Part shown: positions 1 through 64,000 of the stretch, in pieces
Numbering within the stretch: position 1 is the stretch's first letter
Layout: each line of letters opens with the position of its first letter
NCBI RefSeq assembly: GCF_000002425.4
Contig: NC_037253.1
Coordinates: forward strand, 3,688,576-3,752,575
Reading direction: 5' to 3'
DNA length: 64,000 bases
DNA from: Physcomitrium patens
Taxonomy: Eukaryota; Streptophyta; Bryopsida; Funariales; Funariaceae
The notes under the pieces: model-generated
What the model was told of the DNA's origin: nothing
What the model saw: the letters and a program-made list of their open reading frames with translations, nothing else
The model's database searches: none
Translations under genes and position numbers: made by a program

Positions 1-425
1 CCGTGGCATCCCTTCAGCACTTCGTTCACATCCTCGGGAACGCGTGTCATTTACTGTAGAGTCCGCCAATATTTGCCTGCCACTTGTTGAATCAGGTCCA
101 CCTGCTATTGCCCGTCACCAGTCTTCCATCTCGTCTTCAAATCTACACTAAGTGGACATGTGGCTGGCACAAATGGACGACCTTTTAAAGTTGGTAACTC
201 AATCGGATTGCTTGGTGCTAGGGTGTTTTGCAGTCCTCGGGGAGTGTTTTTCATGCGAGGAGAGTGATTCGTGTCTGCCCTGAAATTTGACGACGCAAGG
301 AGTCTGGACATCGAGGTTTCGTGGGATTAAGTTGTGAGATTGATGTTTGTGGCGTGCGATCTGGTGGAGAGAAGCGGAAGTTGTTGAGTTTTTTTTGAGG
401 TTTTCAAGGGTTACGGTTTGCAGTT

Positions 426-818
426 ATGGCGCTGGAGTGGGCTGCGTTGGGGGCCGTTACGGCGGCGGAAGCATTGATTCTGCTGCTGCTGACGATGCCT
501 GGATTGACTGGTATTCGGAAAGGATTGATATCTGTGGCGAGAAGTGCGCTCCGGCCCTTGCTCGCCGTCGTGCCGCTGGCGCTCTTCCTGGCGCTCGAGA
601 TTTACTGGAAGTTTGACCACATGCCGGAGTGCAAGGGTCCTCAATGTGATCCCTTGCAAAGAGACCGCGCAGCGAAGTCATTGATGAAGAGCCAGCGGAA
701 CGCTATTCTCGTCGGTGGTGCTTTGTTGTTGTATTGGGTTTTGTATCGTGTGACCGCAATGATGGTGAGGATGGAGCAGCTCAGCACTCAGCTGAAAAAG
801 ATGAAGTCCTCAGAGTAG
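426..818 (+). CDS. BAP31-like ER transmembrane protein
   Basis: Intronless frame of 130 codons. The protein resembles the short plant B-cell-receptor-associated-protein-31-like family (about 130 residues in Arabidopsis), so it looks complete; animal BAP31 is longer because of a cytosolic coiled coil. Three hydrophobic segments are visible: residues about 6-26, 41-61 and 92-114. A short loop with Cys69 and Cys74 lies between the second and third, and a short heptad-like tail follows (RMEQLSTQLKKMK). Known family role: ER membrane chaperone or sorting factor for membrane proteins; the exact plant function is not settled. The ATG at 426 is chosen because the first membrane segment starts right after it. 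If the mRNA begins upstream, a 14-codon uORF (343-387) precedes it and could lower translation. The gene stands alone outside the retroelement mass, with GC content well above the flanking repeats. Confidence 0.85.
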   Translation: MALEWAALGAVTAAEALILLLLTMPGLTGIRKGLISVARSALRPLLAVVPLALFLALEIYWKFDHMPECKGPQCDPLQRDRAAKSLMKSQRNAILVGGALLLYWVLYRVTAMMVRMEQLSTQLKKMKSSE

Positions 819-2330
819 ACCAGAGAAAAGCTTCACACATGCTGCCATGTACATGGTCAAGATTTAGGGTGCTTGGTATTATTTTTGAGATATTAGACGC
901 AAAGAAGTGGGCTTGCGGTTAGATTTCTTCGGAGGTAGTGGAACACCGGAGCGGAATCTGATGCGTAGGTTGGAATTACTATACGCTGTGCGCTCCCCTT
1001 TTCCGGGCATTTGTAAACATAAATTTTGCCCATCTTCGCTAGTTTCTCTACCAGGTATTGCCGTCTATTGATTTTTACTTTGTTGCTCTTGTGCAGTGCC
1101 TTCTTGTCACGATGACAGCATCAAGTTTCTCGTAGAGTCAAGTTGCTTTCCGATAGTTATTGATGTGTTCTGGATTCTTTTAGAGTCCGTTGCTTTCCAA
1201 TGAGTTACTTTTTTGTTGATCCTGATTCATTGAGAAATTGGACCCTGATCTGTCTATCTTCTGCTGTACTGGCGCTACATGTACTACTATCTTTATTTCA
1301 CGTCGTTTTAAAGAATCTTTGACTCTTGTCAGGATGGTTTGGGTTGGAACAGTTATTCATGCTTTCAGCATCTGAACCATCCACTCTGTGATCACTGGTA
1401 TCCTTCGCGTATAGCAGTGTCTTACGAAATACATGTATGTTTAAATTGATGGAAGTTTTGATTTTCGACAATTTATGCTTGCAGATCCGAATATGGGGGT
1501 GACTTGATAGATAGATGAACTTTATTGACAAGCATAATTACTGACAAATTGAGGCTGAACTAGATTCAGAAGCAGTTGCATTCCTGCTGTGGGAAGCGCT
1601 GCTGATGCAGCCACTTCGGTTTTCCTTTGGAGGATACTGCATGAGAGAAGTGCATGAAACCTTGTATGATCAAACCTACAAGTAACTCTCTCTTATCACA
1701 ACACATATTTTGTCTCATGTAATGTGGACCATGAGCTGCAGATCATAAGTCAATGATTTGAATGCACTCGACAACAGTTCATGGTTACAAATATGGACAG
1801 GGTCGTTCGGACCACACTCAGTTGTGTAATTGTTATGGGCTTCGTTGGTGGTGACATAGACTTCGTTGTGTCAATTCTTGCAAGGTTTTCTCATATTCTA
1901 AGCACACAGATGTAGATTGAAAAGCTTTCAAATCGTCACTGTTACAAACCTCTCAGCGTGAATATTTCGTTTTTCAGCAACATTGGACCAGAGTGTTGTG
2001 GTTCCAAATTGAGCTAACATTCAAAGCTGTTGCGCTGTCTTTGTGCATGAAATCGTTAGCCCGTTTTCCTTCATAATACCGACGAGCCTTTCTCCGATGG
2101 CAGGATTTACGATTTGTGAAGTTGGTTAGAGAGCTGGTTAAGGGTCTTTACACTTGGAGGAAGGTATGAGGCTACAATTATTGATTCTGGGAGTGAGTAG
2201 CCTTCAAAATTAAGCCAATCGAAAGATTCAGAAGTTGTGCCCTCTTACTTCTCTTCTCTCACCTTCTCTCACCTTCTTTCCCCTAAGTATGAAAATCCCC
2301 TAGAGTGAGCTTCTAGATCCAGGCCGCTAC
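819..2330. other. 3' flank of the BAP31-like gene, no gene seen
   Basis: Moderate-GC single-copy-looking sequence. Its first few hundred bases are presumably the 3' UTR of the BAP31-like gene. I see no reading frame of interest and no similarity to the repeats elsewhere in the window. A pyrimidine-rich stretch of TCTCACCTTCT repeats lies near 2248-2283. After about 2330 base composition drops sharply to AT-rich repeat DNA. Confidence 0.5.
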
Positions 2331-2987
2331 TATGTAAAAATGTCATAATTTTTTTTCCTTCTAATCAACTTAATTTTTATAATTTGTTTAGTAATAATAA
2401 GTTTGATATTTCTATACTACTTAACTATTTAAAATTAGCTTTGAAAATTTAAGAGCCATAATACTTTTAATCAAAAAATTTTAAGATTTTTAATAAATTA
2501 TAGTTTAAAAAACTACATTTGTTCAATTTTTTGCTAAATATGTTGCTTTTTGACTACTTTCTTAATAGTTCGCATATTTTTATGATAATATCCAATATGT
2601 AATAATCATTTGTATATTCAATTTGTACTAATAACTTTATAAATGTTATCAAATATAATTTAGAAGTTACTTGTAAAAATAGAATTTTTTCAAACAAAAA
2701 TCAAAACATAAAAAGCATTGAGTCAAATATTAAAATTTTATTTATATTATAGTTTTAAAAATTATGACTATTTTAAAATAATATTTTTTTTAATATTCTT
2801 TCTAATTAACAGATTTTATGTTATGTTATAAATTCAATCTAATATACAATCCTAATCTCTTAAATTTTACTTAAAAAATTATACAATCTTCATATTGCTA
2901 GTTAAAAATGTGAACAAAAAATTTGAAAAAAATTACATACATTAATGAGAAAAAGAGTCAAATATTATACTTGGAGATTAAATATAA
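2331..2987. other. AT-rich spacer, nothing recognised
   Basis: Very AT-rich sequence without open frames or recognisable repeats, ending at the 5' LTR of element C1. Confidence 0.4.
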
Positions 2988-3458
2988 TGGGGCATAGATA
3001 AAATATTCATATTATTGGCGCATAGAGATAGGTAGTTGGAGCAATCTTTGGAAAGTTTTTAGAAGTTTTTAGAAGTTTCTAAAATTGAAGCTAGATTCAT
3101 TGTCTATGTAGAATCTACTATAGAATATTCTAAAAAAGATTTAGGACATTTATCTAGGTGAGATCCAATATCAAGAATATTCTAAAAAATTCCAAAATGA
3201 TTGGACAAAATATAAATAGGACTGACGAAGGCTATTTGGATATCCGATCAGATATGACTTTGGTCTCTTTTTGTTAGTAAAGTTTGGTTTTGAACTTTTC
3301 TATTCAATTCTCTTTTACTTTGTTCTGTGTTTCATATTCCATTCTGTTTAGTCTTGTTCAATATTATTTTGAACTATCATATCCTACATTCTAATAGGAT
3401 TTATATTGCTATGGATCGGAAGGATCTTAGATCTAAGAGATAATCCAATCCCATTTCA
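2988..3458 (+). repeat. 5' LTR of C1
   Basis: Aligns over its whole length with 11992-12468. It has a TATAAATAGGACT-type promoter near 3210 and GAATATTC-like half sites of heat shock elements. Two degenerate units of about 50 bp lie in U3; C2 has four. The end CA at 3457-3458 is followed directly by the primer site. Confidence 0.8.
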
Positions 3459-3459
3459 T

Positions 3460-3474
3460 TGGTATCATAATGAG
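3460..3474 (+). other. C1 primer binding site, initiator-tRNA(Met) type
   Basis: TGGTATCATAATGAG begins two bases after the LTR and matches the start of the common plant PBS TGGTATCAGAGC. Family C therefore uses ordinary tRNA priming, in contrast to families A, B and D in the same window. Confidence 0.75.
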
Positions 3475-3499
3475 TGTTAGTTTGTTCTTTGGTAGTATG

Positions 3500-4060
3500 T
3501 GTCAAGGACAAGAATATAATAAAAACAAATAAACAAGTGAGACTTCTCTCAAAGAAAGATGACAAAATAGAAATAACTTGATATGTATATTAAGAAAGAA
3601 AATGGAATGGCTATTGCCAAAAGCCAAGAAAACTAGAGACCCTTGAAACTAGACTAGAAGCAAGAAAAGAGTTGACAAGAGTGAAGAAGGCTTCATTCTT
3701 GTCTCTATATATACTATCTAATTAGGGGCTACGTGGTGATGTTCTATAGGACCTCCAATATGTGTTGACTTTGTAGGACACATGCCTTGATGTACAAGGC
3801 AAGTTTTTTTACGTGTGGTCCACATAATTACCTTGATCTTCAAGCTAACAACATGTGTGGCACATGGCCAACTTGTTGATCACATTTCTAATCCAAAAAG
3901 ACAATTAAAGACACCTTTAAAGTCAAAGCAACGTCTATGAAGCTTCTAGAAAGCTTTCATAGCAAATATTATAGAATTAACTTATTTTTATCTACTTTTA
4001 CTTACTTCTATCTATTTATACATGTAATGATTGGCTTAGATGCATATGTCTGTGATAATA
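3500..4060 (-). repeat. B2: solo LTR of family B, reversed
   Basis: The reverse complement matches the B1 LTR (16282-16818) and the B3 LTR (49670-50198), including the TATATATA promoter and the CTTCTTCACTCTTGTCAA start region (TTGACAAGAGT at 3672-3682 on the plus strand). A perfect heat-shock-type array GAAGCTTCTAGAA is at 3939-3951. No internal family-B sequence adjoins either end, so it is a solo LTR sitting just after the C1 primer site. I see no clear target duplication (GTATG before, TGTTG after). Confidence 0.75.
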
Positions 4061-4154
4061 TGTTGATAGTTACTATCTAATTGGAGATTAATTATTGTGA
4101 TTATATTAGGTACTATTTTCAGACTACTATGAATTATTTTTAAGAAGACAATTG

Positions 4155-4187
<33 letters not shown>
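4155..4187. repeat. Poly(A) tract, 33 A
   Basis: Uninterrupted run of A between the B2 solo LTR and the C1 gag remnant. It could be slippage at an A-rich site or the tail of a lost retroposon; no body of such an element is recognisable. Confidence 0.9.
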
Positions 4188-4192
<5 letters not shown>

Positions 4193-4950
4193 TACAATAG
4201 CAAAGTTCAGTAAAGAAATTTTAGCATGGAAGATATTGCAAAGCAATCCTAGATGGAGACTCAGATATAAGACTTCTTAGGATAGTTATTTATTATACAA
4301 AGATAAATAAAAGCCTTTAAAATAAGAGAGTCAACATTTGCTAGGCCAAAATTAAGTTGATCCAATACATACTCTAAGACTTCAAGGCAAGAAGATGTAT
4401 GCCAATGGTTCTTCAACATGCGATAATACCTCCAACTATCTCAGACAAATACCACCAAAAGAATTATGTATGCCACCAACTATTTGAGAGATGTGACAGC
4501 CTATTGATGGCAATATTGAACTCAAAGCTATAGAGTTCAAAATGGATTTTGTGACTAGAAGGAGTTTGAGACCAAATTTAGGAGTCAATTTTGGCCCATC
4601 AATACAGAAAAGATAACATGCAATTATTTGGCTAAGCTTACATAATCCAGGTCCATGCAAGATTATGTCTCTTAATTCAAGTCCTTATATCTCCAAATCA
4701 AGAATGTTTCAAAGGCAGAGATGATAAATCAATTTGTATAAGGATTTAAATATGTAGTCAAGCAAGAGGTTGAATTAAGAGATCCAAAAATATTTAAAGA
4801 GGCAATTAGAATTACAAAAAGGATTAATATTGTAGATTTTTAAAATCGTAGAGCACAACATGTACCACAAAGTTCTATGTTGCTATCTAATACTATGGCA
4901 CAAAAACCAACACCAATGGAGATTGATGCCGTGTAAAGTTCATTAATACT
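4188..4950 (+). pseudogene. C1 gag remnant
   Basis: Broken translation still shows gag-like segments near 4690-4936, including a stretch about an open frame read as FVKQEVELRDP-like residues and an end that reads PTPMEIDAV with the conserved MxIDAV block also present before the zinc knuckle in families A, B and D. The zinc knuckle itself is not recognisable. Many stops and frameshifts; no product expected. Confidence 0.6.
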
Positions 4951-5129
4951 ATAAATTTGACAAATATTGGTATAAAAAGAATTATATTTTTTTATTATTG
5001 AGAGCCAAGCCACCAGATTGGAGATTGTTCAAAATGTCAAAATTTAGGCACCAATAAATCAAGACAAGTTAATAATCTTGAGATTCACTAAGTTGATAAT
5101 AAAATGGAGCTTTTTAATAAAGGCACCAA

Positions 5130-5535
5130 TGGCAAATAGTAGGAATAGTTGTCTCTCAAAGACAAATGGCATGGCTTTGGACAACTATCTTAATACTCGA
5201 TTGATATGTCTAATGGATTGACTAAGAAGATAGCCATATTGAGTGCTTGTGGATTGTGGCTCTATAGAAAATTGCATCGTGATTGGAATTGCTAATTGAT
5301 TTAGAATTAAAACCAAGGTGATTAAAAAAAGGAGTATATAACTAGTAGATGATCAAAAAAACGTATTGAATGAGACATGTGAAGAAGAAACCTTGAAGTT
5401 GAGTGACACCTATGCCTTAAGAGAGAAGTTCACAGTAACAAAACTTAGATATGATATTATACTTGATATGCCATAGTTAGATGTAGAAAATAAGCAAGTT
5501 GAATGGTTAGCAAGGACAATTTTTCTTCAAAGATA
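5130..5535 (+). pseudogene. C1 protease remnant
   Basis: Fragments resemble a retroviral-type aspartic protease: VDCGS near 5250 in place of DSGA, later KLSDTYALREKF and YDIILDMP at 5395-5480, matching LGMPWL-type ends. The same order is found inverted in C2 (26690-26960), which supports homology. It breaks off near 5535 at the family-G insertion. Confidence 0.6.
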
Positions 5536-6870
5536 GTCAACGCTGTCGTTTGGCATGATTTGCTATATGGAAATACATTGGGTATCTAGTTGTAGAGAGT
5601 GTAGCTTAAAACTTTATATTAATCTTGTCTTAGCTTCTAAAACTCCTTCATTTTGCATAAAACTCAAAATATAACAAAATTCCTTCAAAACATATTTTTT
5701 CCACAAAAGATTTTTTTTTTCCAAACTTTAGAAATTCATATCTCTTGATCTAACCATTCAATTTGTCTCAAATTTATAAGATAGGTAGAATTCACCCTTA
5801 AATTTTATTACAAAAAAAACCAATAGCAAATTCATTCTTGATCTTTTGGCATCTAAGAAACCCTAGTAGACGCTTTAAACCCCAATTTACAAGCACCTAA
5901 GCACTATTTTCTTAATATCTCAAGAATCCAATACTCAAATATCATAAAACTTATGTACAAAGTTTATTAACATGAAATTACACATTGCTTGAAATCTTGA
6001 GCCAAAACCTTATCAAATTGCTTGAGATTTAGCTCAAGACACAACCACTAGTAAATCGGGTCACTTACTACCCTTAAATTGCATGCTCTGACTTCAAAAT
6101 CCAATAACTCCTTTATTCCAACTTAGAATCCAATAAGTAATATGCAAAAAGTAGAGCCGTAAAAAAGCTCTTTCTAGTCGTAGTCATCAATTTTCAATTG
6201 TTATCCGTAATCGTGCGTTATGCCAAAAAGAGTGATAGTAGCTCCCAAATCAACACCTTAACTTTGAGCGCCTATATCTCCTTCATATAAACTCCAAACC
6301 ATACAAAACTTGTACCAAAACCATAGCCAAAAACCTAAACTTATTGACCCTAGCCTTCAAAGCTCGAATGGCCCTAAAAGACTAACCCTAATCTCTAATA
6401 TGGCCTCGGGCAACCTCCTCAAAGCCTATTGGTCATGATTTTTGACTAATAGGAATGGAGATTTTCATCATCCATCTCCATTCATCTATATTGGTGCCCT
6501 AATTACCCCCTTTGCTACCAAAATTCTTCTTCAATCTTTTTTCTTATAATATTTACATAATTTATGCTCTAAACACCAAATAAAAGAACCAAAATAAGTT
6601 TTCAAAGGTCACCAATGTCTAACAAAGGTGTCTCTAAATATTTAGAAGTTACTATCAACCAAAACCAATCTTAAAAGCTACTATCAAAAGGAAATTAAAG
6701 TTATACAAATTCTATAGTAATCTTTTTAAACAACCTCTTCTCAAAGTAATAATCAAATTATATTCTACAACCAACTAAAATCTACTAACATGGCTCTCAC
6801 CATGTTATTTAATAAATTATATATTAAGTACATAATTATATTATTTTCATATAGTAGCCGAACCACAATA
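5536..6870. repeat. G1: family-G dispersed non-coding repeat inside C1
   Basis: This block interrupts C1 between protease and reverse transcriptase; C2 lacks it at the same place, so it is an insertion. The part from about 5740 to 6130 resembles 18440-18880 in the same orientation: both have a 'cttcatatctcac/caagaa' type stretch, CAAACCC(T/C)A, and a run about cell-like phrases 'actcctttattc'. No coding sequence. It could be a non-autonomous LTR element or part of one; ends are not defined. Confidence 0.5.
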
Positions 6871-8460
6871 CAATAACGCAAGGTAATTCTTTGTACCTCC
6901 ATATTGAGTGATGTAGAAAAATGATTTGCAGCTAAAGGTTTATTTGTAAGGATGATCTTTATGAAGAAGTAAATATAATATAAGCAATCAGTATATATGG
7001 TGGTTCCAAATCTTATCTTAATAATAGAAAAGACAATCAAAGGAACAGAATGGACATATCTATTTATACATAAATATTAGGATATTTTTCCAACCAACTT
7101 ATCTAGTAGCATGCCACTTCATTGAGGTCCTTCCTTCCAAATAGAATTATTTTTTGAGGCCATATTGATAAATTGGCTAATTTATCATCTAACACCAAAT
7201 AAACTTGAAGGATTATGAAAGACATCGGACAAATTCTTAGAAAAGGGCCTCATTCAAAAAAACATATTATCATAGAGAGCACCTATATTCTTTGCATCCA
7301 AAAAAGATAGTGGATTTTGGCTTTGCATCAACTATTGATGCCTCAATAAGCAGACTATTAAGAATGCATCTCTATTGCCATGTATAAATAATCTTCTTCA
7401 CTAACTTCAAAGTATAATCATCTTTAGTAAATTGGACCTTTGGAGTAGCTATTGGTAGACACCTATTGTAAAAAAGAATACAAAAAAGATGGCCTTTTAT
7501 ACCTGCTATGGACATTTTGAATGGCTTATTTTATCTTTTAACATCACCAATGCTCCAGCCTCCTTTATGGATCACATGAATAAATTATTTTGGAACCTTT
7601 TATATAAGTATATAATTTTCTTTATCCATAATATTCTAGTCTCTAGTAAAATTCTTGAGGAACATGAGTAATATCTATGAGAAGTTCTATGCCAACTATA
7701 AAATAGTCGCTTTTATTATAAGCGATCAAAGTGTGAACTTTGGAAGACAAAGGTCATCTTTTTGAGGCACGTCATGTCCTTCGAAGGCGTGTACATGGAG
7801 CATGATAAGGTAAAAGCAATGAAAAGATTGGCCAATCCTTAATGATGCTTCTAAAGTTTGCTCATTCTTAAGCCTTGCTGCATATTATTATTATTATTAT
7901 TTTATTTGATAATTTGCATACATTGCTGCCTTACTGACAAATGTATTGGAGAAGAATGTCATATTTGAATAAAAATTGGAATAGAAAAGGACCTTTGATA
8001 AGTTGAGAGAGACACTCATTACAGCTCTAATATCGCAATTGTATGATCTCAACCTTCTTTGTACACTTGACATTGATGCTTTTGACTTTGCTATTGACAC
8101 AATCTTTTAATAAGACTTTGATAAGAGCCTTCATCTTATGGCATATGAATCATGTAAGCTTATAAGGGCAGAGCGCAATTACTCTGTACATGATCAAAAA
8201 CAACTATCAATTATACATGCCACAAAGGTGTGGCTACATTATCTATTGGAAAAACCACTGATTATTTGGACTAACCATTGGCCTGTGCTATACGATTTGC
8301 ATCTGAAAAAGATGAAATTATAACATAATTATTGGAAAGAACAATTGTAGCTCTTTGATATTCAACTTAAAAACAAGCAAGGGCAACAACATACCATACC
8401 AAATACCTTATTGCGCAAACCAGACTTAAAACCCAAATCAGAGAATGAGGCAAATTTTAC
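6871..8460 (+). pseudogene. C1 reverse transcriptase and RNase H remnant
   Basis: The region continues C1 pol after G1. Visible pieces: an RT N-terminal part with EKGLIQK and a KKDSGFWLCINY block (7230-7340; usual K-D-G-x-R-x-C-x-D-Y), YGHFEWLILSF and TNAPASF followed by FMDHMNKLF (7489-7600), and FIHNILVSS where the catalytic YLDDILI would be (7620-7650), so the catalytic aspartates are lost. RNase H pieces follow: LDIDAFDFA near 8070 and YSVHDQKQLSII with HYLLEKP (8180-8260). Stops and frameshifts are many. The inverted copy C2 shows the same order. Confidence 0.8.
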
Positions 8461-8479
8461 TACAATTAGTAGTATTATT

Positions 8480-8759
8480 TGATACCTAATCAAAAGAATG
8501 AAATAGAAGGAAGCTATGCATTAGAATGTATGAGCTAAAATAAACCTCTACTAGGTAGAAGTTTATTCTAGTTCACAACAAGTGAATTGACTATATGAAT
8601 TTAGAAGTTATAGCTGTTAATTGAATTTTAATCAATTTGCTCTTTAATTTTTCTTAAAATAATTCAATCAATGAAGCCAAATTTATTATCACTCACACTT
8701 ACAATTAAGAAGTCACCTTATAAATTCCATGCATTAAAATAATTCTTATTTATATATTA

Positions 8760-8794
<35 letters not shown>

Positions 8795-10740
8795 TATTTT
8801 TATTTTTTATTTTTTTAAATTGAAATTTATCTATTGACAAAAATTCATCTTTGAATATGAATTCATTCTTAAATAACATTTCATCCTTGAATCACATTTC
8901 ATCTACATATGTCATCCATGTTAAAAATTCATCCTTAATTCTAACATGTCGAATCCTAATATAACTTCTCTTACTCTGTAATCTAACCTTATTCAATTTT
9001 CATCTTCTCAACCGCCTACAACTTCATCCACCCTGGAAAATTCTCACTGAGTTGGTTGATGATGAGTTTTATTTTTTATTTTTTTATTTTTATTTTTTTA
9101 CATTGTCTGTCGTTCAATACTTGCACCAATACTTAACAAAATTACTGATCTAGATCTAGGCCCTGAATGCTCTCGAAGGTCCCATCAATTAGAATCTCTC
9201 ACAAATAAGCAAATTTTTAATTCTTCTGGTTTTATTTTTTATTTTTTTCAACTTGCATCTCCACACTAGACCACCACACCTGGTGCTTGATTTGAGCTAG
9301 TGGATCTTCCAATATGTGAGCATCATTCCAATCTTCCAGCCATGGACAATCGTGTGCAGCAGGAACCCAATGACGGAACTACTTTGTCATAGAGATATGC
9401 ACTTGCTGTTATTGCCTTCTCTTCTGCTTTTTTATCTTTTAAGAAGAGTCCTTGACCAATTGAGCTTGAACTTTGTCTGCTCAAAGCCTTTATAATTTAC
9501 TATCTTTCCTTGATAAGATTTGCCACCCCAACACTGCAACTGAATGTAGATCTAGTGCAATGGCGCCACAGCTCCATACTTCCACATCGACTTCACCAAA
9601 ATAGAATCAGCAACACACGGAACAAAAAATCAGAGTTGCCGCCTCTATTGCCAATTGCATTAGTTCGACTACATCACACTGTCACTCCAAGCTTGCTTCA
9701 GCCGCACGATGAATTTGTCCGACCACGGCTAAATTTGCATCGCGTTGTAGGTTCCAGCGTAAGAAGAAACTCAACACCCTGACTGTTCCGCGGCACCGCC
9801 GCAGTCACATCAAAAGAAAGACGCACAAGGAGGAATCCATAGGATTGGAACCTTAAATTTCTTCTATCCCAAAAAATAGAAAAAAACGAAAGATAGGTTG
9901 CTGCGACACAGCGAAAATGGAGAGAAAGCAAAAAACAGTCAATGCACCGCTTCTAAAGATGCTGGTGGCCCTACGACACCAGCTGCCACTAATCCCACTA
10001 CTTGGTTTTCAAAAAATCCCACTTGGACAAGGAACAAAGAAGCGGCTGCACCGTCTGCTAGATTCGAGGTTCCATCGAACACAGGAGAAAAAAAAAATAA
10101 ATAAATAAAAAAATAGAAGAGAGAGCTTGATCTAGTGCAGCCCTGAACTTCCACCGCACTTGGCCACACCAGACTCCACAAAACAATCACACGTTGAAAA
10201 AAATTCAAAAAAAAAAACCCTGTCTCGATTGGAGCTGGATCCGTATAGGAAAAAAATAGGAAAAACAAAATAGAGGAGTGATGTTGCACCGCAGCACTTC
10301 ATCTAAGCAAAAACAAAACATGAAGTAAAAAACATACTGCACTGCAGTACCCCCACCACGTGAAAGAGATAGAAAATATTTTTTTCGGAGCGCCCGGAGC
10401 TTGTGAAGATGTGAAGAAAAAAACCAAAAAAAAAAACCAGAGAGTAAGGGATCCGATGGCCGGACCCCTGACGAAGAGGGATCTGCTCCTTTTAGAGGCA
10501 GCCTCTCGCCACTTTGATCACCTTTTAATTTAATTAATTAAATTAATTAATTACTTTCTTTTTTCTTCCTTCTTTTTTTCTTCTTCTTTCTTCTTCTTTA
10601 TTACTTTTCTTCTATTTTTATTTTTATTTTTATTTTTTACTTTTATATATATTATTTTTTTACTTATATATATATATATATATATATATAAGTTTTAAGA
10701 AATATTAATAAAATAGATTTTTTTTTTTTTTTTTTCTTTC
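8480..10740. repeat. Unclassified 2.2-kb insert within C1
   Basis: The sequence separates C1 RNase H from C1 integrase and matches nothing else in the window. It starts with AT-rich DNA, contains an (ATT)n microsatellite (8764-8793), a more GC-rich core (about 9500-10480) without a credible gene, TTAA-rich palindromic DNA near 10510-10550, pyrimidine tracts, and a (TA)n run at 10665-10691. The short motif GATCTAGTGCA occurs twice in the core (9550 and 10130). It may be a non-autonomous element; I cannot see LTRs or terminal inverted repeats. Confidence 0.45.
8764..8793. repeat. (ATT)n microsatellite
   Basis: About ten ATT/TTA units in a row inside the insert that splits C1. Confidence 0.9.
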
Positions 10741-10849
10741 AATAGAGGCTACTTTCCTTTATTTGGATCATGATGTTTGAGCTTTTGTATGCTCTTATGA
10801 GTCATGCTAATATAACAAAATATGCAATGCAATATCTCTTAGACTATTG

Positions 10850-11965
10850 CAGCCAATTCTACTACCAACAGCACATTAAAAGAAAGTGACTATAGATTTC
10901 ATTATCTATTTAGTGCATATGCCTTACAATTATACGACAATTGTTGTCTTTATAGATTGACTTTTGAAGGAACTTCATTTGGTTGCACTCTGATATTGAT
11001 GTCCTAGCATTTGCATGAATCTTCTTTGATATTATCTTTTGTCATTATGGATTCCTTCATATCATCATTTCAAATCAGGATCCATGTTTCAAGGAAAGTT
11101 TTTGGCTGACTTTATTTAAGCTACTAGGTACATAGTTTATCATGTTTATAATCTTCTATCCTCAAATACATGGACAAATAGAGTATACAAATTGAACCTT
11201 TGAAAATATGCTATGAGCATTCATGGTGGTTCATCATAATAATTGGGATAAATATTTGATGTCCTTGAAATTTGCTTACAATGATAGTATTCAAGTAAGT
11301 ATCAGTCATTTACCATTCTTTTTTGAAATTTATCAACATCTGATTCTATTAGTAATTCTCCATTGTGTCATTGACACCAACAATCTGACAATGAAAGAGT
11401 TTATACATCAACTTACAATGACCTTATAAGAGGCATGACATTGTCTCTTCATCACACAAAATTGACAAAAATAATATGCAAATAACCATTGACAACATAA
11501 GACCTTTTGAGAAGGTGACAAAGTGTTATTCTCCAATACTAACTTTCTACTTGCTACATCAATCCAAATCCATAAGTTGGCACTTTGGTGGCTTGGACCT
11601 TTCTGCATTTTTATAGTGATTTCTGATGTTGCATACTGCCTTAAGCTTTTGCCACATATTCAAGTCCATCCGATCTTCTATATTTTACAACTCAAGGAAT
11701 TTCATATTGAGCTAAGGTGCTTTTTAGACTGACACCAACTACCACTACTACCACCAATTGTGATTAATGAGCAAGAAGAGTATAAAGTGGACAACATTTT
11801 AGAATATTGCTATCTTTTCCATGGCAATGGACATCCAAAACTTCAATACAAAGTCTTTTGGAAAGGTTATTTTATCCACAATGCAATGTGGAAACTACAC
11901 AAAACTTCATCTATTGTCAAGAAATAGTTTGAAGATACCATTAAGAGCAAAATGAGGACGTTCCA
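10850..11965 (+). pseudogene. C1 integrase and chromodomain remnant
   Basis: Integrase core pieces are visible across frames: VTIDFII near 10890 (first catalytic Asp region), SNQDP near 11075 (second Asp region, usual S-D-R), and HGQIEYTN near 11160 (usual D-G-Q-T-E-R-V-N with the catalytic Glu). A better open part, VVHHNNWDKYLMSLKFAYN, starts at 11224. Near 11765-11925 a chromodomain-like block reads EQEEYKVDNILE, then KVFWKGY and a tryptophan, the usual chromodomain aromatic pattern. This makes family C a chromovirus. It ends just before the purine-rich stretch preceding the 3' LTR. Confidence 0.8.
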
Positions 11966-11991
11966 TATTAATGAAGGAGGATTAATTATAA

Positions 11992-12468
11992 TGAGATATA
12001 AGATATAGATAAGATATTTGTATTATTGATGCATAGAAATAGGTAGTTAGAACCATATTTGAGAAGATTTTAGAAGTATCTAGAATTGAAACTAGGTTAG
12101 TGGTGTATATGAGATTTACTATAGAATATTCTAAAAAAGACTTAGAGTAGTTATTAAGATGAGGCCTATCATTAAGAACATTCTAAAAAGTTTCAAGATG
12201 ATTGAACTAAGTATAAATAGAACTAGCCAAGACTATTTGGATGTTTGATTAGGTATAGCTTTGATTCCTTTCTCTTAATAAAGTTTGATTTTTTACTTTT
12301 TTATTCAATTAAATTCTATTCTCTTTTACTTTTTTTTATCTTTTATATTCCATTTTATTTAGTCCTCTTCAATTTTATATTGATTAATATTATTCTACAT
12401 TGTGATAGGACTTATATTACTATGAATTGAAAGAGTCTTAGATCTTAGACATAATTTAGTTCTTTTCA
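11992..12468 (+). repeat. 3' LTR of C1
   Basis: Matches the 5' LTR (2988-3458) along its length with heavy divergence, indicating an old insertion. A purine-rich stretch (AATGAAGGAGGA, about 11969-11981) upstream is the probable polypurine tract. Confidence 0.8.
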
Positions 12469-14876
12469 TAAAAAAACCTCTTGCTTCAATCTTGATGTTG
12501 AGCTTTCAATTCTATTATCTTCTTTTAAAATTTTTAATATATTTTTAAATTTTTGTATGAATGTTGGTGTACATATTAATTATTAGTTTTTTAATTTCAC
12601 CTTTATACAATCAATAGGTTGTTGTAGATATTTTAAACCTTTACTAGCACTTAAAGCTCTAATTTATAATATTCTAATCTACTTATATGTATAAAATTTT
12701 ACTTATAGATTTACTACAAAGCTCATAAAATCTATCAAAATATAAATTCCACTATATTATTTAAAAGCATAGTTACTTGAATCCAATCTTTAATATGCAT
12801 AGTTCTTAAAAATATATTATTAATAAAGCATCTATAAAATTAATATTTATAGAATCTTTATCAAGCTTGCTTTAGATTTTCACTCTTTAATTGCACAAAG
12901 AATCTTACATCTATTATACGTGTGCAATTTTGTGCCTTTGAATCTAGATTTGATCTTGATTCATAATTAGTCTTTTTTGAATACCATTCCAATATTTTTT
13001 TAAGTAACTTTTGTAAAAAAATATCATTTATTTTTACTTAAAGCTCTCAATAGTTTTTATTTTTATTTTTTTTATTTATTTTTATTTTAAAATTTACCTT
13101 TTTTATGGTTTTATGATGCTACATGATGTGATTGCTATAGATTTGTTTGCATAAAAAATGGTTGCAATATTGGTAGTTATAATACAGGGATAAATTTTTC
13201 CCATCAATCTGAATTATAAAATGTCATTAATTAAGAGTTGCTTTTAATTAGTGGTATAATAAATATATAAATTTAATTTATTATAAATAAGTTATAAAAA
13301 ATTTTAAAAATTAATATTAAAATTAATTAAGTAAAAATAATTTTATCTCAATGATAATTTGCTCATAGATCAAGGATTTTAGCCTCACTAAGGCTCACAT
13401 GTAGTATATAAAGTTATCGTAGAAAAGTCTCGAGGCCTTAGTCTTATCCTTCTACCTACATCTAAGGTACTACAACTTATATGGAACTTGTGCACCTTCC
13501 TTCTTATAAAAACCACACAAGATGTTAGTCCTTTTATTTCTAATAATAGAAATAATTTATTTTTTATTTAAAACTTTATCGTAATTTTAAAAAATATCCA
13601 ATTAGCCTAGGCAGATTATATGCCCTTCAAAATCTTACGTCATTTCTTCATAATAGCTCCTAAGCTAATAAAACTTAATTATACCAAAATCTTGAATTTT
13701 TTTCTAAATATTCCTAAAAAATACTAAATTAATTATAAATAAATTTAAAAAATTCTATAATATTTATAAAATAATAATATCAATTTAAATCTAAATATTT
13801 CTATTTTAATGATTTTTTATAATAATAAAATCAATTTAAATCAACTAAAAATATTATTTTTTTATATATGCAATTAAAAAGATATGAGGTTTTTTTTTAT
13901 AACTTTTTAAATTATTAACTTATATTATAGATTTTTATAAATAATACATATAGATAGAAGAAAAACTTAGATATTAGTCTCAATAATTAAATATTAATAC
14001 TTAATAATAAGCAATAATACTAACGCAACTAAGATAATTGTTTTTAAGACCACTTGAGATTTTATTTTTATGAAATTTTTTTAATAAGATTCTTGTATTT
14101 ACATATATTTCTAAATTCTAATAAATACTTAAATAATAAAAAATAATTTTTAATCATAATATTTTTATATTTAAATAATTAAAAATTATATCTTTAATAG
14201 TTCCACCAATTGAGATCTCTTAGTAGAACTCACAAGTAGTATTTTGTTACAATTCTAAGAATACTTCTACATAAAAAATATCTTGAAATATTTGAAATAA
14301 AGAAAAAAATAGATTAATTTGTACAAATTTTATTTAAACCAAATAGATTCATTGTAGTAGAATTGCTTAATTGATGGTTATTTGTTAATATTGTGCTTCA
14401 TCAATAATTATTTTTTATCAATATCAATAAGTCAAATGATTAGGCATATTGGTACATAGTATATAATAATAAGGTGTATGTATAAATAACAATTGAAGTT
14501 GTTGTTGGCAAATTGATAAATTTGTTATTTATTCTAAATATAATAAAAATGAATAGATTATTGAGGTATAGATTTTTTTTGTTGTTATTTTCAAATAATA
14601 TTTTTCAAAGTATTGAAAATTTTAGGTAAAAAAAAAGAATGTCTTTTTTTTTGCTATCAAAAAATTATTTATTTTTATATAAGATGAGCAAGATATTATA
14701 AATATTGTATAGATAATTCAATTTGAACATAAATCTATTTGAGGGATCTTGAACAATGGATTGTAATTATATCCACTAAAGAATAGAATATATACTATTA
14801 TTATTTTAAGAGTACTAATTTGTTGGTGCCATTGACAATATAAATGGCACTTATTTCCATTCAAATCTATACATCT
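12469..14876. other. AT-rich region without recognisable genes
   Basis: More than 2 kb of AT-rich sequence with no open frame over a few dozen codons and no similarity to the LTR families here. A slightly less AT-rich patch at about 13370-13530 has no coding signature. Probably repeat DNA too decayed to classify. Confidence 0.4.
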
Positions 14877-15250
14877 TGTCATATAATATGGTATTGGTTG
14901 CCAAATCCAATCAAATGTATTTAGTTTAATCAAATGTGTATAATTTAGTTAGTGATTTTTTATCCATTGATAGTTTTTTTATTAATTGATTTTATTCATG
15001 TTAATTAGGATTTAAATATTTAAATAAAAAAAATCTTTTACTTGATATTTTTATTAAGTCAAGTCTTGTAAGTGATTTTAAAAGTGAAAGAAATTATTAT
15101 AAGGATTTTTTTGACTATGGTGTTTTAGCCATTTTAGTAAAGCTTTACGATTTTTCTTATTTTCACACTTATTCTTTTGGATTCTTCTATTGTAGTGTGA
15201 AAGATAGCTTGATTTAGTTTGGTATAGATTTCTAATCTTTTACTTGACTA
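14877..15250 (+). repeat. F LTR, left copy
   Basis: Aligns with 31248-31601 in the same orientation: both begin TGTCATRTAATATGG, contain TCCATTGATAGTTTTTT, TTTTAGCCATTTTAGTA and GTGTGAAAGATA, and end near TTTCTAATCTTTT. Probably the 5' LTR of the same old family whose pol and 3' LTR lie at 28755-31601, but it could be an independent copy. Confidence 0.65.
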
Positions 15251-16281
15251 GAATCTCTCCTTTTCTTTAATTTGTAGTATAGCAAGTTAAAATGAAATAG
15301 ATCAAATAAATAAATAAATAAATTTACAATTTAGATTTGTTTTGCTACTAGATTTGAGTACTATTGTACTAGGTGCCAAAACTCAATTATGTTGTATTAT
15401 TGTAATGTTGTATATGTCTATATTAGTCACTGTGGATATTATGCAGTATAAGATACTAGATTGGGACTATATTAGATCACATCACTTAGCAAAGTGCATT
15501 GAGGCAGAGTCACAATGCTATACAAGAAGATAGCAAGAAATGCATAGTAACAATATGGAGTCATAATTTTTACAGGTGGCTAATTTGAGTCATGAAGTAC
15601 AATTATAAAGAATAATGCAAGATAGTACTACAAGGTAGCAAGAAAAAATTATGAAGGCATAATGTTGATTATTATTTTTTTTTTTTGTAAGACCTGTTGT
15701 TGAAGTTGATTGATTACAACAAGGTCTTGTATTCTTAATTTTTGATATTGGAAGCAATATCAAGATTGATTTATGGTACTTTGTACTAAGCAATGCAACA
15801 CAAGAACTTGGTACAAATTCAAGAAAAACAACAATGCTCTGTAGTAGCAGATAATAGTTCAAACTATTAATACATAGTCATAAATCCATGGTGCATAAGT
15901 TTCTTATGGTCATAGGACTATGGTGATAAGATTTGTAGTTATAGGATCACAATAATAGATCTATGATCATAGATCTTATTACGTGGTTATAAGATTCAAT
16001 ATTAAAAATAAAAATAAAAAAATATATTATCTAGAATTCTTAACTATCAAGTTTGGAAGCTCACTTCAAGTGCATGTAAAGTCCAAATTTGATTATTATT
16101 GAGTCAATTTTACGTAGAAGAAATTCAAGGAATTCATTGGCATACTCAATTTTTAGAGTAGAGGTCATTTGGAGCATTGAAGTAGCATTACTAAATACTA
16201 ATTACTTTTTAAGTGAGTTTTTGATGTTCTCTCATTTCTCTACATTTCATTTTATTGCAATTTTTTTTTATTATTATAGTT
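15251..16281 (+). pseudogene. Probable internal 5' remnant of family F
   Basis: The stretch follows the F LTR. Translation in pieces gives a hydrophilic region near 15490-15650 (VAKLSHEVQLQ-like), which could be a gag N-terminus, but nothing diagnostic such as a zinc knuckle is seen. From about 15890 on only AT-rich sequence with repeats of 'ATAGGATCATGGTCATA'-like words is visible. It ends at the B1 LTR. Confidence 0.3.
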
Positions 16282-16818
16282 TGTTATGGAAATACACATA
16301 TGAATCAATAATTATTTATATGATTTAGATAATAGTAATTAAAAGTAGGATAAATCCATAATATCTTCTATAGAAGCTTTTTAGAAGCTTTATAGATGCT
16401 GTTTTGACTTTATAGGTATCTTTAATTGATTTTTTAGATTAGAAACGTCATCAACAAGTTGACCATGTGCCACATATGTTGGTAACTTAAAGAACAAGCT
16501 AATTATGTAGCCCATATGTAGAAAACTTATCTTATAAGCTAAGACATATGTCTTGCAAAGTCAACACATATTAGAGGAATATTGCCACATAGTTCCTAGT
16601 TAGATAGTATATATAGAGATAAGAGTAAAGCCTTCTTCACTCTTGTCAATTCTTTTCTTTCTTCTACTCTAGATTTAAGAGTGTTTGATTTCTTTGTGAT
16701 TTGGCAATAGCCATTCTAGTTTCTTTTTAATATACATATTATATTTTTATTTTTCCACTTTTCTTTTGACATAGATTTCTCAAGTTTATGCATCTCCTTT
16801 CAATTCATATCCTTGAAA
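16282..16818 (+). repeat. 5' LTR of B1
   Basis: Matches the B3 LTR (49670-50198) and the reversed B2 LTR. TATATATA is at 16608-16615 and the predicted transcript start ACTCTTGTCAA at 16639-16649, 31 bp later. The 5' border (TGTTATGG) was inferred from the three copies and is approximate. Confidence 0.7.
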
Positions 16819-16820
16819 AA

Positions 16821-16831
16821 TTGATAAGAAT
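16821..16831 (+). other. B1 self-priming site (decayed)
   Basis: TTGATAAGAAT, two bases after the LTR. It equals the complement of the LTR start ACTCTTGTCAA except for one C-to-T and one G-to-A change. B3 keeps the perfect version at 50201-50211. Confidence 0.6.
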
Positions 16832-16839
16832 ATACTTAT

Positions 16840-16945
16840 AATATTAGAGCTTTATCTTTTCTTGATTAAGAGTGGATTATCTATTTTTTTTAATAAGACA
16901 TAAGAGTATTAGAAGTTACGGATTATCCTCTTCTAAACTAATATT
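16840..16945 (+). other. B1 leader RNA module
   Basis: A 106-bp unit homologous to the leader modules of A1, A2 and D. Closing stem AATATTAG (16840) with CTAATATT (16938-16945); inner stem TTAGAAG with CTTCTAA; two GGATTA boxes. Both stems differ in sequence from families A and D yet still pair. Confidence 0.65.
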
Positions 16946-17066
16946 ATTCTTAGTATTTTCTTTGTTTTCAAGTCCTCTCTTCTATTTGTCTTGAATAATA
17001 TTAGACATTTATTTTCAAAGTATTATCATAGTAGAGCTTCTTGAAATAAAAAGTATAATGGTATAA

Positions 17067-18026
17067 ATGCAAGAGCAATTAAGAGAGTTAATGCTTGCAA
17101 TGCATCAACTCAATTTATCACCACAAGAAGCAACAAGAATGGTAAGAAGTGAAGATATAGATATGATTGGAGCTACTTCAATATCTACATCCAATCATGT
17201 CCCTTTTTGTATGGTGGAACATCCTTTCGATATTAGAGAATCAAGAGTTGCCTTGCTTGAGAAGTTTGATAGCAAAAAATCTAAATTTTGAGGATTTATC
17301 AATCAAGTACAACTTGTGATTGAACTTCAATCTCAAAGCTATTCAACTCTAGGTTCACAAGTTAGATTCATTGATACACTTCTTTCAGGTTCAACATTAT
17401 CATGGTTTTCATCTTTTTTTGAATGATGAGATCTAATATTGGATAATTTAGAGGCTTTTTTAACAAAGTTTTGATCCATGTATATAGAACATGATGCAAC
17501 TCATGTTGCAACCAATAAGATCCATATTTTTTGAAAAGACAATTGATTAAAAATATTGTATACTTCATAATTTTGACAATTTGTTACTGATATCAATTTG
17601 AATGATGCTACATTAATTAGAAAATTTTTCTATGGATTACAATATGAGGTAAAGATATTGATACTCAACTTACCTGATCCTCAAACATTGAGTCAAGGAA
17701 TTGACTTTGCTATGAAGTATGACAATTAAATTTTTAAATTTCAATGTGAAAGTAGGACAAGTAGGCCTCAACGTTATTGTAATTCAATGGCAACACCAAT
17801 GCCTCCTCAACACATACATTCAAAAGTAGAGGATATGAAAATTGATGCAATATATTTCAAACCTCTTATTGAACAAGAAAAGACTCATCGTCGTCACAAA
17901 GGATTATGCTTATATTGTAGAAAACCTAAGCATACTATTCAACATTGTCCAAAGAAGCGACGCAATTATAAAATGAAGAATACAAATATCAAAGAAGATA
18001 ATATATTAAAAAACAAGTTTTTCTAG
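17067..18026 (+). pseudogene. B1 gag
   Basis: Gag of family B, readable through several stops. N-terminal region 17067-17290 ends at a conserved VALLEKFD block (compare DKFDGT in A2); a middle part includes IDTLLSGSTLSWF (17370-17410) and a FFYGLQYEVK block (17625); an open C-terminal part (17787-18026) has KIDAIYFKPL followed by a zinc knuckle CLYCRKPKHTIQHC (CX2CX4HX4C), then a basic tail. The frame ends with TAG at 18024-18026, just after a canonical A AAA AAC slippery heptamer. Confidence 0.8.
18008..18014 (+). promoter_or_regulatory. Candidate -1 frameshift site in B1
   Basis: AAAAAAC in the phase A|AAA|AAC relative to the gag frame, the classic retroviral slippery heptamer. A -1 slip here bypasses the gag stop and continues as QVFLATLKTMRL, which aligns with the pol start of A and D. 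Confidence 0.6.
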
Positions 18027-18260
18027 CTACATTAAAGACCATGCGGTTGAAACCTTATACAATACCTAATGAAGGTCCTATTCTCTCCTCAAAACCCTTT
18101 CTTTGTTTTACATTAAATATTATTTTAAGATCTATATATTATAAAGCCTTTGCTTTATTAGATTTAAGAGCCTCAATATCTTTATTAGATGAAGAATTAT
18201 CTTAAAGACTTAATGTATCTTTAATAAGAAAAACTAAATCTATTCACGTTGTTAGAATAG
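18027..18260 (+). pseudogene. B1 protease fragment
   Basis: In the -1 frame the sequence continues with FALLDLRASISLLDEE (about 18150-18200), homologous to [15 protein letters not shown] of family A; the catalytic DSGA is changed to DLRA. Truncated after IHVVRIE. Confidence 0.65.
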
Positions 18261-18938
18261 AGAGAATTTGCCTCAAGAAAGCATTAGGCTCCTAACTGCC
18301 ACTAATTACTCAATCAAGTCTTGAAATAAAAAAGACCAAGTTTGTATATATATATAATACTTTTAGGAGCAATCACACCAAATATATAAGTCTTAAGTTT
18401 CCAAAAATATCCAAAATATGATTAAAAAAAACTCTAAATCCTTGTATATTCTTATGAGATATTACATTCAAACTTCAACAATTCATATCTTTCAATCGGA
18501 CTATTCAAGAATATTCAAATTTTATATGAAGTACTGATATACTTCTACAAACTACCATAAAAAATTTCAATTGCAAATTTATTGTGGAGCTTAAGATATC
18601 ACCAAAATCCTAACAATAGCTTCAAACCCTAGTTTTTACACACCTGTATGCAAATTTCTTCATATCTCACAAACTAAGTACTTAAATACCACAAAATTTA
18701 TATGTATAGCTGTTTAATACAATAATCTACTTTTTTCAAAAGGTTTTAGCTAAACATTCATCCAAAAACTCAAGATATGGCTCCAACCATTACTATGAAT
18801 AAAATCACTTACTTACTACTTTTGATTTGGATGTGCTGAATTCAACCCTCTATAACTTCTTCATTCAAACTAAAATTTGATTAAGATTCTTAAATTTTCA
18901 TTTGTAGTATTAAAAATATCCTTACTATATTTTTAGGA

Positions 18939-18940
<2 letters not shown>
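18261..18940. repeat. G2: family-G repeat copy
   Basis: AT-rich non-coding DNA; 18440-18880 resembles part of G1 (about 5740-6130) in the same orientation. It lies between truncated B1 and element A1. A1 inserted into the (TA)n at its right side. Confidence 0.45.

Positions 18941-18966
<26 letters not shown>
18940..18966. repeat. (AT)n run at the A1 insertion site
   Basis: Alternating AT of about 27 bp. Its last five bases TATAT are repeated directly after A1 (25282-25286), consistent with a 5-bp target duplication, although in a TA repeat this is weak evidence. Confidence 0.9.
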
Positions 18967-18970
<4 letters not shown>

Positions 18971-19440
18971 AGGGACATAGTCCTTAGACCTTTCTAGAAA
19001 CAAGTTTCTAGAACCTTCTAGAAAGAAGTCTCTAGAAACTTCTAAAAGATTCTTTGAATATTCTCTTAGAATATTCTTCAAAGATTCCCTAAAGATTCTT
19101 TGAAGATTCCCTAAAGATTCTCTTAGAAGGCTCTAGAAGATTCTTAGAATATTCTAGTAGATTCTAGGAAGTTACTTGAGAAGCTTCCTAGCTCTTGGGT
19201 AGTTGCTCGAGAAGCTTCATAGTTCTTGGGAAGCTTCTTGATGCGCTTCCTTACAACCATAGGCCAATAGTATATATAGGAGTCGAGGCTGAAGAGTTCT
19301 TCAGTCTCGACAACACATCTCTTGAAGCTCTAGCTCAATTCTCTTGGTGTTGCTCTTGTACTCATCTAATAATCTAGTTCTTGTCATTTCTTCTTGAACT
19401 TCTTGATTAGATTTCTTGTTTGTATTTTTTTTCTGTGACA
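18967..19440 (+). repeat. 5' LTR of A1
   Basis: 474 bp, TGTTAGGG...CTGTGACA. U3 holds heat-shock-type arrays (TTCTAGAACCTTCTAGAA at 19006-19023). TATATATAGG starts at 19271 and the predicted transcript start AGTCTCGACAA is at 19303-19313, giving U3 of about 336 bp and R-U5 of about 138 bp. Confidence 0.95.
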
Positions 19441-19442
19441 GT

Positions 19443-19453
19443 TTGTCGAGACT
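19443..19453 (+). other. A1 self-priming site
   Basis: TTGTCGAGACT, two bases after the LTR, is the exact reverse complement of AGTCTCGACAA in the LTR (19303-19313). No tRNA 3'-end complement (TGG...) is present at this position. By analogy with Tf1, the transcript's first 11 nt would fold back and prime minus-strand synthesis. Confidence 0.7.
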
Positions 19454-19464
19454 ACCTTTATCTT

Positions 19465-19838
19465 AATATCAGAGCTGAATCCTTCTTGTTTGAGAGCGGA
19501 TTATCCATCTTCTTGAAGGTATTCTAGCGCTTTAGGGGTTGCGGATTACCTTCCTCTAAACTGATATTTTCTCAATCACAATATCAGAGCTTAGTTCTTT
19601 GAGGCAAAGAGTGGACTACCCCTTTCCTTGGAGATACTTGAGCGTTCTAAGGGTTGCAGATTACCCTCTCTTGGACTGATATTAATTCCTTCTTTTTGTT
19701 TAGCATAGCTAGTAAAAAAGACTGTTAACATCGATTTCAGAGCTTTGCCTTCTTGATAGAGTGCGGATTACCCCTCTTCTCGAAAGCATTGAGGCATTTT
19801 TAGAGGTTGCGGATTACCCTCCTCTAAAACTGAAATCG
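19465..19838 (+). other. A1 leader: three tandem RNA modules
   Basis: Three diverged units at 19465-19568, 19580-19683 and 19732-19838 (104, 104 and 107 bp). Each is closed by an inverted repeat: AATATCAG/CTGATATT in units 1 and 2, CGATTTCAG/CTGAAATCG in unit 3. Each has an inner stem (TTTTAGAGG/CCTCTAAAA in unit 3) and two GGATTACC-like boxes (unit 3: 19763-19772 and 19809-19818). Possible roles are packaging, dimerisation or translation control; none is shown. Confidence 0.7.
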
Positions 19839-19958
19839 TTTAGTGTTTTTTTTTCTTTTCTCCGAGTAGGTTTTAGTGACAGGTAGTGCTACAATTTTCT
19901 CCAAGAGACTTAGCAATTTCTTCTTCTCTCAAAATTTTAATCCATCTATTCTCTAAAT

Positions 19959-20774
19959 ATGGAAGTAGACTAGGTCATAGACAGTGCATCTCCACAAGTA
20001 GACAATAGAATGGCAACTCTTGCAGATCTTCAAGCTCTTATGAATAGTGTACGAAAGGAGATTGCATTTCTTTCCAATCCAAGTAAAGTCTATCCGAATG
20101 GATCTACCCAAGTTGCTTTTATAGGTACTCTTCTATGAGAAAATGCTCGCTCTTGGTTTGCTCCACTGTTGGAGAAGGATTCTCCAATATTGTACGACCT
20201 AGAGGCTTTCATAGAGAGACTTACTACTGCGTTTGGAGATAGCGATTGAGAAAGAGTGGCTGAAAGAAAAATACAAAATCTGTGACAAGGATCACGTTCT
20301 ACTGCAATCTATGCTGCAGAATTTCAACAGCTTACATGTGATCTTGATTGGAATGATAAGGCGTTCATGACACGATTTCGATATGGACTGAGAGACGATG
20401 TCAAGAACTTATTGATCACCATGCCTAAGGCGGATACTTTAGAAGAACTTATATCTCAGGTAATTATTTGTGACAACCGCCTCTTTGAATTACGACAAGA
20501 AAGACGATCAGGCTGGAGAAATGATGGAGCATTTGCTACATTTTCAAAAGGTCCAGAGAATCACTCCACACATCCTGAACCCATGCAAATTGATGCGGTA
20601 CGTTTCAAACCCCTCACAGCTGAGGAAAAGAAGCGACGGTTTGAACAAAACTTGTGTTTATATTGCGGAGAAGCGGGCCATAAAGCTGTAGATTGTCGGA
20701 AGAAACAGAAGCCTCAAACAACAAGACTCAGGAGTACAAGCATGCAGGAAAACAAGGACGCCCAGCCACAATAG
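19959..20774 (+). pseudogene. A1 gag (internally deleted)
   Basis: Gag homologous to A2 gag. The likely original ATG is 19959, followed at codon 5 by TAG (19971-19973, shared with A2); a second in-frame ATG is at 20010. Relative to A2, 78 codons (234 bp net) are missing after residue ~26 of the frame from 20010, and TGA codons replace CGA in several places. The open C-terminal part (20367-20774) has [11 protein letters not shown] and zinc knuckle [14 protein letters not shown] (20655-20696). A slippery GGAAAAC is at 20747-20753, and the frame ends at TAG 20772-20774. Confidence 0.85.
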
Positions 20775-23700
20775 GGACCGTGCGGCTGGACATCTCAACT
20801 TCCAAAATTAATCAAGGTCCCTTTCTCTCAGCTCAACCTTCAGATTGTTTTATGGTACCTTTACATCTGGGTATTCAAGAACTACAAGTCGATGCTTTAT
20901 TAGACTCGGGTGCATCCGCTTGCTTTATAGATGAAGAGTTCGCCAAGCTTTACAATATTTCTCTTGTAAAGAAACTTAAGCCTGTCCATGTAGAAGTCAT
21001 AGACGGATGACCATTGTCTTCGGGCAATGTTATCCATGAAACTAAACCATTGAAGGTACGTCTTGAAAACCATGAGAGCAATATTGTGTTTAATGTTATC
21101 AAGACCCCTTCATGTCCTATCATTTTGGGACTATCTTGGCTTGATAGATATAATCCATTGATAGATTCGAAGTTACGAAAAGTGACATTTCCAACAAACT
21201 CCTTGAAGGTGGAATCTGCCAAGACAATGTCTAGAAACAAATCCTTGTTTATAGGTGCAAGGGCTTTCATGAAGGAAGCCAAGAAAAATACACCTCTTGT
21301 TATCTTCGCAACTCCGACTCGAGAAGATGCAACTCCGACTTTGGTTATTCCAAAGCAGTATGAAGAATTCAAAGATGTCTTTGAAAAGAAGAATGATGAT
21401 ATGCTGCCAGAGCATCGACCCTATGACTGTGCCATTGAATTGCAAGAAGGAGCACAACCACCTTTTGGACCAATCTACAATTTGTCGCAGACGGAGTTGA
21501 CTGAGTTGCGGAAGTACATTGACGAGAATCTAGCCAAGAACTTCATCCGTCATTCGAAGTCGCCAGCTGGGGCACCAATCTTATTTGTGAAGAAGAAGGA
21601 TGGCTCACTACGGATGTGCGTGGACTATCGAGGTCTCAACAAGGTGACAAAAAAGAATCGCTACCCACTGCCTTTGATCTCTGGTCTTCGAGAATAACTT
21701 GGGCGTACAAGGATCTTTACAAAGATTGACCTAAGGGGAGCTTACAACCTTGTGCGAATTAGAGAAGGAGATGAATGGAAAACAACGTTCCGAACAAGGT
21801 ATGGCCATTTTGAATACAATGTCATGCCATTTGGTCTTACTAATGTTCCAGCGGTCTTTCAACACATGATGAATGACATCTTTCGAGAGCATCTAGACGA
21901 TTTTGTTGTCATCTATCTAGATGATATTTTGATATTTTCTAAGAACGAGGAAGAACATGAAAAGCACGTTCGTCTGGTACTCAAAAAACTACGGGAGCGA
22001 GGACTCTATGCCAAATTGGAGAAGTGCTTATTTCACCAAACTGAGATGGAGTTTTTGGGATTCATCGCGACTACGGAAGGCTTGAAGATGGATCCAAAGA
22101 AGGTGGAACCAATCATGTCTTGGGAAGTTCCGAAGACGGTTAGGGATGTACAATGTTTTCTTGGATTTGCTAACTACTATCGGATCTTCATCAAGAATTA
22201 TTTTCAAGTTGTTGCCCCCCTCACTTGGTTAACGTGTAAGGACAAGCTCGAATGGGAACCTATTGCAGAAAAAGCATTTCAAGATTTGAAGATGGTATTT
22301 ACTACAGCTCCAATCTTGGTACATCCGGACTTTACATAGGCCTTTTATTTGAAGACAGATGCTTTGGATTTTGCTTTGGGAGCTATACTTTCACAGATGG
22401 GTGTAGATGAGAAGCTCTATCCAGTTGCGTTCTATTCTTGAAAATTCTCTGCTGCTGAGATCAACTATGAGATCCACGATAAGGAACTCCTTGTTATAGT
22501 AGATTCTTTCCAAGAGTAGCGCCACTTTCTCGAAGGAACTGCACATCCAGTGATCGTATATACGGATCACAAGAATTTGGAGTATTTTATGTCGGCTCGG
22601 GTTTTGAATCGGCATCAAGCTCGGTGGAGTATGTCGCTATCCAAGTTCGACTTTGTTATTACTTATCGGCTTGGGAAGTAACAAGGGTTGTCCGATGCAT
22701 TATCAAGGAGATCATATCTCGCGCCAAAGGCTAGAGATACACCATTTGATCAACAGTGCACGACATTGTTGAAGCCAGAGAAATTTCTGCTCAATGCAGC
22801 TATTGTACCAATTAATGCTGACTTCCTCGACCAGGTACGGGCCGCAACCATTGAAGATTCTCTAGCCCTTGATATCAAGTAACATGCTAGTGATGATAAA
22901 TTCAAGATGGAAGGAAATCTAGTATATTTCGAAGAGCGGTTGTATATCCCAAAAGGGCCAACACGACTCCGAGTTCTTCAATCTCGTCATGACTTTCCAA
23001 CTGCGGGACATTTTGGATTCATTAAGACCTTGGAACTTATTTCCCGCGATTTTTGGTGGCCTCAAATGTGGAAGGATGTGAAAGATTTTGTTGTATCTTG
23101 TGACATTTGTTCAAGATCCAAAATCCCTCGACATCGGCCTTATGGACTTCTACTGCCATTGCTTATTCCGCGCCGACCATGGTCTTCGGTTTCCATGGAC
23201 TTTATTACGGATCTACCACCATCAAATTCATTTGACAGCATTTTTGTTGTCGTAGACCGGCTTACAAAGATGGCGCATTTTGTCCCTTGCAAGAAGACAT
23301 CATCAAGCGAAGACACAGCAAGACTCTTTCTTGATAATGTGTATCGATATCATGGTCTACCAGATGATATCGTATCGGATCGAGGAACCCAGTTTGTGTC
23401 AAAGTTTTGGAAATCTCTTTTTGAAATATTGAAGGTGGATATCAAGCTTTCTTCGACATTTCATCCTCAAACGGACGGTCAAACAGAACGGGTGAATCAA
23501 GTTTTAGAGCAATATTTACGTTGCACCATCAACTATCAACAAGATGATTGGATCGCATATCTACCGCTAGCCGAGTTCGTATATAACAACACCCTTCATG
23601 CGTCAACTCAACAAACGCCATTCTTTTCCAATTATGGATACCATCCGAAGCTTGACTTATGGAGTTCGTCAACGATTAACAATCCGACAGCTGAAGGATT

Positions 23701-24253
23701 GGTGAAGGAGCTTTCGCAGCTTCAAACTACATTGAAGCTTCAATTGCAAACTGCCCAAGAATCTTACAAGGCGTCCGCGGACAAATTTCGGAATCAGGCA
23801 CCTAAATTCACGATTGGAGACAAAGTTTGGCTGCTTCGACGAAATATTAAGACCAAGTAGCCATGTGACAAATTGGACTATCGGAGATTGGGACCATTTG
23901 TTATCCAGAAGCAGATCAATCCTGTAGCGTATCGTCTGGAGTTACCAGCTACTATGAAGGTACATCCTGTCTTTCATGTTTCTTTGTTGGAGCCTTATCG
24001 AGAATCGTCTTTTCCTGGAAGAGTACAATGTCCACCACCTAGCATAGAAATAGAGAACCACGAAGAATAGGAGGTGGAAAAGGTCCTGGATTCACGACAA
24101 AGACAGGGTAAATTAGAATACTTTGTGCATTGGAGCCGTTACGATATTAATGAACGAACATGGGAGTCGGCCAAAAATCTCGCGAATGCGCCGCAAAAGG
24201 TACAGGAGTTTCATCGACCATATCCTGAGAAACCCAAGCCGGTTCGACGATAG
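20684..24253 (+). pseudogene. A1 pol
   Basis: Pol in the -1 frame relative to gag, 1190 codons with no indel versus A2 but interrupted by stops. Domains: aspartic protease with [14 protein letters not shown] (about 20898-20940); RT with [17 protein letters not shown] and the catalytic YLDDILIF (about 21914-21937); RNase H with [10 protein letters not shown] (about 22558); integrase with the zinc-binding H..H..CDIC (about 22985-23110), DDE residues in SMDFITDLP, VSDRGTQF and TDGQTERVNQ; and a chromodomain with LEYFVHWSRYD and TWESAKNL (24071-24210). Stops shared with A2: 21695, 22439, 22517, 23858 and 24068. Stops only in A1 include 21008, 22337, 22679 and 22880, mostly CGA or CAA to TGA or TAA. 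Not functional as it stands. Confidence 0.9.
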
Positions 24254-24398
24254 CTTCTTATTGAAGCTTGCTCATCCAGAAAACAGAAAAGAGGAGAGAG
24301 CACCACCAAAATCCATAGTTGATGTAGTCATTCTCTCCAAGATAGCATAGAACTTTGTTAGTAGCCCAAGTTTGTTCTTATTGTTTTAGCCTTTGAAT

Positions 24399-24746
24399 AT
24401 GGATAGCCAAGATACTACACTTGTCATGTCATCTCAAACAACTAGCTCACGAAGACGACCGCGAGATGAAGAACCGCTTGTACCACGACGACATCGAAGG
24501 ATTCTGAGCAACAGATCGCTGGTGATTGTATTTGAGGTCGAGCCTGCCTACAATGGTCAGCCAGAAGGAGTGTTTGGGGGACAATTTCACAATGAAGATA
24601 CGGAGGTTCATGCTTGGTCAGAAGTTGAAGGCGTGGGCCACTACCGTTGGCTTCAAGGACCATTGAATCACTTGCCTCGTAAACAACAATTGGAGTTCAT
24701 AGCAGAGGTTATGCGACAGATCTTCATTTTCTTGCGTTGGTATTGA
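24399..24746 (+). CDS. A1 ORF3, accessory protein of unknown function
   Basis: Intact frame of 115 residues between pol and the 3' LTR, a place where most chromoviruses have no gene. N-terminal 20 residues are Ser/Thr-rich, followed by a basic patch (RRRPRDEE, then RRHRR). The rest is compact and conserved: VIVFEVEPAYNG, GVFGGQFHNEDTEVHAWS, GHYRWLQGPLNHLP and a C-terminal helix-like end EFIAEVMRQIFIFLRWY. No signal peptide or clear membrane span, so not an envelope. The same ORF is found in A2 (one stop) and, decayed, in D. I do not recognise the family. Confidence 0.6.
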   Translation: MDSQDTTLVMSSQTTSSRRRPRDEEPLVPRRHRRILSNRSLVIVFEVEPAYNGQPEGVFGGQFHNEDTEVHAWSEVEGVGHYRWLQGPLNHLPRKQQLEFIAEVMRQIFIFLRWY

Positions 24747-24780
24747 TTGACGATAACATTGCTTCTCGGAGACCTCGAAG

Positions 24781-24796
24781 CTAAAGGAGGAGGTGA
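24781..24796 (+). other. A1 polypurine tract
   Basis: AAAGGAGGAGGTGA directly before the 3' LTR, the expected plus-strand primer. Confidence 0.75.
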
Positions 24797-25281
24797 TGTT
24801 AGGGACATAGTCCTTAGACCTTTCTAGAGACAAGTTTCTAGAACCTTCTAGAAAGAAGTCTCTAGAAACTTCCAAAAGATTCTTTGAATATTCTCTAAGA
24901 ATATTCTTCAAAGATTCCCTAAAGACTCTTTGAAGATTCTCTAAAGATTCCCTTAGAAGACTCTAGAAGATTCTTAGAATATTCTAGTAGATTCTAGGAA
25001 GTTACTTGAGAAGCTTCCTAGCTCTTGGGTAGTTGCTCGAGAAGCTTCATAGTTCTTGGGAAGCTTCTTGATGCGCTTCCTTACAACCATAGGCCAGTAG
25101 TATATATAAGAGTCGAGGCTGAAGAGTTCTTCAGTCTCGACAACACATCTCTTGAAGCTCTAACTCAATTCTCTTGGCGTTGCTCTTGTACTCATCTGAT
25201 AATCTAGTTCTTGTCATTTCTTCTTGAACTTCTTGTTTAGATTTCTTGTTTGTATTTTTGGTCTGTGACAGGTCCGTGACA
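24797..25281 (+). repeat. 3' LTR of A1 with an 11-bp terminal duplication
   Basis: The standard 474 bp run to 25270 (GGTCTGTGACA), then GGTCCGTGACA is repeated (25271-25281), followed by TATAT. It is closer to the A2 3' LTR (about two differences) than to its own 5' LTR. Confidence 0.9.
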
Positions 25282-25286
25282 TATAT

Positions 25287-25462
25287 ATATATTTCTTTAA
25301 GGTTAATTTATAATTTCTTCATATTCCTTTTTTAATCTCTTTAAGATTTCTTTTGGATTCAATTAAAACTTAATTAATATTGTTAAAGTTTAATTAGAAT
25401 TTATTTAAAATTCTATTAGAGTTGTTAGGATTTTGTTGTTACAATTTCTTTTTATTTTTTAC
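25287..25462. other. AT-rich spacer between A1 and C2
   Basis: TTTAATT-rich sequence with no coding content; probably the right part of the repeat into which A1 inserted. Confidence 0.4.
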
Positions 25463-25469
25463 AGCCAGG

Positions 25470-26640
25470 TGCTTTGTGCATTGTCAAGCAAGACTTTACG
25501 TAATATGACAATGGTTACAATATTAGAGTAGTAATGAGTACATCCTTCAACTTATCAAAGGTGCTTTGCTGCTCCAATTTTTATTCAAATAAGGCACCTT
25601 TCTCAAATAGATTTTTCAATGAGGTAGCAATGTGAGCAAATCATCAAACAAAATGGTAATAATATCCAATAAGATTTAAAATGAGTGGACTTCAAAAGCA
25701 TCCTTGAGGTTTGGCCAATCCTCCACTGCTTTCATCTTATCTTTTGCATATGCCTTTGGAGGATACTACATGCCCCAAAAAAGTGACTTTTGACTTTCAA
25801 AGTTCACATTTTGATTGCTTCTAATAGAAGTGATTGTCTTGTAGTTGATGCAATACTTCTTATATATCTTACTCATGCTTTTGAGAGATTTTATTATATA
25901 CAAGGATATCACCAATAAAAACAACTACATACTTGTCCAAAAGGTCCCAAAATAATTTGTTCATGTGATCCATGAAACAGGCTGAAGCATTGGTGAGGCT
26001 AAAAGATAAAACCAACCATTTGAAATGTCTATAGTACATATAAAATATCAACTTTTACATCCTTTCTTGCATTAGATATTTGCTAATAGCCATTCTATTG
26101 ATCCAATTTATTAAATATGATCACATTTTGAAGTTGATTAAGAGGATCATCCATGTGTAGAATTGGATATGCATTCTTAATAATCTACTTATTGAGGCCT
26201 TCATAGTCAATACAAAGGTAAAATCCACCATCTTTTTTGGGTACAAAGAATATAAGTGCTCTCCATGATAATGTGTTTTCTTGAATGAGGTCTTTTTCTA
26301 AGAATTTATCCAATATCTCCTTCAATTCTTCAAGTTCTTTTGGTGCTAGGTGATAAATCGATCAACTTACTAGTTTGGCTCCAGATAATAGTTTTTTTTT
26401 AAAAGAGGCACTTGATCAAGACCCATGCCTCTAGATAGGTCGATTGAGAAGATATTTCAATATTCCCATATGAGTTACTCTACATGTTCTACTCCTTTGG
26501 TTGTCTTGTCTATCATTGATGCAAGATTTGGAACCACCATATATACTAGTTGTTTATATTGTATTTGCTTCTTCACAAAGGTCATCTCTACAAATAAGTC
26601 TGTGATTGTAGATTGTTTTTCTTCTTCACTTTATATGGAG
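25470..26640 (-). pseudogene. C2 reverse transcriptase and RNase H start
   Basis: Minus-strand remnant homologous to C1 pol (6871-8100). The best-preserved part, 25869-26051, reads YYRHFKWLVLSF, TNASACFMDHMNKLFWDLL and YVVVFIGDILVYNK, where the second catalytic Asp of YxDD is present but the first is Gly. Upstream parts (26200-26420) match the RT K-D-G region and EKGL block; 25480-25640 is the RNase H start. Stops and frameshifts throughout. Confidence 0.75.
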
Positions 26641-27110
26641 ATATAAAGAGTCATTTTGAGTCCACCATCTTTAAAAGAGATTATCCTTGCTATCCAATCA
26701 ACTTGCTTATTTTCCATCTTTAGTTATGGCATATCAAAGATAACATCATATTTTAGTTTTGTTATCTTAAACCTCTCTCTTAAGACATAGGTATCAATCA
26801 AACTCAAGATTTCTTCTTGATATGTCTCACTTAATACATTCTTTTAGTCATCTGTAAGGTATATACTTTCTCCTTAGATTGCTTTAGTTTTAATTCTAAG
26901 CCAATCAGTAATTTCAATTAAAATATAATTTTTTGTAGAACCTTAATTTACAAGCACTTGACATAGTTGTTCTCTTAGTAGTCCCATTAGATGTATTAAT
27001 TTATTCTTTTTATAATTATTCAAGGCCATGCCAATTGTCCCAAAGAAACAGTAGCTAATCCCAATATTGGCCTTCTATGCCTTTACTAAAGAGCCCTATT
27101 TTCTTGCTCT
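26641..27110 (-). pseudogene. C2 protease remnant
   Basis: Minus-strand sequence aligning with C1 5200-5530, including the region homologous to LSDTYALREKF and the D-M-P end, then directly joining RT. The C1 copy has family G at this join; C2 shows the uninterrupted state. Confidence 0.6.
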
Positions 27111-28178
27111 GTTTCATTATCCACTTAGTGGGTTTTGAAACTATGAATCTACCTTATCTTCTTAGTTTTAGATTACACTATTGTAATGACTTCTATAATT
27201 TTTATTTTACTTACTCTAGACTAATCTAATTGAAATAATTTTGTATAAGGAGATTTGAACATGGAAAAAAAACTATTCGCATGATTTTTCACGTTAGAGT
27301 CACACAATTAATTGTCTCTTGATCAACTAAAACATCCAAGAAAGCTATAATGCCTTCCACATTCTATCAAATGAAATATTGCAATCAATAATTCTATCTT
27401 TGTATTCATTGTCTCTTTTCTTTATCAAAATTCATAACAACATTATATAATACTATACTATCTTAAAAGAAAATATACAACATTCCATAATCCAATCAAT
27501 AGAATTCTCTAAAACTAACTGTCATTTCTAATAATCTACTTCACTTAATTTTAGACTCCACAGACTTCTTCTTGTGGCATACTCTCAATTCTTAAAAATC
27601 AATGTATTATAATTCTTCCAATTACATCCATACTTCACAAACATATTTCATAATCAATTTTTCAATTCTTTACTTATAATTTAGCAGACAATAAATTTAA
27701 TTTTTTATTTGACATCATATAAATCAAATCTTTCTTTCATTATAAAATCTTACTTTACATTATTCAAAAACTATCTATTATTCTTCTTCTACAAAGAAAA
27801 CAAAGAAACAAAGAAGTAGCATAAAGCTTACCCTGCCTCATAACTATCACAATCTGGTCTCTACTACTTCTTCTTCAACCTACCTATGCTTTTCTCAAGA
27901 TGCTAACCACTACACAACCAATGATAACTATTTTTTTAACTACATCATTGGTCTTGCCTTCTAAACTATCCATTCATCAGTTTATGAGCTTCTCTTAATC
28001 CTACATACTATGTATTGTAAAACAAAAAATCCTATCCATTCTACACTTTTTCACCTCCGAGTTGACTTTTGAAAAATAGCTTGTAATAGCTTCAACACAG
28101 TACCTAGTATGACTACAACAATTGACCTTGGATTAGGTGATGACTATTGATACACTGCCAAAAGTAAACAGTCTAATA
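27111..28178. other. No recognisable gene (expected C2 gag position)
   Basis: AT-rich sequence between the C2 primer site and protease. It lacks the gag blocks found in C1, so gag is replaced or too decayed. No open frame above about 50 codons. Confidence 0.4.
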
Positions 28179-28193
28179 CTTACTCTGATATCA
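28179..28193 (-). other. C2 primer binding site, initiator-tRNA(Met) type
   Basis: The reverse complement reads TGATATCAGAGTAAG, close to TGGTATCAGAGC, directly inside the LTR. Confidence 0.65.
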
Positions 28194-28194
28194 A

Positions 28195-28748
28195 TAAAAT
28201 AAGACCAATTTATCTCAAGTGTCCAAGATCCTTCTAATCCAGATCAACATAAAACCTCACCACAATGTAGCACAAACTAGATCAAAATAAAACTAAACAA
28301 AACTAAACAGAATGGAACATGGAAGACAAAATTGAACAACTAGAATTAAGATAAAATAGAACAAAATAAAAAGATACACAATCCAATTATGTTAAGAGAA
28401 AAGATCCAAAGCTATATCTAATTAGTACTCCAAAAGACCCTAGCCAGTCCTATTTATACTTTGTTCTACCACCCTAGACTTTTTAGAATACTCTTATGTA
28501 ATGGATCTCACTTACATAATTGCCTTAAATTCCTTTTAAAAGGTTTCATGGTGGATCCTATCTAAATAATTGTCCTAAGTCTTTTCAAGAAGATTCTATA
28601 GTAGATTCTATCTAAATAACTACTCTAAATTCTTTCTAGAATATTTCATGATGGATCCTACCTAGTCTACTAATCTAATTTCAATTCTAGAAACTTCTAT
28701 GGTTCTAATTATCTATCCCTATACAAATATCTTATCTATATCCTATTG
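28195..28748 (-). repeat. 5' LTR of C2 with four ~50-bp units
   Basis: The reverse complement aligns with C1 LTRs. It is about 80 bp longer because the ~50-bp degenerate unit (about 28468-28672, phrases such as GGATCCTATCTAAATAATTG) occurs four times rather than twice. Confidence 0.75.
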
Positions 28749-28754
28749 TATAGA

Positions 28755-29998
28755 CAAGATTAATGGCAAGCTTGCAAGATGAACATTGTTGCTTCAAGAA
28801 TATGACTTTGAGATTGTGCATAGGGCAAGAATTACTAATTTGAATGCTAATAAATTTTGTCATAACTTATGTCATTTAAAAGAAGACTTAATCGAAGCTC
28901 AATGATATTAAAATTATAATTAAGAGGTAATTTTTGAATGGCATACATCCACATATTTTTCTTTGATGTCAAGTTTTGCAACCATGGTTCTTGACCAAAA
29001 TTTACATGAAAAATTGGACAAGAATCAAGTGATTAGCAATATATATAAAGATCTTGCAGTCTTATACAAGCTTGAACAAGAAATATTTCCTTCAATTATC
29101 TCTAATATAGAAAGAAATAGGATTAATAATCAAATAACAAGATTTTGTTATTTTATTTGTGGCTTAATGAAGCTAGACACATAGTTCCAAGGCGAGATCA
29201 AAGAGCCTCCTTAATATGATAAATATACAAAGAATTTGGATATTTTGGAGTATGTAAGATACATTCTATGTTGCATAATCAATATTAATGGAGTATTATA
29301 TATCAACAAGTAGCCGCATATGTTTTACAATATAAAGTATGTAATTGAGTTAAATCAAGTTTTAATACTTTATCACTTCAATTGAAGCCATTACCTATTA
29401 TAAGTTTGTGTTATCATTGGTCTTTAGACTTTACTAAACTATTTGTTCTTACCTCACGTGGATCTAAATATGTATTAATAATAGTGGAGTATTTTAGCAA
29501 ATAGATTGAATTTATAGCTTTTTAAAAAAAAAAACCTTTAAAATTGGTAGCTATGGCTTTTTTTTATTGAATATTGACACATTTTGGAGCATCTATTAAA
29601 GTCTTAATAGATCTAGGAAGAGATTTTTTTGGAAGTTTTCAAGCTTTATTATTAAAGCTTTAATAGAGCATCATATTATATCTAAAAATTATCCTAAGAC
29701 AGATAAACTAGCTGAGCAGGTTATTTATACTGTCAAACATGAATTATATAAGTATAGATTACTTCATAGCAACCATTGTAATTGAAACATGATGTTATTG
29801 TGGATTGCAATGGATTATTCATTTAATAGACAAGCATCTTTGGCATCTTATAGTTCTTATCAATTATTGTATGGATAGAAGTAAATGCTATACAAATTAG
29901 TATGTGAGAAGATAGCTTCAATTGTAGACCTAGATGATCTTGATGTTTGGATTTAATGTCTATATAGTTGAGAGAGTTCTTAAAATAAGTCATATCAA
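28755..29998 (+). pseudogene. Family-F RNase H to integrase remnant
   Basis: Gypsy pol decayed by stops and frameshifts. RNase H C-terminus reads KLARWTLLLQEYDFEIVHRA (28775-28835). The integrase core follows: SLDFTKLFVL and SRGSKYVLIIVEYFSK (about 29420-29510), then a region at about 29670-29740 corresponding to the D-G-x-A-E-R-V block, and SLASYSSYQLLYG (29835-29880). It continues after the E solo LTR at 30470. Lineage differs from families A-D: no chromodomain, a PHD finger instead. Confidence 0.7.
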
Positions 29999-30469
29999 TG
30001 TTAGGAACCATATACAAGACTAGGATTCAAGACCAAGAAATGGAGTTTACTTGACATTAAAACAATAATTGGATACAAGTCAAGAAGGTCTTCACTAGAT
30101 CACAAGAAGTAAATTGTCGAGACTAAGGATCCTCTCAACCTCGACTCTTATATATACTAGGTCTTCAAAAGCTTCTTAAGAAGTTTCTTAAGAAGTTTTG
30201 AGAATAAAGCAAACCTAAGATCCTTCTTCAACAACTTCCTAAATCATCTAAAGCCTCTTACATCTTTTAGAACCTCGTATGACTTTTTAGAACTTTCTTA
30301 GAATCTATTAGAATCTTCTAAAACCTTCTTGAACCTCTTAGAACCTTCAAAAGCCTTTTTATAACCTACTAGTATCTTTCAAACCTTCTAGAATCTTCTA
30401 CAACCTTTTAGAATCTTTTGAAACTATTTGAAATCTTTTGGAACCTTCTTCAATTGTATGTTTGTAACA
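29999..30469 (-). repeat. E: solo LTR, family related to A
   Basis: 471 bp, minus orientation (TGTTACAAAC...CCTAACA on the minus strand). The minus strand has AGTATATATAAGAGTCGAGG and then AGTCTCGACAA, the same promoter and transcript start as family A. U3 is rich in heat-shock-type half sites (TTCTAGAATCTTC at 30386-30398). Target site: ATCAA before, GCCAA after, equal except for a G-to-A and a C-to-T change. It sits inside family-F integrase. Confidence 0.8.
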
Positions 30470-30965
30470 GCCAATGGCTATGAAAAACTTATCTTTTGTT
30501 CAACATCGTGACACTTTGCAATATACTTGAATTTGTAATACAGCTTATGAAGCTCAATTGCAAAGATTTTTTTAAAAAAATTATATATATTTATAATGTG
30601 AGGTGCCTACAATACTTTGATATTAAAGTAAGGCACATAATTCTAGATATGAAGAATATACTACTTAATAGTATTTTGTTGTTAAAAGACAAAGATGGAT
30701 AAGAGTATTTGGAGCATTCAAAGAATTGTGTTCCTTGACATCTTCTTATTGATGACTTTGTACATCCTGAGTTGGTAGTTGCACCAATTGATCTTCTTTG
30801 TTTTATATGTGGTGAGAAGAAAAAGGTTGCTATCATGTTTTTTTTGTGATCAATGCCAACATAGGTGGCATATCGCATGTTTAATATCAACTCTATTGAC
30901 TCTCACTTCAAGAGATTGAATTTTTCCTTGTTATAAGAAGTTTGCTAGCCACGCATCATTTCATA
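30470..30965 (+). pseudogene. Family-F integrase C-terminus with PHD finger
   Basis: Continuation of F pol after the E insertion: MAMKNLSFVQHRDTLQYT, a basic region, then HSKNCVP and HPELVVAPIDLLC. From 30799 a PHD-type zinc finger is readable with one frameshift: CFICGEKKK, then CDQCQHRWHIACL, ending with a final Cys near 30929. This is the Cys4-His-Cys3 pattern of PHD fingers, which bind histone H3 tails; in a retroelement it could steer integration as chromodomains do. The copy is dead. Confidence 0.65.
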
Positions 30966-31247
30966 ATAAAAATTGAAGATTTCTTCTATTATATGTGTCA
31001 TACATTTTGGTGGTCTAATTTCTATAATTTTAATTTGGAAGAAGACAATTTAGCAATAACATCGTAATTGCCTTCAATTATGTGTGTTTTGTAGTCCTAG
31101 TTGACTAGAAGGACTCTTAATCAACTAAAGAAGGTACTTCAAAGTATATTGGGTGTACATTTGTATTCGATTTAAGTTACATACTTTACAATTGGTTTGT
31201 AGCACTTGATGTATTATGTGTAATGATCTTTTTTTTTATACAATAAT
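30966..31247. other. Family-F 3' internal remnant
   Basis: AT-rich sequence between the PHD finger and the F LTR. The last part, 31137-31240, is repeated in diverged form at 31602-31713. Confidence 0.4.
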
Positions 31248-31601
31248 TGTCATGTAATATGGCATTGGATGCCAAATCTTATCAAATATATGTAGCTTAA
31301 AATGATTAGTGATTTTTCATCCATTGATAGTTTTTTCATTAATTACTTGACTTTATTCATGTCAATTAGGATTTGAATATTTAAGTAGAGAAAAATCCTT
31401 GATTTGACATTTTTCTCAAGTTAAGTCTTCTAAATAATTTTGAAAGTGAAAGAACTTATTGTAAGGGTTTTTTGGCTATGGCATTTTAGCCATTTTAGTA
31501 CAACTTTAGGATCTTTCTTATTTTTACATTTACACTCTTAGATTTCTCTTTTGTAGTGTGAAAGATATCTTGACTTAGTTTGGTGTAGATTTCTAATCTT
31601 T
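31248..31601 (+). repeat. F LTR, right copy
   Basis: Matches 14877-15250. As it lies downstream of F pol in the same orientation it is probably the 3' LTR of that element. Confidence 0.65.
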
Positions 31602-32008
31602 TCTTGAGAGTGTATTGGATGTGCATTTATATTTGGTTTAAATTACATATTGTATGATTGATTTGTATCAATCAATATGTTGTGTATATATGACAATCTT
31701 TGTTTATATGACAATCTACTTGTATCCACATATCTACATATCTATACAAAAATTGTCAAAGGTCTTATGTAATATAACATAGTAAGAATAATGTGATTGT
31801 ATTTTGATTTAGATTGTTTAAAAAATAAGAAGTTTTTAAAAAAAATTATTGAATTATATAAAATAAAATAAAAAATTTACTTGATAAAAAAATTAAGTCA
31901 AGATTAATAAAATCAAAATTTCAATATAGCATGTTATTTTTTATTAATATTTTATAAGAACATTATATTATATATTTAAATTTAATAATTTCATTATATT
32001 ATCTTTTT
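31602..32008. other. AT-rich DNA with a diverged ~105-bp repeat
   Basis: 31602-31713 repeats 31137-31240 (both contain TATTGG(G/A)TGT(A/G)CATTT and a TGT(A/G)TTATG-like end). The remainder is AT-rich without features. Confidence 0.45.
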
Positions 32009-32168
32009 CACATTGGATAAGTACATAATATTATCTTTTTCACATTGGATAAGTACATAATATTATCTTTTTCACATTGGATAAGTACATAATATTATCT
32101 TTTTCACATTGAATAAGTACATAATATTATCTTTTTCATATTGAATAAGTACATAATATTATCTTTTT
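32009..32168. repeat. 32-bp minisatellite, five copies
   Basis: Five head-to-tail 32-bp units starting CACATTGGATAAGTACATAA at 32009, 32041, 32073, 32105 and 32137. The first three are identical; unit 4 has GG to GA, unit 5 also CAC to CAT. Confidence 0.95.
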
Positions 32169-32649
32169 AATTGATCTTTTTATATACAAAAAAATAAATA
32201 AATAAATTTAAGATTATCATTATTACATTCATGTGTAAAAACCTCTTAAATTTTAATTCATTTATAAACTTAAATTTTATATTAATTGCACAATTATCAA
32301 ATTAAATTTCTAAATAATTTTAATTTTTTTATAAATCAATCTTGTAGATACATGGTAAAATATTGTTAGTATAATGTTTTATTAAATTATCTCTTAGAAG
32401 TCATATGTTATAATCTTTTTGCATTCATATTGACTACACTTCTTAAGATTGTCAATGAGTTTTGTATTCAAGTTATAACTTTATTTTCTATTGTTGAAAT
32501 CAATGCTAGTACTCAATTGTAGATATGGGAATATTTTGCTATCACACTTTTGTGATAATATACTTATCCACAACTTAATATTTTAGCTTGAAACAAGACT
32601 ATTATAAAGTGGACAAGAAATCTAGTCTGATGGAATTCTTGAATCATAG

Positions 32650-32686
<37 letters not shown>

Positions 32687-32850
32687 GAAAATCTATTGGT
32701 GAATTTAATTCATTCTACTTCATTGACAAAAAAAATAGTTAACTTTGAAAGCTAAATTACCAAATTTTAACTCCATTTTGTTATTGATGGATTATCAATC
32801 ACATTATCATATCAAATTCTTATACTTAAATAGTGTAGTGAAGTCTTCAC
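32169..32850. other. AT-rich spacer with a poly(A) tract
   Basis: No gene. It contains an uninterrupted 32-A run at 32653-32684. Confidence 0.5.
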
Positions 32851-35800
32851 TGACCTGCCGCGGCGATGGTGCGGTGACCTCCAAGGCCCTGAAAAGAGCG
32901 GTGCAAAGCTCGTCTGGAGCAACATTTTCTCATGAAGAGACTAAAAGATGAAGCCAGGTTTGCGGCAAAATTCAACTCAACGTGCAACACCAATTTCCGG
33001 TTTGCATCATCGCAAGGGAGCTTGTGGAGGTCGTTGATCGATCAGTAGTATCAATTGAGTCAAGCTCTCAACATCCCGCGGTGGTCCCAAGGCGGATGGA
33101 TGCCACAGCCCTCGCTGCATCAGCAGCAGCAGCTCTTTCCGCCAAAATCCTTAACCCCATGCCGCTCACCACCATTCTCTCCCCTCTCTACGATTCAGCC
33201 GCTAATCCGATGGGACTGCCACCATTTGGTTCTCAAGTCTAGAGGAAGGACACCCACCTTCTCCGAAATCTTCCCGACACTTGTCGACAGTGCATGTCGC
33301 ACGTCAGATTGCTCTTGAGTAGGCACGGGCAATTGGAAGACACCTTTCAAGACTTGTCACTTTTCTTTTTTTACCTCCTGTGTTTCAGATGGGGTTAATG
33401 AACTTCATTCTTTATTACTAGAGTTTTAACACATGACCCACTTCGAGGCTCCAAATTGGTGGCTACATAATAAGAGAGTTTGTCATATTCAAGTTCCGTC
33501 GCCACTTTCTTATACAGCTCAACGTGTTTACGCGTACACGAATAATACAAGCCGGTCACAGAGCAATCATATTAGACAGTTGGAGATGTACATTAGTCCT
33601 CCTGCTGGACTGTATTCTTTCGAATAATCTTAGAATCCACCCGAAGTTCACAACCATGGGGTTTGAATAACCACGAAATGTTAGAAAATGATATGGACGA
33701 GTGTACTAGACTGGCTTAGACTTACTGTTCACTTCGATGGTTTTAAAAGCATCGTTTTCCCTAATTCATCAATCAAAGACTTGCTGTTTTCGGTCGTGAG
33801 TACAACCTGTGTGCAATTTTCGTGATGCGGTTGTCGACCCTGCTGTGTAGATTGCGACCTCTGGTCTATCAATTGCACTTACTTATCTGAGCACGTTGTT
33901 GAGTGAGACGGCTACACCTTCGGCACTCACGAAAAGGCATTTTTACTGTCTGCCAGTGTGATTGAGAATAACTGCACTTAATCATTTGTTCTTCTGAACA
34001 CCAATAGTAGAAGATTCCTTTACAAAAAGGATGTTCAAACCTAGGAAGATGCCTTTTTACGTGACTCGCTGATCATCTACGAATAAGTGAACTACCATAG
34101 TATTTGAAGGAAAAGCGGCGCCATGAACCTCTGCCTCTGTTCCATCAGACAATAGTCATAATAAATGCATAAAAATGTGTGTTCTTAAATATGATTCAAT
34201 CATACGCCAGGCGATCACTGAGCATCCCATATCTAAAATCTGAGCCCTCTTGGGCTTCCATGACTAATCAGAGGTTTGAACCCAAGATAAACTCAATGGT
34301 CGTCGCAAATTTCTCTGCGCTATGCAGTTAATCTGCTGATAGCATGTGCAAATGTCAAGGCTAGAGCTAGGCAACTCTCATATTATCCTTCGGAAGGAAA
34401 ACAAACTCAAATGTTCAAATGCAGATAGAATCGGAGCGGTTAGAAGGAATATCACTCGTCGAAAAAAACTGAGCTAGTGCCCACATTTGTGAAGCAAAGA
34501 ATGCTACTATATGCCACATGGTATCATGTGACACAGATTCATTAAACTTGACGGAAAGTAGTAGTCTATGATAATGTTCGGAGCAGTTGTATGAAAAACC
34601 TTAACAGAATGTGGGAGCATGTTGGGCGTCATATGTGAATCTAATTTAATGATGAGAATCTTACTCCTGGCCTATTGGGGGAAGAGAATAAAGAAAAAAA
34701 GAAAGAAAAAAGAACCGACGAAGATGTATAATAGACCCTGACCTTTGAATTGATTGGAGACCACATCAACAGAGCAGGAGAGCAGTAACTGGAAAGTGAG
34801 GTTTGTACATCAAAGACGAAATGGTAGTAGGTAATGTTGTATATCAGAGCAAAAGCCTGAAGAAAGCGTGATACACTGTCTGTATAATGTGGATGAAGCT
34901 GGTCGCATGTACAGGGATGTACTTTGAGAAAAGAACCCATGTTGCTAGAAAAATGGCAGACGACAAAACAGAAGACAAAATACCAGCCCATTTGGACACA
35001 AAAAAGTCAATCTAAAATAGGATGAAAGGAAGTAAATTCAATGCAGTTTACTGTGAAGTACATTTATATCGGTGTAGTTTCAGTAGCCCAATGCTAGGAA
35101 AATCTCACCCTCTTGGAGGGACTCTCCCTTTCATTCAACAGATAATTGCAACAAGGCAGTGATGTAAACTTCTTCCAGTGCTATTCGTGTCAAAAATTTA
35201 AGTTGAACTTCAGATAACAAAGGAATTTTTTCGACAGAGCATGCTGACTTGACTATTTAAGGCTTAATCCTTTGCACTAGTGATTATCAGTTAAAACAGG
35301 TTTTGCTTATTCTCCGGCACCCCATAACTTAAGCAGTTAATGAACGAAGCGAAATAACCCAAAGCCGCAAAGCAAGCAACGAGTACTTCCTATTGACTCA
35401 GGAGGGAACTACATGGTCATTCCAGATGATATTAGTGATGGTCTGACTGAGAAAGACCTTGTTGTCTGCTACAAGGATGCAGTACTCTGAGGGCATTATA
35501 TTGCCTCGAATGACCATAGTATGTGACAGTCCCATCTCTCTCCAGTGGTCGCAACTGGGCTCAGGCTCCTGCAAAGGCGGAGCAGAATTTTGACAACTCT
35601 TGTCCTTATAATTGCGAGTCGGCTAGCAACAAGAGCGACGACAAACATCGAAATATCAGTATGGATGGATCCGGACTGTCTTCCAGAAATATCATTGGTA
35701 ACCCCTGGTTTTTATAGGGCCCACACTGCTACGCTCTTTTAACCATGTGATGATGAACAAGCCACACGAGATGAGAATCTATATATATCCATCCAGATAG

Positions 35801-38307
35801 ATTCATGGACTAGCTTAAAACGGTCAATGGAAGGGGGACATGATCCAGTGCCGTCAATCCAGAAGTCCCATAGGCACGGCTTGAGGTCTCGAGCATCTTT
35901 GACGAGGGGCGGTGCTGGAGCTAATTACGGTAGTCCTTTTTCCAGTCAGATTTCAGATCCAACGAACTAAAACTTACGAGAACTCGGTAAAGGAGTGAAC
36001 GATTCCCATGATTTCATGAAAAGGCCGCTTGCTTATTCTGGTGATCATCGATTAGGTTAGCTGAATGTAAAGGTTCTCGACAGCATGGAGGTCTTCATAC
36101 TGTTCACTTCAGCACATATCCTGTAACAGGTGTCATTTGCTACCAGGATCTGGTTTCTTCCAATGAACCTATTTGCTGAGGGTACACACCGCACTCCATA
36201 CTTAGCTTAGATGCGTCAAAATCACACTTTTCGAATTTTTTCAAGTCGCAAATTGTAAGGGTAGTCTAAAATCCCCGATATGCTGCAGCAGCTCCTCGTA
36301 AAGGACCAATGGCTCGCTTAGGACTACATCAGAGTCGAAAATAAGGTTAAGCTCGCCCCTCGAACAGCATTCATATCATGGCCGTGGTAAAACACCTGTA
36401 TTTTCATTAATTTTCTTGACACACAAGTGATTTAGTCGTTGCTTCAATTAAGAAGGGGTAACATAGTGCGGCGGAAACACGGCTTTAGCCTCGTACTGGG
36501 CCAGATTGTGAGGTACAAGAAGCTTTGTATCTGTTAATTTTGGAAATTACTTGTCGAGTATGACTTTTTTGACTCCGAGTAGTCTTTCGAAATGAATACA
36601 AGAAATTAATAAGCGGGAAGATCTTTCTTATCCAGCCTCATCTGGGTCTATCAGAGGAGGGAGTTGTGTCAAATCACCCTATTATGGCACCCGTCCGGAG
36701 ACAGTCTCCATGATTTGGGCCTTAAAGACATCAACACTATCTCCTTCATCGATGGATGATGGGCTCTTGCATGAAACTTGGCATGGCAGAGCCCACAGTC
36801 GGAAGATACGTCCAGGTCACTGTAATATACATGTGAAATCGCCAATCTATCATATCCAAGCCAACTTGGTGCATCCATGTGCTTCAGAACCGGTCGTGTC
36901 TGTCAATAATAAACAATCTGACATCTATCAATAGTTCGAAGGTGCAGCAGCGTAGACGACATTGCAGCTCTTAGCATAAGTATGGGTGGAGAATCTGGCC
37001 TTGCAGTTAGCACATATCATCTAGATGGTAGTGTGCGGTCGACGGAGACGACGATGTGCTATTTACAGAGCTAGATTTGTAGTGTGATAGAAGATGCTCT
37101 CGGATATAGTCTCTTGGCTAACATGACTCAGGTCTGGTGCAGACTCTCATGTGTTGTGGGTAAGACATCTGCCACATAAAAACACTTCGTAATAGCTGAA
37201 AGTTAATTTGTATTTAGACTCATCATCCTGGCTTTGAAGACTTTTGAGGTGGGTTGATGAATCTACATACAAATTACGTTCATCCCACCTCAAAAGTCTT
37301 TAAAAAGAATCGGCGCTTGTAGTCGCACTGGTCACTTGAGGAAGTAGCATATCCGACAAGTAGACATCTGGAGGCTACCTTTAACCCATTGGTCGTGACA
37401 GAAAGCATCATTTTGGTCCAAGTTGAGGTCGAAGGAGGTGTTCTCTGACAACATCAAAGACTATAAAAATCCACAGATTTAGCAGAGTAGAGCGAGAGTT
37501 AGTCCTCCGACAACCTAGATGAGGTCCATCGATGCGCCATGAGGGCCATCTCCTTTGACAACTTATGCTATGCCTTGGCACTGGCAATGACTGAAGGAAG
37601 AAAATGTCAGGTGAAAGTCTGAGTGGCAGGATGCTGAATCGCTTCGTCAGAATGCTGGATGTCCACGAGTAATTCAGTCGACAATCATTCTGTAGCCGAG
37701 GGATCAAGCTGTTACTGCTGAAATGAAACCGCGTAAACACCATGAAACAAAACCTTGTAACAACTGATAAGGACAGACCCACTGGTTATGCAACACACGA
37801 AAACAGATCATACCAATATACATTTGAATTCGACAACGACATGAAATTACAATGCTGAAGCTGGAAGTGTTCGAAAAAAATGTCATATTACAAATGCTTT
37901 AGCTCCTGGTGTAGAGCAGCGATCAAAAAGATTGTCAATTACAAGCACCCCGCCATCCTATGCTCAACTATCTACAAAACTTGGGCTCTGCCTACGCATT
38001 CCCCATATTCGCCCGTCGCGGCTCTCGATTCTCCCAAGTCTAGACGATGAGGGCAGAGCAGAGAGCAAGGGAATCCATCAAGTTTCAAACGCGGAGATCG
38101 AATAGTCCTATTCGATGTCTCCTCCGCCATTCACAATTGTCGTCAGCATTGGTGCACAATCCCACAGTGGGATATTATACTAGCCAAGCCGTTTGTTAAA
38201 ATTTGTACGCGGCACTATTCAACAACATTAAGTAAAAACTTCCAGAGAAACTACTTGCTACATTTAAGATCTTCAAGTATTCAACAAAAATCACACTATT
38301 GTAAAGA
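32851..38307. other. Higher-GC intergenic island left of the MYB gene
   Basis: Sharp rise in GC at about 32850. 32850-33330 is the most gene-like part (GC-rich, CAGCAGCAG run near 33120), with two overlapping frames under 90 codons and no recognised domain; it could be a first exon or a 5' UTR but I cannot support either. The rest to 38307 shows no long frame and no repeat family, except a strong hairpin at 37234-37303. Part next to 38307 is probably the MYB 3' UTR. Confidence 0.4.
37234..37303. other. Strong inverted repeat (hairpin)
   Basis: Left arm AAGACTTTTGAGGTGGG (37237-37253) then TTGATGAA; right arm TTCATCCCACCTCAAAAGTC (37279-37298) and TT. Seventeen consecutive pairs, a small bulge, five more pairs, and further pairing outside, with a loop of about 17 nt. 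Could be a small-RNA precursor or a miniature transposon remnant. Confidence 0.7.
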
Positions 38308-40127
38308 TCAAAAGTGGGAGATGGAAATGTCGTTCGGAACTTCAACTTGATGCAAAATTGGTGCTGTGGAACCGACGTTGAAGCTCTGAGGCTTCAGCGA
38401 GGCTAATTCAAGCTCAGGGAGAAAGTAAGAGTCGAGTTGAAAGCCGTCCATCATTGCCACTTGCTGCCGAGACCAGAAAGTTTGTCCCGACGGAAACACG
38501 ATGTTAGATCTCGACGGTTTGATGATATTGTTTTGGTTAACCAAAGGAAAGGTCTGCTCCAGTAGATCGAAGCACTCTGAACCGCTGTTGCTGCTACCGC
38601 AAGGACTATTTGTGTAAGAAGAATCATGGTCAGGGGCATGTAACGTGCTCGTCGGCGAAAACTGATTGTCAGTGTCGGCGCACGCCCCGGAATAATTGAG
38701 GTTAGAATCTGCCGCGGAGAGGGACTGGCTGTCCGAGTTGGAGTTCATTCGAGACAGGGGAAACATAGTTGACGGTCCTATCGATAACCGGCTTTTCAGG
38801 TCGATCCGAGGCGATGAGAAAAAATCGCATTGAGACACAAACTGCCTCTCATTGATTTGGGCTGGTGTTGGGAAAATGGTGGAGGATCCTGGCATAGTGC
38901 ATTGAGATCCCTCACAGCTATATTGAGGTGATACGACTTCTGAGGCAGCGCCTGAACTCAAGTCAGGGCAATCAATACAGTTATACTCCGAAAACGGTTT
39001 CGCGAGTACTTGTGGAGCTTGTAACGACTCCCAGTCTTGAAAAAACGCTTGCAGGTTGACAGGATTTGCAGGCACCTTGTCGAGCTCCACAGTACCGAAA
39101 TCTGGTCTCAAAGTCTCTGCAACTCGGGCCTTCCAGGTGCTCATAAAGTTGGTTGATGCGCCCTGGTAAGGAGTCGTTTTAGTGTTCAAGTTGAAGTCCT
39201 GGTGAGAATGTTGTAAGTTCGATGATGAATTTAAAGATGATTGTCGAGACAACCTAGCTTCAGCTTCGGCGCGCGCTATTTCCCACTGTGACATGTGGGA
39301 GAGATTGGAAGAAACCACGGGCTTTAGACCGGGGAGAATGTTGTCCAGAATGAGCTCCTCTGCGGTTGTGGACTTGTGTGTTACGGGGTCAATCCCCATT
39401 TGCAGCAGTCGCTTCCTCAAGTGCGTGTTCCAGTAGTTTTTTATCTCGTTGTCAGTGCGGCGGGGAAGATGGCTTGCTATGGCTGACCACCTACAATATA
39501 AATAAATAAATAAATAAGAAAGCGATATATTAAAAAAATGGTATTCAAGATAACTAGTCCTAACTGTTACAAAAAGAAGTAAAATTTCAAAATATTATGT
39601 TCTTACAATGCAACAGAGAAAACATCAATTCTCACACGACGTCCGGCAAATTGCATCAACAGTACTGTATAAGAAGCGAAATTAAGAGTGAAATAGCGAC
39701 GCAGCTTAACCTGTTGCCTAGAATCGCATGGAGGTGCACAATCATCTGGTCCTCCTCCTGTGAGAATCGACCTCGCTTGATGTCCGGCCTTAGGTAGTTC
39801 GTCCACCTCAATCGACAGCTCTTACCACATCGCTGGAGCCCTGCATTTCGTAACCAAGGAAACTGATCAACACTTTCAAGCTACACTTATCAAGGAGGAG
39901 AGAAAAAATAAAACTAAACAAAAACGGAGTGTATACACTACAACAACAGTGCACGCTCATCCACTTGTGAGTGACCACTTACCAGCATGAAGAGGCAGAG
40001 AGCGCCAGCTCCCATGCCCATGCTTCTGAATGTAAGCCACCAGCTTCTGATCCTCGTCTGGTGTCCACGGACCTTTCTTAAGACTAGCGTCTTTCTCATT
40101 GGCGCTGCTTACCGGAGCCCTAGTCAT
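38308..40127 (-). CDS. R2R3-MYB transcription factor, subgroup 9 (MIXTA-like)
   Basis: Three exons on the minus strand: 40127-39983 (145 bp), 39840-39711 (130 bp) and 39490-38308 (1183 bp), giving 485 residues ending at TGA. Introns begin GT and end AG (GTAAGT...TGCAG; GTTAAG...TTGTAG), with the phases and 130-bp second exon typical of plant R2R3-MYBs. The MYB domain covers residues about 17-119: R2 tryptophans W21, W41, W61; R3 F74, W93, W112; [21 protein letters not shown] is split over the first and second repeats. After it come GIDPVTHK and, at about 158-175, [18 protein letters not shown], the MIXTA-group motif (AQWESARLEAEARL in seed plants). The C-terminal 300 residues are Ser/Asn-rich, as usual for activation regions. 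Known role of the group: epidermal cell outgrowth and cuticle formation; in this plant that is inference. The start Met precedes DASLKKGPW with normal spacing. Confidence 0.92.
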
Positions 40128-41300
40128 GGTTGTTAGTCACCCCCAATCAACAGTGCACTAGCTACCGAATCTCTCAACCTCGAGCGCAAAATTTATGGAA
40201 ACACTTCACTACCTTTCCTGGGTAGAAAGGCAGATTCCGCAAAGCTCTATGCTCATGTACGCGACCGTCACAGATGAGTGTCGAAGAGGGCTAGAATTGA
40301 ACAACAACAAAAATCAAAACCAATCGATCGATACGCCGACCACGTAAACAACTCTGCGAATCCTGCAGTCCCACTGACCAGTATCAGACAGTGTTTCCGA
40401 TTGTCTGACTTTGCACGCAAGAGCTGTGCGCAAAGTACCGTCTTGTCAATTGCTGCAACATTGAGATCTGCTATGTACTTATCAACGTAGCGGGGCGTTC
40501 TTTTCCTTGTCCGACCTCACTCTACAAAACAGCCTACGCTTGAAGTGGTAAGAGATGGGAGAATAATATGGCCAAGTGTGTGAGAGGCCAATATGTATGG
40601 CGACGAAAGGCTAGCTCGATGGATCCACAAGCTGCTCCCGAAGCAATAACTTGCTCCGAGGTCAACTCCTGGGGCACGAGGCGATGCAACTCCAAGAGTC
40701 GATCTGGCCCGTCGATGGGCTGACACTCGCATCCGGTGCGCGCTTTCTAGGGAACCTCCAGCTGCCTGGAATTCTACTTGCCCCGTCCGCGGTAATGAAT
40801 AAACGCAGGCCAATCAGGCCATTTGATAAGACCTTGTTACTCACTCTCATTTCGGCAAGAGCCGTGGCTCCATGCTGTAATCACCGCGGTTTGGGGGGTG
40901 AAATGCACATGGGACCCTCTTCCTCCCTTGCAACAAAAGCCAAAGGACTTCCTTCCAGTGACTGGGACTACCCATTCGCGATTGTGATAGCCTTCTGGAC
41001 GAGCATTTAATGCTCCGAAAGAGCATAGCTACAAATCTGGCTCTAAGTTTTGCCGAAAACTTTCCGGTGGGCGAATTATCGGGGGCAATGCTACGAAGCT
41101 CATGTGGTAGAACCCAGTTTCCTTGTGACCAGAAAGAGAATTGCCAGACTAGTCGCACAGGGAATACTCCCCATTCCTTCTAGAAACTATGTCCAGATTT
41201 ATGTATTTTACTGTGAATCATTGGAATTTTACCAGTTTTCGTGATAATCAACTGATTGATCCACATGTGGATCACAACAATGCATGTACGTAGAACCCCA
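40128..41300. promoter_or_regulatory. Upstream region of the MYB gene
   Basis: GC-richer sequence upstream of the MYB start, presumably 5' UTR and promoter. Overlapping short frames on both strands at 40500-41160 have no domain and no consistent codon pattern. I cannot place a TATA box or start site with confidence. Confidence 0.4.
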
Positions 41301-43692
41301 CGGGCATCCGAAAACTTCACAATCGCAAAGACGAAGGCTGTCTAGATCTTGACAGCATGGGAAATAAGTCGTCCCCCTTGTTGGAAACTGACTATTTTTA
41401 TTTCTTTCACTCAATAAATTTATTTCTAGTTTATTTTTCTTCCTTCTGGTCATGCCTCCACTGAAGAGAATTTTCCGATTGATTTTAATGAGAACCAATG
41501 GAGCTGGTGCATGCGTCTTCATCAAGCCCTCAGAAAAAGAAAATTGTTCCTCTGGAAAGTAGGAAGACTTTTGTTTCAGTAAATTCTGTGATAATTGAGC
41601 CATCCGTGAGCGGTACTTGTTCTTCCTCTTTTTCTTTTAATCTTCCTAGTGGACAGCGATGGTTCCAGATGAGACATCGACATCCAAAGCTCGAATGATG
41701 TAACCAGAAAACAGCCACTGAAGCAGCAAAAACCCTCTTATTCATCCAGTTTCATGAGCCATAGCCATCGACTACAGGTGGCCTTTTTGTTCAGGTTCAT
41801 TTCAACAGAACAAATCTCTCACGAAATGACTTGTTTGGCAACTTGGGAGTGTGTTTCAAAGGGCGGCTGGCAAATTGACCCACCTGTGAGCACCCGAAAG
41901 TGACTGTCATTGCTTCGGAGGAATAGGCAACAATAAAGATAAATTAGGACAGAGTCTAATTGGAAACCCCATTCATGTGTGACAACTTGTTCCAGTCCAA
42001 ATAATAATTCTCGCCTAGTGCCATGACTTATTGGATGATGAGGTTCGTTCCACAGACTTCCGAAGTGCCGTTGAAATCTTTACGACAACAAGTGGAACCA
42101 CAGTTTCAAGTCCTTTGGCGTGCAATGTTTCTCACTCATGTTTTCGACAAGTTTTCCAATCCCACACACAATAAACGAATAAACATTAAAAATAGTTATT
42201 TACATTGTGCTAATATATACTTTCATTAATTTGTTTTCAGTGGATGTTATCAACTGATCCGTGTGTTACAAGTTTTTCCAATGCTTCCAAGCTGTGAGTT
42301 AAAGTGTTTTTTATAGTAAATATTACAAAGATTGGTAGAATCATAATAGAATGAATGGTATTTCAGGGAAAATAATGAATGAGTGCAGCTAGAATGCATC
42401 ATTTATGAAACAGGACGAATCAGTCCAAAATTTCTCCCTCATCTCTTCTCATCTCACTCACTAACATTTTTTAAATTTTTGTATTATTAAGACATGAGTT
42501 GGATAATATCTTTCATTCAGTGGAGCTTAAAATACTAATATTCTTCTTCTTAATAGGCCCCCTACAAAGACGGCTCAAATGAGCTTCAAGATGCCGGTGT
42601 AAGGCCCGATTTAAGCAAATCAAGCAGCCACAGATGGGAAAAGCAGATCCACACTGCTCACTTCTCAACTCTGGCTAAGTTGCACCACTAAATACCCAGT
42701 TTAGTGAATCCACCAACAACTAAAATGATTGATTAGTGGAGGATAAAGGCTATCAATCCATGTTTTATGCAAAGAATAGACGCCAGCGCCTTTGTGATGT
42801 GGGGGCTTGTTAGTCAAGTCACCCACAACCATAGGCCCCCAAAAGTGCCCAGTTATAGAATGCCCACCTGAAAAAAGAGCAACAATTTTCTTTTATATGA
42901 GTAATTGCCGATTTGACCTAATTTTGGGTGTCCCGGATGAACGCTCTTGCTTGGAATCGGTCATAGGGTATCTGGGTCCCTTAAAAAAATAACAAGTGTC
43001 TTCTTTTTGCACCCAATATGTGGTCATACTCTGAAGATACATCAAGCAATTTTTCTACAGAATTCTTCTTTTTGACATGATGTGAAAATAAGACTCAGCA
43101 AAAAAATGATGAGTTTGACCCAAGGGCCTCCAATAACCATGAACAACCTTTGTCTCTTTGTATTTAACTAAATATCTGAATGAATAATAGAAGCAAAAAA
43201 AAGTCTGAATTGGGGTGTGGTTTTCATTTATTTTGGGAGCAGTATATAGGACAGCTCATATGAGACATAGTCCTTCACTTTGCACAATCCAGTAGAAGGC
43301 CATTGCTAAATCTGCCAATAGAATAGAGTGAGTTTTGATGAAAGTTTTGTTTGCCGGTTTATGACCATGAGTAAGTGACAAGAAAACCAAGCTCCTACAT
43401 AAATGATGTAATTACAATGATTTATTCTACAGGGCTTCTAAATGATTATGTAGTGGTTTTTTTCACATTGACTCAAATACAAAATGAAGTTGTGACAATA
43501 TCAAGGCAAAAACAAATTCAATGGGTGACTTCATTCTAGTAAATTTTCATGGGTTTAGAGATGAGGTAATAGTGGTTGTTCACAGCAAGCTGCATTGCTC
43601 AATATGGGCAAAACCTAAGAGACATATGTGTGTTGTAGACATTTGCAGGAAACCTATGTTTTGCTCAGTAATTATTGTCAATTGTCAATGAG

Positions 43693-43723
<31 letters not shown>

Positions 43724-46560
43724 ATTTAAAATGAGATTTGGATCAATCAATATTGTTACATCAGTTTTGTTTCAGATTACAATTGGTAATAACTGTAATC
43801 AATTTACAAGGGTTGAATAAATACAATTGGTAGTTTAGGATTCTGCTTAAGGTAATAAGAATGCAATAGTATGGGAATTGGATGCATGCAACAATGAACA
43901 GATTGTAACTGGATTCCATGTTCTTTGGGACTACAAAATAACATTGACTATTTGTAAAAAAATCCAAAAACAAATGAAAAAATAGTCTTAGCTAATTTAT
44001 TCAGCTTCAAAAAGACAATTGTTTATCTCCTACCAATGCTTTTCCAAGAGAGGCCTAAATTAGAGGTGTTGAGACCCAGGCACTCTTGTTTGATTTACTA
44101 TCATTAATGCAAACGGGTCCTCACTCTTTTGCCAAAAACATTTCAGAAAATAGAAAACATAAAACCATGACTTAATTCAGTCTGTTTGTTGTTCTACTTT
44201 TTTTGATGTGATCAAAACAATGATGAGATTCCTAGTTTTTTTTTTTCATGCTTGTATGATCTGCATTGTTCTGCAGTTCCCAACTCCCAATGCTATGCAA
44301 TGCACCCTCCAATTTTGGTGTTCTAGCTTTTATTTGGATTGATGGTTCAGTAGTCTTTTTGTGGCCGGGAATGGGAGCAAGGGATGATTGCTTGATTTGC
44401 TAACTGGAGTATTAGCCAACTCACCATTCATTTATGTCAGAACAACATGTGAATGGGTGATTTGGTGGCTTTCATGAAGGCTGAGGGTTATTTGTATGCT
44501 AAATTCACATGGTGCAAGAATCAATCTTCTTCCAAAAAAAACATAAGTGAATGATGAGTGGAATTGAATAAAGCAACAATTTTTGTCTGTGATTTTTCCC
44601 TCTTTTCTGAAAGGACTAGTCAATGGGGTAGAAGTGGGACAAACTAGTTCAACAAAATTGAAACAGTGACTAGGGCTAAAATAATGAAAGACTGCAAAGA
44701 AGAAAAATACGGCAGAATTAACATACACTAGACTGCAAACCCTAAATGATAAATGAAGACAATATAAATGGCAACAAACTTGGGACTTAGTCAAGGTAGC
44801 ATGGCTCAGGTGAATCGTACACCAGCTTTGCCAATCCTTGCACAGATTAAAGTGGACAGTTAAGGGGTTGAAAATATTAATAAAAAAAAATAATAAATAA
44901 AAAGTACAGGGAAGAAGAGAGGTTATTTTTTTGGTTGTGAGGGTTTGCCAATGACTAGAAAAAGATTGCATTTGAATGTGAGTTGTTTGAAATGAGAATC
45001 AAAACATGAAGGAGGGTGAGTGTCATTTGTGACAAGGAGGATAGAATTGTGTAGTTTCTACAATAACTGCTTCAGTGAGTTCAAAGAAGATATCATGTGG
45101 ACACTTGGATTTCCCAAGCACTTATATTCCTCATTAACAGAACTAGATTGTGGACATGAATGTTGCTAATTAAATCACTCCCCCATCCATATATGTATGT
45201 ATGTATGTATATTTTTGGGTAAATCACTCATACCAAATAGATTTGGGAGTTTGTGTCTTGCACAGTTTATTTTGCTTTTGAATATTAATTCAATCATGTC
45301 TAAATATAAACACAACTTCAGTTCAAAGAACACAGTAGTAGTTGTGTGCACATGTATCTGTTTGAATATTATCATGATTTGATATTATACCTTTGTAGTT
45401 TCAAAATATTTGGTATTTTGAATGTGCCATTTGGGTGTTAATATTTTCAAAATATTATGGTTGTTCCAAAGCCTTGGGTATATTTTGATGGTTTCTTTTT
45501 TTTCCCAATTGGTGCTCTTGACTGCTCCTGGGGCAGTGAAGCATTTTGAACCACCCCAATTATAGGCACACTGTGCCTAAAGATGGCTCAGAACAATCTC
45601 ATTAAATGCTACTCAGAGGCTCAAGATCCACATGTAACCTTTTCTCCAAATTAGCAAATCCTACAAAATTGGCTCAACAACAGTCAGATTCTGGGAGCAT
45701 TTGCCAAGGTCTACAACAAAGTTGCAAGAAGAACAATTTTAAAATTAACAAAAATTTAAAAGAATACTGATAATAATTTCATTGGCTGTGGTGGTTGGTG
45801 ACACCCAAACTCAAATCTCTTGCAAAAGTATCTTCCGGAAGAAGAAAATCCCAACAGTGATTTGAAACACCACTTTTTGATGTGACAAAAAACAAAATAG
45901 GAATCAGCAGCCTATTGCAACGTAAAAGTAGAAGATCATTCTCTGCAAAACTTAAAACCAAAGATTGTTGTCTGAGGTTTTGTGTTGACTTCAACCCAGT
46001 TGTTGTTACAACTTCTCCCCCATATCAAATCTCACTAATTTGTTGCCTATTTTCAATACAACCTGAACAGCTTTGACGACTAGGGTTTTGAATGGGGGGC
46101 TTTGGAGCATCCTTGGGAATAGTTCAGCAGTTGCCATAATGTGGCCCAAATGACTGCAGCCCAATCTCTCATCGCAGATTGCGTTATTGTGCCACACAAT
46201 GCTTGCTTTGTCCACTACAGTGGCCAGCCGTCTTCTCACAAAATCAACCAGTGAAGGAATTAGAAAACAAGTTATGCATGCTGCAATTGGTTTCTGTTTG
46301 GAGCAACATCCAAGGTATCCCAAATGATGTGAAAATTGGGACCCTATCATTTTTTGAAAGACAACAATATATATATATATATATATATATTTATCTATTG
46401 GACTTTTTCCTTTGTCTTTGTTTCCGTTGTTTGTTCCTTTCGTGTGTGGGGAACCTACAAAAGACAACTAGATTTGCTTCCTGCAGTTGCTTTTTCTCAT
46501 TGATGAGCAAGCCATCTTGACATCCTTTTCTTAGATGGTTTTAGTTTATTTGGCATCAAC
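41301..46560. other. Intergenic region, no gene recognised
   Basis: Moderate-GC DNA without similarity to the retroelements here. Frames up to 179 codons exist (for example 44432-44971 minus) but show low-complexity hydrophobic/Phe-rich composition from A/T-rich sequence and no domain. Poly(A) of 30 A lies at 43693-43722 and a (TA)n run at 46366-46390. Confidence 0.45.
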
Positions 46561-48958
46561 TTGGTGTATGCTGGAGAAATATTATGGTAATAGTGAAATA
46601 ATAAAATCTATGATAAACAATCAAAGATGAAGTCTTGAATCTTATTTGTTGCAACCTGAAGTGAATGTACAAATTCATTCATAAAAAATAAAAATAAAAA
46701 ACAAACAAACAAACAAGCACAAGATCTTATTTTAATACAAATTAATTTAGAGTGACTATTTTCAATGACTAAACATAAGATTGAGATACAAAAATGTCTT
46801 AACATAACTAAAGATGGCATTGGTTTGCCCTCTATATATACTAGGTAATTAAAAAAACACTATGTCAAAGCTTCCTAACAACCAAACGTGTTTTAAGCCA
46901 ACCACCTAAAGTGTGGGATGCCTTCATGGTGGCTTTATAAAGATAACAAATTTCTAACATAAGTTATTGTAGCAATGTGGCTTATTTAGAAGAATACATA
47001 TATTTGATTTAAATTTAAAATAATTTATATATATTTCTTGATAAAGGTATTATTTTCTAAACGAATTTCTTGCTATTTACTCGTATTTATTTATATTAAT
47101 TTAAATAATAAAAACATCTACTTTATTCTTTGTCTTTCAAAGACAAATTTTACAAAGAATATTCAATTTCATTTCACAAGTTAATAAAGTCTAAGATCTA
47201 CCAAATAGGATTTTCTACAAATAATATCATGTTTTTACATAATGATTATTAATGGATATTTTTAGTAAATTATTCTATTTAATACTTTTTTTTGAAAAGA
47301 TTGCTAAATTATTTGATTACTATTGATTTTATATTAATTATATTTATATTTATTTAAATTATCTACTTATCTTTAATATTTATTTAATAAAATTAATGTC
47401 TACATGCAATAGTATCACTAAACATCTTCATTCTCTTTCAAATTTGTATTAGCATATAAAATTATATTTTGCTATCTATTAAAAAAGAATGTATTTTAAA
47501 AAAATCTTCATATTGATTTGACATTGTCAATTTTGAGAAAATCTAAATGGTTTATTATATGATTTTATAATTAATTTTTTATAAATATATCTTATAGTTA
47601 ATATTTTTTAAAAAAGGATTATAAAGAATTTTTAAATAGGCAAAAGAAGTAATTAATTCTTAAAATTTTATGTTTTTAGTTTGTTTTTTACTTATAATTT
47701 TTTAAAAAATTTCTTCTAAAAATACGATTTCAATTTATACCACTAATTAAATAATATATTAGTTAAAATTCCATTATATTGAAAGATTATTTTTTAAAAA
47801 TAAATTTGCTATTTTTGCCAATTATAGCTTTTATACTTGATATAAAATATATTTTTATTATAAAAAATATTTATAAAAATTAATAATAAAAATAATTTTG
47901 ATAAAATCTACATAAACAAATAACTTACTTGATTTGAAATATGTAAAGGTTATAGAATTTTATATGATCAATTACATGAAACACTTTTGACAGCAAGTAT
48001 TATGAGATTAATAAAATATTTTGATAGATCTTTTTAATGAAGATCATTGAAAAAATTAAAAATTAAAAAATCAGTTTTTTAATTAAACATTAAGATTTAA
48101 AATATTAAAAAATAAAATTATTTAATTTGGAAACAATTAAATTTAAAATTAAGTTTATTAAATATATTTTAAAGATTAAATTTTATTAATCTAAATCATC
48201 AAGATTCAATGAAGTTCTTCAAAAACTTCTTGCAAGAAATAGATAGTCAATTTGAATTCTCAAATATATAGTTCAAAGATGTAACTACTCCAATTTTAAA
48301 AATAATATTTTTAGTGAGGAGCTTCTAGAGATAATATCCAATAAATATTTGTATATTTTTTAAAGAAAATATGTAAGATTAAGTACAAATTATGACATAG
48401 ACATGCTCCAAGGAGCTTGAAAATAGTTCAAAATATATTCTAACATAAAATAATTAAGGTTTTTGAGATTTATAAAAATTATGATTAGACTAAAAGGTAA
48501 TTCTAAATGATAGTATCATTCTTGGAAAAGATCTATAAAAACAAGAAGAGGTTGTTGTAAATTTTATATTTATTCTTAATTACTAAGATTGATTTTAGAT
48601 ACAATTTTTTAATTAAAATTAAGTTACTTTTAGATATTTTTGATAAAATTATAAATTTATGTATCTATAAAAATATCTACAAATGTTTTAATCAGCATAA
48701 AATAGAAGTTTTGATAAAAATATTATAAGCTTTAGAATGTAGCTAACATACAATTAAGTTGTATGTTAGAAACATCTTGGTGCAAAATCTATAATTTTAT
48801 AGTTTTTATAATATAATAAATATAAATGGTTATATTTTTCTATATCTTTAGAAGAAATAAGAATATTTTTTCAAATCAAACATACAATTCATATGAAAAT
48901 ACAAATAATATCAATGTTATTAAATTAATTTTTTCATAATATAAAATTTCTGTTATTA

Positions 48959-49005
<47 letters not shown>

Positions 49006-49669
49006 CTTAAAATATATCTAAGATATCTAATATCATATATTTTTATTTCTTAATTAATTAGATCGAAAAATAAATCATAAATTAAATTAAGTTCTAAAGA
49101 ACTTAAAAAAAGATGTTTAAATTAGATTATTAGATGATTATAGATTAATAATAAATTTTAATTTTTTCTATATAGATTTTATAGTATTAGATATATATTT
49201 AAAATATTTATCAATGAAGTAATCTTTTTTCTATTTTCATTTATTTACTTATTTATTTATTTATTTATTTTGTAATTAAATAATAAATATTATATAATTA
49301 TTAATATTTTTTTAATATGTTACTTTTAATATTAATTAATATAGAAAATAAAATTAATTCATAGTAACTTTAGTTTTTCTATGAAATTATTTACAACTAT
49401 TCATTTTTTTATATATATAATAACTTAAAAATTTCTAATTATGTAATAAAAAAAATATAATTATAATAATACATATGCTAATCTTCTCAAACCATCAAGA
49501 ACATGATTTAAGTTAATTCCTAAAAGAGAATAAAAAAACTATATTTAAAGAAAAGTGTGAGATTTTTTTATTTTATTTTATTTTTATTTTTTAATACAAA
49601 GAAATCAAAGACTCTTGAAGTATAAATAGAATTTAAGAGAGGTGTTGACAAGAATGAGAATGCATTTAG
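46561..49669. other. AT-rich region without recognisable genes
   Basis: About 3 kb of very AT-rich DNA, probably strongly decayed repeats. It contains a 43-bp (TA)n run (48961-49003) and TTTA repeats near 49240-49270. No coding similarity. Confidence 0.4.
48961..49003. repeat. (TA)n microsatellite, 43 bp
   Basis: Perfect TA alternation of 43 bp. Confidence 0.95.
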
Positions 49670-50198
49670 TTTTTATCATGAACATATGTATTTACTCTAA
49701 TATTTATTTATATGATTAGATAGAAGTAAATAAATGTAATTTTATTTTTTAGTATCTTTTAAAAAAACTTCTAAGAAGCTTCATATATATAGATTGGACT
49801 TTAAATATGTTTATAGTTGATTGATAGTCAACAAGGTAACAATGTACCATACCTATTGATAGCTTGTAGAACAAGCTAATTAAGTGGCGCACATATAAAA
49901 AACTTGACTTATAAGTTAAGACATGTGTATTGCATAGTCAACACATATTAGAGGTCTTACATAACATCAACACATAGCTCATAGTTAGTTAGTATATATA
50001 GAGGTAAAAATAAAGCCTTCTTCACTCTTGTCAATGTTTTTGTAATCCTTAATCTTATTTTAAGACTTTTTAGTCTTCTTATCTTGGTAATAGCCATTCT
50101 AGTCAAATATATTATAATCATTAAGTAATTTTTTAGTCTTTTTAAGTAATGCAAGACTGTATTGAATATTTCTTTCTTTAAGATTCATATCTTTAATA
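49670..50198 (+). repeat. 5' LTR of B3
   Basis: Matches B1 and B2 LTRs. TATATATA at 49993-50000, predicted start CACTCTTGTCAA at 50023-50034. Left border approximate. Confidence 0.7.
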
Positions 50199-50200
50199 GT

Positions 50201-50212
50201 TTGACAAGAGTG
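50201..50212 (+). other. B3 self-priming site (intact)
   Basis: TTGACAAGAGTG, two bases after the LTR, is the exact reverse complement of CACTCTTGTCAA at 50023-50034 (12 nt). Its sequence differs from family A at three positions, each compensated in the LTR. Confidence 0.7.
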
Positions 50213-50402
50213 CTAACTTATTATTTTTTCTTATTTTAGAAGTATATGGATTCATTCCACTTTTATTATTATATTTATAAGGTTGTGGACTACTTACTTT
50301 TAAATAATTAATTTAATTTTTTAACATCAATTTTTTTCTTAAAGAGAATGGTTTATTTTTTTTTGTAAATTTTTTTATTTGATATTAAAAGTTGTATATT
50401 AT

Positions 50403-50699
50403 TGTTAGGGACATAGTCCTTAGAACCTTCTAGAGACAAGTTTCTAGAACCTTCTAGAAACAAGTCTCTAGAACCTTCTAGAAGCTTTCTAGTTGATGGA
50501 AGTTACTTGAGAAGCTTCTTATATAGGAGTATATATTGGAATCGAGGCTGAAGAGTTCTTCAGTCTCGACAACACATCTCTTGGAGCTCTAGTTCACCTA
50601 TCTGGTGTTGTTCTTGTATTCATCTGATTAATCTAGTTCTTGCCAGTTCTTCTTGAACTTCTTCTTAGATCTCGAGCCTGTATTTCTATGTCCGTGATA
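50403..50699 (+). repeat. 5' LTR of D
   Basis: 297 bp, TGTTAGGG...CCGTGATA. Heat-shock-type array TTCTAGAACCTTCTAGAA at 50442-50459; predicted transcript start AGTCTCGACAA at 50562-50572. Confidence 0.9.
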
Positions 50700-50701
50700 G
50701 T

Positions 50702-50712
50702 TTGTGTAGACT
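50702..50712 (+). other. D self-priming site (two mismatches)
   Basis: TTGTGTAGACT, two bases after the LTR; matches the complement of AGTCTCGACAA at nine of eleven positions. Confidence 0.55.
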
Positions 50713-50723
50713 GAACTCACCTC

Positions 50724-50945
50724 AGATATCAGAGCTAGTTTCTTCTTTGTTAGAATGTGGATTACCCCTTTGCTTAAAGGTGTACTAGCATTTTAGAGGT
50801 TGCGGATTACCCTCCTCTAAATTGATACTTCTTTTGTTACAATATTGGAGTCTTATTCTTCTTGAAAAGAGTGGATTACCCCTTTTCTTGAAGCTCTCGA
50901 GGTGTTTTAGAGGTTGCGGAGTAACCTCTTCTAAACCAATATTGT
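50724..50945 (+). other. D leader: two RNA modules
   Basis: Units at about 50724-50830 and 50839-50945. The second is closed by a perfect 10-bp inverted repeat ACAATATTGG/CCAATATTGT, different in sequence from the A stems but at the same positions. GGATTACC boxes at about 50758, 50803 and 50873; the fourth box reads GGAGTAACC. Confidence 0.7.
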
Positions 50946-50979
50946 CTTCTTATAGAGTCATTTCTGTCCTTCTTTTAGA

Positions 50980-51939
50980 ATGGCCAAGGGCCAAGACATT
51001 AGTATGACGAAAAGTTAAGAGTTCAAGTTGGATGCTATCATGAATGCCCTTGTTATGATAACGTAAAGAACTGCAGAGATTGAAGGAGCCATAGCAAGGC
51101 TTTATAATGATGGAGCATCTGGGATGGCACAATCTAAGTTGCACCAACCTCAAACTTCTGCACTTGGAGAAGCAACTTTGCCTCAGGTTCGACAAGCACC
51201 GCTGGTTCTACAACATAAAGAGCTCCGATTTAGCCTTCCAGAAAAGTTTGATGGTACGCGTTCTAAGTTTCGAGGATTTGTCAATCAAATCAGGTTGATA
51301 ATAATTTTACAGCCCAAACGCTATCCAATGGAAGAGTCACGTATTTGACTTGTTTGAACCTTACTTACCGGGCAAGCTCTATCATGGTTTGTTCTTTTGT
51401 TTGAGGAACGATCATCCATACAAAACAACTTTGAAACCTTTTTGGACGCATATACAAAAGCATTTGGTGAACATGACAAGGTTCAATGGACTACAACAAA
51501 GATCTAGTCAATACAACAAGGGATGCGCTCTACATTAGTCTATGCATCGGATTTCAGGCAATTAGCATGCGACATCAATTGGGACAAAGAAGCATTGATG
51601 AGTCAATTCTATTGGGATTTAAGGGACAATGTGAAGGAATTGCTGTTAATTCTTCTTGATCCGCGAATGTTCAACGAAGCTATTAGCCAAGCTATGAAGT
51701 GCGATAATCATCTATTCAAATGTCGCCAAGACCAACGCTCAAGACAATATACGGTTTGCCATGCCCGAACTATGTCGGCAAGCAGCGTGAATTCACATTC
51801 AGAGATAGAAGACATGCAAATTGATGTGGTACGTATCAAATTCCTTACTCTAGAAGAAAAAAAGCGGCGTATGGAGGAAGATCAATGCTTATATTGCGGT
51901 GAAGAAGGCTACAAAGTTGGAAACTGCTCCAAGAAGTAA
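50980..51939 (+). pseudogene. D gag
   Basis: Starts at ATG 50980 (MAKGQDIS). Homologous to A2 gag: LPEKFDGTRSKFRGFVNQIRL (51235-51297, split here by quoting limits as EKFDGTRSKFRGFVNQ), then a frame-breaking region, then an open part 51523-51939 with WDLRDNVKELL, MQIDVVRIKFLT and zinc knuckle CLYCGEEGYKVGNC, in which the zinc-binding His is Tyr (CAC to TAC). Interrupted by a few stops. A GGAAAAC slippery motif follows at 51978-51984. Confidence 0.8.
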
Positions 51940-52574
51940 AATCGATGCACTGTCAGGACCAGGGGCACGTTTATTCAGGAAAACAAGGATGCCTAGCCAC
52001 AATAGGAATCATGCGGCTGGACAATGAAATATTGCAACAACAACCAGGTTCTTTTCTTTCCGCTCAACCTACCTTTTGTTTTACAATCTCTTTATTTATT
52101 GGCCCTCAAAAACTGAGAACCTTAGCATTATTAGATTTATGAGCATCTGCTTGTTTCTTAGACGAAGAATTTGTAAAGCATCATAAGATCCTTTTAGTAC
52201 AAAAATCCAAACCTGTTTATATAGAGGTCATAGATGGATGACCTTTATTGTTTGGTAGTGTCACCCATGAATCAAAACCTATAGAAGTGACGTTTAAGAG
52301 CCATAGTAGTCATATTATTTTTAATATTATTAAAACCCCATCAAATCCTATTATTCTTGGTCTTTTTTGGTTAGAAAAGCATAATCCATCCATAGATTGG
52401 AAGTTGCGAAAGATGACCTTTTCCACAAAACCACCCAAGAACAAGCCTAGTAAAAAACCACGAATAGAGAAATCCTTATTCATTGGAGCAAGAGCGTTTG
52501 TAAGATTGTCAAGGAAGGCACACCATTTGTCATTTATGCGGTTCTAACTACCGTAGAGAAGATCTCGACAGCAA
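51940..52574 (+). pseudogene. D pol, first part (protease)
   Basis: In the -1 frame to gag: QGCLATIGIMRLDN, then the protease with LALLDL*ASACFLDEE (DSGA changed to DL-stop-A) and PIILGLFWLEKHNP. It runs into the A2 insertion at 52575-52579 (GTATA) and resumes at 59122. Confidence 0.8.
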
Positions 52575-52579
52575 GTATA

Positions 52580-53053
52580 TGATAGGGACATAGTCCTTAG
52601 ACCTTTCTAGAGACAAGTTTCTAGAACCTTCTAGAAAGAAGTCTCTAGAAACTTCCAGAAGATTCCTTGAATATTCTCTTAGAATATTCTTCAAAGATTC
52701 CCTAAAGATTCTTTGAAGATTCCCTAAAGATTCTCTTAGAAGGCTCTAGAAGATTCTTAGAATATTCTAGTAGATTCTAGGAAGTTACTTGAGAAGCTTC
52801 CTAGCTCTTGGGTAGTTGCTCGAGAAGCTTCATAGTTCTTGGGAAGCTTCTTGATGCACTTCCTTACAACCATAGGCCAGTAGTATATATAGGAGTCGAG
52901 GCTCAAGAGTTCTTCACTCTCGACAACACATCTCTTGAAGCTCTAGCTCAATTCTCTTGGCGTTGCTCTTGTACTCATTTGATAATCTAGTTCTTGTCAT
53001 TTCTTCTTGAACTTCTTGTTTAGATTTCTTGTTTGTATTTTTGGTCCGTGACA
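52580..53053 (+). repeat. 5' LTR of A2
   Basis: 474 bp, begins TGATAGGG (TGTTAGGG in the others). The start region reads ACTCTCGACAA (52916-52926), one base different from the other copies. Shares six diagnostic bases with the A1 5' LTR against both 3' LTRs. Confidence 0.95.
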
Positions 53054-53055
53054 GT

Positions 53056-53066
53056 TTGTCGAGACT
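53056..53066 (+). other. A2 self-priming site
   Basis: TTGTCGAGACT two bases after the LTR, complementary to AGTCTCGACAA of the family (3' LTR copy 58979-58989 is intact; the 5' copy has one mismatch). Confidence 0.7.
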
Positions 53067-53077
53067 ACCTTTATCTT

Positions 53078-53451
53078 AATATCAGAGCTGAATCCTTCTT
53101 GTTTGAGAGGGGATTACATATCTTCTTGAAGGTATTCTAGCGCTTTAGGGGTTGCGGATTACCTTCCTCTAAACTGATATTTTCTCAATCACAATATCAA
53201 AGCTTAGTTCTTTGAGGCAGAGAGTGGACTACCCCTTTCCTTGGAGATACTTGAGCGTTCTAAGGGTTGCGAATTACCCTCTTTTGGACTGATATTAATT
53301 CCTTGTTTTTGTTTAGCATAACTAGTAAAAAAGACTGTTAACATCGATTTCAGAGCTTTGCCTTCTTGATAGAGTGCGGATTACCCCTCTTCTCGAAAGC
53401 ATTGAGGCATTTTTAGAGGTTGCGGATTACCCTCCTCTAAAACTGAAATCG
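53078..53451 (+). other. A2 leader: three RNA modules
   Basis: Units 53078-53181, 53193-53296 and 53345-53451, same lengths and stems as A1; unit 2 has AATATCAA in place of AATATCAG, weakening one pair. Confidence 0.7.
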
Positions 53452-53570
53452 TTCAGTGTTTTTTTTCTTTTCTCCGAGTAGGTTTTAGTGACAGGTAGTG
53501 CTACAATTTTCTCCAAGAGACTTAGCAATTTCTTCTTCTCTCAAAATTTTAATCCATCTATTCTCTAAAT

Positions 53571-54620
53571 ATGGAAGTAGACTAGGTCATAGACAGTGCA
53601 TCTCCACAAGTAGACAATAGAGTGGCAACTCTTGCAGATCTTCAAGCTCTTATGAATAGTGTACGAAAGGAGATTGCATTTCTTCGCAATCCAAGTAAAG
53701 AATCTCAAATTGATCTAGTGATCGAAGAAGCTAGACGCAAAATTCATAGCCTACAACAAGAGATTATTCGATTGAGAGAAGCAAGACATGTGTCACATAC
53801 GACCCCTATGGATACTTCAAGGATTAGTACGAAAGAACCAAAAGCGAGTATGCCAGACAAGTTTGACGGAACAAGAGCCAACTTCCGAGGTTTTGTGCAA
53901 CAAGTACGGCTTTACCTACGCCTATATCCTTCTCGTTATCCGAATGGATTTACCCAAGTTGCTTTCATAGGTACTCTTCTATCAGGAAATGCTTGCTCTT
54001 GGTTTGCTCCACTGTTGGAGAAGGATTCTCCAATATTATACGACCTAGAGGCTTTCATAGAGAGACTTACTGCTGCGTTTGGAGATAGCGATCGAGAAAG
54101 AGTGGCTGAAAGAAAGATACAAAATCTGCGACAAGGATCACGTTCTACTGCAATTTATGCTGCAGAATTTCAACAGCTTACATGTGATCTTGATTGGAAT
54201 GATAAGGCGTTCATGACACGATTTCGATATGGACTGAGAGACGATGTCAAGAACTTATTGATCACCATGCCTAAGGCGGATACTTTAGAAGAACTTATAT
54301 CTCAGGTAATTATTTGTGACAACCGCCTCTTTGAATTACGACAAGAAAGACGATCAGGCTGGAGAAATGATGGAGCATTTGCTACATTTTCAAAAGGTCC
54401 AGAGAATCACTCCACACATCCTGAACCCATGCAAATTGATGCGGTACGTTTCAAACCCCTCACAGCTGAGGAAAAGAAGCGACGGTTTGAACAAAACTTG
54501 TGTTTATATTGCGGAGAAGCGGGCCATAAAGCTGTAGATTGTCGGAAGAAACAGAAGCCTCAAACAACAAGACTCAGGAGTACAAGCATGCAGGAAAACA
54601 AGGACGCCCAGCCACAATAG
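53571..54620 (+). pseudogene. A2 gag
   Basis: The ancestral start is probably ATG 53571 (MEVD), followed by TAG at codon 5 (53583-53585; also in A1). From 53622 a clean 332-codon frame runs to TAG 54618-54620, but its first codon is GTG where A1 has ATG, so initiation is doubtful. Content: an N-terminal coiled-coil-like region (EEARRKIHSLQQEIIRLREA), the retrotransposon-gag domain with MPDKFDGT, FRGFVQQVRLYL and [25 protein letters not shown], then [11 protein letters not shown] and zinc knuckle [14 protein letters not shown] (54501-54542). The slippery GGAAAAC lies at 54593-54599 in phase G|GAA|AAC. Confidence 0.85.
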
Positions 54621-57600
54621 GGACCGTGCGGCTGGACATCTCAACTTCCAAAATTAATCAAGGTCCCTTTCTCTCAGCTCAACCTTCAGATTGTTTTATG
54701 GTACCTTTACATCTGGGTATTCAAGAACTACAAGTCGATGCTTTATTAGACTCGGGTGCATCCGCTTGCTTTATAGATGAAGAGTTCGCCAAGCTTTACA
54801 ATATTTCTCTTGTAAAGAAACTTAAGCCTGTCCATGTAGAAGTCATAGACGGACGACCATTGTCTTCGGGCAATGTTATCCATGAAACTAAACCATTGAA
54901 GGTACATCTTGAAAACCATGAGAGCAATATTGTGTTTAATGTTATCAAGACCCCTTCATGTCCTATCATTTTGGGACTATCTTGGCTTGATAGATATAAT
55001 CCATTGATAGATTCGAAGTTACGAAAAGTGACATTTCCAACAAACTCCTTGAAGGTGGAATCTGCCAAGACAATGTCTAGAAACAAATCCTTGTTTATAG
55101 GTGCAAGGGCTTTCATGAAGGAAGCCAAGAAAAATACACCTCTTGTTATCTTCGCAACTCCGACTCGAGAAGATGCAACTCCGACTTTGGTTATTCCAAA
55201 GCAGTATGAAGAATTCAAAGATGTCTTTGAAAAGAAGAATGATGATATGCTGCCAGAGCATCGACCCTATGACTGTGCCATTGAATTGCAAGAAGGAGCA
55301 CAACCACATTTTGGACCAATCTACAATTTGTCGCAGATGGAGTTGACTGAGTTGCGGAAGTACATTGACAAGAATCTAGCCAAGAACTTCATCCGTCATT
55401 CAAAGTCGCCAGCTGGGGCACCAATCTTATTTGTGAAGAAGAAGGATGGCTCACTACGGATGTGCGTGGACTATCGAGGTCTCAACAAGGTGACAAAAAA
55501 GAATCGCTACCCACTGCCTTTGATCTCTGGTCTTCTAGAATAACTTGGGCGTGCAAGGATCTTTACAAAGATTGACCTAAGGGGAGCTTACAACCTTGTG
55601 CGAATTAAAGAAGGAGATGAATGGAAGATAGCGTTCCGAACAAGGTATGGCCATTTTGAATACAATGTCATGCCATTTGGTCTTACTAATGTTCCAGCGG
55701 TCTTTCAACACATGATGAATGACATCTTTCGAGAGCATCTAGACGATTTTGTTGTCATTTATCTAGATGATATTTTGATATTTTCTAAGAACGAGAAAGA
55801 ACATGAGAAACACGTTTGTCTGGTACTCAAAAAACTACGGGAGCGAGGACTCTATGCCAAATTCGAGAAGTGCTTATTTCACTAAACTGAGATAGAGTTT
55901 TTGGGATTCATTGCGACTACGGAAGGCTTGAAGATGGATCCAAAGAAGGTAGAACCAATCATGTCTTGGGAAGTTCCGAAGACGGTTAGGGATGTACAAT
56001 GTTTTCTTGGATTTGCTAACTACTATCGGATCTTCATCAAGAATTATTTTCAAGTTGTTGCCCCCCTCACTCGGTTAACGTGTAAGGACAAGCTCGAATG
56101 GGGACCTATCGCAGAAAAAGCATTTCAAGATTTGAAGATGGTATTTACTACAGCTCCAATCTTGGTACATCCGGACTTTACAAAGGCCTTTTATTTGGAG
56201 ATAGATGCTTTGGATTTTGCTTTGGGAGCTGTACTTTCACAGATGGGCGTAGATGAGAAGCTCTATCCAGTTGCGTTCTATTCTTGAAAATTCACTGCTG
56301 CTGAGATCAACTATGAGATCCACGATAAGGAACTCCTTGTTATAGTAGATTCTTTCCAAGAGTAGCGCCACTTTCTCGAAGGAACTGCACATCCAGTGAT
56401 CGTATATACGGATCACAAGAATTTGGAGTATTTTATGTCGGCTCGGGTTTTGAATCGGCATCAAGCTCGGTGGAGTATGTCGCTATCCAAGTTCGACTTT
56501 GTTATTACTTATCGGCTTGGGAAGCAACAAGGGTTGTCCGATGCATTATCAAGGAGATCATATCTCGCGCCAAAGGCTAGAGATACACCATTTGATCAAC
56601 AGTTTACGACATTGTTGAAGCCAGAGAAATTTCGGCTCAACGCAGCTATTGTACCAATTGATGCTGACTTCCTCGACCAGGTACGGGCCGCAACCATTGA
56701 AGATTCTCTAGCCCTTGATATCAAGCAACATGCTAGTGATGATAAATTCAAGACGGAAGGAGATCTAGTATATTTCGAAGAGCGGTTGTATATCCCAAAA
56801 GGGCCAACACGACTCCGAGTTCTTCAATCTCGTCATGACTTTCCAACTACGGGACATTTTGGATTCAATAAGACCTTGGAACTTATTTCCCGCGATTTTT
56901 GGTGGCCTCAAATGTGGAAGGATGTGAAAGATTTTGTTGTATCTTGTGACATTTGTTCAAGATCCAAAAACCCTCGACATCGGCCTTATGGACTTCTACA
57001 GCCATTGCCTATTCCGTGCCGACCATGGTCTTCGGTTTCCATGGACTTTATTACGGATCTACCACCATCGAATTCATTTGACAGCATTTTTGTTGTCGTA
57101 GACCGGCTTACAAAGATGGTGCATTTTGTTCCTTGTAAGAAGACATCATCAAGCGAAGACACAGCAAGACTCTTTCTTGATAATGTGTATCGATATCATG
57201 GTCTACCAGATGATATCGTATCGGATCGAGGAACCCAGTTTGTGTCAAAGTTTTGGAAATCTCTTTTTGAAATATTGAAGGTGGATATCAAGCTTTCTTC
57301 GACATTTCATCCTCAAACGGACGGCCAAACAGAACGGGTGAATCAAGTTTTAGAGCAATATTTACGTTGCACCATCAACTATCAACAAGATGATTGGGTC
57401 GCATATCTACCGCTAGCCGAGTTCGTATATAACAACACCCTTCATGCGTCAACTCAACAAATGCCATTCTTTTCCAATTATGGATACCATCCGAAGCTTG
57501 ACTTATGGAGTTCGTCAACGATTAACAATTCGACAGCTGAAGGATTGGTGAAGGAGCTTTCGCAGCTTCAAACTACATTGAAGCTTCAATTGCAAACTGC

Positions 57601-58099
57601 CCAAGAATCTTACAAGGCGTCCGCGGACAAATTTCGGAATCAGGCACCTAAATTCACGATTGGAGACAAAGTTTGGCTGCTTCGACGAAATATTAAGACC
57701 AAGTAGCCATGTGACAAATTGGACTATCGGAGATTGGGACCATTTGTTATCAAGAAGCAGATCAATCCTGTAGCGTATCGTCTGGAGTTACCAGCTACTA
57801 TGAAGGTACATCCTGTCTTTCATGTTTCTTTGTTGGAGCCTTATCGAGAATCGTCTTTTCCTGGAAGAGTATAATGTCCACCACCTAGCATAGAAATAGA
57901 GAACCACGAAGAATAGGAGGTGGAAAAGGTCCTGGATTCACGGCAAAGACAGGGTAAATTAGAATACTTTGTGCATTGGAGCCGTTACGATATTAATGAA
58001 CGAACATGGGAGTCGGCCAAAAATCTCGCGAATGCGCCGCAAAAGGTACAGGAGTTTCATCGACCATATCCTGAGAAACCCAAGCCGGTTCGACGATAG
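54530..58099 (+). pseudogene. A2 pol
   Basis: 1190 codons in the -1 frame, overlapping gag by about 90 nt. Aspartic protease ([12 protein letters not shown], 54749-54785) and a [11 protein letters not shown] block; RT with [28 protein letters not shown] and catalytic YLDDILIF (55760-55783); RNase H with [10 protein letters not shown] (56404-56433); integrase with its HHCC finger (56831-56956) and DDE motifs SMDFITDLP, VSDRGTQF, TDGQTERVNQ; a GDKVWLL block; and a chromodomain (57917-58070; LEYFVHWSRYD, TWESAKNL). Stops at 55541, 55883, 56285, 56363, 57704, 57872 and 57914; all but 55883 and 57872 are shared with A1. The longest open part is 56396-57706. Confidence 0.92.
54593..54599 (+). promoter_or_regulatory. 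Candidate -1 frameshift site in A2
   Basis: GGAAAAC in phase with gag; a -1 slip gives ...[15 protein letters not shown], the pol frame. The same word lies at the same place in A1 and D; B1 has the canonical AAAAAAC there. Confidence 0.5.
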
Positions 58100-58244
58100 C
58101 TTCTTATTGAAGCTTGCTCATCCAGAAAACAGAAAAGAGGAGAGAGCACCACCAAAATCCATAGTTGATGTAGTCATTCTCTCCAAGATAGCATAGAACT
58201 TTGTTAGTAGCCCAAGTTTGTTCTTATTGTTTTAGCCTTTGAAT

Positions 58245-58592
58245 ATGGATAGCCAAGATACTACACTTGTCATGTCATCTCAAGCAACTAGCTCACGAAG
58301 ACGATCGCGAGATGAAGAACCGCTTGCACCACGATGATGTCGAAGGATTCTGAGCAACAGATCGCTTGTGATTGTATTTGAGGTCGAGCCTGCCTACAAT
58401 GGTCAGCCAGAAGGAGTGTTTGGGGGACAATTTCACAATGAAGATACGGAGGTTCATGCTTGGTCAGAAGTTGAAGGCGTGGGCCACTACCGTTGGCTTC
58501 AAGGACCATTGAATCACTTGCCTCGTGAACAACAATTGGAGTTCATAGCAGAGGTTATGCGACAGATCTTCATTTTCTTGCGTTGGTATTGA
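58245..58592 (+). pseudogene. A2 ORF3
   Basis: Same 115-residue frame as in A1, with one TGA (58335-58337; CGA in A1). The remainder, including VIVFEVEPAYNG, HNEDTEVHAWS and EVMRQIFIFLRWY, is nearly identical to A1. Confidence 0.65.
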
Positions 58593-58628
58593 CTGACGAT
58601 AACATTGCTTCTCGGAGACCTCGAAGCT

Positions 58629-58642
58629 AAAGGAGGAGGTGA
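58629..58642 (+). other. A2 polypurine tract
   Basis: AAAGGAGGAGGTGA directly before the 3' LTR. Confidence 0.75.
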
Positions 58643-59116
58643 TGTTAGGGACATAGTCCTTAGACCTTTCTAGAGACAAGTTTCTAGAACCTTCTAGAAA
58701 GAAGTCTCTAGAAACTTCCAAAAGATTCTTTGAATATTCTCTAAGAATATTCTTCAAAGATTCCCTAAAGACTCTTTGAAGATTCCCTAAAGATTCCCTT
58801 AGAAGACTCTAGAAGATTCTTAGAATATTCTAGTAGATTCTAGGAAGTTACTTGAGAAGCTTCCTAGCTCTTGGGTAGTTGCTCGAGAAGCTTCATAGTT
58901 CTTGGGAAGCTTCTTGATGCGCTTCCTTACAACCATAGGCCAGTAGTATATATAAGAGTCGAGGCTGAAGAGTTCTTCAGTCTCGACAACACATCTCTTG
59001 AAGCTCTAACTCAATTCTCTTGGCGTTGCTCTTGTACTCATCTGATAATCTAGTTCTTGTCATTTCTTCTTGAACTTCTTGTTTAGATTTCTTGTTTGTA
59101 TTTTTGGTCCGTGACA
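58643..59116 (+). repeat. 3' LTR of A2
   Basis: 474 bp, TGTTAGGG...CCGTGACA, about two differences from the A1 3' LTR and about 13 from its own 5' LTR. Confidence 0.95.
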
Positions 59117-59121
59117 GTATA

Positions 59122-62014
59122 GCGGAGGAATATAAGTATTTTAAAGACGTGTTTCAAAAGAAGAATGCCGACATGCTATCAGAACACGGACCATATGATT
59201 GTGCCATGGACTTGTAGGAAGGAGCACAATCACTTTTTGGCCCAATCTACAATCTATCGCAGACGGAGTTGTGGAAGTACATCGACGAGAATCTAGCCAA
59301 GAACTTCATGTGTCATTCAAAATCGTCAATTGGGGCACCCATCTTATTTATGAAGAAGAAAGATGGCTTGTTGCAGATGTGCGTGGACTATTGAGTCCTC
59401 AACAAGGTAACAAAGAAGAATCGTTATCTGTTACCTTTGATTTTTGGTCTCCTAGAACAACTTGGATGTGCAAGGATCTTTACAAAAATTGATCTAAGGA
59501 GAGCTTACAACCTCGTACAAATCAAGGAAAGTGACGAGTGGAAGACAACGTTTCGTACAATGTATGGCCATTTTGTGTATAATGTCATGCCGTTTGATCT
59601 TACCAATGCTCCAGCAATCTTCCAACATATGATGAATGATATTTTTTAGGAGCACCTTGACGATTTTGTCGTCATCTACTTGGATGATATTCTGATATTC
59701 TCCAAAAACGAGGAGGAGCATGAAAAGCACGTTCGTTTGGTCTTGGAGAAACTACGCGAGTGAGGACTATATGCCAAGTTGAAGAAGTATTTATTTCACC
59801 AAGTAGAAATGGAGTTTTTGGGGTTCATTGCGACTACGGAAGGCTTGAAGATGGATCCCAAGAAGGTGGAAGCAATCGTGTCCTGGTAGGTTCTGAAGAC
59901 GGTTAGAGACGTACAATGCTTTCTTGGTTTTGCTAACTTCTATCGGATCTTCATCAAGAATTACTCTCAAATTATTGCTCCTCTCACTCGGTTGACATGG
60001 AAGGATAAGTTGGAATGGGGACCTCTAGCGGAGAAGGCATTTCAAGACCTGAAGACAGCATTTACTACGACTCCAATCTTGGTACATCCAGACTTTACAA
60101 AGGCCTTCTATTTGAGAAATTGATGCTTCGGATTTTGCTTTGGGAGCTGTACTTTCAGCAATGGGAGAAGACAAGAAGCTCCATCCGATTGCATTCTATT
60201 CTCGAAAGTTTTTTACTGTTGAAATCAATTATGAGATTGACAATAAGAAACTTCTTGCTATAGTGGATTCTTTCCAAGAATTGCGTCACTTTCTTAAAGA
60301 GGCTACACATGTAGTGACCATATACACGGATCACAAGAATTTGGAATATTTTATGTCGGCTCGAGTTCTAAATCGACGTCATGCTTGGTGGAGTATGTCG
60401 CTATTTAGGTTCAATTTTGTTATCACTTATCGACTTGGAAAGCAACAAGGACTATCCAATGCCTTATCGACGAGATCGTATAATGTACCAAAGATTGGAG
60501 AACTAATGTTTGATCAACAATATATGACGTTGTTGAAGCCAGCGCAATTTCGGCTTTGCGCTATTATTAAGCCAATTGATGCTGACTTCTTGAATCAGGT
60601 ACGTGCCGTGACCATTGAAGATTCAGTAGCCATTGATATCAAGCAGCATGCCAATGACGACAAGTTCAAGGTGGAGGGAGATCTTTTATACTTTGAGGAG
60701 CAGTTGTATATTCCAAAAGGACCAACACGACTCCGAGTTATTCAAACTCGCCATGATATTCTAGCTGCGGGACATTTTGGATTGAACAAGACCTTGGAGC
60801 TTATTTCTCAAGATTTCTTGTGGCCCCAAATATGAAAGGATGTGAAAGATTTTGTCCTCTCTTGTGACATTTGTTTAAGATTGAAGAATCCTTGACATCG
60901 CCCTTATAGACTTCTATAGCCATTGTCGATTCTACGTCGACCATGGTCTTCAGTTTCTATGGACTTCATTATGGACCTGCCATCATCGAACTCATTTGAC
61001 AGCATCTTTGTCATAGTAGATCGGCTTACAAAGATAGCTTACTTTGTCCCTTGCAAGAAGACATCATCTAGTGAAGTCACAGCAAGGCTCTTTCTCGATA
61101 ATGTGTATCGATATCATGGACTACTAGATGATATCGTATCAGATCGAAGAACCCAGTTCGTATCAAAGTTTTGGAGATCTCTCTTTGAGATATTGAAGGT
61201 GGATATCAAGCTTTCTTTGGCTTTTCATCTTCAAACTGGTGGCCAAACGGAATGGGTGAACCAAGTCTTGGAACAATACTTACAATGCACCATCAACTAT
61301 CAGCAAGACGATTAGACCGCATATCTACTGCTCGTCGAGTTTCCATATAACAACACCTTCCATGCGTCGATTCAATACACACCATTCTTTTCGAACTATG
61401 GGTATCATCTGAAGCTTGATTTATTGAGTCCATCAACAAATAACAATCTAGCAGCTGAAGGATTTACGAAGCAACTATTAGTGCTTCAATCTACGTTGAA
61501 GCTTCAATTACAATCCGCTCAAGAATCCTACAAGGCGTCTGTAGATAGATTTTGGAATCAAGCACTTACTTTCAAAATTGGAGATAAAGCATGGCTTCTT
61601 TGACGGAATATCAAGACCAAGCGACCATGTGATAAGTTTAACTTTCGATGATTGGGACCATTTATCATCCAAAAGCAAATCAATCTAGTGGCGTACCGTT
61701 TGAAATTATCAGCTTTTATGAAGGTACATCTAGTCTTTTATGTTTCTCTATAGGAGCCTTATCGAGAGTCGTCTTTTTTTGGAAGAATGCAATGTCTGCC
61801 ATCTAGTATTGAGATCGAGAACCATGAGGAATACGAGGTCAAAAAGGTACTGGATTTACGGCGAAGGTGGGACAAGTTGGAGTATCTTGTTCATTGGTGC
61901 AGCTACGACATTAATGAGCAAACGTGGAAGCCAGCTGAAAATCTTGCCAATGCGTTGCAAAAGGTGCAGGAGTTTCATCAACAACATCCTCATAAACCTA
62001 AGCCGATTCGATGA
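59122..62014 (+). pseudogene. D pol, second part (RT to chromodomain)
   Basis: Continues D pol after A2. RT with [13 protein letters not shown] and catalytic YLDDILIF (about 59680-59703); a +1 shift near 60117 before RNase H (60140-60835 is the open part, [10 protein letters not shown], and the integrase finger start); integrase SMDFIMDLP, VSDRRTQF and a damaged TGGQTEWVNQ (61230-61265), in which the Asp and Arg of the usual block are changed; chromodomain LEYLVHWCSYD and TWKPAENL (61875-61945). Stops are mostly C-to-T changes. Where A1 and A2 share stops, D has CAA, CGA, TTG, CGA and TAC, showing the ancestral sense codons. Confidence 0.88.
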
Positions 62015-62148
62015 TAGCTTCCTTCTGAAGCTTGCTCACCCAAGAATATAAGAAAGGGGGAGAGGACCACCAAAATTTGTAGTTGATGTAGTTATTTTCT
62101 CCAAGATAAAGTAGAATTTTTTCAGTAGCCATAGTTTGGTCTTCTGAT

Positions 62149-62502
62149 ACGGATAGCTAAGAGATAGATACTATGTTAGTCAGATTATCTCAATCGACTA
62201 GCTCACGAAGGCGACCCCGAGATGAAGAACCGCCTATACCATGACGATAATGGATGATATCGAGTTACTAATATTTGGTGATTGTATTTGAGATCGAGCC
62301 TGCTTATGATGGTCAGCTAGAAGGCGTGTTTGTAGGACAATTTCACAATGAAGACACGAAAGTTCATGCTTGATCAGAAGTCGAAGGCATGGGCCACTAT
62401 TGTTGACTTCAAGGATCGATGAACCACTTACCTCGTGAACAACAGTTGGAGTTCATAGCAGACGTTATGCGACAGATCTTCATTTTCTTGCGTTGATACT
62501 GA
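62149..62502 (+). pseudogene. D ORF3
   Basis: Decayed copy of ORF3: ATG is ACG, several Trp or Arg codons are stops, but LVIVFEIEPAYDG, GQFHNEDTKVHA, HLPREQQLEFIADVMRQIF and the end remain aligned with A1. Many differences from A lie at third codon positions. Confidence 0.6.
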
Positions 62503-62539
62503 TTAACAATAATATTGCTTCTCAAAGACCTCAAAGCTA

Positions 62540-62552
62540 AAAGAGGGGGTGG
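62540..62552 (+). other. D polypurine tract
   Basis: AAAGAGGGGGTGG-type purine run just before the 3' LTR. Confidence 0.7.
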
Positions 62553-62849
62553 TGTTAGGGACATAATCCTTAGAACCTTCTAGAGACAAGTTTCTAGAAC
62601 TTTCTAGAAGCAAGTCTCTGGAACCTTCTAGAAGCTTCATAGTTGGTAGAAGTTTCTTGAGAAGCTTCTTAAATAGGAGTATATATTAGAATCGAGGCTG
62701 AAAAGTTCTTCAGTCTCGACAACACATCTCTTGGAGCTCTAGCTCACCTCTGTGGTGTTGTTTTTGTATTCATCTGATTAATCTAGTTCTTACCAGTTCT
62801 TCTTGAACTTCTTGTTAGATCTCGAGCCTGTATTTCTGTGTCCGTGACA
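62553..62849 (+). repeat. 3' LTR of D
   Basis: 297 bp, TGTTAGGG...CCGTGACA, followed by the ATTAT duplication. It carries the most perfect heat shock element of the window, GAACCTTCTAGAAGCTTC at 62621-62638. Confidence 0.92.
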
Positions 62850-62854
62850 ATTAT

Positions 62855-64000
62855 GCTCATCTAATTTTACTTATTGAGCTTGTTTGAGTTGTCTATAAAA
62901 GAAGAGAGTATAGATGTAACTCTTAATAGAAATAAGAATAGATTTGTAACTATTGTAGATTTTTTAGAGCTTGTTAATGCTCTAAGAATAGAAATTTTAT
63001 ATATTTCTAATATATATCATAGAAGTATTATTATTATACATATAGAAGAAGTCCAATATATACGATAAGAAGTTGTGCAACTAAAAAAAGCTAGTAGATT
63101 AGTCTCAGAACAAAATTCAAGAAGTCTTGCTTCTACAAGCATAAAAGAGGCAAAGATTAATATACTCGAGAAGTTTGATGGAATAAGATCAAAATTTTAA
63201 GGATTTTTGTAACAAATTAAGATCTATTTAAGGTTACATCTTTTTCAATAATTCAATAGATTTACTTAAGTTGGATTCATTTACACATTTCTATGAAGAA
63301 GTACTCTTTTTTGGTTTGTTTTTTTGATGGAAAAATATTCACAACTATTCTATGATTTGAATTCATTCTTAGAAGTATTTATAGATACATTTGAAAAAAG
63401 TGTTTTATAAAGGATAGAAGAGATTAAACTTCTATTGTTATAACAAGGATTACATTTACCCATTATATATGTTGTTGAAATCCAAAATCTTACTTGTGAC
63501 ATGGATTAGAATGACAAAGACCTTATTAATTAATTTTAATATGGATTGAAAGTTAATATTAAAGATTTATTATTAACAATGACAAAAATAAATTTATTGA
63601 AATAATTTATTGTTCAAGCCATCATATGCAATAATTGACTATTTTAAACATGCCAAGAACAAAGATTTGTTTAGAGAAGTACAAGTCAAGCCATGGAAAC
63701 ATCTTCTAAGTTTTTGGAAGCTTACTTGTTAAGACCAAAGCCTATCCAAATTCACACAATAGGTTTTAAATTTTTTACTGAGTAAGAAAAAACTTATCAT
63801 TGTTAAGAAGTTTTGTACCAATATTATAGAAAATCCAATAAAATTATTTAACATTGTCCAAAGAAGCAATCACAAAATGAAGAACATAGTTACTAAAGAA
63901 AAAGATGTGTTAGAAAACAAGTTTTTTAGGTACAATAGAGACTATGCAATTAAAATCTTACATAATATCTGATAAAAGATCTTATTTTCTTCTTAAATCC
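62855..64000 (+). pseudogene. B3 gag, continuing past the window
   Basis: Gag of family B resumed after D. N-terminal block NRFVTIVDFLELVNALR (62925-62995), ILEKFDGIRSKF (63160-63200), WF-rich part at about 63310, a YGLKVNIKDLLLTM block (63540-63585), and a decayed zinc-knuckle region ending HCPKKQ (63850-63870). A frameshift-site relative AGAAAAC lies at 63912-63918 and pol would begin thereafter. Several stops. Confidence 0.75.

Follow-up and report, generated by a model that had tools for sequence, protein, structure and literature searches.

The window, the whole 64,000-nucleotide stretch analysed here, contains LTR retrotransposon copies of five families (A to E) together with a MYB gene. 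Among named records, those closest to this gene come from Physcomitrium and Ceratodon (49–51 percent), in keeping with a moss host. The copies of A, B and D are Ty3/gypsy chromoviruses, and by integrase they cluster with relatives from fungi and vertebrates. A chromodomain follows the integrase in D and looks, by eye, to be of the aromatic-cage type; the one piece of A2 tested for a chromodomain gave no Pfam match. The copies are old and several are decayed, with LTR pair identities of ~97 percent in A1 and A2 and 94 percent in D. Target duplications of 5 bp (GTATA flanking A2 and ATTAT flanking D) define the LTR ends, which places the PBS two bases 3´ of the CA that closes the LTR (D and B3 close with TA instead). 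The U3 of A and D contains many heat-shock-type repeats. The features are collected in Table 1. Neither the family E LTR, which bears the A word, nor the U3 arm was listed in the earlier sequence-only reading of this DNA; a search of the family E LTR (30114–30148, minus strand) gave no PBS candidate.

Table 1. Positions in the window of self-primer words, PBSs, U3 arms and associated element features.
Feature	Position	Strand	Remark
A1 5´ LTR (TG...ACA)	18967..19440	+	
A1 TATATATA, 32 nt 5´ of word	19271..19278	+	
A1 U3 arm, complement of -4..+9	19282..19294	+	fold -22.5 kcal/mol, 0/500 shuffles
A1 self-primer word AGTCTCGACAA, putative RNA 5´ end	19303..19313	+	
A1 PBS TTGTCGAGACT, 11/11 vs word	19443..19453	+	
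A1 3´ LTR, 11-bp extra end 25271-25281; word 25133	24797..25281	+	
B2 TATATATA	16608..16615	+	
B2 U3 arm, 12/13 pairs	16618..16630	+	-12.0 kcal/mol, 2/500 shuffles
B2 self-primer word ACTCTTGTCAA	16639..16649	+	
B2 PBS TTGATAAGAAT, 9/11, two transitions	16821..16831	+	
B LTR copy, word; U3 arm 3691-3703	3672..3682	-	-14.1 kcal/mol, 0/500
Family E LTR word AGTCTCGACAA; U3 arm region 30125-30148	30114..30124	-	
B3 TATATATA, 31 nt 5´ of word	49993..50000	+	
B3 U3 arm, decayed	50003..50015	+	-3.5 kcal/mol, word unpaired, 175/500 shuffles
B3 self-primer word ACTCTTGTCAA	50024..50034	+	
B3 PBS TTGACAAGAGT, 11/11	50201..50211	+	
D 5´ LTR, target duplication ATTAT	50403..50699	+	
D U3 arm, 12 pairs	50542..50553	+	-18.9 kcal/mol, 0/500
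D self-primer word	50562..50572	+	
D PBS TTGTGTAGACT, 9/11	50702..50712	+	
A2 5´ LTR, nested in D; target duplication GTATA	52580..53053	+	
A2 5´ U3 arm, decayed	52895..52907	+	-10.0, 60/500 shuffles
A2 word ACTCTCGACAA, one change	52916..52926	+	
A2 PBS TTGTCGAGACT, 10/11	53056..53066	+	
A2 Gag	53622..54620	+	PF03732, PF19259
A2 protease region	54539..55543	+	PF08284
A2 RNase H end + integrase	56396..57706	+	PF17917, PF17921, PF00665
A2 3´ LTR; word 58979	58643..59116	+	
D chromodomain	61754..62011	+	PF00385, E 3.1e-13
D 3´ LTR; word 62712	62553..62849	+	

The LTR words of A1 and B3 are complementary to their PBSs at all 11 positions, and the words and coordinates proposed earlier (19303/19443 and 50024/50201) are exact. 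Pairing is decayed to 9/11 in D, the same value as given before, and in B2, where the two transitions previously ascribed to a B copy are seen in the PBS. A2 had likewise been read as self-complementary; it retains the layout of word and PBS but not the full match, since the word of its own 5´ LTR carries one change. The A and B words differ at three positions, each mirrored in the PBS as had been claimed, and two of the changes are transversions, which argues that the paired differences do not stem from C-to-T decay. The word is 11 nt long with a pyrimidine-purine start, and lies 32 nt (A1 and A2) or 31 nt (B3 and B2) from the TATA box; the letters leave nucleotide 12 unpaired in A1 and B3. 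The longest invariant block among the three B LTRs (22 nt) has its 3´ limit exactly at primer nucleotide 11. Dinucleotide shuffles of 31-nt windows at word and PBS matched the observed run in 2/2000 cases for A1, 0/2000 for B3 and 91/2000 for the decayed D; A2 was left out of this and the flank-duplex test.

Genome copies were drawn from the 40–41 best-scored places per query and are hence near relatives of the query. A tabulation of LTR word against post-LTR word, as proposed in the sequence-only reading, revealed that pairing is kept in most copies examined. Among 20 A copies fetched elsewhere in the genome from the best-scored 40 listed, 17 pair at 11/11 and three at 10/11. For the D query 30 loci were cut, one being the window itself and B-like neighbours included, which yielded 30 pairs in 28 loci (13 at 11/11, 11 at 10/11, five at 9/11 and one at 8/11). 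The 20 B3-like copies fetched of 41 listed gave 3, 7, 8, 1 and 1 at 11, 10, 9, 8 and 7 of 11, respectively. Upstream of integrase matches, the signature occurs in seven of eight stretches (six at 11/11, one at 10/11); stretch and match are assigned to one element by distance, and most such matches have long open frames.

The same layout with other, fully paired words was found in five contigs of one MAG: AAGGCGAACAA in L002, L004 and L006, AAGGTGAACAA in L024, and CTCTTGATCAA in L005. These contigs are presumably plant DNA mis-binned in a cyanobacterial MAG; it is filed as Trichormus, and our guess at the plant host, on grounds of symbiosis, is Azolla. In a matrix of words against PBSs, the own PBS matches at 11/11 in seven of eight rows and foreign PBSs at 1–8, except for A/D, which have the same word (11), and F1/F2, whose words differ by a single letter (10). 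In the eighth row, that of L018, the primer is 10 nt long and the row is out of register. A PBS-only scan of L091–L100 gave five matches at 10 or more, of which three fell on words of A/D or B, and 0–2 in ten shuffled sets of these loci. Such a scan of L101–L106 gave seven matches, one on the B word and two others at 11/11. Because such scans yield chance matches in AT-rich DNA, up to 11/11 in L103 and L106, we relied on the hairpin scan described below and on recognisable families. A looser scan of 58 contigs gave six matches in five loci; 14 of 20 shuffled rounds gave 0 and the rest 1, 6, 1, 1, 3 and 2. No relatives were found in the viral contigs searched.

The integrase tree (FastTree, 62 rows, midpoint root, with A2 and D from the window and no named Tcn1 references) places 9/9 rows labelled as self-primed on one side and 9/9 iMet rows on the other. 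A2 and D fall on the Tf1/Sushi side, near fungi and apart from the tRNA-primed chromoviruses. L024 (<280 aligned residues) was left out; L001 was labelled as self-primed by its arm and PBS though its 5´ word is broken, and L018 on 10 nt.

In predicted leader structures, the primer–PBS helix forms in A1, in B3 and in all five MAG loci; it is at ~0.01 in D and partial (up to 0.44) in B2, both of which have decayed PBSs. The whole R-U5-PBS fold is no better than shuffles (z -0.77 and -0.94), and the side duplexes of the Tf1 pretzel were not recovered in A or B. Pairing of the 3´ flank beats 200/200 shuffles in D and, weakly, 186/200 in A1 (0/200 and 14/200 as good), and not in B. Flank duplexes are otherwise no better than shuffles, and a Tf1-like pretzel gained no clear support in A and B. 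In the predicted structures of four of the five MAG loci, not L004, the LTR end takes part, by eye, in a side duplex.

Between the TATA box and the start lies a U3 arm, complementary to nucleotides -4 to +9, that could form a hairpin of 11–13 bp with the self-primer. The arm is new here and varies together with word and PBS. A hairpin scan blind to the PBS, covering 224 kb, placed 16/16 matches on self-primer words (eight in the window and eight in 160 kb fetched), compared with 1, 1, 0, 3 and 0 in five shuffled sets. Five covariation measures were compared with a shuffle that ignores relatedness; the covariation score (0.347 vs 0.190 shuffled, 0/500) and the two-sided cells (20 vs 8.3, 0/500) are in excess, and two measures, pairs with two-sided change (4 vs 3.5, 233/500) and further pair types (10 vs 11.1, 471/500), are not. 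A strict hairpin is present in 20/20 A copies, 26/30 D-query loci and all seven signatures upstream of integrase matches, in only 5/20 B3-like copies, and not in B3 itself; the hairpin of the A2 5´ LTR is not significant against shuffles. L005, L011 and L018 look self-primed and have no arm; hence the arm is not a requirement. In the 58 contigs the hairpin scan gave 12 matches, five on self-primed loci and seven elsewhere, against 6, 4, 1, 3 and 5 in shuffled sets, so there it is informative only when combined with the word. In folding with the arm, the 3´ word occupies the PBS at 0.00 in 7/7 cases, and at 0.17–0.96 when the arm is barred, in a model with an artificial 40-nt spacer and, except for A1, the 5´ LTR substituted for the 3´ LTR. 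For two B copies, pairing of the 5´ word with the PBS comes to no more than 0.13 (L150) and 0.09 (L154) even when the arm is free.

On sequence grounds, A, B, D and E are very probably moss chromoviruses, of the same kind as Tcn1 and Tf1/Sushi, whose reverse transcription is primed by their own RNA. The 11-nt length, the 2-nt spacer, the TATA spacing, the word–PBS matching and the integrase tree all point to the self-priming that had been proposed for A, B and D. Transcription would start at the LTR word, as positioned by the TATA box, and the first 11 nucleotides would fold back on the PBS two bases past the LTR. By analogy with Tf1, reverse transcriptase would cut after nucleotide 11 and extend the freed primer. 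The PBS plus strand would be copied from the attached primer, and the PBS would be rewritten to the word in each cycle, which would explain the paired changes. Self-primed elements, unlike tRNA-primed ones, may carry the primer sequence at both RNA ends, and the 3´ copy should stay unused and uncut. A solution to this two-copy problem seems to lie in the U3 arm: in a correctly started mRNA, U3 would be present only at the 3´ end, so that the arm would hide the 3´ copy of the word. We regard it as plausible, at somewhat under an even chance, that the 3´ word is held in the hairpin, such that the 5´ copy alone primes and its 3´ counterpart stays available as the template for first-strand transfer. 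Equally tentative is the wider picture of plant self-primed retrotransposons with a U3 guard, in which primer, PBS and guard would change as a set of three and the two identical R copies would meet different fates. Other primer words also occur among the plant families of this genome, which allows covariation of primer, PBS and arm to be tabulated over many copies.

Priming by a tRNA, whether at the 11-nt site or at TATCAGAGC close by, a motif similar to the initiator-tRNA complement, is barely credible. In A1, A2 and D this motif begins 27–28 nt past the LTR end, and in the B copies L097 and L101 it lies 3´ of the PBS; tRNA-Met is the primer of most chromoviruses (PMC6317226). However, TATCAGAGC has no TGG and does not adjoin the LTR end, and it is all that a search for the initiator-tRNA complement (up to two mismatches) found at the A, B and D leaders; the window contains 0 tRNA genes. 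A match to a tRNA 3´ end had been named as evidence against self-priming; the PBSs of A, B and D start with TTG rather than TGG, which precludes pairing with a CCA end, and they track the LTR word of each family, which is unexpected for a tRNA. Decidedly improbable is an origin of the word–PBS and arm–word matches in concerted evolution (copying or palindrome repair) with no present function in old copies. The age and decay of the window copies would fit this, as would the transfer of the word to the PBS that self-priming would itself bring about, but both features are kept in seven of eight stretches upstream of integrase matches, mostly with long open frames, and pair 15-22, which lies in neither primer nor PBS, also covaries in family E (2/13 rows).

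For the arm itself, a somewhat unlikely explanation is a DNA-level promoter palindrome, a protein site or cruciform unrelated to the 3´ copy of the word. The position of the arm between TATA box and start, and the abundance of heat-shock-type repeats in the A and D U3, are consistent with a promoter element, whereas the arm sequence varies by family and tracks the word, unlike a sequence-specific binding site, and, wherever a family carries the arm, the 3´ side of the hairpin stops at nucleotides +8 to +10. Quite unlikely, in our estimate, is that the arm mainly disables read-through RNAs started upstream by locking their word, such that only correctly started RNA primes; this lock would use the identical hairpin with identical energetics, and sequence cannot distinguish it from the lock on the 3´ word.

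The self-priming core of our interpretation has precedents. It has already been predicted for the majority of the Tcn1 clade in mosses and club-mosses (PMC6317226), so the novelty in land plants suggested earlier does not extend to the prediction; no experimental demonstration in plants was found in the open-licence literature. The moss host, the D chromodomain and an integrase clade adjoining fungi are shared with the Tcn1 clade. In contrast, Selaginella SM-Tcn1 is reported with evidence for neither tRNA priming nor self-priming (PMC2864245), and the passages of PMC6317226 and PMC2864245 consulted describe no U3 arm. Tf1 of Schizosaccharomyces pombe and the Tf1/Sushi group share the complementarity of the first 11 nucleotides of the RNA to the PBS (with the moss RNA 5´ end placed from the TATA box), the LTR-end CA and the chromodomain, according to the available sections of PMC7175516 and PMC10085805. 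The moss elements differ in their plant host, in the side duplexes of the pretzel, not recovered in A or B, and in the U3 arm, which is not described in those sections. Self-priming has also been proposed for the copia TAR lineage of plants (Houba, Osr-1; PMC6317226), but Ty1/copia is another superfamily. Family C in the window had been offered as a contrast with an ordinary initiator-tRNA site; the site does lie near the LTR end, but it is degenerate (TGATATCAGAGT in C2 and TGGTATCATAAT in C1). The PBS of a tRNA-primed chromovirus starts with TGG and matches the tRNA 3´ end, whereas that of A, B and D starts with TTG.

The window has a GC content of 34.6 percent and contains, besides a MYB-type ORF whose nearest named relatives are from Physcomitrium and Ceratodon (49–51 percent identity) and mark the host as a moss, the Ty3/gypsy copies A1, A2 and D, across which Gag, protease, reverse transcriptase, RNase H and integrase domains (Pfam) are distributed; a chromodomain was found in D. 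The repeat map and the LTR boundaries, read partly by inference, place A2 inside D, D inside B3, and A1 inside B2. Self-priming by an 11-nt LTR word, the putative RNA 5´ end, that pairs with a primer-binding site (PBS) two bases after the 5´ LTR had been proposed in a sequence-only reading; its words, coordinates and spacing were confirmed, with small corrections. The LTR ends were placed by the 5-bp target duplications. The word starts 31–32 nt past TATATATA in A1, A2, B2 and B3, and in these copies and D it begins with A and is preceded by C. The three B LTRs are identical in only 51 percent of columns, and their longest invariant block, 22 nt, ends exactly at primer nt 11. The spacing, LTR-terminal CA, 2 nt and then PBS, would be the expected product of integrase end-processing, as known for retroviruses. 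Nine letters of the initiator-tRNA complement (TATCAGAGC) lie 10–14 nt beyond the PBS in A, D and B, and occur again in the A1 leader. Heat-shock-type repeats are crowded into the U3 regions of families A and D, against 0.2–0.6 expected from shuffles; the heat-induced element ONSEN may offer a parallel.

Positions and sequences of features in the window and in related contigs
Feature	Position	Count or sequence
TTCnnGAA/GAAnnTTC repeats	18967–19302	13
TTCnnGAA/GAAnnTTC repeats	52580–52915	14
TTCnnGAA/GAAnnTTC repeats	50405–50561	7
TTCnnGAA/GAAnnTTC repeats	62553–62711	9
Nine letters of the initiator-tRNA complement, also after the PBS in L097 and L101	19467, 19582, 50727, 53080	TATCAGAGC
Extra 11 bp closing the A1 3´ LTR, repeating the LTR end in its A2 version	25271–25281	GGTCCGTGACA
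Small U5 hairpin (B3), common to the three window B LTRs	~50085–50096	TGG(C/T)-AATA-GCCA
11-nt invariant block at this hairpin in the three B LTRs		AATAGCCATTC
Family E, a further LTR family with the A word, also in L095	30114–30148 (-)	
Word of contigs L002, L004, L006		AAGGCGAACAA
Word of contig L024		AAGGTGAACAA
Word of contig L005		CTCTTGATCAA

The genome (470 Mb, 101 contigs) was searched for further copies, as had been proposed, and the word-PBS pairing recurs in the best-scored A, D-query and B3-like copies, which are near relatives of each query because the search scores best candidates only; the first-look candidates (1955 for D, 7571 for B and 2330 for A) are not copy counts. Among 20 A copies fetched of the best 40, 17 pair at 11/11 and three at 10/11. 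The D query, with 30 loci including the window itself, gave 30 pairs in 28 loci, B-like neighbours included (13 at 11/11, 11 at 10/11, five at 9/11 and one at 8/11); re-scoring all 30 loci with the D word alone gave 14, 10, 5 and 1, respectively. The 20 B3-like copies fetched of the best 41 number 3, 7, 8, 1 and 1 at 11, 10, 9, 8 and 7/11. The full signature is present in seven of eight stretches upstream of integrase matches (8 of 95 matches examined), with the A word in five and the B word in two; none was found in the remaining stretch, L148.

The word has a second complementary partner, in U3. In A, D, E and the better B LTRs, an arm between the TATA box and the word is complementary to approximately nt -4 to +9. 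Folded over nt -24 to +11, the hairpins reach -22.5 (A1), -18.9 and -16.0 (D), -14.1 (B minus copy) and -12.0 kcal/mol (B2), and no more than 2 of 500 shuffles are as good. The arms of A2 5´ (-10.0 kcal/mol; 60/500) and B3 (-3.5 kcal/mol; 175/500) are decayed, and only 5 of 20 B3-like copies pass a strict hairpin test. With 13 rows from the moss, the paired fraction of cells is 91.7 percent, versus 82.9 percent when shuffled and at most 48.5 percent when slid, and the covariation score is 0.347 versus 0.190 (reached by 0/500 shuffles). Four pairs show two-sided change, a number reached by 233/500 shuffles; one of them, pair 15-22 in family E, lies outside both primer and PBS. The family E arm is spelled differently, yet paired. 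A PBS-blind scan of 224 kb of moss DNA, which used only the TATA box, start dinucleotide and hairpin, placed 16 of 16 matches on self-primer words, eight in the window and eight in 160 kb from 16 hand-picked places.

An integrase-alignment scan of prokaryote genome contigs returned 58 contigs, which are taken to be mis-binned eukaryotic DNA. Five of them (L002, L004, L005, L006 and L024), all from one metagenome-assembled genome (MAG) filed as Trichormus, have the same layout, with the word 32–34 nt past the TATA box and fully paired with the PBS at CA + 2. Two more, L011 (11 nt) and L018 (10 nt), look self-primed, and nine contigs have a PBS that differs from the initiator-tRNA complement at one position at most. 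The same hairpin, in other letters, is present in the MAG contigs L001, L002, L004, L006 and L024 (-14.5 to -21.2 kcal/mol), and a one-letter word change in L024 is matched in both arm and PBS; the arm is absent from L005, L011 and L018. In an integrase tree of 62 rows, the nine self-labelled rows lie on one side with Anolis and the five named fungi, and the nine initiator-tRNA rows lie on the other. A single clade (support 0.98), adjoining a fungal group (0.97), unites the two moss rows with eight rows from the MAG, irrespective of their self-labelling. The chromovirus DNA inside this cyanobacterial MAG (CAKZGI; L001–L006, L012, L015 and L024) is an apparent case of mis-binning in the public record; most of these contigs fall in the moss clade, and L024 is outside the tree sample.

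The sequences, their pairing and their covariation are observations; we infer that transcription starts at the word, that the primer is cleaved and that the arm has a guard function. A correctly started RNA would have no arm ahead of its 5´ word, which would be free for the PBS, and the 3´ word, preceded by the arm, would be held in the hairpin. This division is favoured by the fold energies of hairpin versus word-PBS duplex: -22.5 versus -16.2 kcal/mol in A1, -18.6 versus -15.6 in L004, and a nearly equal -14.5 versus -14.1 in L024. Joint folds of both RNA ends used an artificial spacer and, except in A1, the 5´ LTR in place of the 3´ LTR. For all seven arm-bearing elements they give a value of 0.00 for pairing of the 3´ word with the PBS, and of 0.17–0.96 once the arm is barred; the value is 0.91 for the arm-less L005. 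Pairing of the 5´ word with the PBS is likewise poor in the two B elements (0.13 and 0.09).

No description of a primer-complementary U3 arm was found in the open-licence literature searched, and the arm's absence from prior description holds for that literature, no further. For SM-Tcn1, neither tRNA priming nor self-priming was reported to have evidence (PMC2864245), while self-priming is predicted for the plant Tcn1 clade (PMC6317226). In Tf1, the leader forms a three-duplex structure (PMC10085805), and the first 11 nt, cut between nt 11 and 12, act as the primer (PMC7175516).
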